From contig CAMYNQ010000012.1 of NCBI GenBank assembly GCA_947259785.1, forward strand, positions 1-38,596: a DNA stretch of 38,596 nucleotides. Reading direction: 5' to 3'. Position numbers and translations under genes: made by a program. Source of the DNA: an uncultured Chromatiaceae bacterium (GTDB lineage Bacteria; Pseudomonadota; Gammaproteobacteria; Tenderiales; Tenderiaceae). The notes under the pieces were generated by a model. The model did no database searches. It worked only from the letters and a program-made list of their open reading frames with translations, and was not told where the DNA came from. Position 1 is the first letter of the stretch. Each line of letters starts with the position of its first letter. This document shows, piece by piece, positions 1-38,596 of this stretch.

Positions 1-119
1 TCATCGGCATATTCAATCTCAATATCGACCCGGTGTTCGGCCACCTTCAAATCGACGCGAGTGATTTCCCAGGGAGTATGTATGCCTAACAACAGGCCGT
101 AATGTTCTTCTATTTCCAA
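1..119 (-). CDS. ISL3-family transposase, N-terminal fragment
   Basis: About 39 codons are visible, reading from a TTG at 119 (an in-frame stop lies two codons upstream) to the window edge without a stop. The peptide begins LEIEEHYGLLLGIHTPWEI and continues with a VDLKVAEHRVDIEIEYA strand. This is the characteristic N-terminus of ISL3 transposases, in which a short helix, a conserved Trp and a beta-hairpin precede the zinc-finger CPxC motif. The zinc finger and the DDE catalytic domain lie outside the window, so it is unknown whether the gene is intact. The start codon is weak and may differ. Confidence 0.6.
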   Translation of the reverse strand, partial: MEIEEHYGLLLGIHTPWEITRVDLKVAEHRVDIEIEYAD

Positions 120-193
120 AATCTATACCGTTATAGTTGATTCCGATTTGGGGTAAAATTTTATAGTAATTTCACACGGATCTACGAAGAACC
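1..193 (-). mobile_element. End of an ISL3-family insertion sequence (continues beyond window start)
   Basis: Read on the minus strand, the element appears to begin at about position 193 with GGTTCTTCGTAGATCCGTG, which resembles ISL3-family terminal repeats (usually starting GGCTCTTC or similar). A transposase reading frame starts 74 bases inside this end and runs off the window. The opposite end is outside, so the inverted-repeat pair and the target-site duplication cannot be checked. Seen: the terminus and reading frame. Inferred: the exact boundary. Confidence 0.55.
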
Positions 194-460
194 ATTTAGT
201 TAGACATATATTTGCTGAACCTTGTTATTTAGCTAAAGGGGTATCGGCACATTCTGATAGCTATAAACGCTGTAAAAATGGTGGTATTGGCGGTGTGGTC
301 TCAACTCTTCTTTGGCGTTTTGTTTATTGCCAGCAAATAGATTGCTGACAATAAACAGTTAATATTCATCGAAGGATTTAACCTCTACATGCGCGGCGTT
401 TTGAGTGCTTATCGTCGTTTTGTTAGAGGCGCAATAATCAGTCGGCACACCAGTTTAAAT
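194..460. other. Non-coding gap beside the insertion sequence, with one long hairpin
   Basis: No supported gene. The only strong structure is a stem-loop at 322-356: GTTTATTGCCAGCAA, loop ATAGA, TTGCTGACAATAAAC, which is 15 bp with one mismatch. It has no T-run on either side, so it is not a standard intrinsic terminator. It sits about 100 bases beyond the end of the symporter gene. Confidence 0.5.
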
Positions 461-1783
461 CTACGACTGCCTTACAGCGCTAGGCTTTTTGTGAGGCAGA
501 TGAATCTCTGGTTCCACCGTACCCGCAAGTGGGTCGTTGAAAATCGTCATATTCAGGCTTTTTTCAGAGCGTGCCACGATGGTGGTGATGGTAGCGTCGC
601 CTGTTACATTGACCGCGGTGCGCATCATATCCAATAGACGATCCACCCCCATAATCAGTGCAATGCCCTCAACCGGTAGGCCGACTTGATTCAATACCAT
701 TGCCAGCATAATCAAGCCCACACCAGGGACACCTGCGGTGCCGATAGAGGCGAGCACTGCCATTACAACCACTGTTAAATAGCCCATTAGGCCCAGCTCA
801 ATGCCATAAACATTGGCGATAAAGACGGTTGCCACCCCCTGCATAATCGCCGTGCCATCCATGTTGATGGTTGCGCCAAACGGCACCACAAACGATGCGG
901 TGGAGTTATCTACGCCGATGCGTTTCTCTACCGAGCTTAGAGTGATCGGAATCGTTGCGTTAGAACTGGAGGTACTAAAGGCAAAGATTTGTGCAGCACG
1001 CATCTTTTTCATGAAAGTGAAAACATTCACTCTGCCTAAAAGTTTGAGCAGCAGCATCAAGGTGCCGGTGAGATGCAGTACCAGTACCAATGCCACCGCG
1101 CCAAAGTAGCTCATCATCGGCACGATCAGATCCAGCCCTTGTTGGGCAAAAGTCTTGGCCATCAGTGCAAATACACCGTAAGGGGCAATATGCATCACAA
1201 TATTGACCACCTGCATCATCACCTCATTCAGGCGTTCTGAGAGGTCAATGAGTGGCTTACCGCGTTCGCCAATCATCAGAATGCATACCCCGAAGATGAT
1301 GGTAAAGAAGATAATCTGCAGCATATTGCCATCGGCATAAGCGGCAATCGGGTTGGTAGGTACCAGGTTGATGATGACCTGGCTTAATGGTGGCGCTTCG
1401 GGTGCAGTAAAGCTGCTGCTGGCATTTTCTGTCAGTTCAAAGTCTTGGCCAGGGCCAATAAGTGTTGCCACGGTCATCGCCAATGAAATCGCCAGTGCCG
1501 TGGTGAGCAAAAATAATAAAAAGGACTTTAGGCCAACCCGCCCCAGCTTATTGATATCCCCTAGCCCACATACACCGCAAATTAGAGAAAAGGTGACCAA
1601 TGGCACCACCAGCATCTTCAGTGTGCTGATGAAAATTGCCCCCACCACGTGGAATAGGCCATTCACCAGATAATCCTGCACCCAGAGACTCTCGGCCATA
1701 AAGGCATTGATTAGGCTACCCAGCATCAGGCCAGCGGCCATCCATACTAAGATTTTGGTGGTCATTGTTGTCTTTGCAGGCAT
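461..1783 (-). CDS. Dicarboxylate/amino acid:cation symporter (SLC1/DAACS family)
   Basis: A 440-residue inner-membrane protein of the GltP/DctA family, which moves C4-dicarboxylates or acidic amino acids into the cell with Na+ or H+. The family signatures are all present: the serine-rich re-entrant loop TSSSNATIP (residues 271-279), NMDGT (307-311), the second hairpin region GVPG (351-354), and the TM8 substrate motif DRLLDMMRTAVNVTGD (381-396), whose Arg and Asp bind the substrate carboxylate and amino group. The length is normal. GAGG lies just upstream of the ATG. It stands alone, with the insertion sequence downstream and an empty region upstream. Whether glutamate, aspartate or a dicarboxylate is the substrate cannot be decided here; the Asp in VTGD leans toward acidic amino acids. 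Confidence 0.93.
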   Translation of the reverse strand: MPAKTTMTTKILVWMAAGLMLGSLINAFMAESLWVQDYLVNGLFHVVGAIFISTLKMLVVPLVTFSLICGVCGLGDINKLGRVGLKSFLLFLLTTALAISLAMTVATLIGPGQDFELTENASSSFTAPEAPPLSQVIINLVPTNPIAAYADGNMLQIIFFTIIFGVCILMIGERGKPLIDLSERLNEVMMQVVNIVMHIAPYGVFALMAKTFAQQGLDLIVPMMSYFGAVALVLVLHLTGTLMLLLKLLGRVNVFTFMKKMRAAQIFAFSTSSSNATIPITLSSVEKRIGVDNSTASFVVPFGATINMDGTAIMQGVATVFIANVYGIELGLMGYLTVVVMAVLASIGTAGVPGVGLIMLAMVLNQVGLPVEGIALIMGVDRLLDMMRTAVNVTGDATITTIVARSEKSLNMTIFNDPLAGTVEPEIHLPHKKPSAVRQS

Positions 1784-2209
1784 GAAAAACCTCGTTCGGA
1801 ATATATTGAATTGGGGGATATTCTACAGGCAATAGAGAGAGAAATTATACCTGCAAGTGGATTTCAGCCACGGCGCTGTAAACGCGCAGTGGTTAAGCAA
1901 AATCAGCCGTAAAACAGGGGCCGGCTTTAAATAGTGGCTGCCCTCCGAATATTCTCTTTGCTTAAAACACACTTCACAGTACAGCACAGAAATGATGTTT
2001 GCAGCATTTGTATTAAACCTCTTAACAAGGGACGTGCCGATGAAAGGAACCTGAAAACGCTAAATAAAACAGAAATTGAGTCGATGATGTATCTGAAGCG
2101 TATTTTTTGGGTGGGCCTCATGTCCATATTCGTGGATTTGGGGCTTACATGCGATTGATCACCGAACAGTTGTTTCGGCGGCCGGTTCTCATGGAATGAG
2201 GATTAAACA
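1784..2209. other. Gene-free stretch upstream of the symporter
   Basis: Short open frames exist on both strands (around 1927-2158) but they overlap each other antiparallel, match no family I recognise and lack convincing ribosome sites. The stretch may include decayed sequence linked to the mshM relic that follows, since a frame ending LITEQLFRRPVLME stops just before that relic. No RNA gene or clear repeat was seen. Confidence 0.4.
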
Positions 2210-2493
2210 GTGTATCTCGACTATTTTGGCTTGGAACGTGCCCCTTACCGGATCACACCGAAAACTGAGAGGTAGTAGTGTTTGTCGAAGAGGCGCAGGA
2301 CATGCCTCTGGCAACACTCGAAGAGATCTGTCTGCTCAGTAATCTTGAAACCCAACAACACAATAGATTGCAAGTAGTATTATTCGGACAACTGGAGCTG
2401 GACGTTGGCTTGAGCGCCTCTCATGCCCGCTAAATCAAGGAACGAGTCATCAATAGTTTCTACCTGCTGCCGCTGGGAAACGTCAATTGTTAA
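2210..2493 (+). pseudogene. mshM: Decayed MshM/ExeA-family AAA ATPase relic
   Basis: A GTG at 2210, preceded by TGAGGA, opens the N-terminus VYLDYFGLERAPYRITPKT, the typical start of MshM/ExeA ATPases, and hits a TAG stop at 2273. Five bases later, in another frame, the Walker B and following region resumes from 2278: VFVEEAQDMPLATLEEICLL, SNLETQQHNRLQVVLFGQLE, LDVGLSASHAR, a TAA stop at 2431, then IKERVINSFYLLPLG. Roughly 100 residues including the Walker A loop are deleted, and the C-terminal part is missing. The Walker B Asp is replaced by Glu. It lies on the opposite strand from, and just beyond the end of, the pilus operon. Family assignment is from recognised motifs; calling it mshM rather than another ExeA-like gene is inference from location. 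Confidence 0.8.
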
Positions 2494-2611
2494 CAATGGG
2501 TTACATGTCTTAATAAATCGAGGATTTAACTTGCTAGTGTAATCGGATAATTTTATTCCTCAGGGTTAGAATGTTTTGGAAAGCCAGATACGGCGAAAAG
2601 TGTGAATCACC

Positions 2612-3397
2612 TCAACCTTTCTGCTTTTGCAGATGACCTTTCAAGATGGTTAGGCGCTGTTGCGCAAACTGAAGCAACTGGCCATCAATAAAGCTGTAAT
2701 TTTTGGCGCGCTGGTAGGCGTCATGAGCTCCCTGCCAATCTTTTAATTCTTCTGCAGCAATGCCAAGTCCTAACCACCAGCGCCCATCTTGTGGTGCAAG
2801 TTTGGTTGCCTGAAGAAAATATTGATGTGCATCAGTGTGACGATTGCTTTGCTGATAAATACTGGCGAGTCCACCTAGGTACGCCGGCTGCTGCATGAAA
2901 CGTGCAGCATTGTGCTCGAGTACATTCAAGGCTTGTTCATTAGTATTAAGTTTGATATGTAACTGGGCCAGCCAGAGTGGAAACCTAGCGTGATCCGGTG
3001 CGATAACAATACCTTTATCAAGCACAGTCATAGCGTCTTGCATGGCATGCCGTTTTAGCAGTAGTGATACCAGTAATTCTCTGGCACGAAGATGCTTGGG
3101 CTGTTGCGATAAGGCCTGATGTAATATCGTTTCAGCCGCACGATTTTCGCCATCATGTGCAAATATGAGTGCCCTGCGGTAATTATTTTCGGCCTTTCTT
3201 GCATTATCGAGTGGATGCAAGGTTACTTTTACCTCGCCTGGTTGTGGCACGGCACTGTCTGTCGTTAGTAGCATTTTTTGAGAATGCGTTTGTATGGCCT
3301 CGGGCTGCTGGGCATAAGTAAATATTGGCAGACAAACGAGTGCCAATATGAGCGAACAATTTATTTTTTTAACTTGACTAATCATTGCTCTGGTCAT
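2612..3397 (-). CDS. mshN: MshN-like TPR protein of the MSHA pilus
   Basis: A 261-residue protein with an N-terminal hydrophobic signal or anchor segment (to about residue 29, ending TYAQQ) followed by tandem TPR units from about residue 70 to 250. It is the last gene of the pilus operon and overlaps the mshL stop by four bases (ATGA), so translation is probably coupled. In other MSHA loci MshN is a TPR protein encoded just after mshL/mshM, which fits here with mshM missing. Its role is thought to be periplasmic support of secretin or pilus assembly. An alternative start at Met5 would shorten the n-region. Function beyond TPR scaffolding is inferred from position. Confidence 0.8.
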   Translation of the reverse strand: MTRAMISQVKKINCSLILALVCLPIFTYAQQPEAIQTHSQKMLLTTDSAVPQPGEVKVTLHPLDNARKAENNYRRALIFAHDGENRAAETILHQALSQQPKHLRARELLVSLLLKRHAMQDAMTVLDKGIVIAPDHARFPLWLAQLHIKLNTNEQALNVLEHNAARFMQQPAYLGGLASIYQQSNRHTDAHQYFLQATKLAPQDGRWWLGLGIAAEELKDWQGAHDAYQRAKNYSFIDGQLLQFAQQRLTILKGHLQKQKG

Positions 3398-5100
3398 TGT
3401 TTGGGCTCTTCAAAAAATGATTTTCGCACACGGCTATCAAGCAGTTCCTGGGTACGTTGTTGCGAGGTCTGAATAGATTTACCCCATGTGTCATTACTGT
3501 TTACCACGGTTGGCTTGAGCAGAATCACAAGTTCTTTTTTGACACGGGTTACCTTCTGGTGCCTAAACAACTGACCAATTAATGGTAGGTCACCCAGTAG
3601 TGGAATTGAAGCATTGTCATCACTGCTCGCCTCTTTCATCAAACCACCTATAACAATGACCTGGCCGGTTTCTGATCGAACCACATTGTCTGACTCCTGG
3701 ATGTTACTAATGGCCAGTGGCAGACTAAAATTTTTACCATTGATCACAAAAGTTTTATCTTTTTGGGAAACATTGCTCACCGTTGGGTGGATGTGCAAAA
3801 TGATGTTGTTTAGTTCATCTATTTGCGGCGTAACATCCAGTGCTATGCCTGAAAAGAAGGGGGTTAGTTCTACCGTCGGTGATGATTCAGTGTCGGTTCC
3901 ACCATTGCTGGAAGTCGAAGAGCTGGTAACGCCGGTAACAAAAAATTCGTCGCCGCCTACTTTTATGACGGCACGTTGATTGTTCACAGTTGAAACGCGT
4001 GGACTGGATAATACGTGCACATCCCCCTGGCCTTGTAAAAATTCTAGGAAGGCAGAGAATTTTCGTGCTTTGAGTGCCAGGCTGAAAACACCGCCAAAAG
4101 CTGAAGTGGCGGCAGAGCTGATCGGTGAATAGCTAGCGTCAGGTTGCAAATTACCAATTAAACCGGCCGTCTCACTAACGCCGGCACTCAGGGATGTGCC
4201 TCCTCCCACTTGGCTGGCAAGTATTGATTTGTTGTCAGATGTGCCAAGTCCGGTCCAGTTGATACCGGTCTGGTAAGAGTCGTTTAGTTCGACTTCGATG
4301 ATTTTGGCTTCAAGGATGACTTGACGATTGACTGATTCCTGGGTCGTGCCAAGAAAGGTTTCCACCATACGCAACTCGCTTGGCAATGCGCGCACAATCA
4401 CCAGACCGGACTGGGGATGTACCACGACACGGCGATCATCTTTCTCACCGATGATGGTCTGGAGTGATAGCTGTAGTTCCTTCCAGAAATCACTCTCGGA
4501 ATCCGTTTTGATCTGAATGCCATGCGTTCCGGCAACCGAGCCGCGATCACCGTTGCTGCCGGCAGCATTCAGTTCCGCTGATGAGACCCTGGTATTGGAA
4601 TGTCCTTTGCGATTGAAATTGAGATAGTTTATGGAAAAGATACGCGACTGCACGCCTTTGCCAAGAATATAATAACGATTTCCATCATTGCGATAGGCGT
4701 AACCATGGACCCGCTGCAGGGCATCCAGTGCTTCGTCTATGGTGACGTTCTTCAGATGCATTGAAATTTCGCCGTTGATGTCCGGATGTACCACCATGCT
4801 ATAGGGGCTGTCTTTTACCAGGCTCATAAATACATCACGTGCAGATGTCTTGTTGGCTGTCAGGTCAAACCTGGGTTTGATTAGCTCTGGCTGACGGCTT
4901 GGAATGTTGGCCGAAATCTCGGGCAGCATTGCTTTCTGGACCTCACCGGGAACATGCAAGCTGCTTGCCTCAACAGCCTCACCCAAGGTGATGTTGATCT
5001 GCTTGTCGACATTGTTGTGCCAGTTGTTTGGTAAAGACTCACAGCCTGTCAACAGTCCAACGAGTATTGAAAAAAAACCAATTATGCGTAACTTATCCAT
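3394..5100 (-). CDS. mshL: MshL, outer-membrane secretin of the MSHA pilus
   Basis: A secretin that forms the outer-membrane pore for pilus extrusion. From Met at 5100 the protein starts MDKLRIIGFF and has a lipobox LLTGC, so it is a lipoprotein. An STN/secretin N-domain follows (VHPDINGEISMHLKN), then the secretin core starting near RQVILEAKIIEVELND and closing with VIVIGGLMKE, IPLLGDLPLIGQLFR and KKELVILLKPTVV, the signature of the family. An upstream in-frame ATG at 5121 would add seven residues and overlap mshK by 11 bases; I prefer 5100 because it gives a normal lipoprotein signal. It is flanked by mshK upstream and mshN downstream with tight spacing, typical of one transcript. Confidence 0.92.
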   Translation of the reverse strand: MDKLRIIGFFSILVGLLTGCESLPNNWHNNVDKQINITLGEAVEASSLHVPGEVQKAMLPEISANIPSRQPELIKPRFDLTANKTSARDVFMSLVKDSPYSMVVHPDINGEISMHLKNVTIDEALDALQRVHGYAYRNDGNRYYILGKGVQSRIFSINYLNFNRKGHSNTRVSSAELNAAGSNGDRGSVAGTHGIQIKTDSESDFWKELQLSLQTIIGEKDDRRVVVHPQSGLVIVRALPSELRMVETFLGTTQESVNRQVILEAKIIEVELNDSYQTGINWTGLGTSDNKSILASQVGGGTSLSAGVSETAGLIGNLQPDASYSPISSAATSAFGGVFSLALKARKFSAFLEFLQGQGDVHVLSSPRVSTVNNQRAVIKVGGDEFFVTGVTSSSTSSNGGTDTESSPTVELTPFFSGIALDVTPQIDELNNIILHIHPTVSNVSQKDKTFVINGKNFSLPLAISNIQESDNVVRSETGQVIVIGGLMKEASSDDNASIPLLGDLPLIGQLFRHQKVTRVKKELVILLKPTVVNSNDTWGKSIQTSQQRTQELLDSRVRKSFFEEPKQ

Positions 5101-5110
5101 GTTGCCTGTC

Positions 5111-5479
5111 TCAATCTTCATTGATTGTTCGTCCCTGCTTGTGCACTACATCGGTACTTATAAGTTGTAGCGTTTTTTGTTGGCCGCGACTTTCAATCAG
5201 CACATTAAAAGGGTTAATGGCAAGCAATGTTGCGCCATTCACCCTTTCTCCAATTGCGACCTGTTTGCCATTGATGATTGCATAACTACGTCCTTTTGAA
5301 ATCAAGGTTGACTGCAATATCAACGGCTTGCGCTTGATCTTTTTAACGACCTTTTTTGGCGTTTGTTTATAACGGGTTGGATCAGGCAGGTCAGCGAAAG
5401 GATCAGCAGCAGAAACTTCCATCGGATAAATCAGGCTGAATGACAGCAAGGTGCAGAATAATGTAGTTTTAAATTTCAT
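5111..5479 (-). CDS. mshK: MshK-like periplasmic pilus assembly protein
   Basis: About 122 residues, with a cleavable signal peptide ending near EVSAADPF. A PDPTRY motif follows, then a basic linker, then a compact beta domain with LISKGRSYAIINGKQVAIGE and a final VHKQGRTIN segment. The pattern DPTR plus an 'IINGQxVxxGD' strand is typical of MshK and of the PilP/GspC homology region, which contacts the secretin. The ATG at 5479 overlaps the mshJ stop (ATGA); a further ATG at 5491 is possible but gives a poorer signal peptide. Placed between mshJ and mshL, as in other MSHA loci. Confidence 0.8.
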   Translation of the reverse strand: MKFKTTLFCTLLSFSLIYPMEVSAADPFADLPDPTRYKQTPKKVVKKIKRKPLILQSTLISKGRSYAIINGKQVAIGERVNGATLLAINPFNVLIESRGQQKTLQLISTDVVHKQGRTINED

Positions 5480-6207
5480 AATCCCATCCACGCTTTGTCA
5501 GGACTCAAGGTGTAGATCATCAGCGTGGCGACCGATTCATTGTTGTTATTGGTTGTCAGGCTGACTCCGTCCCAGAGTATGTTCCAAGGTAGTTTTTCAA
5601 GCGCAGCAAGAAATGAAACCAGCTCACGGTAGCGGCCTTTTACTTCGAGTTGCATACCGTGTTGATAGATTGTGAATTCATCCTTGATTATGCTGGTTGT
5701 GTTTTTTTCAGTAGATATTTTTTCTTCAGCTTCTTTTTCAGTTTCAGCTTCTTTTTCAGGATCAGGCCAGAGCTGGGTGGCAGGCATGTTTTTGACCTTT
5801 ACAACGCTTAAACGCTTATTGCTGCTTAATACATCCTCAACAAAGCGGATCATCTCACGCGGGCTAATCAGATCGTTCATTAACTCAGAGAACTCACCAG
5901 TGCTATTGAGTTCTTGCTTTAAAGACGCCAGTCGGGCCAGGGCCGATTCCCTAGGTTGCTGCCGCAGCTTTTCAGTTAAGAAGACTAACTCTTGGTTGAG
6001 TAATTCTTTTTCGGCTTGTTTGGTTAAAATTATGGTCTGTATTGAACTGTTTGCTTTTTCCATAGGTGAAAAAAGAGAAAGAAATAACAGCAAAAAAAAT
6101 GCCAGGCTTATGGTGACGAAGATTAAAACGCGTTCGGTTTTTGGTCTGCCATCCAACAGTTCAACCAGCTGTAAAATTTTGGGTTGAAGATTGCTTATAA
6201 GCTTCAT
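5476..6207 (-). CDS. mshJ: MshJ, PilO-like inner-membrane alignment protein
   Basis: A 243-residue bitopic protein with one membrane helix (about residues 28-46), a coiled-coil region and a C-terminal ferredoxin-like fold, the PilO/GspM-type layout. It would pair with the PilN-like product of the preceding gene, whose stop it overlaps by four bases. A very acidic linker (EKEAETEKEAEEK) sits between the coiled coil and the C-terminal domain; at DNA level it contains two copies of CAGCTTCTTTTTCAG, 18 bases apart (5727-5759), so it probably grew by duplication. The product is needed in related systems for pilus assembly. Confidence 0.82.
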   Translation of the reverse strand: MKLISNLQPKILQLVELLDGRPKTERVLIFVTISLAFFLLLFLSLFSPMEKANSSIQTIILTKQAEKELLNQELVFLTEKLRQQPRESALARLASLKQELNSTGEFSELMNDLISPREMIRFVEDVLSSNKRLSVVKVKNMPATQLWPDPEKEAETEKEAEEKISTEKNTTSIIKDEFTIYQHGMQLEVKGRYRELVSFLAALEKLPWNILWDGVSLTTNNNNESVATLMIYTLSPDKAWMGL

Positions 6208-6830
6208 AAAATATACTCGGGATTTGTTGCCGTGGATATTTTGAAATCAATATACTCTGCGCGAGTATTGTTATTCTCATCTTCAATGGGCCTGTCGAGT
6301 TCAAAGTCAGATAAATCCGTGCCGGACAATAAGGGCTCTACGGAAAGTTTTTCCAGATAACTGGGCACCAGGTGGGCTGCAGTGGCCTGACCTTTTAATA
6401 TCAGGTCTCGGCCAGCGCGAGCTAGAGTGACGTCGGTAATCCATACCCCAGCAATATGCTGTCGGGCAAAGGCGACAAAATAACCTGAAAACCCCTCACC
6501 GCTACCAAACATGTCTGCTTTTAACTTGTCATGGATCCCTTTTCTATTGGCTAGCAGGTGTTCGATCTTTCGGATCTCATCGTTGATATCAAGACCTGCA
6601 TACTTGGCTAATTGTTGTGAGATCTCGTCGTGCTTCGATCTGATAACAGTTTTTTGCTGATCGATTTCTGCAATCTTATTTTCCAGGTAATAATATTGTC
6701 CTACTAAAACGCCGCTGTAGATAATGTGACCAATCACCACCAACAAGATAGCCACAAGCACATGTCTTCCGCCAAAACTTAACTCATGGCTTTTTTGGGC
6801 TGGTTGATAGAGATTAATTTGCTGCGGCAT
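6204..6830 (-). CDS. mshI2: PilN-like MSHA biogenesis protein (MshI2 type)
   Basis: A bitopic inner-membrane protein of about 208 residues. The short cytoplasmic N-terminus carries PQQINLYQP, the conserved PilN 'INLL/INLY' motif that docks onto the PilM-like partner. A membrane helix follows (about residues 27-50), then a coiled coil and a PilN-like periplasmic domain. The ATG at 6830 has AGGA six bases upstream; the ATG one codon earlier is also possible. It overlaps the 3' end of the PilM-like gene and the start of mshJ, so the three are one coupled unit equivalent to PilM/N/O. The symbol follows naming in other MSHA loci and is less certain than the family. Confidence 0.82.
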   Translation of the reverse strand: MPQQINLYQPAQKSHELSFGGRHVLVAILLVVIGHIIYSGVLVGQYYYLENKIAEIDQQKTVIRSKHDEISQQLAKYAGLDINDEIRKIEHLLANRKGIHDKLKADMFGSGEGFSGYFVAFARQHIAGVWITDVTLARAGRDLILKGQATAAHLVPSYLEKLSVEPLLSGTDLSDFELDRPIEDENNNTRAEYIDFKISTATNPEYIL

Positions 6831-7818
6831 CATCTATCCTGTGCAGTGCGGCACCAATGTTGAAAAAGGCATGTGTCTGAGTTTCCTGTGGGATGGTTAT
6901 TTTGCATTCAAACAATGTGCTGAGGTCAACCAGCTCAACACTCATATTGAGATTGTCTTTCATGTATTCGCGAAAGCCGGGCAACTCTTTCAGTGTCGGT
7001 GCCAAGTACAATGTTCTGATTGGCGCCTGGCGGAAGTTGCTTTCGTAATAATCAAGTGAGCGCTGCAGTTCCAGCGCAATATGGTCATAGGCAGCGCTAT
7101 TTCCAATATCCAAATCCAGATCAAGGTTTGGCAGGTCATCATCGTCCCGGTTTGTTGTATCTGTTGTGGCGGGTGATGTCACAATCTGTTCAAGCCCAAT
7201 ATTCATCGCTCGAGTGAGATAGAGTTCGTCATCTTTGCTGACAGTGATCAGACTGCTGTTGTTGTGGACAGAGAGCAGGGCAACACCTTTTTCATTATCA
7301 GCCAACAAATTGGCAATATTGCGCTGTGCCATTTCCATGATGTCAATAATTTTCAGATTGATATCCGCATTCTGCAACTTGCTTAAGTGTTGGTTTAACG
7401 CGTCGTTTTTTGCGGCTACGACATAAACAGAGTTTGTTTGACTGGCACCCTTGGGGGAAGGAACATCAAAGGCATCCAAGGTGATATCAGTAACAGGGTG
7501 GTCTATCAGGTCCTTAATGCGCCAGCGCAAGGCAGACTTGAGTTCATCTTTCGGAACTGCTGGTGCCTCCATAACCAACAGTTGGTAATCATCTCTACTG
7601 AGCAAACTGGTGCAGACATAGCGGTCTAGTTGGTGACGATTGGCTAATTCCTTCAGCTGTTGCGAGGCTGTTGTTTTGTCAGACGAATAAAATTCGCAAA
7701 GCTCAAGCACAGGTTTGTCCGTTTCTTGGATAATCCTGGTAATAGCAATGCCATCTGAACTGCAATCAATGGCGCATATTCCCGGTAGTGGGCGTTTTTT
7801 TAGCAGTGCACCAAACAA
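6814..7818 (-). CDS. mshI: MshI, PilM-like cytoplasmic actin-fold protein
   Basis: A 334-residue protein with no membrane segment and the PilM/MshI actin-like fold. It has an early phosphate-type strand GICAIDCSSDGIAITRI, a central RWRIKDLIDHPVTDITLDAF segment that is very typical of MshI, and a C-terminal FFNIGAALHRI. The start is TTG at 7818 with AGGGG seven bases upstream. An acidic insertion (NRDDDDLPNLDLDLDIG) precedes the last third. It leads the second half of the pilus locus, 139 bases after mshP, a gap that may hold a second promoter although I see no strong one. It would bind the PilN-like tail and connect to MshE. Confidence 0.85.
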   Translation of the reverse strand: MFGALLKKRPLPGICAIDCSSDGIAITRIIQETDKPVLELCEFYSSDKTTASQQLKELANRHQLDRYVCTSLLSRDDYQLLVMEAPAVPKDELKSALRWRIKDLIDHPVTDITLDAFDVPSPKGASQTNSVYVVAAKNDALNQHLSKLQNADINLKIIDIMEMAQRNIANLLADNEKGVALLSVHNNSSLITVSKDDELYLTRAMNIGLEQIVTSPATTDTTNRDDDDLPNLDLDLDIGNSAAYDHIALELQRSLDYYESNFRQAPIRTLYLAPTLKELPGFREYMKDNLNMSVELVDLSTLFECKITIPQETQTHAFFNIGAALHRIDDAAAN

Positions 7819-7957
7819 GTTAATACCCCTGAAATATCCTATAAAGTAAAGTTTTCCGTAACAGCTAGGAAATTTATCGGCAGGCAGTTTAAATACTTAA
7901 TTAGGAAAAGAATGGCTGAGATATCAGGTGGGTAATCGAAGCCAAATGAAACGCTAG

Positions 7958-8857
7958 TCAGGGAATTATTTCGTGCCAGGACAAAATGCTGCTACTACCG
8001 CTGGCTGAGGTGATGGTGATGTTTTTGAAAGACACCTCGGATATGTAACCACGTTTACTTCTTTGTAGGTCAAAGGAAAGGCGAATCCTGTTGATGGTAA
8101 CCCCTCCGGGCACAGTCCAATTTATTGTGGCTGCGGTTAGCCAACTAGGATTGTTAAATTCATTATTTTCAGACCAGACAACATAACTAGTGCCTGTTGT
8201 GTCGACCATTTCCACATCCACATTCATTTTTTTGGGTAGATCCGTGTCGGGGGTGCCTGTGATCCAGACCTTTTTATATTCAAAGGCGAGATCGATGGAT
8301 TCACCTGAGTTAAGCGTTATGAGTGGTGATGCCGCGCTTGTTTCTCGATAGCCTTTATATTTGGCCTTATTGATATCCAAGGTTCTAAAGCGTATGCCGT
8401 CGCCGACGATATCTGTCGCTCCATCAGTTTTGTTGAGCACCTCGGTTGGCCAGTCAGCCAGGTCATCCGTGGGGATGGAATTGGCCCCACCGAGATCGAC
8501 AATGGCTTCTACCGAACGACTGACACTGCCGTTGATGCTGGGCACGCTTGCAGTGCTGCTAATGGTAGCTTGGCTGGCAGAAATAACCACCGGTGCGGCA
8601 ACAGTGAAGCTGCCATTGCCAAAGCTGACCGGCCCTTCACCAGTATAAGTGGTGGGGGCGAGGCTCCATTGTTTAATGCCACGCTGAAGGCCTGACTCTG
8701 CCAATATAAATGCCTCGCTGGCGGCAAGCTCATCCATATTGCTATGGCTGCTGGTGACAGCGAGAGAGGTAATGGCAACACTTAAAAAACCAAGCACCAG
8801 AATCATGACGATGCTAACTATCATCAGTGAGCCGCGTTGGCGTTGATAGCACCTCAT
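7958..8857 (-). CDS. mshP: MshP/PilX-like minor pilin with an extra C-terminal domain
   Basis: A 299-residue protein. The N-terminus (RQRGSLMIVSIVMILVLGFL) is a PilX/GspK-type hydrophobic helix, followed by LAASEAFILAESGLQRGI, the typical MshP/PilX motif. The usual MshP is about half this length. Here residues from about 110 onward form a separate Ser/Thr/Gly-rich, beta-predicted region with little relation to other pilins. There is no classical GFTLIE cleavage site, as expected for this subgroup. It overlaps the mshO stop by one base. The extra domain could be exposed at the pilus tip; that is inference. No large MshQ-type adhesin gene follows. Confidence 0.8.
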   Translation of the reverse strand: MRCYQRQRGSLMIVSIVMILVLGFLSVAITSLAVTSSHSNMDELAASEAFILAESGLQRGIKQWSLAPTTYTGEGPVSFGNGSFTVAAPVVISASQATISSTASVPSINGSVSRSVEAIVDLGGANSIPTDDLADWPTEVLNKTDGATDIVGDGIRFRTLDINKAKYKGYRETSAASPLITLNSGESIDLAFEYKKVWITGTPDTDLPKKMNVDVEMVDTTGTSYVVWSENNEFNNPSWLTAATINWTVPGGVTINRIRLSFDLQRSKRGYISEVSFKNITITSASGSSSILSWHEIIP

Positions 8858-9345
8858 TAGAAACTCCTCGGATGTAGGGTATTGCGCAGACTGTAGCTTG
8901 AGCCATTACGACTGACGTCGAGGTTGACGCTGATGTACACCACTTCTGTTGGGGCCGCAGCTGTGGTAATGCCATCGGCCTGAAAATAATAAAATTTCAG
9001 ATCGCTGACACCATCTGCCAACGGCTGGCCATTGCGGTTCAGGGTAGTGCCGGCAAGGGCATAGGTGATGACATTGGCGTTGTTGTCAGTAAAGGTAATT
9101 TGGTTGCCGCCCATCACCAGGTCAGCCGCAGTGGCGGAGCGCACAGTGCGTAATTCACGGCGAATGCGTTGCATGGCATAACGCCCCTGCCACTCGGCAT
9201 CAATCATGTCGCGGCCGCTAAAGTAGGCATTAAATCCGCTGCTGAGCATCTGGCTACCCAGGCCGGCAATGATGGCGAGAATGATGATGACCAGTATCAA
9301 CTCGATGAGTGAAAAGCCAGTTTGTCTGTGTTTGACCAAGGCCAT
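8857..9345 (-). CDS. mshO: MshO, minor prepilin (PilW/GspJ type)
   Basis: A 162-residue prepilin with leader MALVKHRQTG and cleavage motif G/FSLIE, then a long hydrophobic helix (LILVIIILAIIAGLGSQM). The motif WQGRYAMQRIRRELRTVRS after the helix is characteristic of MshO/PilW-like minor pilins. It starts one base after the mshD stop and shares its last base region with mshP, showing a tightly packed operon. It probably helps form the initiating tip complex with MshC, MshD and MshP. Confidence 0.88.
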   Translation of the reverse strand: MALVKHRQTGFSLIELILVIIILAIIAGLGSQMLSSGFNAYFSGRDMIDAEWQGRYAMQRIRRELRTVRSATAADLVMGGNQITFTDNNANVITYALAGTTLNRNGQPLADGVSDLKFYYFQADGITTAAAPTEVVYISVNLDVSRNGSSYSLRNTLHPRSF

Positions 9346-9346
9346 A

Positions 9347-9748
9347 TCAGTAATCCGCCACCAGGGCGGTTAGTGTTACGTTTGTTGTGCCGGTGACCGT
9401 GACAGTAACAACTTTGTAATCTGTGTCGCCTGCCCAGTCAGGAGCAATGCTTGAATTTACATTGAAGCCGGCTGGAATACTGCTGCAGGCAAATTGGGGC
9501 GAGCCCATCTTGCATGGATCAGCGTTAGGGTCACTAAATGCTGCAAAGCCAAGTGCCTGCCGTTGCGGCAATATCAGTTCCATGCGCTCAACAGCCAGCT
9601 GAGTCGCCTGGATTGCATCGCTGGCTTGCGCAGGCCCTCTTAAGGCTGAGGAAAAGGCAGCGAACAAGGCTGTGGCAAGAATGCTGGTAACGAGAATGAA
9701 TATAATCAACTCGATAAAAGAAAAACCATTTTGCCGTAGCGAATTCAT
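9347..9748 (-). CDS. mshD: MshD, minor prepilin (PilV/GspI type)
   Basis: A 133-residue prepilin with leader MNSLRQNG, cleavage motif G/FSFIE and a hydrophobic helix, then QATQLAVERMELILPQRQAL, typical of MshD/PilV. Two cysteines (CKMGSPQFAC) can form a small disulfide loop. It follows mshC after two bases. The role is a structural minor pilin of the tip complex. Confidence 0.85.
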   Translation of the reverse strand: MNSLRQNGFSFIELIIFILVTSILATALFAAFSSALRGPAQASDAIQATQLAVERMELILPQRQALGFAAFSDPNADPCKMGSPQFACSSIPAGFNVNSSIAPDWAGDTDYKVVTVTVTGTTNVTLTALVADY

Positions 9749-9750
9749 GA

Positions 9751-10221
9751 TTAGATGACCCGCCCGGTCTCAGGTGTAACGCGTATTGTGCGACTTTCGC
9801 TTGCCGCTGTCAGAGTAATGACTGCATCAGCAGCCAATGCGGTGCCGGGCGTTAGTGTATTTGTGTAAGGTTTGCCTTGGCCATCAAACACCAGAAAATT
9901 ATTTGTGCTGGCTAGTGAAATACCTGTGTCTAAAAAAATCGTTGTGCTGCCGCTGGCCGGGTGCGTGTAGAGTGTTGCGCCATCGGCACTGCTGATCCAG
10001 TAGCGGTCGTTGTTGAAATTGATGCGGTAACGTTGGCCACGATGAATTGCAAGTGATTGCGTGTGGCGGATGTCGGCCATTAGCTGATTTGCCTGGGCAG
10101 AGATGCTGGTAGAGCCGGAGGGAAATTTAATAACTGCGTAGGTGGATATAATCGAGGTAATGACAAGTACCAGGATCAATTCTATCAGGGTAAAGCCGCG
10201 AATCTGTTTGGTCATAAGCAT
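9751..10221 (-). CDS. mshC: MshC, minor prepilin (GspH/FimT type)
   Basis: A 156-residue prepilin: leader MLMTKQIRG, cleavage motif G/FTLIE, a hydrophobic helix, then ANQLMADIRHTQSLAIHRGQ, the GspH/FimT signature. The C-terminus ends RTIRVTPETGRVI, again typical of GspH-like pseudopilins. The second Met (10215) is an equally good start. It is separated from mshA by a perfect 12-bp hairpin, which probably lowers its expression relative to the major pilin. Confidence 0.88.
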   Translation of the reverse strand: MLMTKQIRGFTLIELILVLVITSIISTYAVIKFPSGSTSISAQANQLMADIRHTQSLAIHRGQRYRINFNNDRYWISSADGATLYTHPASGSTTIFLDTGISLASTNNFLVFDGQGKPYTNTLTPGTALAADAVITLTAASESRTIRVTPETGRVI

Positions 10222-10240
10222 TCATGGAAGGCTAGAAAGT

Positions 10241-10272
10241 CCGATGCCTGTACCGGAAGATACAGGCATCGG
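10241..10272 (-). terminator. Perfect 12-bp hairpin between mshA and mshC
   Basis: CCGATGCCTGTA, loop of 8, TACAGGCATCGG. On the transcribed (minus) strand it is followed by ACTTTCTAGC, a weak T-rich stretch, so it may act as a leaky terminator or as a 3' stabiliser for the mshA message. Both would give an excess of major pilin over minor pilins. The structure is seen; the role is inferred. Confidence 0.6.
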
Positions 10273-10295
10273 TTTGAACTTAAGTCATATATTTA

Positions 10296-10679
10296 TTATG
10301 GAACAGCAGCACCAACAACGATACCGGTGAAATCGGCTGTTTCCCCATTTGTGTGTGTCACTGTACAAGTCGCTGCAACGCCTTCAGCATCCCCGCTTGT
10401 AAATGCACCTGTGATGGTGTAGCCAGTAGGAAGGCCTCCTTGAAGTAAGGGTCCATGACCGGTGCAAGTATTCACATCCGTAGCTGTTTTCCCCATTTTC
10501 TTGGCGGCGTAATTAATTGTTGCGGCTGAGCTGAGTCCACCTGCTACGCCCTTGACTGCTGCTTTCTCAGCATCACTGGACATGTCGACAAATTTAGGTA
10601 CGGCCACGGCACCGAGTACGCCTAAAATAACAATGACCATTATCAATTCAATTAATGTAAAACCTGCTTGTTGTTTCAT
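10296..10679 (-). CDS. mshA: MshA, major MSHA pilin subunit
   Basis: A 127-residue type IVa prepilin with the short leader MKQQAG, cleavage motif G/FTLIELIMVIVILGVLGAV and then PKFVDMSSDAEKAAVKGVAG, the hallmark of MshA proteins. Two cysteines (NTCTG and ATCTV) would close the C-terminal D-loop. The ribosome site GAAGGAAAG precedes the ATG. Its own upstream region of about 150 bases and the downstream hairpin suggest strong separate expression. The protein forms the pilus shaft. Confidence 0.95.
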   Translation of the reverse strand: MKQQAGFTLIELIMVIVILGVLGAVAVPKFVDMSSDAEKAAVKGVAGGLSSAATINYAAKKMGKTATDVNTCTGHGPLLQGGLPTGYTITGAFTSGDAEGVAATCTVTHTNGETADFTGIVVGAAVP

Positions 10680-10827
10680 TTTCTTTCCTTCATGAATAGT
10701 AGTTAATCGACGATTTGTTTGACAATGACTTTGTGTGTTGTCAATGTCTTAATGATTATTTCGGACGTTTAGACGGGAAACTTTAGAATGTCTTTGTAAA
10801 AGACAGTAAATTGATAAAATTAACTGG
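10680..10827 (-). promoter_or_regulatory. Leader/probable promoter region of mshA with a dyad
   Basis: The gap between mshG and mshA is unusually long for this operon. It has an AT-rich sequence and an inverted repeat TTGACAA-(12)-TTGTCAA at 10719-10744, which also contains a TTGACA-like -35 hexamer on the minus strand. A clear matching -10 was not found. It is probably an internal promoter and/or operator for the major pilin gene. Confidence 0.35.
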
Positions 10828-12054
10828 TTAACGGCCCATGGCGGCATCGGCCAGGTTCCACATCGGTAGGAAAACGCCCAGTGCCAGAATCAAAACCATG
10901 ATGCCTACACAGGCCAGCAAGATGGGTTCGATGGAGGCGCTGAGGTTTTTTATTTGATACTCAACTTCGCGTTCATAATATTCCGCCACTTCTGATAATA
11001 AATTATCCAGCGAGCCAGTTTGCTCGCCGACGCTAATCATTTGTAAGACGATAGAAGGAAATAATTTGGTTGAGGTGGCTGCCTGGGTAATGGTAATGCC
11101 GCGTTCAACGTCGTCTCGCATTTTTAATACGTGACCTCTGACAAACATATTATCAACGGCATTACTAACAACAGACATGGCTTGGCCCCAAGGCACGCCG
11201 GATTTTACACAAATAGCCATGGCTAAAGAAAAACGCCCCATGGTGGCGCGATAGAGTATGCCGCCAATGACTGGCAGTTTGAGTTTGATGCGGTCCCATT
11301 TTAATCGCCCTGTTTCTTTCGCTAGATAAAAGCGAATCACAAATGGTAGTGCGACAATGAATCCGACGACTAGATACCAGTAGTTAACAGTGAAGCTGGA
11401 CGTGGCAATCAGCAGCCGAGTTGCCAGTGGTAGGTCGGCGTCAAATTTTGTAAAGACAGCGGCAAAGGCGGGTATGACAAAGATATTAATAATCAACATC
11501 GCTGCCACGATAGCAACGATAACGATAATCGGATAACGCACTGCGGCTTTGATGCGTTCTCTTGTCTCGCGCTCCAGCTCCAGGTAGTTGACTAGTTTTA
11601 AAAAACTTTCCGGCAGGGTGCCGCTAGCTTCACCCACTTCAATAATGCTGATGTATAGATTTGAAAATACCTCGGGGTGATGGCGCATGGCGGCACTTAA
11701 TTCTTCGCCTGAATCAAGGCCGTCACGCAATTCAGCAATGATCTCTGCCAGCTGATCGCTGGGGGTCGATTCGCGCAGGCCTTGCAAGGCTTCGAGAATT
11801 GGAACGCCGGCGCGCATCAGGGTATACATTTGCCGCGAGAAAAATATTAAGTCCAGCAGTGAAACTGTTTTTTTGCCAAAATTGAGTTTAATAGAACTAC
11901 TCGTTTTGGTTTTTTCCTGCTGCTGATTTATGTTTACAGGGGTAATATTCGTGTCGAGTAAATGACTGGCAACGGCGTCTTCTGACTCGGCTTCAAATTG
12001 TCCACTTATCAGCTGGCCTTGGCGATCACGGCCTTGGTAGTTAAAAATACTCAT
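10828..12054 (-). CDS. mshG: MshG, inner-membrane platform protein (PilC/GspF family)
   Basis: A 408-residue protein with two GspF cytoplasmic domains. The first contains FFSRQMYTLMRAGVPILEAL and IEVGEASGTLPE, and the second MGRFSLAMAICVKSGVPWGQ and MISVGEQTGSLDNLL. Membrane helices lie at about 170-200, 220-240 and the C-terminus (LLACVGIMVLILALGVFLPM). It is the platform on which MshE works. The gene starts three bases after mshE ends. Confidence 0.94.
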   Translation of the reverse strand: MSIFNYQGRDRQGQLISGQFEAESEDAVASHLLDTNITPVNINQQQEKTKTSSSIKLNFGKKTVSLLDLIFFSRQMYTLMRAGVPILEALQGLRESTPSDQLAEIIAELRDGLDSGEELSAAMRHHPEVFSNLYISIIEVGEASGTLPESFLKLVNYLELERETRERIKAAVRYPIIVIVAIVAAMLIINIFVIPAFAAVFTKFDADLPLATRLLIATSSFTVNYWYLVVGFIVALPFVIRFYLAKETGRLKWDRIKLKLPVIGGILYRATMGRFSLAMAICVKSGVPWGQAMSVVSNAVDNMFVRGHVLKMRDDVERGITITQAATSTKLFPSIVLQMISVGEQTGSLDNLLSEVAEYYEREVEYQIKNLSASIEPILLACVGIMVLILALGVFLPMWNLADAAMGR

Positions 12055-12057
12055 TGT

Positions 12058-13764
12058 TTACATTTCCATGCTGAAGCCGACTTTTACTACTTCATCAACG
12101 GTGGTTGTGCCTTTAAGTGCCAGTTCATAGGCTGATTGTTTTAGTGATGTAAAACCTGGGCGTGATTGGGCCAGTTTAGAAAACGCCATCAAATCACCGT
12201 TGTGCAGGGCTTCAATCAATCCGGAATCCATTTCCAGAAATTCATAGATGCCGATGCGGCCTTGATAGCCTGTTTGACTGCATGCGCGGCAACCACGGCC
12301 GCGTTTGAAGGTAATGCCCTCAACTTCATCGCCCATGTCTTGCAGTAACAGCTTGGTGGCCGTATCAACGTTGTCATCCTCGGCACAGCTGGGACAAATG
12401 CGGCGTATCAGGCGTTGTGCCAGAACGCCGCGCAAGGCGCCTGCAATCAGATAGGGTTCTGCGCCCATATCGATGAGTCTGATTGCGCTGGAAATGGCGT
12501 CGTTGGTATGCAGGGTGGACATGACAAAGTGGCCAGTCATGGAGGCGCGCAGACCGATTTCTATGGTTTCTTTATCACGCATCTCGCCGATCAGAACGGT
12601 ATCTGGATCCTGGCGCAAGACCGAGCGCAATACTTTGCTGAATGTCAGGTCAACTTTCGGATTAACCTGAACCTGGTTAACACCGCTTAAGCGGTATTCC
12701 ACCGGGTCTTCGACGGTGATGATTTTGACGCCTGGATTGTTTAATTCACTTAGCAGGGCATAGAGCGTGGTGGTTTTACCACTGCCTGTTGGGCCTGTTA
12801 CTAACATCAAGCCGTGGGGGCTTTTTGCTACTTGTCTGACTCTTTTTGCTAGGTCACCCGGCAAGCCAAGTTGATCGACACCGAGAAAACCAGCCGACTG
12901 ATTCAGCAAACGCATGACGGCTGATTCACCGTCGGGTAATGGCAGTGTGGAAAGACGCACATCAATTCTCTGGTTGCGTATTTCCAGGTGAAAACGACCG
13001 TCTTGTGGTAGCCGTTTTTCGGAGATATCAAGGCCGGACATCAATTTTAGTCGAGAAATAAGGGCGCCTGCGATGCGTTTGTCGGTTGTGGTCTGGACAC
13101 GTAGAGTGCCATCGATGCGGAAGCGGATGCGTAATTCATCAACGTCGGGTTCTATATGGATATCTGATGCATTTACCTGAACCGCATCTTCCAGCATTGA
13201 TTGCAATAATTTAACTACTGGCGCATCGGTCAGGCCTTCACTGACTGTGCGGTCAGCTATAGTGTTTTCAGCGGCAGAGAGTTGCTGGCCCAGTTCGGCG
13301 GCAAAGTTGCTTATTTCAGCAGTGCGACGATAGACGGAGTCGATGGTGGTAAGCAAATCATCTTCTTTAACAATGGCTATCTCTAACGGTTTGCCGATGA
13401 GTTTAGATAGATCGTCATAGGCAAAGATGTTGGTTGGGTCGGCCATGCCTATCAGAATTGAGTCGGGCTTTTCGGCAAGGGCAATGACACGAAAACGGCG
13501 TGCTTGAACTTCTGGAATTCGTTTTACGGTATCTGGATCAATCGAGTAATCCTGAATATCGATAAAATCGATGTTTAATTGCCGGGCAAGGATGTCAACT
13601 AGCTGATTTTCAGTGATATAGCCACTCTCAATCAGTTCACGGCCGAGTTTATTGCCGCTGCTCTTCTGATTGTCGAGTGCCGTGATGAGCTGCTCTTCTG
13701 TAATGGCTTTCTGCTCAACGAGTAAGTCACCCAGGCGTATTTTTTTTGGACGTTGTACTGTCAT
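12058..13764 (-). CDS. mshE: MshE, pilus assembly ATPase with c-di-GMP-binding N-domain
   Basis: A PilB/GspE-type hexameric ATPase that powers pilus extension. The N-terminus has two 24-residue MshEN motifs separated by five residues: the first begins RLGDLLVEQKAITEEQL and the second KLGRELIESGYITENQL. This arrangement is the known c-di-GMP-binding site of MshE. Then come Walker A GPTGSGKT (about residue 327 when counted from the upstream TTG), Walker B VLIGEMRD, the His box TLHTNDA, and a zinc-binding Cys pair set (CPSC and CRAC). The ATG at 13764 has AAGGA seven bases upstream and is chosen over the in-frame TTG at 13770. It is the first gene of the pilus locus. Confidence 0.95.
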   Translation of the reverse strand: MTVQRPKKIRLGDLLVEQKAITEEQLITALDNQKSSGNKLGRELIESGYITENQLVDILARQLNIDFIDIQDYSIDPDTVKRIPEVQARRFRVIALAEKPDSILIGMADPTNIFAYDDLSKLIGKPLEIAIVKEDDLLTTIDSVYRRTAEISNFAAELGQQLSAAENTIADRTVSEGLTDAPVVKLLQSMLEDAVQVNASDIHIEPDVDELRIRFRIDGTLRVQTTTDKRIAGALISRLKLMSGLDISEKRLPQDGRFHLEIRNQRIDVRLSTLPLPDGESAVMRLLNQSAGFLGVDQLGLPGDLAKRVRQVAKSPHGLMLVTGPTGSGKTTTLYALLSELNNPGVKIITVEDPVEYRLSGVNQVQVNPKVDLTFSKVLRSVLRQDPDTVLIGEMRDKETIEIGLRASMTGHFVMSTLHTNDAISSAIRLIDMGAEPYLIAGALRGVLAQRLIRRICPSCAEDDNVDTATKLLLQDMGDEVEGITFKRGRGCRACSQTGYQGRIGIYEFLEMDSGLIEALHNGDLMAFSKLAQSRPGFTSLKQSAYELALKGTTTVDEVVKVGFSMEM

Positions 13765-13770
13765 ATGCAA

Positions 13771-14093
13771 TCCTTGCGCTTATCTATTTTGCTTAATGTT
13801 TAATCACGTGTTTGCATTAAGTCATCTAGATTTTTTATATCCGTATAGCTTCTTAGCGGGTTTTTTTGCCAAGACTTTATAAAATGTTTAAATCCAAATT
13901 ATTTAAGTGGAATTGATGTGGTGTTTTGGCTTCGTCTGTGGAGAGGTGTTTTTTTGCTCAGCTAAACCTACAGGGGGGCATTCGGATGGAATGAGGGGTG
14001 TACAGCATTTAAATACTACACAGCTCGTTTCAGGTTCTGGATATAAAAAAGGCCTGCTTGGCAGACCTTTATTAACAGGGATTCATGTTGAGT
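13771..14093 (-). promoter_or_regulatory. Non-coding region upstream of the MSHA operon
   Basis: About 320 bases without a supportable gene. It should hold the mshE promoter (minus strand), because mshE has no other upstream gene in the same direction. AT-rich blocks occur near 13800-13900 but no convincing sigma-70 or sigma-54 pair could be fixed by eye. A short open frame on the + strand here has no recognisable features. The left part of the region next to 14093 carries the terminator of the following gene. Confidence 0.35.
14044..14071 (-). terminator. Intrinsic terminator of the 129-residue periplasmic protein gene
   Basis: On the minus strand AAGGTCTGC, loop CAA, GCAGGCCTT, then TTTT. 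The stem is 9 bp with one G-U pair. It lies 23 bases after the stop codon. Confidence 0.8.
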
Positions 14094-14483
14094 TTATTTT
14101 TCTATCCAGCTGCTCAACGCTTGTTTGCTTGATTCGTTTGGGCTTTCTTTAAAACGCAGCAGAATTTTGGCCAGTTCGCGCTCGGTTTCAGAGGCGGCTG
14201 GACTGAGCCAGATTTTCATTACGCTGGGTTTATCGTTAGGACGAATTTTTGTGTCCATATTTTTGATGGTGTTGGCTAGCAGACGCTCGTTGTCTGTTGA
14301 TGAGCTATCCTTGGCAATATCGTCCAGCGTCATCTGTGCATCTTTGTCAGGCTTGATTTCAAGTTCAAGCATGATCGCGGCCATTTGCTCGATAGCCAGG
14401 CTGGTGTCAGCGGCTTGGCTAATGGATTGCATGTTCATGGTGGTAAAAAATAGAACGGCTAAAGAAAGTGATTTGATTTTCAT
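14094..14483 (-). CDS. Small exported protein of unknown function
   Basis: A 129-residue protein with a signal peptide (MKIKSLSLAVLFFTTMN to about AQAADT). The mature part is short, charged and predicted helical, with no cysteines and no motif I recognise. A good ribosome site (AGAGGAG) precedes the ATG and its own terminator follows, so it is a genuine single-gene unit. It probably acts in the periplasm. No function is assigned. Confidence 0.75.
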   Translation of the reverse strand: MKIKSLSLAVLFFTTMNMQSISQAADTSLAIEQMAAIMLELEIKPDKDAQMTLDDIAKDSSSTDNERLLANTIKNMDTKIRPNDKPSVMKIWLSPAASETERELAKILLRFKESPNESSKQALSSWIEK

Positions 14484-14897
14484 AAGAACTCCTCTTTAGA
14501 GATTATGCTCAAGCCAGTCTCGCACGTTAACGCCAAAGCAGAATGCAAGTCAAAAGCTGATGGTTCTATTAAGGAATAATTAACTGGGGATTGCTGGCGG
14601 GAAAAGCACACGACCCCGCCCTCTCTCACTGTTGACGGGGCCTGTGCCACACTCTACGCGTCTCTCTCATCTCACTTACGCGCTTCATTCGCTCGTAGCC
14701 CTCATCTCTGGCCCGCTTCGCTTCGCCAGACCACCACTTGCGTTGCTGATTTTAGCAAGGCTTAGGATGGCCCTGCAATTGAAAGTTGTTGAACTGTCAC
14801 CGTGGCGTTGCTTGGAATGGGCTAGAATAGCCAGTCTTGAAGGGGGCTGGGGATTCGCCTAGTCACCGTTTCTGTTGTTTTAATTTTGAATAAGATT
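14484..14897. other. Intergenic region between divergent genes, with a pyrimidine-rich block
   Basis: It contains the divergent control regions for the exported protein and the sodium channel. From about 14615 to 14745 the + strand is strongly C/T-rich with loose repeats of CGCTTC-like words, unlike its surroundings. An open frame there (14632-14862) has no coding features. No promoter could be fixed. Confidence 0.4.
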
Positions 14898-15734
14898 ATG
14901 AATTCACAAGCCCAATGGCCTACATGGCGCCTTAAGCTCAAGGCCTTTATCGAAGCCGCGCCAACACAAAAATTCATCATCACGCTGATTTTGATCAACG
15001 CGGCTATTCTCGGACTGCAGACCGATGCCGGCATCGTCGCCCAATGGGGCGGCCTGTTGCATGGGCTTGATCTGGTCATTCTCAGTGTCTTTGTCGTTGA
15101 GATTGTGTTGCGTTTAGTGGTGCACCGTTTCAGCTTTTTTCGTGATCCCTGGAGTGTATTTGACTTCCTGGTTGTCGCTATTGCCCTGGTGCCTGCCTCC
15201 GGCCCGTTCGAGGTGCTGCGCGCGTTGCGTGTGCTTCGAGTCTTGCGCTTGCTAACCATGGTGCCTTCAATGCGCCGAGTGGTGGCGGGCATGCTCAAGG
15301 CCGTGCCTGGCCTGGGTTCGGTGGGCGCCATTATGAGCATCATCTTTTACGTGTCGGCGGTCATGGCCACCAATCTGTTTGGTGAGGCCTTTCCAGAGTG
15401 GTTTGGCAGCTTGGGCGCCAGTGCCTATACGCTGTTTCAGGTGATGACGTTGGAGTCCTGGTCGATGGGGATCGTCCGTCCGGTGATGGAGGTTTATCCC
15501 CAGGCCTGGCTGTTTTTTCTGCCTTTTATACTGATCGCCACTTTTACCATGCTGAATTTGTTGATGGCGGTGATCGTCAATGCGGTGCAGGATGTGCAGC
15601 ATGCAGAACTGGAACATACCCAGCACAGCATCACCGCCAAGGTCGATGCTGAGACCGAAACATTGCAGAAAGAGTTGTCCCAGTTGCACAGAGAAATGAG
15701 TGAAATCAAAGAGTTAATCAAACAGCGTCTCTGA
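14898..15734 (+). CDS. Voltage-gated sodium channel, single-domain (BacNav type)
   Basis: About 278 residues forming one six-helix subunit; four would assemble the channel. S4 is seen as VLRALRVLRVLRLL, with four arginines at every third position (about 112, 115, 118 and 121 counted from an upstream TTG at 14886). The pore follows with filter TLESWSM (188-194). The TLESW filter is the sodium-selective signature of NaChBac-like channels, and TLESWSM is the form I recall for the Magnetococcus channel NavMs. S6 is FILIATFTMLNLLMAVIVN, followed by a neck and a heptad coiled coil (KVDAETETLQKELSQLHREM) that in the family holds the tetramer. The start is ATG at 14898; TTG at 14886 is possible. It is monocistronic. 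Confidence 0.93.
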   Translation: MNSQAQWPTWRLKLKAFIEAAPTQKFIITLILINAAILGLQTDAGIVAQWGGLLHGLDLVILSVFVVEIVLRLVVHRFSFFRDPWSVFDFLVVAIALVPASGPFEVLRALRVLRVLRLLTMVPSMRRVVAGMLKAVPGLGSVGAIMSIIFYVSAVMATNLFGEAFPEWFGSLGASAYTLFQVMTLESWSMGIVRPVMEVYPQAWLFFLPFILIATFTMLNLLMAVIVNAVQDVQHAELEHTQHSITAKVDAETETLQKELSQLHREMSEIKELIKQRL

Positions 15735-15854
15735 ATTTGTTCTGTGGACTATGACGTCCAGCGAAAAGTGGGTTAAGATAAATCAAAAAATAAGCTGCAA
15801 AATAAAACTAATAATAGCGGCAGACTCTGTTTACTACACATAAAGAGAAGAGAG

Positions 15855-16148
15855 ATGCTCAATAATTTTAGAATTATTAGCCTGATCGAGGGGCTTTCAT
15901 TCCTGGTGCTGCTATTTGTCGCCATGCCGCTTAAATATTATTGGGGCTATCCCGAGGCGGTATCCATGGTTGGTATGACCCACGGCCTGTTATTTATTGC
16001 CTACGTCATTCTGGCTGGCATGGTTGGACAGCGTCAGGGCTGGTCGGATCGTTTCACGTTCGTCGTTGTTTTGGTGGGTATGTTGCCATTTGGCTGTTTT
16101 GTATTGGAGCAAAAGCTCAAAAAAGAGGCGCTTCAGCCTGCAATATGA
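15855..16148 (+). CDS. DUF3817 small integral membrane protein
   Basis: A 97-residue protein with three hydrophobic helices. The features are FRIISLIEGLSFLVLLFVAM, PLKYYWGYPEAV and GMTHGLLFIAYVI, which match the DUF3817 family (conserved EG..Y and H-G motifs). No enzymatic role is known for the family. AGAGAAGAGAG precedes the ATG. A strong terminator follows 36 bases after the stop, so it is a single gene. Confidence 0.85.
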   Translation: MLNNFRIISLIEGLSFLVLLFVAMPLKYYWGYPEAVSMVGMTHGLLFIAYVILAGMVGQRQGWSDRFTFVVVLVGMLPFGCFVLEQKLKKEALQPAI

Positions 16149-16181
16149 GATTGGTAACTTTATGAATCAAAAGTAAAAACC

Positions 16182-16207
16182 AAGGCCTGCCGCAAGCAGG
16201 CTTTTTT
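16182..16207 (+). terminator. Intrinsic terminator after the DUF3817 gene
   Basis: GCCTGC, loop CGCAA, GCAGGC, then six T. The flanking A and T bases extend the stem. The downstream minus-strand gene ends at 16231, so it may serve both directions. Confidence 0.85.
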
Positions 16208-16230
16208 ATGCCCGCCATAAAATCAGTCTT

Positions 16231-16653
16231 TTAGACGAGCAGTGCAATCGCACCACCAACGGTCATCAGGATTCCCAGCGCCAAAATCATCCAGTCTCCT
16301 TGAGCGCCGGGTTCAAGTGTTGACTGGCTGGTCTGTTGCGGGTTGTAGAAGACCGGCACCTTGGCCCCTATCGGATATTTTTTGACATAGGCCTGAGCAA
16401 ATTCGGGCAGTGGCTGGGTGCCGCTAGGGAATTCAAAGTGGCTGCGCAAGGTTTGGCCATCAACCTCATAACAGTAGACGATGTGGGGTAATAGGTCATC
16501 ATGGGCCGAGCTAGGTTCTGATTCTTCAATAATCCCCTCCACACTCGGCCAATTTCTCAGCTTTTGCGAGTTTCTTAATATTTGCCAGCCCCAGAGGGTA
16601 ATGACGATGCCGCCGAGTGTGACCAGGGCAAGGATGATGAAATAGGGATTCAA
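16231..16653 (-). CDS. DUF3592 membrane protein
   Basis: A 140-residue protein with one N-terminal helix (about 5-27), a soluble beta-rich middle (NWPSVEGIIEESE, then YCYEVDGQTLRS, then YPIGAKVPVFYNPQQ) and one C-terminal helix. This is the DUF3592 layout, including the 'W..v.G.I' and 'G..v.V.Y.P..p..s.L' motifs. The family function is unknown. It is transcribed divergently from slyD with only 87 bases between the start codons. Confidence 0.85.
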   Translation of the reverse strand: MNPYFIILALVTLGGIVITLWGWQILRNSQKLRNWPSVEGIIEESEPSSAHDDLLPHIVYCYEVDGQTLRSHFEFPSGTQPLPEFAQAYVKKYPIGAKVPVFYNPQQTSQSTLEPGAQGDWMILALGILMTVGGAIALLV

Positions 16654-16740
16654 GGATATTCCTCAGCGATTGTTTTTGCAGTGACACAATAAGTAGTAGA
16701 ATCGCTGCCATTATAGGGTAGATGCCGAGGGGCAAGCAGT

Positions 16741-17229
16741 ATGAATATTGAAAAAGATAAAGTGGTGACTGTGCATTATCGTGTCAGTGAGCCGCAGGGT
16801 GAAGTGATTGAAGACTCACATGACGATGAACCGCTGGTCTATCTGCATGGCTACAATGCCATGGTTCAGGCCTTGGAAGAGGCAATGCTGGGCAAGGGCG
16901 TGGGCGACAAGGTGTCGATGACGGTTGAGGATGCTTATGGCAAGCGTGAGGAAGGCCAGCTACAGCGTGTCTCCATCAATCATATCGTCCGTGATGGCAA
17001 GGCAAAGCCGAAACTGAAACCGGGCATGATGGTCTATCTCAATACCAAGCAGGGTACTCGTCCTGTCACTGTCGTGAAGGTGGGGCTGAAGTCTGTTGAT
17101 GTCGACACCAATCATCCCTATGCCGGCAAGCCGTTGCAGTTTGATGTCGAGGTACTCAAGGTGCGCGATGCTACGCCTGATGAAATCAGTCATGGTCATG
17201 TCCACGGTGAAGGTGGCGTGCACCACTAA
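16741..17229 (+). CDS. slyD: SlyD, FKBP-type peptidyl-prolyl isomerase and chaperone
   Basis: A 162-residue protein: the FKBP core (VVTVHYRVSEPQGEVIEDS, then PLVYLHGYNAMVQALEEAML) with the IF chaperone domain inserted at about residues 70-120 and the core closing with PLQFDVEVLKVRDAT. The end HGHVHGEGGVHH is a short version of the His-rich metal-binding tail; E. coli SlyD has a longer tail with cysteines. Metal (Ni) binding may therefore be weaker. It precedes the small monooxygenase gene by 27 bases, so the two may be co-transcribed. Confidence 0.94.
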   Translation: MNIEKDKVVTVHYRVSEPQGEVIEDSHDDEPLVYLHGYNAMVQALEEAMLGKGVGDKVSMTVEDAYGKREEGQLQRVSINHIVRDGKAKPKLKPGMMVYLNTKQGTRPVTVVKVGLKSVDVDTNHPYAGKPLQFDVEVLKVRDATPDEISHGHVHGEGGVHH

Positions 17230-17256
17230 GTCCAATAAATAAGGAGGTTTAAAGCC

Positions 17257-17562
17257 ATGTATATCGCCATGAACCGTTTTAAGATTAAGCCTGGCTGTGA
17301 GCAGGACTTTATCGATATTTGGAAAAATCGTGACACCTATCTTGATAGCGTGCCAGGATTTAAGGCGTTTAATTTATTGCAGGGACCAAGCAGTGACGAG
17401 TTTACTTTGTTTGCCTCGCATTCCACTTGGGATTCAAAGCAGGCATTCATCGGCTGGACCGAGTCCGAGCAGTTTCGCAAGGCCCATGCCGGTGCCGGCG
17501 GTAAGAGCAAGGACATCTATCTCGGCCCGCCGCAGTTCGAAGGCTTTGAAGCGGTTGTGTAG
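17257..17562 (+). CDS. Antibiotic-biosynthesis-monooxygenase fold protein, IsdG/HmoA-like
   Basis: A 101-residue ferredoxin-like ABM protein. It carries the residues typical of haem-degrading IsdG/HmoA proteins: Asn in MNRFKI, Trp in HSTWDS and FIGWTESEQF, and His in RKAHAG. The probable activity is haem degradation or another small oxidase reaction, in the cytoplasm; this rests on family motifs only. A strong ribosome site (AAGGAGG) precedes the ATG. Confidence 0.8.
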   Translation: MYIAMNRFKIKPGCEQDFIDIWKNRDTYLDSVPGFKAFNLLQGPSSDEFTLFASHSTWDSKQAFIGWTESEQFRKAHAGAGGKSKDIYLGPPQFEGFEAVV

Positions 17563-17570
17563 CCAACAGT

Positions 17571-17993
17571 ATGCGTAACAAAAAACCTGAAATCATCCTC
17601 GCCGACAAGCAGTTGCAGAAAAACTGCCTGATCCTGGCGGCTTTTTACCTGCTGTTATTGTTGTGGCTGGAGCCGTTGATTGATTTCTTTTTAATGCAAA
17701 TGCCGTTGGATCGCTCGCATGAGGCTATCGTCGCGCTGAATCAGAAAAAGGCCTATGTCAGTTCGATTGCCTTTGGCGTGATGCGCAGTCTGCCAATCCT
17801 GCTGTTTCTCTGGCTGGGTCTGCAAATAATGGGAACCATGCGTCTGCCACCTAAGCGATTGAAACTACCGATTACGGTACTGCTAATCGAAGGGCCAAAG
17901 GCGCGCATGATCGGCATGGTGATTGTGGCGGTGGGTTTGCTGCTGTTGTTTCGGGAGTTGTCGATGCTGGTTGGTGCACAGCCCGTGCTTTAG
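17571..17993 (+). CDS. Small integral membrane protein, unknown family
   Basis: A 140-residue protein with three hydrophobic helices (about residues 20-42, 62-87 and 113-131) and a cytoplasmic basic N-terminus. No motif was recognised. It starts eight bases after the monooxygenase gene, so it is probably the last gene of the slyD unit. The stop codon is followed at once by the palindromic repeat element. Confidence 0.7.
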   Translation: MRNKKPEIILADKQLQKNCLILAAFYLLLLLWLEPLIDFFLMQMPLDRSHEAIVALNQKKAYVSSIAFGVMRSLPILLFLWLGLQIMGTMRLPPKRLKLPITVLLIEGPKARMIGMVIVAVGLLLLFRELSMLVGAQPVL

Positions 17994-17996
17994 GGA

Positions 17997-18130
17997 GGGC
18001 TCTGACTCATCCCTAAAGCAGTGCTTGCTGCGTTGAAACGAAACTCAAAATGCTCATTTACGCGGTGTAAAATCCGCTTTTTCATTCCGTTTCGCCTTGC
18101 CATCATCTGCTTGATGAATGAATCAGAGCC
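17997..18130. repeat. Imperfect palindromic repeat element of about 134 bp
   Basis: The ends are inverted copies, GGGCTCTGACTCAT (17997-18010) and ATGAATCAGAGCC (18118-18130). The arms keep matching inward (AAGCAG; GAAACG; a centre of TTTACGCGGTGTAAA), so the whole element can fold into one long hairpin. It fills the gap between two convergent genes exactly. It has no coding capacity. The form suggests a MITE- or REP-like dispersed element, possibly also acting as a terminator in both directions. Confidence 0.65.
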
Positions 18131-18136
18131 TTCCTG

Positions 18137-18586
18137 CTACTTTTTCTGTTTGGCCAAAAAGCTATCCAGCTGGTTGGCAAAGTTCATTCGATCTTTCTGA
18201 TTCAGTGCGGCGGGGCCACCGGTATGGACGCCGCTACCACGCATTGTCTCCATGAAATCACGCATTGCCAATCGTTGGCGAATGTTTTCTGGCGTATAAA
18301 ATTCACCACGTGGGTTGAGGGCGTGTCCGCTCTTTTCGATGACCTCGGCTGCCAGTGGGATGTCGGCGGTGATGACGAGGTCGCCGGACTCCACTTGTTG
18401 GACAATGTAATCGTCGGCAACATCAAATCCAGAGGAAACCTGAATGCTTTTGATGAAACGCGACGCGGGTGTTTGCAGTGGCTGATTGGCAACCAGGGTC
18501 AGGGGCAGTTCAACCCGCTCGGCGGCGCGGTAGAGAATGTCTTTGATTACAGAGGGGCAGGCATCGGCGTCAACCCAGATGTGCAT
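18137..18586 (-). CDS. yaiI: YaiI/YqxD family protein (DUF188, PIN-like fold)
   Basis: A 149-residue protein with all family motifs: [18 protein letters not shown] at the N-terminus, [20 protein letters not shown] in the middle, and [18 protein letters not shown]. The aspartates resemble a PIN-type nuclease site, but the biochemical role is not settled. It lies 23 bases downstream of tRNA-Asp on the same strand and might share its transcript. Confidence 0.92.
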
Positions 18587-18609
18587 GTGCTGTCCTGTAT
18601 GGAAAAAGT

Positions 18610-18686
18610 TGGCGGAGCGGACGGGACTCGAACCCGCGACCCCCGGCGTGACAGGCCGGTATTCTAACCAACTGAACTACCGCTCC
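18610..18686 (-). tRNA. tRNA-Asp (anticodon GTC)
   Basis: 77 bases including an encoded CCA. Acceptor GGAGCGG pairs with CCGCTCC, the anticodon loop is CTGTCAC and the T arm carries GGTTCGAGTCC. The sequence is nearly identical to the E. coli tRNA-Asp. Confidence 0.97.
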
Positions 18687-18740
18687 GGAAAGAGAGCGCA
18701 TGTTGCCTCAACGACCATAAAAGATCAAGTCTTTGCTTGG

Positions 18741-19313
18741 CTAAAACACTGCCAGGATTGAATAATTGGCTGTTGCCAGGGTGATTAACGCCAGAAGGAT
18801 CAGTAGGAGACGCTTGAGCCGGGGGGTTTTTATAACGGCCTGATTGACGCTAGTCCTGGTCGTGGCAGGTTTTGCTTCACTGGCATCAATTTGCTTTAGA
18901 TTCATCAACGTCAAGTTCTGGCATTTTTGTAGCAGCTGATCCAACGTGGTCTCTTCGTTGTGGTCATCGTTATCCTGCCAGGCGCTAGCGCCCTGTTGGC
19001 CCTGCTTGAGTATTTTTTTAACAAAAGGATATTTTTTGCTTAGGCGACGAGTGGTGTCGATAAGGTGTATGGTGCCTCGATCATCCAGCTCGAGTCGTTC
19101 AGCGATAATTAGTTGCAGTGTCTTATCATTACTGGCAAATGTTTTTGCGGCGCCGAGCAAGAAGGCACAGATCACGGTGGCGCTGGTGGAACTACCTTTT
19201 AGTCCCTGTTTGGAAAACTGAGCCAACGGTGTTTGACTGAATTGGTAAAGTTTCTGCTTAGTGAGCACTAAGCATGAACCTTGTTTCTCTGATGTGTTCT
19301 GCTGTTTGCTCAT
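18741..19313 (-). CDS. Unknown protein with a C-terminal membrane anchor
   Basis: A 190-residue protein. The first 140 residues are soluble and mixed, the region around residue 110 is acidic (DNDDHNEETTLDQ), and the last 25 residues form a single hydrophobic helix (LLLILLALITLATANYSILA) preceded by a basic KTPRLKR stretch. That suggests a tail-anchored inner-membrane protein with its bulk in the cytoplasm. I recognise no family. It is divergent from the DUF3025 gene. Confidence 0.65.
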   Translation of the reverse strand: MSKQQNTSEKQGSCLVLTKQKLYQFSQTPLAQFSKQGLKGSSTSATVICAFLLGAAKTFASNDKTLQLIIAERLELDDRGTIHLIDTTRRLSKKYPFVKKILKQGQQGASAWQDNDDHNEETTLDQLLQKCQNLTLMNLKQIDASEAKPATTRTSVNQAVIKTPRLKRLLLILLALITLATANYSILAVF

Positions 19314-19381
19314 GGGGTACGCTATAATATTCTTTTCTTGAGTGTAGTTGATTATCGCTGATCAGGCAGAGGTAGTTTTTC

Positions 19382-20257
19382 TTGAGGCATTGTCATTTAC
19401 TTCCCGACTGGAATCCACGGTTTGCATCGGCATCGCCAATGTATGCGCCCTTGCGTCACCTGGCTGAACATTTCGACGCCTTTGAACGCTGGCCTGGCCT
19501 GCATGATTATCAGCAGTTTCTGAACACATGGCCCGACACGATCAAGACCCAGACGGGCAAGCCACTAAAAATTGTTGCCCAGGATGGCAAGCCCGGTAGT
19601 TTTGAAGAGCACTATGCGCCACGCATATTTAAAACTGGCGAGTTGCAGACGCGTACGGAAAATTGGCATGACTTCTTTCAGTATCTGACCTGGTTTATGT
19701 TTCCGCAGACCAAGGCAGGGATTAATGCTATCCACTTGCCCCATGCCCAGCAGCGGATTGAAGTGACTCAGGAACATGCGCGTCGCTCGCCAGTGGAAAA
19801 TATGTTGTCGCTGTTTGATGAAGGTGGCGCGATCATTGTTTCTTCAGACGTTGCTCTATTGGAATTGATCCGTGAATTCAATTGGAAAGAATTGTTTTGG
19901 CAGCGCCGCGATGAGTTAAAGCAAAAGCTGGCTTGCATAACCTTTGGCCATGCCATGTATGAAAAGGGGCTGGCCCCCTATATCGGCATGACGGCCAACA
20001 GTATCTTGATCGAGGCAGAGCAGGAGTTTTTCAATAAAGATAATGCACAACAGCTGCAATGGCTGGATAAACAATTGGCAGCCCTGTTTAAGGCCGGTGA
20101 TGTGTTGGCTAAACCAAAAGACCTACAGCCCTTCCCTATTCTCGGTATGCCGGGCTGGGATAGTGGTAATGGTGTTGAGGCTTATTATGATAACGCCGAT
20201 TATTTTCGTCCTGGTCGCAAGGGCAAGCATCAGGCGGTGCTGGTTGCAAGACGATGA
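19382..20257 (+). CDS. DUF3025 family protein
   Basis: A 291-residue cytoplasmic protein. The motif RTENWHDFFQYLTWFMFPQT and the start DWNPRFASASPMYAPLR are typical of DUF3025. The start is TTG at 19382: an in-frame stop lies two codons upstream, the ATG at 19439 would lose the conserved DW motif, and GCAGAGG gives a plausible ribosome site. Function is unknown. Its stop overlaps the trmO start (ATGA), so the two form an operon. Confidence 0.85.
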   Translation: MRHCHLLPDWNPRFASASPMYAPLRHLAEHFDAFERWPGLHDYQQFLNTWPDTIKTQTGKPLKIVAQDGKPGSFEEHYAPRIFKTGELQTRTENWHDFFQYLTWFMFPQTKAGINAIHLPHAQQRIEVTQEHARRSPVENMLSLFDEGGAIIVSSDVALLELIREFNWKELFWQRRDELKQKLACITFGHAMYEKGLAPYIGMTANSILIEAEQEFFNKDNAQQLQWLDKQLAALFKAGDVLAKPKDLQPFPILGMPGWDSGNGVEAYYDNADYFRPGRKGKHQAVLVARR

Positions 20258-20988
20258 CGTTTGAGTTTGAACCTATTGGTGTTTTGCATTCCTGTTTTAA
20301 ACAGCGTTTTGGCATTCCATCACAGGCGCGCCTGGCAACATCGGCGCGTGGCTGGATAGAGTTTTATCCGCCTTATGACCGGGAAGAAGCCTTTACCGGA
20401 CTGGAGGGTTTTTCCCATATCTGGTTGATGTTTCAGTTTCACCAGAGTTTGGATAATGATTTGAGCTTTACCGTGCAGCCGCCGCAAAAGGATGGTGCAA
20501 AGTTTGGATTGTGGGCGACGCGGGCACCGAATCGCCCTAATCAGATTGGCCAATCGCTGGTGGAGTTGGAGTGTGTTGAAAAAACCAAGGCTAAGGTCAA
20601 GCTGCATCTCAAAGGTATCGATCTGGTTGAAGGCACGCCTATCATTGATATCAAACCTTATCTGCCCTATGTTGATGCCATTCCTGATGCGCGTGGCGGG
20701 TTTGCCCATCATGCGCCGCCGCCAAGGATGCAGGTTGGTTTTACTGATATCGCAGAACAGCAGTTAATAGAGGTTGAAAATAACTATTCTGATTTACGTC
20801 AGTTGATAATAGAAGTGCTGCAATATGATCCGCGGCCGATCTATTATCGGAAAAAATCAAATAAAAAAATATTTGTTATAGAATTGTATGATTTGGGGCT
20901 GCGCTTTGAAATTCTGGACGAACAAAATGTCAGTGTCCTCGAGCTGGTATCTGCCGCAGAGGATCAAACAGATACTCAAGGCCGTTGA
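20254..20988 (+). CDS. trmO: TrmO, tRNA (t6A37-N6)-methyltransferase
   Basis: A 244-residue protein of the TsaA/TrmO family, which uses SAM to methylate threonylcarbamoyladenosine at position 37 of certain threonine tRNAs. Motifs: FEPIGVLHSCFKQRFGIPSQ at the start, LEGFSHIWLMFQFHQ, FGLWATRAPNRPNQIGQSLV (the SAM-binding segment), and IDIKPYLPYVD. A C-terminal domain with QYDPRPIYYRK follows, as in E. coli YaeB/TrmO. The 3' end overlaps the opposite-strand DUF3820 gene by 59 bases. Confidence 0.94.
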   Translation: MTFEFEPIGVLHSCFKQRFGIPSQARLATSARGWIEFYPPYDREEAFTGLEGFSHIWLMFQFHQSLDNDLSFTVQPPQKDGAKFGLWATRAPNRPNQIGQSLVELECVEKTKAKVKLHLKGIDLVEGTPIIDIKPYLPYVDAIPDARGGFAHHAPPPRMQVGFTDIAEQQLIEVENNYSDLRQLIIEVLQYDPRPIYYRKKSNKKIFVIELYDLGLRFEILDEQNVSVLELVSAAEDQTDTQGR

Positions 20989-21187
20989 CCTTGATCTCGT
21001 GAACAATCTTTAACAGATAGCCCAGCTCACCCTTGGGAAAGCCCTTGTTGGCAAACCAGATAACATAAGGTTCGGGCAGATCGATCAACAAATGGTTGGC
21101 ATATTTTCCGAACGGCATGCGATAGCCGGCCAGTTTTAACATCAGTTTTGGATCACCAAAAGGTGAATCTGTATTTTGTTCAGTCAT
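20930..21187 (-). CDS. DUF3820 family protein
   Basis: An 85-residue protein with the family core YRMPFGKYANHLLIDLPEPY, VIWFANKGFPKGELGYLL. The family has been described as putative quorum-sensing-regulated virulence factor, but a defined biochemical role is not known to me. The last 59 bases run antiparallel to the trmO end. Confidence 0.88.
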   Translation of the reverse strand: MTEQNTDSPFGDPKLMLKLAGYRMPFGKYANHLLIDLPEPYVIWFANKGFPKGELGYLLKIVHEIKVNGLEYLFDPLRQIPARGH

Positions 21188-21233
21188 GGCGATACTTTAA
21201 TCTTTGTAGAGTCGTTTTTCGAGTGGAAATATT

Positions 21234-21632
21234 ATGATGAATGAAGAGTTGAGCCCTTATCAACGCCTGGGTGGTGAAGAGGCAGTACGCAAGTTGGTCG
21301 ACCGCTTTTATGAGTTGATGGACACCTTGCCGCAGGCGCAGCAGATACGTGCCATGCACCCGGATGATCTGTCGGGCTCGGCCGATAAATTGTTTATGTT
21401 CTTGTCCGGTTGGTTGGGTGGGCCGCAACTCTATACGGAAGCGTATGGTCATCCGCGTCTACGCATGCGGCATGCGCCCTTCCCTGTTGATGAGGCGGCG
21501 CGTGATGCCTGGATGCTATGTATGAAAAAGGCACTGGAAGAAATGAATATTGAAGATGAAAAGCTGACACAACATCTGTTGCATTCATTATTTAAGACGG
21601 CTGATTTTATGCGCAATCAGGAACCGTCATGA
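21234..21632 (+). CDS. Group II truncated haemoglobin
   Basis: A 132-residue globin of the HbO type. It begins SPYQRLGGEEAVRKLVDRFY, has GGPQLYTEAYGHPRLRMRH with the proximal haem His at about residue 80, and the G8 Trp in RDAWMLCM (about residue 93), which defines group II. It probably binds O2 or NO for protection or delivery. The stop lies inside the last six bases of the convergent selO gene. Confidence 0.94.
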   Translation: MMNEELSPYQRLGGEEAVRKLVDRFYELMDTLPQAQQIRAMHPDDLSGSADKLFMFLSGWLGGPQLYTEAYGHPRLRMRHAPFPVDEAARDAWMLCMKKALEEMNIEDEKLTQHLLHSLFKTADFMRNQEPS

Positions 21633-23102
21633 TGAACAGCTGACGGCAACTTGTTCGACCGACTCTGCTGGTGGGCTGGCATAGTGTGCCATGTCAGCAT
21701 GTTCATCAAATGGGTTATGTAATAATTTAATCAGCCGGTCTATTTCGCTGTAGTCTTTTTCCTGTTCGGCCTTCTCGATGGCCAACTGTGCCATGTGGTT
21801 GCGCAGCACATATTTTGGATTGGCCAGTTTCATGTTGCTTTGGCGTTGTTTGTCGGGCGGTGCATGTTTGCGTAGGGCTAGGCGGTAATCGTTCAGCCAC
21901 TGGTCAAAGGCCTCCGGTTCAACAAACATATTTCTTAAAATTTGATCGGTTTGCTCGCTGTCACGTTCGACGCTGCACAGTTGGCGAAACAGACTGGTGA
22001 AATCGGTTTGGCTTTGCTGCATTTGTAATAACAATGTCTTTGTTAACTGCTCTACATCATCGTTGTAATTTTCAAACCCCAGCTTGTTAGACATGAGCTG
22101 TTGATATTCTTGTTGAAAAATTTGTGAGTATTGGCTCAAGGCCTGCCTGGCGTCATCTTCAGAAATAAATGGCGTCAATGTCTGCGCCAGGCAGGCCAGG
22201 TTCCACAGCCCTATCTCGGGCTGCTGGTCATAGGCATAACGTCCTGAGTGATCTGAATGATTGCAGATGTGGCGTGGGTTATAACCATCAAGAAAACCGA
22301 AGGGGCCGTAGTCCAGGGTCAGGCCGAGAATGGACATGTTGTCGGTATTCATCACGCCATGACAAAAGCCAACACTTTGCCATTGAGCGATCAGTTTGGC
22401 GGTGCGGCTGATGACCTCTTGTAGCAGTGCAAGGTAGGGGGTGTCGCTCACAATCAGTTCAGGATAGTGATGGCTGATGACGTAGTCTGTTAGCTGTCTT
22501 AATGGCTCATGTTTGTCGCGGTAATAAAAATATTCCAGCGAACCAAAACGCACATGGCTGGGGGCGAGGCGTGTGAGGATGGCGCTGGTCTCAACTTGTT
22601 CACGGTAGACCTTGTCGTCACAGCCGGTGATGCACAGCGCCCGGGTGGTTGGGATGCCCAGACCAAACATGGCCTCACTGCAAAGATATTCACGGATGGT
22701 GGAGCGCAACACGGCGCGGCCATCGCCCATGCGCGAGAAAGGTGTCATGCCACTGCCCTTGAGTTGAATCTCCCAGCGTTGACCATGGCTGTTGGTGGTT
22801 TCACCGAGCATGATGGCGCGGCCATCGCCCAGTGATGGCACTAAATGGCCAAACTGATGGCCGGCATAACGCATAGCAATATGGGCGGCATTGTCGATGG
22901 CTTGATTGCCGCTGAAGATGGCGTTGAATTCGGCCGTCTGGTGGCAGTCCGGCGCTAGCTCTAGCAGTTCGGCGGCGGCCGGGTTGAAATGGATCAGCTC
23001 GGCGGCATTGAGGGTGGGGCTGGGTTTAACCTCGGCATAAAAATCTTTAGATAGCTCGCTAAAGGAGTTACTGAGTGGCAGGGTCTTGGGGTTGTGCTTC
23101 AT
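21627..23102 (-). CDS. selO: SelO/YdiU pseudokinase-fold protein AMPylase
   Basis: A 491-residue protein, close to the E. coli length. SelO attaches AMP to proteins in redox control. Visible residues: the nucleotide-binding LKGSGMTPFSRMGDGRAV (Lys about 115), the catalytic region GVMNTDNMSILG (Asp about 254) and LDYGPFGF (Asp about 264). It ends SCSS, the position where eukaryotic forms have selenocysteine; here it is an ordinary Cys (489). Confidence 0.95.
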   Translation of the reverse strand: MKHNPKTLPLSNSFSELSKDFYAEVKPSPTLNAAELIHFNPAAAELLELAPDCHQTAEFNAIFSGNQAIDNAAHIAMRYAGHQFGHLVPSLGDGRAIMLGETTNSHGQRWEIQLKGSGMTPFSRMGDGRAVLRSTIREYLCSEAMFGLGIPTTRALCITGCDDKVYREQVETSAILTRLAPSHVRFGSLEYFYYRDKHEPLRQLTDYVISHHYPELIVSDTPYLALLQEVISRTAKLIAQWQSVGFCHGVMNTDNMSILGLTLDYGPFGFLDGYNPRHICNHSDHSGRYAYDQQPEIGLWNLACLAQTLTPFISEDDARQALSQYSQIFQQEYQQLMSNKLGFENYNDDVEQLTKTLLLQMQQSQTDFTSLFRQLCSVERDSEQTDQILRNMFVEPEAFDQWLNDYRLALRKHAPPDKQRQSNMKLANPKYVLRNHMAQLAIEKAEQEKDYSEIDRLIKLLHNPFDEHADMAHYASPPAESVEQVAVSCSS

Positions 23103-23170
23103 GTTAATAACCTAGTAAATATATCAAGTATTCTAGCCGTATCCCCGCCCTATGCCAATAGACAAGCATA

Positions 23171-23176
23171 TATAAT
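23171..23176 (+). promoter_or_regulatory. Likely -10 element for efpL
   Basis: A perfect TATAAT 33 bases before the efpL ATG. The -35 region is weak. It lies in the 107-base gap between divergent selO and efpL. Confidence 0.5.
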
Positions 23177-23209
23177 GCTTTCACGAATTTTGATCAGCAG
23201 GAGTTGTTT

Positions 23210-23776
23210 ATGCCAAAGGCAAGTGAATTAAAGCGGGGAATGGTGGTTGAAATCGATGCTATGCCCTTTTCCGTCAAGCAGATAGATGTGCGCAGCCCCT
23301 CGTCGCGCGGTGCCAACACCCTTTATAAAGTGAGGTTTAGCAATCTAAAAACTGGCCAGAAGTTGGATGAGAGCTACAAGGGTGAGGACTTTATCAAAGA
23401 GGCCGACTGTGTCCGGGTGCCGGTGCAGTTTTCCTATATTGATGGCGAAAGCTATGTCTTTATGAATAGTGAAGATTACAGTCAGTACAGCCTGCATCAG
23501 GATGAGCTGGCCGAGCAATTGGGCTATATCATCGAAGGCCAGGAAGGTCTTACCGCCCTGATTATGGATGATGCGATTCTGGGCATTGAATTGCCTGTTT
23601 CGGTTGCCCTGCAGGTGATTGAAACTGCGCCGGGTATTAAGGGTGCCAGTGCCAGCAGCCGCACCAAGACCGCCAAGCTGAGCACCGGTCTCGAAATCCA
23701 GGTGCCTGAGTATCTGGAAGCAGGCGAGACGGTTAAGGTCAATACTGGCACTGGTAAGTTTATATCGCGCGCCTAG
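23210..23776 (+). CDS. efpL: EfpL (YeiP), elongation factor P-like protein
   Basis: A 188-residue paralogue of elongation factor P. It starts MPKASELKRGMVVEIDAMPF, and the loop that enters the ribosomal peptidyl-transfer centre reads SPSSRGA with Arg33 at the tip, the EfpL/YeiP form, in place of the modified Lys of EF-P. The C-terminus includes ETAPGIKGASASSRTKTAKL and STGLEIQVPEYL, standard for the family. It relieves ribosome stalling at difficult peptide motifs. ATG 23210 is chosen because CAGGAG lies seven bases upstream; a TTG two codons earlier is less likely. Confidence 0.95.
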   Translation: MPKASELKRGMVVEIDAMPFSVKQIDVRSPSSRGANTLYKVRFSNLKTGQKLDESYKGEDFIKEADCVRVPVQFSYIDGESYVFMNSEDYSQYSLHQDELAEQLGYIIEGQEGLTALIMDDAILGIELPVSVALQVIETAPGIKGASASSRTKTAKLSTGLEIQVPEYLEAGETVKVNTGTGKFISRA

Positions 23777-23819
23777 TGTATGATCCGCTACTTCCTGCCA
23801 CCACCCTACCGAGATAAAA

Positions 23820-24347
23820 ATGAGCAATAAAACTTACATCGCCCTGTCTGCAGACGAGCTGGTCGAGTTGGATGAGTTTCTACTCAGTGAAGGTGAAGAA
23901 CGCCTGACTATTGATGAGGCCCATGGTTACATGGCTGCCTTGATTGTTAGTAATGCAGATGTGGATGAGACGGCAATGTTGGTCTCCATTCTTGGTGAAG
24001 CTGAGCAACCGGAAAATATTGTCCAGCTGTTGCGGCGCATGTATCAGGAAATCAGCGCCGAGCTGGCATCAGGCAAGCCGTTCGAGCCAATGGTGATTGA
24101 AGAAGAAGAGGATGGCGAAAGCTTCGAGGTCTATGAGGGCTGGTGTTACGGTTTCATGCTGGCAGTGTCAGATCATGAAGCAACGTGGGCGGAATTATCG
24201 AAAGACGGCCGTTCACTGTTGGAACCCATCGCCACCTTGGCGCTATTGCGTGAGGAAGAGCTGGATATCGATGATGAGGAATATTCTGGTTGGGTGGGCC
24301 TGTTGGCCGGCTCAGTCAGTGGTCTATATGCCGAGGCGCATGGCTAG
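23820..24347 (+). CDS. UPF0149 family protein (YgfB/YecA type)
   Basis: A 175-residue acidic, helical, cytoplasmic protein with LDEFLLSEGEERLTIDEAHG, YMAALIVSN, and YEGWCYGFMLAV, the UPF0149 core. It lacks the C-terminal SEC-C zinc motif found in full-length YecA proteins. No enzyme activity is known. It follows efpL by 43 bases. Confidence 0.88.
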   Translation: MSNKTYIALSADELVELDEFLLSEGEERLTIDEAHGYMAALIVSNADVDETAMLVSILGEAEQPENIVQLLRRMYQEISAELASGKPFEPMVIEEEEDGESFEVYEGWCYGFMLAVSDHEATWAELSKDGRSLLEPIATLALLREEELDIDDEEYSGWVGLLAGSVSGLYAEAHG

Positions 24348-24359
24348 ATGATAAATAAG

Positions 24360-24386
24360 CGGCCGCATCAAGACAGCTTGCGGCCG
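24360..24386. terminator. Hairpin between convergent UPF0149 and DUF3581 genes
   Basis: CGGCCGCA, loop of 11, TGCGGCCG. The right arm lies inside the last codons of the DUF3581 gene. The T-rich tails are poor (TTGTAATCTTTT on the + side), so it is a moderate two-way terminator candidate. Confidence 0.45.
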
Positions 24387-25066
24387 TTGTAATCTTTTAC
24401 CAATAAGTCGATCTTTTCCTGGTTATATTCGCGCAGCCCACTTAGCACGATATTCTTTTCACCGTGGCCGATGGTCTTGCCGTTGGCATTGACGACAAAC
24501 TTCAGGCTGACATTGCCACGTTTGCCATCTACTTCCAGGGTTGAGCTGCTTAACTCAAGTGAGGGCGCCTGGAAATCAAAATCATCGATATTGATTATCA
24601 TGCGTTCGTAGATCACCAGCGGCCGATCGGTGTTGATCATGACGTTTTTGTCTTTCATCAACGGCACCAGGATGTGGGGAAAGGTCTGGCCTGAGAATTT
24701 GACATATTGCTGGGTTAGGTCGGAAATCAGTGTTTGCTCGGTGCTGCATTCGCCGGAACGGTTGATGTTGAGATATTCTTTTTGTTTGTCATCGCAGATG
24801 CTGATGTCGCTGGCATCGGTCTGTGGAAATAACAGTGGGATACTGTCAGAGACCATGCCGCCAAAGTTGAAGGACATGTGCTGGCTCAGCCCGTATTGGT
24901 GTAAACCTAGGGCAAACAGCAGGTCGCCCGGCACACAAAAGCGCTTGGCGTCTTCGTCATGAATGGGGTTGAAATCACCGGCAACCTGCTTGGCAAAGTT
25001 GCTGGCCTGCTGGCGGCTAACGAGTATGCTGTTGCCCTGGCGGGAAAAAAAATCTTCTAAACGCAT
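24368..25066 (-). CDS. DUF3581 protein with a hotdog-like N-terminal motif
   Basis: A 232-residue protein. The segment ASNFAKQVAGDFNPIHDEDA followed by PGDLLFALGL matches the substrate-site pattern of MaoC-like (R)-hydratase hotdog proteins (FAxxxGDxNPIH). The length and the remaining part fit DUF3581. A role in acyl-thioester chemistry is possible but not demonstrated. A single gene, divergent from the phosphohexomutase. Confidence 0.82.
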   Translation of the reverse strand: MRLEDFFSRQGNSILVSRQQASNFAKQVAGDFNPIHDEDAKRFCVPGDLLFALGLHQYGLSQHMSFNFGGMVSDSIPLLFPQTDASDISICDDKQKEYLNINRSGECSTEQTLISDLTQQYVKFSGQTFPHILVPLMKDKNVMINTDRPLVIYERMIINIDDFDFQAPSLELSSSTLEVDGKRGNVSLKFVVNANGKTIGHGEKNIVLSGLREYNQEKIDLLVKDYNGRKLS

Positions 25067-25122
25067 TGTAGTGACCCTGTGTTATTGCTGCGTATCTTAG
25101 CAGACTTTGCTTGCGGCTATCT

Positions 25123-25128
25123 TATAAT
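25123..25128 (+). promoter_or_regulatory. Likely -10 element for the phosphohexomutase gene
   Basis: TATAAT 36 bases upstream of the chosen ATG. No good -35 at 16-18 bases. Located in the gap between divergent genes. Confidence 0.4.
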
Positions 25129-25164
25129 GTGGAAATGACTAAATGAGTGAAACAAGGATTAATC

Positions 25165-26667
25165 ATGTCTGAACAATCTGTCGAAACCATTCACATTGCC
25201 AATTTGATGGCGCAAAGCGGGGTTAAATTTGGCACTAGCGGCGCCCGTGGCCTGGCAGCTGATATGACCGATCGGATCTGTTATGCCTATAGCCTGGCCT
25301 TTCTTCGCTATCTGATTGGAATTGGCGACATCAAGGTGGGTGATCAGGTCGCCATTGCCGGGGATTATCGCCCCAGTTCGCCACGTATTATGGCCGCAGT
25401 GGCAATGGCAGTGCGCGCGGCCGGTTGCGAAGTGTTTAATGGTGGCTTTATTCCCACGCCTGCAATTGCCTTGCATGGTATCAGTCGTGGCATTGCCAGC
25501 CTGATGGTCACCGGTAGTCACATCCCCGATGACCGCAACGGCATCAAGTTCAACAAACCTGGCGGCGAGATTCTCAAGCAGGATGAACAGGCCATCACCG
25601 CTGCCGTGGTCGAGATTGCCGCCGGGCTATTTGATGCCCAGGGCAATGCCGTTACGCCTGTGCCCCTGACCGAAGTGGATGGCAGCGCCTATCAGGCCTA
25701 TGTGCGACGTTATCTGGATTTCTTTGCTGCGGATTGTCTGGCTGGTTTGCGTGTCGGTGTCTATCAGCACTCCTCAGTTGCCCGTGATGTGTTTATGGAC
25801 ATCTTTAGCGGTCTCGGCGCCGAGGTGGTGGCGCTGGGCCGTTCCGACGCATTTATTCCGGTGGATACCGAGGCCGTTCGTCCCGAAGATGTGGCCTTGG
25901 CCAAACAGTGGGCTAGCGAACAACATTTTGATTGCATCATCTCGGCGGATGGTGATGGTGACCGGCCCTTGGTCAGCGATGAAAATGGTAACTGGTTGCG
26001 CGGAGATGTTGCCGGCATCCTCTGTGCTCGTTATCTTGGTGCTGCGGCTGTCGCCACCCCGGTCAGCAGCAACAGCGCCTTGGAAAAGTGTGGCTGGTTC
26101 GGTCGCATCGACCGCACTCGCATTGGTTCGCCGTTTGTTATCGCAGCCATGCAGCAGGCCTTGGCAGCGGCTCAAGACAAAGTGGTTGGCTACGAGGCCA
26201 ACGGTGGTTTTCTCATCGCCAGTGATATTAGTCTTGCTGACAAGGTTCTGCCTGCCCTACCCACCCGCGATGCCGCCATCGTTCCGCTAACTATCCTGAT
26301 GCTGGCGAAACAGGCAGGATGCTCCATAGCGACGCTGCTACAACAGTTGCCACAGCGTTACAGCAGCAGTGATCGACTGAAGGCGTTTCCAACCGAGCTG
26401 AGTCAGCAGCGTATTGGCAGTTTTAATTGCGGTGATATCGAGCAGGATAAACAGGCTATCGAGGCTGTCTTTGGCCAGTTTGGCAGTGTTAAGAGTCTGG
26501 ATCGTACAGATGGTTTGCGTATAACATTTGGAAACGATGAGGTGGTGCATTTGCGACCATCAGGCAATGCACCTGAGTTGCGTTGTTATAACGAGGCCGC
26601 AAGCGAAGCCCGGGCGCAGCAACTGAATGCAGCTTGTATGAAAATTATGGCTGGCTGGCGCGATTAA
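25165..26667 (+). CDS. Alpha-D-phosphohexomutase (phosphomannomutase/phosphoglucomutase-like)
   Basis: A 500-residue enzyme that moves phosphate between C1 and C6 of a hexose phosphate in the cytoplasm. Four family loops are seen: the phosphoserine loop VTGSHIPDDRNG (the usual TASHNP is changed to TGSHIP, Ser about 118), the Mg loop SADGDGDRPL, the sugar loop GYEANGGF, and the phosphate loop RPSGNAPELR. The N-terminus has KFGTSGARG. ATG 25165 follows AAGGA by six bases; a GTG at 25147 would add six residues. The altered serine loop and length set it apart from GlmM and AlgC; the substrate is unknown. Confidence 0.9.
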   Translation: MSEQSVETIHIANLMAQSGVKFGTSGARGLAADMTDRICYAYSLAFLRYLIGIGDIKVGDQVAIAGDYRPSSPRIMAAVAMAVRAAGCEVFNGGFIPTPAIALHGISRGIASLMVTGSHIPDDRNGIKFNKPGGEILKQDEQAITAAVVEIAAGLFDAQGNAVTPVPLTEVDGSAYQAYVRRYLDFFAADCLAGLRVGVYQHSSVARDVFMDIFSGLGAEVVALGRSDAFIPVDTEAVRPEDVALAKQWASEQHFDCIISADGDGDRPLVSDENGNWLRGDVAGILCARYLGAAAVATPVSSNSALEKCGWFGRIDRTRIGSPFVIAAMQQALAAAQDKVVGYEANGGFLIASDISLADKVLPALPTRDAAIVPLTILMLAKQAGCSIATLLQQLPQRYSSSDRLKAFPTELSQQRIGSFNCGDIEQDKQAIEAVFGQFGSVKSLDRTDGLRITFGNDEVVHLRPSGNAPELRCYNEAASEARAQQLNAACMKIMAGWRD

Positions 26668-26728
26668 GTTTTTCTGTGAATATCCGATAAAAATAGGCAG
26701 ATACTTTTTTAATGCGGGGATAAGCGCT

Positions 26729-27136
26729 GTGGGGGTACAGGAATTCGATTTTAACAGCGGCAAGGTGCTGGACCCAAAGCGTAAGCAAGCCATTCTCGCC
26801 ATTGAAAACGATGCCGATGTCGACGTGATTAAAGAGGTTATGCGGCAGCGGAGTTATAAAGACCTGGGCCGGGAAACCGAGCTGCGGGCCGTGTTAGAGG
26901 CGGTACGCAAACACAAGGTTGGTGTGCTTTTTCTGGATGCTGACCTAGCGGGTATCAATGTTAGAGAGTTATTACCCAGTATCAAAAAGGCCTTTTTCGA
27001 TTTCAATATCATCGTCACGAGCAGCACGGTGACCAAAGAGAGTTTGGGTGAAACGCTGCGCTTGGGAGCCATTGGCTTTCTGGTCAAGCCGTTACAGGAA
27101 GATGCTGTCAAAAAAGTAATGGCCAAGCTTAAATAG
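26729..27136 (+). CDS. Stand-alone receiver-domain protein (CheY-like)
   Basis: A 135-residue protein: a 20-residue N-terminal extension and then a REC domain. The acidic pair is in AIENDADV, the phospho-acceptor Asp in LFLDADLAG, the Ser/Thr in IIVTSS and the Lys in FLVKPLQED. No output domain is attached. The start is GTG at 26729 because an upstream ATG is closed by a stop. No histidine kinase is nearby, so the partner is unknown. Confidence 0.85.
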   Translation: MGVQEFDFNSGKVLDPKRKQAILAIENDADVDVIKEVMRQRSYKDLGRETELRAVLEAVRKHKVGVLFLDADLAGINVRELLPSIKKAFFDFNIIVTSSTVTKESLGETLRLGAIGFLVKPLQEDAVKKVMAKLK

Positions 27137-27151
27137 CTGGCCTGAAAATAT

Positions 27152-27182
27152 AAAAAAAGCCCGCACTATGGCGGGCTTTTTT
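27152..27182. terminator. Bidirectional intrinsic terminator
   Basis: GCCCGC, loop ACTATG, GCGGGC, with seven A on the left and six T on the right. It serves the receiver gene on + and the 58-residue gene on minus. Confidence 0.92.
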
Positions 27183-27197
27183 GTGTCTGGAGACAGC

Positions 27198-27374
27198 TTA
27201 CTTCTGCGGTGCAGCGCAAGTCAGCTCTTCTTCGATCTTGCCTGATTCAACTTCATCAATGATTTTTTGGTATTCAGGTGTAATCGGGCAGCCACAGGCG
27301 TGCTCAGTAGTCGCATGCAGGCGGGCCTGCTCCATGTGCCATGAGGCAACTTTAATGTGTTGATCAACGTTCAT
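27198..27374 (-). CDS. Small cysteine-containing protein (58 aa), unknown
   Basis: Reads MNVDQHIKVASWHMEQARLH, then ATTEHACGCPITPEYQKIID, and ends with a Cys near the C-terminus (LTCAAPQK). The ATG at 27374 has a strong ribosome site (AGGAAGG) and the stop at 27198 is followed by a strong terminator. The three Cys (27, 29, 53) and several His could bind a metal. I recognise no family. The signals make it a real gene despite its size. Confidence 0.78.
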   Translation of the reverse strand: MNVDQHIKVASWHMEQARLHATTEHACGCPITPEYQKIIDEVESGKIEEELTCAAPQK

Positions 27375-27515
27375 TTTTAAACCTTCCTAAATCACTAAAT
27401 AAAATTGAGCCCAATGCTCCGGGGCGGGATTTTAGCATAACAGTCAGGAATTTTAAGCCTGTTGGGCGGTGCAGTGTAGTGTGAGAAACTAACATGCAAA
27501 ACTAAGGACTACGAT

Positions 27516-27938
27516 ATGGCCGCATTACACCCTCAACTGGCGCAAGACTGTTTTAAACTGGGGCGTTTCCCGCTTTGCCAACTGCTGTTGCTGCGGGATG
27601 CCAATTATCCCTGGTTTATCTTGGTGCCGGATCGCGAAGACATCCGCGAGATCCATCAGCTGTCAGAACAAGACCAGCAAATGCTACTGCGCGAGTCCAT
27701 GATTCTATCGCGCGCCCTGGAACAGGCCTTCGCCCCAGACAAACTCAATATCGCCGCCCTGGGCAACATGGTGCCGCAGCTTCACATCCACCATATCGCC
27801 CGTTACACCTCTGATCCGGCCTGGCCCGCGCCAGTCTGGGGGCGCAAGCCAGCCAAGGCCTACCAGGATGAAGAGCTGGCGGTAGTTGTTGAAACGCTCA
27901 AAGCAGTCCTTGGTAAAGAGTGTGAATTTGAGGTCTAA
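27516..27938 (+). CDS. HIT-family protein
   Basis: A 140-residue protein of the histidine-triad superfamily, which hydrolyses or transfers nucleotides. The triad region is NMVPQLHIHHIARY, near residue 90, and the early strand NYPWFILVPDRE is typical of a proteobacterial HIT subgroup. The final His of HxHxHxx is shifted (HIHHIA), as in that subgroup. The substrate is not known. Confidence 0.9.
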   Translation: MAALHPQLAQDCFKLGRFPLCQLLLLRDANYPWFILVPDREDIREIHQLSEQDQQMLLRESMILSRALEQAFAPDKLNIAALGNMVPQLHIHHIARYTSDPAWPAPVWGRKPAKAYQDEELAVVVETLKAVLGKECEFEV

Positions 27939-27993
27939 CCGCTCCGCCCTCATCTGCTAGAATGGCGCCAATCAACTAAAAGCAGTGCAAACA

Positions 27994-28299
27994 ATGACAA
28001 ACGAAAATCACAGCCAGACTCTGGAAAAAATCAAAAAAGTCCATGAGCGCATCGTCATCATAGTGGGCGTCACCATGGGTATAGCGTTAAGCAGTTACTT
28101 CTTCACCTTCGGCATGCTGATTGACCGTGACGCTACCTTTATGCTCTGGTTTCAGGTGATCACCAGTGTACTGTTTATCTTTGGATTGGTTTACATCAAA
28201 CCACTGGCGCTGATGCTGACCAAGATTTTGTTGGCGTCTAATTCAGATTGTCGTCAGATGTTGAACGGGATGACGGTGAAGGATTTGGAAAAGGGTTAA
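27994..28299 (+). CDS. Small two-helix membrane protein, unknown
   Basis: About 101 residues with a charged N-terminus, then two membrane helices (IVIIVGVTMGIALSSYFFTF and FQVITSVLFIFGLVYIK). The ATG at 27994 is preferred over the GTG at 27985. No family was recognised. It lies 55 bases after the HIT gene and ahead of a strong terminator. Confidence 0.7.
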   Translation: MTNENHSQTLEKIKKVHERIVIIVGVTMGIALSSYFFTFGMLIDRDATFMLWFQVITSVLFIFGLVYIKPLALMLTKILLASNSDCRQMLNGMTVKDLEKG

Positions 28300-28380
28300 C
28301 TCAACAAGGCAAGTTTCAATATTTTTCACCTTGAAGCCCAGCCCAATCCTAATGCTTGTGATGTTTCTTTAGTGCCAATA

Positions 28381-28409
28381 AAAAAGGGCGCCATTACGGC
28401 GCCCTTTTT
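28381..28409. terminator. Bidirectional intrinsic terminator
   Basis: GGGCGCC, loop ATTAC, GGCGCCC, flanked by five A and five T. Lies between convergent genes ending at 28299 and 28430. Confidence 0.92.
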
Positions 28410-28429
28410 AGTCTGGATGAATGTCGATT

Positions 28430-29443
28430 TTATTCCGGTAATTTAGGTTCTCTCTGAACGGTAAATTCACCGGTTAGTGTTTCCAGAAATGCCACCAGTT
28501 GGTCGGCCTGTTCATCAGTAATATCACGATTAAGCTGTACTTTTGCCATTACCCTGACGGCTTTGTTTAGCGTGGGTACTGAGCCATTGTGAAAATAAGG
28601 TGCCGTCAGTGCAATATTACGTAGTGATGGTACCCGCCACAGGCTAGGGGTTTTATCGCCACCCTTGTTACGGTGCCCTTCATCCTCTTGTAAACCTAAT
28701 AACTTGTCATACTCGCTGCGGTTTGCCGGGAAGTATTGATAAAATACCTCGCCTTTGGGCAAGACCGGGCCGGCAAAAGCTGGGCCGTTATGACAACGGA
28801 TACAGCCGAGGTTTTCAAACTCCTTCATGCCTGCCAGGGCTTTTTTGTTCAGGGCTGTTTTATCACCGCGCAGATACTGGTCAAACAGGCTGTTAGGTGT
28901 GATTAATGTACGCTCATAGGCGGCTATGGCCTTGGCGATATTGTCATAGGTAACCGGTTTTTCACCGCCAAAGATTTCGACGAATTGTTGTTTGTAGCCG
29001 GGAATTGATGCAATGCGATCTACTGCTGCCGCTTCGTGGGTGATTCCCATTTCGATAGGGTTTAGGATCGGCCCTTTGGCTTGCTCTTCCAGTGACGGTG
29101 CGCGTCCATCCCAGAATTGGGAGCTAAGAAAAGCGGCATTCCAAACAGAAGGCGCTGAACGACCGCCGAGTTGCCCATCAACACCGATAGAGGTTGAGCG
29201 GCTGTCAGTACCATTGCCGGCAACATCATGACAAAAGTTACAAGATAGGGTGTCATCTTTAGATAGGCGTGGATCGAAAAACAGCTGTTTGCCCAGAATT
29301 ACTTTGGCGGCCGTGCTTGGGTTATCGGCGGGCTCAGGTGCTTTTAATGGCAGTGGCGCGAAGCCCCAGTCTTTCGCCAGGGCTGGTGTGCTCAGACCCA
29401 GCAGCAGGGCGGCGGCAACGCATGTGTATTTGTATTGGCTCAT
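28430..29443 (-). CDS. Diheme cytochrome c peroxidase (CcpA/MauG family)
   Basis: A periplasmic peroxidase that reduces H2O2 with electrons from c-type cytochromes. From ATG 29443 there is a signal peptide (MSQYKYTCVAAALLLGLS to PALA). The two haem motifs are CNFCH (about residue 68) and CIRCH. Other family segments are LGKQLFFDPRLSKD, GRSAPSVWNAAF, FWDGRAPSLEEQAKGPI and TAPYFHNGSVPTL. The upstream ATGs would add a non-signal stretch; GAGAG sits six bases from the chosen start. It may instead be a MauG-like oxidase, but no substrate protein is nearby. Confidence 0.92.
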   Translation of the reverse strand: MSQYKYTCVAAALLLGLSTPALAKDWGFAPLPLKAPEPADNPSTAAKVILGKQLFFDPRLSKDDTLSCNFCHDVAGNGTDSRSTSIGVDGQLGGRSAPSVWNAAFLSSQFWDGRAPSLEEQAKGPILNPIEMGITHEAAAVDRIASIPGYKQQFVEIFGGEKPVTYDNIAKAIAAYERTLITPNSLFDQYLRGDKTALNKKALAGMKEFENLGCIRCHNGPAFAGPVLPKGEVFYQYFPANRSEYDKLLGLQEDEGHRNKGGDKTPSLWRVPSLRNIALTAPYFHNGSVPTLNKAVRVMAKVQLNRDITDEQADQLVAFLETLTGEFTVQREPKLPE

Positions 29444-29643
29444 AGTCATCTCTCTGAGGTTGGGTTGTGCGTCTTCCTGCGCATTAAACATGTATACAGA
29501 ATGCGACATTAACCCTGGAGCGAGTCTAAGTCAATAAATAATTAGATGGTTATATTCTATATATTCCTGAGTGAAATCATAAGGATATGTGGCAGGATAG
29601 ATATGCTGATGAGCCATGCTGCCCCTTGAGCTTGAAGGTGGAG

Positions 29644-29931
29644 TTATCTGGTTTCTTCAATATAGGTACGAATAATCGGTGCTTGCACATAAAACTTTTT
29701 GCCGTTTTCGTCCTTGGCCCAGAAGTAGTAATAGCCCTTTTGCGGGTCGCTGGTGACTTTGCTGTCGATGACGTTCCAAACCTTGACGTGGCTGTCTTCG
29801 ACGAAGGTGACTTTGTAATTGCCTTCCATCCAGGTAACGCCCAGACGGGAGAGTTTGTTTTGCTGTTCTTCAGAGCAGCCACCCAGCATCATGATGGTGG
29901 TGGCGATGACGGCGATCAGGATGAGTCTCAT
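29644..29931 (-). CDS. Small lipoprotein, unknown function
   Basis: A 95-residue protein with a lipoprotein signal (MRLILIAVIATTIMMLGGC; cleavage before Cys19). The mature part is a small beta-rich domain (GNYKVTFVEDSHVKVW, then GYYYFWAKDENGKKFYV). It lies 17 bases after rapA on the same strand and may be co-transcribed. No family was recognised. Confidence 0.75.
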   Translation of the reverse strand: MRLILIAVIATTIMMLGGCSEEQQNKLSRLGVTWMEGNYKVTFVEDSHVKVWNVIDSKVTSDPQKGYYYFWAKDENGKKFYVQAPIIRTYIEETR

Positions 29932-29948
29932 ATCAGTTCCTCTTATAA

Positions 29949-32819
29949 CTAAGTTGTAATGATAACCCGAACCGCATCCAGTCTTGGGCAGCTATGGGTC
30001 AGTGCCTCGGTGAGCGCCGCGAGTTGTTGTGCAAAGAATGTGATCTCTTCATCGCGGACATTGGGGTTATGTTGTTGCAGAGCCTTGAGACGATTGATTT
30101 CGCGCTCCAGTGTTTGCTTGCCGTGGCGATTGGCGTCGGCGAGTAATTCTGGCACCTGTTTATTGGCAGTAGCCTCAGCCAGTTTGACCATGCCGCGCAG
30201 TTGTTCTGCATAGGCGCGCATTATCTGGCTGGTGGTGTTTCTATCGACTTTTTGTGAGGTCTGCTGGATGGCCGCACCAGCGATGCCGTTGCTGTAATCC
30301 CTGCCGCTGGCGTCGACCAGGGTGCGGATGGTGGTGGGTGGCAGGTGGCGACTGGATTGCAGTTGGCTGTGGCCGCTACTTTCCAAAACATATAGGCATT
30401 CCAGTAACAGGCTGCCGGGTTTGAGGCCTTTCAACTTGGCCGAAATCATGGCGGTGTTGCCGAGTTCGCTGCTGAGCACCATGTCTATGGCGCCGTCGGT
30501 CATGGGGTGATCCCAGGTGATGTAGTGCATGTCTTCATTAGATAGTGCGGTTTCACGGTCGCAGGTGATGATCATGCCTTCATCGAGCAGGCCGGGGAAG
30601 CTGGTCTGCATCTTTTCACCGGGCCGCACCAGGTAACTGTGTTGAGTGTGTTCTTCCATGTCGACACCATAACAGTCGAATACCTGTTCCAGGTAGTTGA
30701 GTAACGGCTCCGGTTGATCTTGGCTGACAGCCTTGTCGTGCAGGGCTTGGGCGACATGGGGGCGGCAGGAGTTGTATTCCAGCAGGCGGTCGCGACCGTT
30801 ATGCAGGGCTTCGTTTATTTCAGCCAGCAGAGTTTGTGTGGTGCTAATCAATTGATCCAGCTCTGCTCCGGGATTAAGTGTTTGCAGTGCCTCGATTAAA
30901 GGCTGTTTGACCTGGCTGAAAATGCTGTGACCGGCCGGGCAGGTCTGCTCAAAGGCTGACAGGCCTTGTTGATACCACTGGAACATAATCTCCTGGGCGC
31001 TGTTTGTCAGATAAGGCACATGGATCTGAATGGTGTCAGTTTGGCCGATGCGGTCGAGGCGGCCAATACGCTGTTCCAGCAGATCTGGATTGAGCGGCAG
31101 GTCGAACATCACCATGTGGTGGGCAAACTGAAAGTTGCGCCCTTCACTGCCAATCTCAGAGCAGATCAGTACCTGGCTGCCATCTTCTTCGTCGGCAAAA
31201 AAGGCCGCGGCACGGTCGCGTTCGACGATGTTCATGTCTTCGTGGAAGACGGCGGCGTGGACGCCCTCCTTGATGCGCAGCGCGGTGGCCAGTTCGATGG
31301 CGGTGTCGGCACTGGCGGCAATCACCAAGACCTTGGCTGGGCGCAGCCTTTTCAGTTGATCGGCCAGCCAGCGAACGCGTGGGTCTAGCAGGGTCCAGTC
31401 AGTCTGACCACTGATGTCACTGGCTTGATACAGCAGTTCCGGGCAGAGCAGTAATTGTGGTTCGGCAAGGTGGTTGTGGTTGATCAGGTCCAGGGTCTTG
31501 GCGTATTCCAGCGGCAGTGGCAAAGGGTAGCCGTGCAGCTGGCGCTGCGGAAAGCCTTTCACCGCGGCGCGAGTGTTGCGGAATAACACGCGGCCGGTGC
31601 CATGGCGGTCGAGCAGGTGTTCCATTAATTCGACGCGGGCATCATGATCAAGTTCGGTCAGAAGGTTTTTGTTATCACCCTCGTCTAGGGTTTCGAGTAG
31701 GGTCTGGTAGGCCTGAGGGTCAAGTGGCTGGTCAGATAACAGTTGCTCAACCGCCTCGGCGACTGGCTGGTAGCCTTGCTCTTCATTAACAAAGTCATCA
31801 AATTCAGGGAAGCGGTCCGGGTCGAGCAGATGCAGGCGGGCGAAGTGACTGGCCTTGCCGAGTTGTTCCGGGGTGGCAGTTAATAGCAGTACGCCCTTGA
31901 TCTCCATTGCCAGCAACTGGATCAGCTGATACTGGTGGCTAGGTAGATGCGGCGCCCACTCCAGGTGGTGGGCCTCGTCGACCACCAGCAGATCCCAGTC
32001 ACCGTCGGTGACCTGTTGAAAACGCTTCGGTTCAGAACAGATGAAGTCTAGGCTGCAGAGTGCCAGCTGGGCGCTGTGGAAGGGGTTTTCCAGGCCGCTG
32101 CTCTCTTCTATTGCCATACAGCGGTCTTCGTCGAAGATGGTGAAATGTAGATTGAAGCGGCGCAGCATCTCCACCAGCCATTGGTGCACCAAGCTGTCGG
32201 GCACCACGATTAGGACGCGTTTGGCCAGGCCGGATAGCAGCTGTTGGTGCAAAATCAGGCCTGCCTCGATAGTCTTGCCCAGCCCGACTTCGTCAGCCAG
32301 GAGCACGCGTGGGGCGTAGCGATTGGCGACCTCGTGGGCGATATAGAGCTGGTGCGGAATCAGGCTGGTGCGGGCACCGGTCAAGCCGCGTAGATCTGAG
32401 CGACATAGCTGCTCATGGTGTTTTAGGGTCTGCTGGCGCAGTTCAAACCACTTACGCTTATCAATCTGGCCGCTGAACAGGCGTTCGGTGGGGCGATTTA
32501 GCTGGATCATGTTGTCCAGTTCACCCTCGGGCAGCTCAGCCGGGCTGCCGTCATCACGACGGCCAAGATAAGTAATCAGGCCATCTTTTTCCTTTACTGA
32601 TTCAACCGTCAGACGCCAGCCTTCGTGGGCACGGACGCTGTCGCCTTCGCTGAATTTGACCCGGCTCAGTGGCGCCGTGGTACGTGAATAGATGCGGGTT
32701 TCGCCCGTGGCGAGAAAGAGAATGGTGATCGAGCGCGGATCGCAGGCCAGGATGGTGCCCAGCCCCATCTGTAATTCAGCTTCGCTAATCCAGCGTTGTC
32801 CGGGGATGAAGTCGCTCAA
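29949..32819 (-). CDS. rapA: RapA (HepA), RNA polymerase-recycling SWI2/SNF2 ATPase
   Basis: A 956-residue protein, near the E. coli length of 968. RapA binds RNA polymerase and promotes its recycling. It shows the N-terminal Tudor-like region (PGQRWISEAELQMGLGTI), the Walker A region LLADEVGLGKTIEAGLIL (176-183), the DEAH box (281-284), motif III LLTATPEQLG, and helicase C-terminal motifs GSEGRNFQFAHHMVMFDLP and QRIGRLDRIGQ. All motor motifs look intact. Confidence 0.97.
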   Translation of the reverse strand: MSDFIPGQRWISEAELQMGLGTILACDPRSITILFLATGETRIYSRTTAPLSRVKFSEGDSVRAHEGWRLTVESVKEKDGLITYLGRRDDGSPAELPEGELDNMIQLNRPTERLFSGQIDKRKWFELRQQTLKHHEQLCRSDLRGLTGARTSLIPHQLYIAHEVANRYAPRVLLADEVGLGKTIEAGLILHQQLLSGLAKRVLIVVPDSLVHQWLVEMLRRFNLHFTIFDEDRCMAIEESSGLENPFHSAQLALCSLDFICSEPKRFQQVTDGDWDLLVVDEAHHLEWAPHLPSHQYQLIQLLAMEIKGVLLLTATPEQLGKASHFARLHLLDPDRFPEFDDFVNEEQGYQPVAEAVEQLLSDQPLDPQAYQTLLETLDEGDNKNLLTELDHDARVELMEHLLDRHGTGRVLFRNTRAAVKGFPQRQLHGYPLPLPLEYAKTLDLINHNHLAEPQLLLCPELLYQASDISGQTDWTLLDPRVRWLADQLKRLRPAKVLVIAASADTAIELATALRIKEGVHAAVFHEDMNIVERDRAAAFFADEEDGSQVLICSEIGSEGRNFQFAHHMVMFDLPLNPDLLEQRIGRLDRIGQTDTIQIHVPYLTNSAQEIMFQWYQQGLSAFEQTCPAGHSIFSQVKQPLIEALQTLNPGAELDQLISTTQTLLAEINEALHNGRDRLLEYNSCRPHVAQALHDKAVSQDQPEPLLNYLEQVFDCYGVDMEEHTQHSYLVRPGEKMQTSFPGLLDEGMIITCDRETALSNEDMHYITWDHPMTDGAIDMVLSSELGNTAMISAKLKGLKPGSLLLECLYVLESSGHSQLQSSRHLPPTTIRTLVDASGRDYSNGIAGAAIQQTSQKVDRNTTSQIMRAYAEQLRGMVKLAEATANKQVPELLADANRHGKQTLEREINRLKALQQHNPNVRDEEITFFAQQLAALTEALTHSCPRLDAVRVIITT

Positions 32820-32961
32820 GGTTGTTTTCCTCTGCCTGCCTGAAGAGGGGGCGTATATTAGTTGATTTTGATAAAAAAATCTCGCTGGTTAGCCCTCATT
32901 ATGGCCTGATTGGCGGTATCCTACCCACCTATAACGGCAATAATTGTAGGTGGTGAATAAT

Positions 32962-33615
32962 ATGGATGTTCTGTTAACAGCGCTGGAGGCACGGGTGATT
33001 GGCTGTTTGATTGAGAAGCAGGTGTCGACCCCCGAGCACTATCCACTGTCGCTGAATGCCTTGACCAATGCTTGCAACCAAAAAAATAACCGTGAGCCAG
33101 TAATGGCGCTAAGCGAGACCGAGGTGCAGCAGGCGCTCGACAGTCTAGTCAAAAATCACCTGGTCAGCGAAAAAAGTGGTTTTGGTAGCCGGGTGGTGAA
33201 ATATCAACACCGCTTCTTTAATAGTGAATTTGGCGGCACTCACTTTGATGAGGGGCAGATGGGGGTGGTCTGTGAATTATTGCTGCGCGGGCCACAGACC
33301 CCGGGTGAGCTGAGAACGCGCACTGCCCGGCTGTGCAAGTTTGCCGATGCCAGTGAGGTCGAACAGGTTCTGAATGAATTGGCAGGCCATGTCGATGGCC
33401 CGTTTGTGGCGCAACTGCCGCGCCAGCCTGGGCGGCGTGATTCGCAATATGCGCAGTTGTTTTGTGGTGAGGTCGAGGCTGCTGCTGAAACTCAACCACT
33501 AGCAGCCAAAACCCCGGCCGGTTCTGATGGTGAACGAATTGTGCAACTGGAACAGGCAGTGGTGCAGTTGCGCCAGGAGCTGGATGAGCTGAAGCAGCGT
33601 TTGGGTGAAGATTGA
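32962..33615 (+). CDS. yceH: YceH family protein (UPF0502, DUF480)
   Basis: A 217-residue protein of two winged-helix domains ([40 protein letters not shown]; second [20 protein letters not shown]) and a C-terminal coiled coil ([20 protein letters not shown]). ATG 32962 is preferred over a GTG four codons earlier. The family function is not firmly known; DNA binding is likely from the fold. Confidence 0.92.
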
Positions 33616-33630
33616 TCTTGAGTAAAAGTC

Positions 33631-34365
33631 GTGTCATCTGAACAGCTGAAAATTATCTATCAAGACGACCATCTGGTGGCGGTAAACAAACCCTCCGGCT
33701 TGCTGGTGCATCGCTCCATGATTGACAAACATGAAACCCGTTTTGCCCTACAGCTGGTACGCAATCAGATTGGCCAGCGTGTTTATCCTGTTCACAGGCT
33801 CGACAAACCAACGTCTGGAGTGTTGCTGTTTGCGCTTGATAGCGAGACGGCACGATTGATGGGTGAGCAGTTTACTGCTGACGTTGTGCAGAAACGGTAT
33901 CTGGCAGTGGTGCGTGGTTACAGCGCTGAGCATGATGTGATTGATTATCCACTCAAACAAGAGCGGGATAAAATGACTGATGTCCTGGCAGACCAGGATA
34001 AGCAGGCCCAGGCTGCGGTGACAGAATATATTCGTCTGGCGACAGTAGAACTGCCCCTCCCTGTTGGTCGTTATCAAACGGCGCGTTTTTCTTTATTGCA
34101 GCTAATGCCCAAAACCGGCCGCAAACATCAGCTTCGTCGTCATATGAAACACATCTTTCATCCGATTGTTGGTGACACCAGCCATGGCGATGGCAGACAG
34201 AATCAATTTTTTCGCCAGCAGTTTGATTGCCAGCGCTTATTGTTGGCGGCAACGGCGATGAGTTTTATGCATCCGCATACTGGGGCAAAAGTGAAGCTGA
34301 GCGCTTCGCTTGATGCGGTGTTTGAAAGGATAATCGACGAGTTGGGTTGGTCTGGTCTAGTTTAG
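33631..34365 (+). CDS. truC: TruC-like RluA-family pseudouridine synthase
   Basis: A 244-residue enzyme that isomerises uridine, in TruC's case U65 of some tRNAs. The catalytic Asp is in VHRLDKPTSGVLLFAL, with LVAVNKPSGLLVHRS upstream and PKTGRKHQLRRHMKHI downstream, matching TruC more closely than RluA/C/D. There is no S4 domain. It starts with GTG 16 bases after yceH, suggesting one transcript. Confidence 0.9.
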   Translation: MSSEQLKIIYQDDHLVAVNKPSGLLVHRSMIDKHETRFALQLVRNQIGQRVYPVHRLDKPTSGVLLFALDSETARLMGEQFTADVVQKRYLAVVRGYSAEHDVIDYPLKQERDKMTDVLADQDKQAQAAVTEYIRLATVELPLPVGRYQTARFSLLQLMPKTGRKHQLRRHMKHIFHPIVGDTSHGDGRQNQFFRQQFDCQRLLLAATAMSFMHPHTGAKVKLSASLDAVFERIIDELGWSGLV

Positions 34366-34391
34366 GCTGGGCAGTACAAGAGGAGTTTGAA

Positions 34392-35096
34392 ATGAATGGC
34401 AAGCCGGTTGTGATCGATCACTTTTCTGATGTGCTGTGTGTTTGGGCCTATGCTGCCCAAATTCGCCTGGACGAATTGCGACGTGAATTTGGCGAGCAGG
34501 TGCATATCAATTATCACTTTGTGCCAATCTTTTCCGTGGTTGAACGGCGTATTGGTGAAGGCTGGTTAGATAAGGGGGGTTACGCCGGTTTTGGTAAGCA
34601 TGTGCATGAGGTGTGTCAGCAGTTTCCTCATGTGGAAATCAGTGCTGATGTCTGGTGTGGTGATGTTCCAAAATCATCTGCCAATGCGCACCTGTTTTTA
34701 AAGGCAGTGCAGTTGCTTGAGCAGGCTGGTGAGATCAGCTGTGACGGACAAGCCGATTGCGATGGTCGTAGTCTGTTTGAAGAAATAGTCTGGCGTTTGC
34801 GACAGGCATTTTTTCGTGACAACAAAAATATTTCCCGGCTTGAATGTCAGTTGGCCCTGGCGGATGAGATGGGATTGTCCAGTGACAGAATTGTCGAACT
34901 TTTGCATGATGGTTCTGCCATGGCGTTGTTGTGTCGAGACACGGATTTGTGTAAGGAGTATGGCGTGGCCGGGAGTCCTACATATCTTCTCAACGAAGGT
35001 CGGCAAAAGCTGTATGGCAATGTTGGTTACAAGGTGATTGCTGCCAATGTTCAAGAGGTGTTGAATCAACCTCAGCATCAGGCCAGTTGGTGTTGA
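34392..35096 (+). CDS. DsbA/FrnE-like thioredoxin-fold protein lacking a CxxC pair
   Basis: A 234-residue cytoplasmic protein of the DsbA-like superfamily (FrnE/HCCA type). It begins PVVIDHFSDVLCVWAYAAQI: the active-site position reads CVWA, a single Cys. The cis-proline motif is VAGSPTYLLNEG. There is no signal peptide. The ATG at 34392 has AGAGGAG ahead; an upstream in-frame ATG overlaps truC and is rejected. A disulfide exchange role is doubtful without the second Cys; a glutathione-dependent isomerase is the alternative. Confidence 0.85.
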   Translation: MNGKPVVIDHFSDVLCVWAYAAQIRLDELRREFGEQVHINYHFVPIFSVVERRIGEGWLDKGGYAGFGKHVHEVCQQFPHVEISADVWCGDVPKSSANAHLFLKAVQLLEQAGEISCDGQADCDGRSLFEEIVWRLRQAFFRDNKNISRLECQLALADEMGLSSDRIVELLHDGSAMALLCRDTDLCKEYGVAGSPTYLLNEGRQKLYGNVGYKVIAANVQEVLNQPQHQASWC

Positions 35097-35122
35097 TTGT
35101 GTCTGAGTTTTTGGACAGTAAA

Positions 35123-35413
35123 GTGAGTGACTGGTTGGTCTACATTATTCTCTGTAGCGATAATACACTTTACACCGGCATTACCAATAATATTGAAAGA
35201 CGCATGCAACAGCATGCTTCACAGCAGGGGGCGAAATATTTTCGTGGCCGTCGTCCTCGGCAGTTGGTTCACCTCGAAGATGGCCATGATCGTTCTTCTG
35301 CCAGCCAACGCGAGGCGGCGATAAAAAAGCTGAAGCGCGTCGATAAGGATGTGTTGATCAGCTCAGATGTAAACAGGATTGATGCTTTGGCGGTGATGAC
35401 GGAGTTTAAATAA
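35123..35413 (+). CDS. GIY-YIG nuclease-fold protein (UPF0213/YhbQ type)
   Basis: About 96 residues. The core is WLVYIILCSDNTLYTGITNN with IERRMQQH and AKYFRGRRPRQLVHLE, which matches the UPF0213/YhbQ group. The family includes DNA-nicking enzymes, but the function of this group is uncertain. The start is ambiguous: GTG 35123 gives the usual family N-terminus, while GTG 35099 and TTG 35087 are also in frame. Confidence 0.85.
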   Translation: MSDWLVYIILCSDNTLYTGITNNIERRMQQHASQQGAKYFRGRRPRQLVHLEDGHDRSSASQREAAIKKLKRVDKDVLISSDVNRIDALAVMTEFK

Positions 35414-35446
35414 AAAACGCGCCGTCCCTGAATGGGGCGGTGCGTT
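35412..35446 (-). terminator. Intrinsic terminator of the DHC gene
   Basis: On the minus strand CGCACCGCCCC, loop ATTCA, GGGACGGCGCG, then six T. The stem includes two G-U pairs. The + strand side lacks a T-run. Confidence 0.75.
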
Positions 35447-35469
35447 GAGTGCGCTGCTGTAAAGTCTTG

Positions 35470-36027
35470 TTACCAAGTCCAGTTGCCGTGTCCTGGAATG
35501 ATAACAGTGTCATCATCGTAGTTGCCTTTGTCAGCCATTTGGTGGCACTTGTCGCAATAACTAAGTGATTTAACTTTTGGATTGTCCTTGATGAGTTTGG
35601 CTGGAATTTCATGATGCGCTTTTTTGATGTAAGGTGTTTCAATTATGCGCATAGGGGTTTTGTCGTCACGTAGTGAGGCCATGATTTTTTTTGAACGTTT
35701 ATAATAAGATTTATCGGCAGAGGCTTTCACCAGAACGCCAAGAATATGTGTGCGAACATCTTCTTCCAATTCGGCATTGTCGCCAAAATGATCTTCAAGT
35801 GCTTTGGTATCCATTAGTTTTTGCCATGAGCCTTCTGGCAGAAGTCCAGGTTGATAGGCGAAATGGCATGAGCCACACTCTTCGAGGTAGTCTTTGTTCG
35901 TAACTGTAGCAACTTCATTGTGGCGCTTCAGCGAAAAGAATGATGAAAAAAATCCGTCGCCGGCGTAACTGCTCATGCTGCTAAGGCCAAGGGCAAGTGT
36001 TGCGCTAATCAATAATAAATTCTTCAT
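35470..36027 (-). CDS. DHC, diheme cytochrome c
   Basis: About 185 residues, with a signal peptide (MKNLLLISATLALGLSSM to SYAG). The two haem-c sites are EECGSCH followed by FAYQPGLLPEGSWQ, and YCDKCH. The GSCHxAYxPGLLP pattern is specific to the DHC family, the known electron donor to SHP. It is the last gene of the cluster. ATG 36027 is preferred: it gives a normal signal peptide and lies ten bases after AAGGA, while an earlier ATG at 36033 is too close to it. Confidence 0.92.
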   Translation of the reverse strand: MKNLLLISATLALGLSSMSSYAGDGFFSSFFSLKRHNEVATVTNKDYLEECGSCHFAYQPGLLPEGSWQKLMDTKALEDHFGDNAELEEDVRTHILGVLVKASADKSYYKRSKKIMASLRDDKTPMRIIETPYIKKAHHEIPAKLIKDNPKVKSLSYCDKCHQMADKGNYDDDTVIIPGHGNWTW

Positions 36028-36041
36028 GTTGTCCATGTCCT

Positions 36042-36431
36042 TTAGAATTGAATCAGGTATTTGATTAAGTCGCCTTTTTCCTGGTTGGTGCATTCACGCC
36101 CGACGGTCCATTTGCAATTACGTTTAAACCATTTTTTAATTTTTTTCAGTTTTGTAAAACGTTCTGCGTTAGCCGACTGGGCCAGAGGGTCAATAACTTT
36201 TTTGGTTTTGACGTGCTCACCGGACTTGGTTAGATCGTCGCCGTGGCAGGTTCTGCATTGGCGGATCTTGCCGTCTTCAGCGGTATGTTTTTGGTTCCAT
36301 AATTGCTTGCCGCGCTCGGCATCAAAAGCAGCTTCGCCATCAGGGCTGTAGTATTTATATACCTCATCAATGGTAATGGCCTGTGTTGGTAACGACAGGC
36401 TAAGCAGGGCAATTAATAAATATTTTTTCAT
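36042..36431 (-). CDS. SHP (sphaeroides haem protein), DUF1924 cytochrome c
   Basis: About 129 residues, periplasmic. After a signal peptide (to PTQA), the single haem site is CRTCHGDD (Cys about 61 and 64, His 65). The motif IDPLAQSANAERFT contains the Asn expected as the unusual second haem ligand of SHP, and NCKWTVGREC provides the family disulfide. SHP binds O2 and NO at a haem whose Asn ligand leaves on reduction. ATG 36431 lies seven bases after AGAGG. Next to DHC, the classical pairing. Confidence 0.92.
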   Translation of the reverse strand: MKKYLLIALLSLSLPTQAITIDEVYKYYSPDGEAAFDAERGKQLWNQKHTAEDGKIRQCRTCHGDDLTKSGEHVKTKKVIDPLAQSANAERFTKLKKIKKWFKRNCKWTVGRECTNQEKGDLIKYLIQF

Positions 36432-36452
36432 GGCCATACCTCTAATATTTTT

Positions 36453-36968
36453 TTACCAAACCATTTTTATGCCAATGGCCATGCTGACTGCGCCGCCGAC
36501 CCCCGGTCCCGCATGTCCTTCAGGTGCTTCGCCAACGGCAGTCAAAAAGCCCAGGGTGCCTAGCGTGGTCAGCGCCAGGTGAATGTTGTCAGGGTCGCTG
36601 AAGCCATTGCCTAAATCGATATCATCCCAATGGAAAATTAGTCCGGTAATGACTGCGCCGAAACCCAGCGCCGCAGCGGTTTGGCCTAAGGCTTCATGTG
36701 CGCCGTCTTCTTCTTTGGGCATAGCGGTGGTTAGTAAGGCAGCGCCCAGTGAGCCTATGCCCATATATTTATGCAATTTGTTGGCCGTGATCAGACGATC
36801 TTTATATACATTCTTATTTTCGGTTGTCATGCTGGTGTCGTCTGAACTGGCCAGCATCAATGGTTTGGCAGCGTTTGAGTTCCAATGATCAGGCAGCGAA
36901 AAATAACCGTCTGCAACAGCAGCCTGGCTGCTGAAAAGGGTAAGTGCAAGCGCACACTTTTTAATCAT
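36453..36968 (-). CDS. Four-helix membrane protein with haem-ligand-like histidines (b561-like?)
   Basis: A 171-residue protein with a short signal-type N-terminus (to AAVADG), a periplasmic stretch and about four hydrophobic helices. A His lies in or beside each helix: LHKYMGIGSLG (66), AHEALGQTAAALG (91) with GLIFHWDD (113), NIHLALTTLGTLG (130), and GHAGPGVGGAV (152). Such evenly placed His resembles cytochrome b561-type haem-b binding. It lies 15 bases upstream of shp in the same direction with AAGGAG as ribosome site. I could not match a named family with certainty; the electron-transfer role is inferred. Confidence 0.6.
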   Translation of the reverse strand: MIKKCALALTLFSSQAAVADGYFSLPDHWNSNAAKPLMLASSDDTSMTTENKNVYKDRLITANKLHKYMGIGSLGAALLTTAMPKEEDGAHEALGQTAAALGFGAVITGLIFHWDDIDLGNGFSDPDNIHLALTTLGTLGFLTAVGEAPEGHAGPGVGGAVSMAIGIKMVW

Positions 36969-37377
36969 GGGCTGGCTCCTTAGTTATTATATTTGGCTCG
37001 TATCGGTTAATCAGTATTTGTCTTAGCGTTTTTTTATGCACAAAATTGGTGCTGACTATGTAAGGTAAGTGTAGTGCGGTGATTCCAATAGTGGTAATGC
37101 CTAAACCTGCTTCGAATGTCACTGTAGGCGCTGGTAGAAAAGACCGGGAAGAATGGTCCTTAAGCTCCAGCGGGGCGTGGCTGAAAATGTTATTTGCTAT
37201 CGAAATCATTTTTATCGCCAATTTGCCAAATGAATTATTTGGAATAATAACTGGAAAGGTAGCAGCTGGCGCTTAAATAAAAATTAAAAACCTGTAGTTG
37301 GACGCTGTTTTTTTGTGGAGTAGGTAGGGCCGGGCTGGGGTTTGCTAGTGGGGGGAAATCTATGGCCTCTTAAAATG
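36969..37377. other. Region upstream of the cytochrome cluster without a confident gene
   Basis: Open frames on both strands (minus 36961-37221 and + 37079-37276) overlap each other. The minus one ends eight bases inside the next gene and shows one hydrophobic stretch. Neither has a recognised motif or clear ribosome site. The promoter for the cytochrome cluster should lie here. Confidence 0.4.
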
Positions 37378-37408
37378 AAAAAAGGCGACGCAGAAGCGCC
37401 GCCTTTTT
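37378..37408 (-). terminator. Intrinsic terminator of the Tim44-like gene
   Basis: On the minus strand AAAAAGGCGGCGC, loop TTCT, GCGTCGCC, then six T. The stem has one mismatch. It starts 21 bases after the stop codon. Confidence 0.8.
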
Positions 37409-37428
37409 GAGGTCGATTGTTTGTTTGC

Positions 37429-38334
37429 TTAGCCTTGAACCTGCTGGATGCCATCCAAAAACCAGGTTGTCTGCTGGCTGTTGGCAGGTTTAATAAAGTG
37501 CCAAACTTCTTCAATACAGTGCGAGGTATCATCCTCTGTCAATTCAGCCCTGAACAACACAATGGCTTCCTGTTTTGAGCCCAGGTCATTACTGCTCAGC
37601 AGCTCGGCGTCCAGCGAGACGATCTCGGTTTTGCCGTGGCTTTCGCCGGCTTGATACTGGTCCTGAATTTCGGCAAAGACATGGTCTGTGGTGAACTGGC
37701 GAATATCGCTCAAGTCGCCTTCGTTCCAGGCCTGTTGCAGGCGGGAAAAACAGTTTTTGGCGCCTTCGATAAAGGCTTCTTGGTCAAATTGTTTGCTCGT
37801 AGCACTGCGCAAACTATCAATCGAGTTGCCCTCATCTGCATTATTATGGCCGCCAAATTGGTCGCTGGCTGTTTGGCGCTGTTGCTGGTTGTCGGCATCC
37901 CCCAGATCAGTCGGGCCATAGCCGCCAGCCATGGCTGGTTGCTGTTGGCTGCGACGAGACATGAACTTAAACAGCAAAAAGATGATTAGGCCGATGATGA
38001 GGATGTCCATGAAATTGATTCCCTCAAAGGCTCCCCCCATAAACAGTGCGCCGAGTACGCCGCCCAGTGCCAGCGCCCCAAGCATGCCCATAACCCCGCC
38101 TCGTTGTGCTAGCTGCTGCTTGCGTGCGGTATTTTGCTGTTTAGCAGGCGAGGCCAGCTGATTCTGGGCAGAATTCTTGTTCATGGAGTTCTTTTTCAGC
38201 GGCTGGCTAAAGCTGAACTTACTACCAAAAGACTTGCCGCCACCCAGCCGTTTGGCCTCGGCGACATCCATGCCGCTAACCAATAACGTGGTACTGGCAA
38301 GCAAAATGGTAAAAAAACTAAATAGCGACTTCAT
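37429..38334 (-). CDS. Tim44-like domain membrane protein
   Basis: About 301 residues. There is a signal peptide (MKSLFSFFTILLASTTLLVS to AEAK), a Gly/Gln-rich linker, then two adjacent hydrophobic stretches (MGMLGALALGGVLGALFMGG and FMDILIIGLIIFLLFKFM), then a soluble Tim44-like domain from about residue 185 (FIEGAKNCFSRLQQAWNEGD, LSDIRQFTTDHVFAEIQDQY). Bacterial Tim44-like proteins of this kind are common next to the membrane but have no firmly known function. ATG 38334 has GGGGAAC six bases before it; an earlier TTG is unlikely. Confidence 0.9.
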   Translation of the reverse strand: MKSLFSFFTILLASTTLLVSGMDVAEAKRLGGGKSFGSKFSFSQPLKKNSMNKNSAQNQLASPAKQQNTARKQQLAQRGGVMGMLGALALGGVLGALFMGGAFEGINFMDILIIGLIIFLLFKFMSRRSQQQPAMAGGYGPTDLGDADNQQQRQTASDQFGGHNNADEGNSIDSLRSATSKQFDQEAFIEGAKNCFSRLQQAWNEGDLSDIRQFTTDHVFAEIQDQYQAGESHGKTEIVSLDAELLSSNDLGSKQEAIVLFRAELTEDDTSHCIEEVWHFIKPANSQQTTWFLDGIQQVQG

Positions 38335-38490
38335 ACTGTTCCCCAACAAAATTAATCATGCGGGCGGCATTCTACATAAAAATGGCGCGAAATGCTTATT
38401 ACATAAAAATGTATCTATATTCGGTATTTAGGTAAGCGGCATGATTGATTGTGTATCAATAAGTTGTGGTTATTTTTAGTCTATGTTGAG

Positions 38491-38596
38491 CTTGGTGTTG
38501 TCTTGGTGTTGTCTTGGTGTTGTCTTGGTGTTGTCTTGGTGTTGTCTTGGTGTTGTCTTGGTGTTGTCTTGGTGTTGTCTTGGTGTTGTCTTGGTG
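38491..38596. repeat. 11-bp tandem repeat array reaching the window end
   Basis: At least 9.6 perfect copies of CTTGGTGTTGT with no variation. The array continues past the window edge, so the full copy number is unknown. It lies in AT-rich non-coding DNA beyond the Tim44-like gene. It has no spacers, so it is not CRISPR. Confidence 0.95.

Follow-up and report, generated by a model that had tools for sequence, protein, structure and literature searches.

A four-helix membrane protein with five invariant histidines accompanies one branch of dihaem cytochromes c in SHP operons

The protein that we call M4 supplements the known operon of an oxygen-binding cytochrome, whose usual membrane cytochrome remains, and it is inherited together with one branch of the soluble, periplasmic dihaem cytochromes c (DHC). 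We conclude that M4 would work like a cytochrome b561 core. We think it fairly probable that it is a small two-haem, bis-His b-type transmembrane carrier with the b561-core plan, dedicated to its one DHC branch and placed beside the cytochrome b of the operon (CytB).

We analysed a stretch of 38,596 bp (the window), which is the whole of contig G000:C12. The sequence-only reading had described three adjoining genes for SHP, DHC and a small membrane protein; all three are confirmed on the minus strand, SHP and DHC being secure by Pfam. The features of this region are as follows.

36453..36968, minus strand: M4, 171 aa, opening the unit; N-terminus signal-like, membrane core of four predicted helices with five invariant His
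36042..36437, minus strand: SHP (DUF1924), 131 aa, one CxxCH haem site; PF09086, E 1.3e-38
35470..36036, minus strand: DHC, 188-aa soluble dihaem cytochrome c of the M4-linked clade; PF09626, E 6.8e-35
37429..38349, minus strand: Tim44-like gene, PF04280, E 3.7e-15; between CytB/mDHC and M4
37379..37408, minus strand: terminator-like hairpin, 13 pairs and a T run, 3' of the Tim44-like gene; a consensus match only
38491..38596, no strand: 11-bp tandem repeat at the contig end

On the minus strand the order of transcription is M4, SHP, DHC, the genes standing 15 and 5 bp apart, and the DHC start is probably 36036 rather than 36093. In the alignment SHP retains the W-x3-N-C-x7-C motif (W103, N107, C108 and C116 are invariant), which belongs to the oxygen-binding type of SHP (PMC2909971), and the DHC translation contains two CxxCH sites, CGSCH and CDKCH. 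Since the hairpin at 37408-37379 lies between the Tim44-like gene and M4, M4-SHP-DHC is probably a single transcription unit of its own. The Tim44-like membrane protein gene, which sits between the CytB/mDHC fusion gene and M4 in the window's genus, has no known link to SHP.

Homologues of M4 comprise 56 distinct sequences from Gammaproteobacteria, Gallionellaceae, Nitrospirota and another class of Pseudomonadota. They were found in 11 of 144 relatives, in 14 of the 369 genomes of the class set and in 26 of 398 phylum genomes; 24 of these 26 belong to one family of another class, which we suspect to be Zetaproteobacteria. The 25 named contigs with M4, all from MAGs, include Chromatiaceae, Ectothiorhodospiraceae, Crenotrichaceae, Gallionellaceae, Nitrosomonadales and Nitrospirota. 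Core identity across the 56 homologues averages 45% (minimum 25%), and nine core positions are invariant in all of them: H66, G70, H91, H113, D116, D127, H130, H152 and M163. The five histidines among these are the only ones in the core of the window protein. Four well-placed histidines had been noted before; they are indeed well placed and invariant, but the core has five, and every one of the 56 homologues keeps all five. Homologues without the His had been named as a refuting case, and none turned up. Their codons are listed here with the corresponding b561 positions.

36771..36773, minus strand: H66, start of TM1, b561 H1; proposed outer-haem ligand; His in 56/56
36696..36698, minus strand: H91, start of TM2, b561 H2; proposed inner-haem ligand; His in 56/56
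36630..36632, minus strand: H113, end of TM2, b561 H2+22; His in 56/56
36579..36581, minus strand: H130, start of TM3, b561 H3; proposed outer-haem ligand; His in 56/56
36513..36515, minus strand: H152, start of TM4, b561 H4; proposed inner-haem ligand; His in 56/56

In one genome the intact M4 is preceded, about 2 kb upstream, by a short stretch that resembles M4 and contains a stop codon (G085:C2:39444-39548; loci L014 and L057), possibly a decayed second copy.

The signal sequence and roughly four helices that had been read from the letters are borne out by the signal-like N-terminus and by the AlphaFold2 model, which predicts core helices at residues 62-82, 90-116, 126-147 and 153-170 (core pLDDT 94.8, pTM 0.87). 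The signal-like segment ends in AVA-D, and an AxA motif is present in the expected stretch of 40 of the 56 M4 sequences. No His deviates by more than about 42 degrees from the conserved face of its own helix, and smaller residues line that face. Loop charges are uninformative, giving no positive-inside signal, so the topology rests on the signal-like N-terminus. Given an exported N-terminus, we infer from the model that H66, H113 and H130 would lie at periplasmic ends of the helices and H91 and H152 at cytoplasmic ends.

In eukaryotic cytochromes b561 each of four consecutive helices supplies one His ligand, H1 and H3 binding the outer haem and H2 and H4 the inner haem; the b561 core of CYBDOM proteins corresponds to TM1-TM4 (PMC10691727). 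Eukaryotic b561 and CYBDOM proteins (PF03188; 4O6Y, 5ZLE) resemble M4 in having four consecutive helices, each with a His close to its start. The first core helix of CYBDOM proteins is entered from the outside (periplasmic) face, as it would be in M4. The four-His arrangement is found throughout the M4 family: H66, H91, H130 and H152 stand one per predicted helix in 56/56, with predicted sidedness. The fifth histidine, H113, falls exactly at b561 position H2+22 in 56/56, a feature of the Dcytb-like subgroup; this position is the propionate/metal-site His of plant b561 (AtCytb561-B) and human Dcytb (PMC10691727).

Small residues at H1+7 and H4+4 have been reported in 106 eukaryotic b561 members (PMC10691727). 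Taking published b561 positions as fixed predictions, we find in the 56 M4 sequences that small residues (G/A/S) occupy H1+7 in 93%, H2+14 in 93%, H3+18 in 96% and H3+4 in 79%, and that H4+4 is Gly in 54/56, whereas H1+13 (14%) and H4+18 (4%) are seldom small. Taken as a set, six haem- or packing-related positions are small in M4 in five of six cases (p about 0.003, sliding within helices), a value that is only indicative because the set was picked after reading PMC10691727 and leaves out H4+18.

Other features separate M4 from eukaryotic b561. Most or all homologues have other residues in place of the b561 Arg H1+20 and Gln H3+14; the basic residues that bind ascorbate in b561, at H2-7, H2-3 and H4-7, are replaced as well, with Lys at H2-3 in only 9/56. 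M4 in turn has an invariant Asp at both H2+25 and H3-3 and an invariant Met at H4+11, which distinguish it from b561. M4 scores below the Pfam cut-off, its core and loops are shorter, it has no helices beyond the core, and its partner is a soluble dihaem cytochrome c, unlike that of eukaryotic b561.

Pfam and NCBIfam scans of the window M4 gave no match, and other members produced sub-threshold noise only; when PDB sequences were searched with M4, either as a single sequence or as a profile, no hit appeared at E values up to 10. Against PF03188, the highest-scoring M4 member is L082, with 17.8 bits where the curated cut-off is 23 bits. The helix register is shifted in these sub-threshold matches, and we therefore do not count them as evidence of homology. 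Two members have DUF4079 (PF13301) as a weak best match (best E 0.062), which is not significant and covers only two helices. Foldseek searches with the full and core models gave no match with E < 0.001. For the core, b561 structure 4o7g ranks second (TM 0.60, E 0.56) and its identity of 20% is the highest among the matches listed; COX3 (TM up to 0.69) or voltage-sensor bundles match at equal or higher TM-scores than 4o7g.

Aligned by hhalign with a b561 profile of just the two solved b561 sequences, M4 scores P 0.0055 (probability 6.6%), and H91, H113 and H130 are paired, unprompted, with their b561 counterparts. The control alignment was with the family of the operon's own CytB (PF01292, Ni-hydrogenase-type cytochrome b), which like M4 is a small multi-helix membrane protein with invariant His from the same operon; the two show no sequence relation (P 0.35), and the PF01292 profile gave no match to M4 members. 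A PF03188 search of the class genomes, meant to deepen the b561 profile with bacterial sequences, returned mostly weak matches whose translations look PF01292-like, and it was dropped. The third gene had been said not to read like a normal cytochrome b561 and perhaps to be unrecognised. Both statements hold: M4 is not of the PF01292 type, neither Pfam, NCBIfam nor the PDB sequences yield a match to it, Foldseek yields none that is significant, and our literature searches on SHP/DHC and on DUF1924 found no description of the gene among the papers covered. As the family is absent from the Pfam and NCBIfam models searched, its genes are probably annotated as hypothetical. Since neither Pfam nor Foldseek matches are significant, we describe M4 as b561-like in working rather than as a demonstrated member; judged from its sequence, it may be a distant b561 relative, with a predicted plan that is alike while family membership stays below significance.

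Some of the invariant residues could equally form a periplasmic metal site. M4 would then be a non-haem protein binding metal through H66, H113, H130, D116 and D127, and serve as an assembly factor, a metal carrier or a metal-dependent oxidoreductase for DHC/SHP. Three invariant His and two invariant Asp do come together at the predicted periplasmic ends of TM1-TM3, D116 and D127 are not b561 features, and in human Dcytb a metal ion is bound by the His at H2+22 (PMC10691727). However, such a site leaves unexplained H91 and H152, which are invariant at the opposite membrane face; haems better fit the small residues at haem positions and the b561 register, and all partners of M4 are redox cytochromes. 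We consider a purely non-haem role unlikely.

The genomic neighbourhood ties M4 to DHC. In the 25 named loci DHC always follows M4, with or without SHP between them, and in the 56 distinct loci it comes next or next but one after M4 in every case where the contig is long enough to show it (the automated count misses the DHC of L074 because stop-to-stop frames overlap, but the gene is seen in the named-locus survey). In the class set, a DHC match lies just downstream on the same strand in 14/14 M4 genomes. Five loci (L062, L063, L074, L079 and L133) have M4-DHC with neither SHP nor CytB nearby. Because some loci thus have M4-DHC and no SHP, the strict linkage is to the DHC branch and not to SHP. 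The stand-alone pair of L062 is preceded by an open frame of about 210 aa (5223-5855), which we guess to encode a 2-oxoglutarate/Fe(II)-dioxygenase. Beyond CytB, SHP and DHC, the neighbours at M4 loci are scattered housekeeping genes with no recurrent regulator. Absence of the gene from other SHP/DHC loci had been named as a point that would count against its being a partner; M4 proves to be a recurrent one.

In a tree of 100 DHCs, all 53 tested M4-linked DHCs fall into one clade of 54 rows (SH-aLRT 96), separate from CytB-fused DHC domains and from the DHCs of M4-less SHP loci. The split persists where both kinds of DHC occur in the same genome or locus (L064, G009, G046). The 54th member, in locus L098 (G003:C98, about 5877-6353), has a DHC frame without a signal peptide and no M4 was found for it in this MAG, which is 83% complete; it looks like a remnant after loss of M4. 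The window's genome has a third DHC (G000:C1:4053-4412, L103), which groups with the DHCs beside unlinked CytB of family f207. In the Gallionella-type loci L080, L081 and L082, a divergent SHP-DHC-CytB set is immediately followed by M4 and a second DHC, which belongs to the M4 clade.

The SHP operon as published contains CytB, one or two DHCs, SHP and regulators, and M4 is absent from the description (PMC2909971). M4 loci share with this operon of Meyer et al. (2010; PMC2909971) the W/N/Cys-Cys SHP, a soluble DHC and CytB or a CytB/mDHC fusion, but they differ in their distinct DHC clade and in that no recurrent regulator genes were seen adjoining them. The commonest order among the M4 relatives is CytB-M4-SHP-DHC, and in the 56 distinct loci CytB is directly upstream of M4 in 27, nearby in three and divergent in three (33/56 in total).

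The 27 loci with CytB immediately upstream suggest subunits of one complex. In that case M4 might bind a single haem and, in complex with CytB, tune or anchor the contact between CytB and DHC, with no electron path of its own. Against this stand the five M4-DHC units without CytB nearby, and genera with unlinked CytB keep M4 with SHP-DHC: in most genomes of genus g349 (family f207), M4-SHP-DHC has no adjacent CytB. We regard this arrangement as decidedly improbable.

In the window, too, no CytB adjoins M4-SHP-DHC, and the sequence-only reading had implied that the third gene takes the place of the usual cytochrome b and may complete an oxygen- or NO-responsive chain. The window ends in 9.6 copies of an 11-bp repeat (unit CTTGGTGTTGT), which separates the Tim44-like gene from CytB/mDHC. 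The final 121 bp of the window match bases 1-121 of contig C190 (L095) of the same genome exactly, and this contig encodes a CytB/mDHC fusion at C190:254-1456 on the minus strand, with matches to PF01292 and PF09626. In L058 (G006), a genome of the same genus, one contig holds CytB/mDHC, Tim44-like, M4, SHP and DHC in this order. Most likely the assembly was interrupted at the repeat, which put the CytB gene out of sight; the C12-C190 join rests on the overlap inside the repeat and on synteny with L058, with no spanning read. That cytochrome b seems to be replaced by a third gene is an artefact of the break, and since M4 and CytB are present together, M4 is an additional component.

Replacement of the canonical cytochrome, with electrons running from quinol through M4 and DHC to SHP, is accordingly very improbable: as in the window, the lack of an adjoining CytB in most g349 genomes would favour it, but it is contradicted for the window's genome by the CytB/mDHC just beyond the contig end, CytB normally accompanies M4, and the three g349 genomes examined retain an SHP-type CytB elsewhere, in two of the three beside a different DHC of its own. 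A structural, non-redox role as membrane anchor or biogenesis factor for its DHC would suit a protein without a family match or a demonstrated cofactor, but is scarcely credible, because the five invariant His face the interior of the four helices and are hard to explain without a cofactor.

In the accepted chain, electrons pass from quinol to CytB, then to DHC and SHP. To our knowledge SHP is the only c-type haem protein described as binding oxygen, and its physiological role is unsettled. As a two-haem carrier, M4 would hold an outer (periplasmic-side) haem by H66 (TM1) and H130 (TM3) and an inner (cytoplasmic-side) haem by H91 (TM2) and H152 (TM4), and the outer haem would be bordered on its periplasmic face by H113, D116 and D127. 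Judging from sequence and model, M4 would probably move electrons across the membrane to or from its DHC, linking the membrane (or its inner side) with DHC. The gene, its linkage, the DHC clade inherited with it, the invariant residues and the confident prediction of four helices are shown here, whereas that haem is bound, how its ligands pair, how M4 is oriented in the membrane and which way electrons flow are what we infer. Where SHP is present, DHC would pass the electrons onward to it, a step demonstrated in Rb. sphaeroides (PMC2909971). M4 would work alongside the operon's quinol-linked CytB without replacing it, and because CytB is also present it would be a second port, serving a different donor or acting as an outlet.

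Human Dcytb is a ferric reductase. By analogy with H2+22 of Dcytb, H113, D116 and D127 might form a periplasmic metal site by the outer haem; M4 might then found a bacterial family of minimal b561-like dihaem cytochromes feeding a co-evolved DHC, and the SHP operon would thus possess a second, metal- or non-quinol-linked port. As a whole, we rate this wider proposal as distinctly unlikely.

If the carrier reading is true, the SHP chain would have an extra electron source or sink, a further membrane cytochrome served by a DHC branch of its own, in several lineages including the Gallionellaceae, which are Fe(II) oxidisers. It would also extend a haem architecture like that of eukaryotic b561 to a compact bacterial protein.
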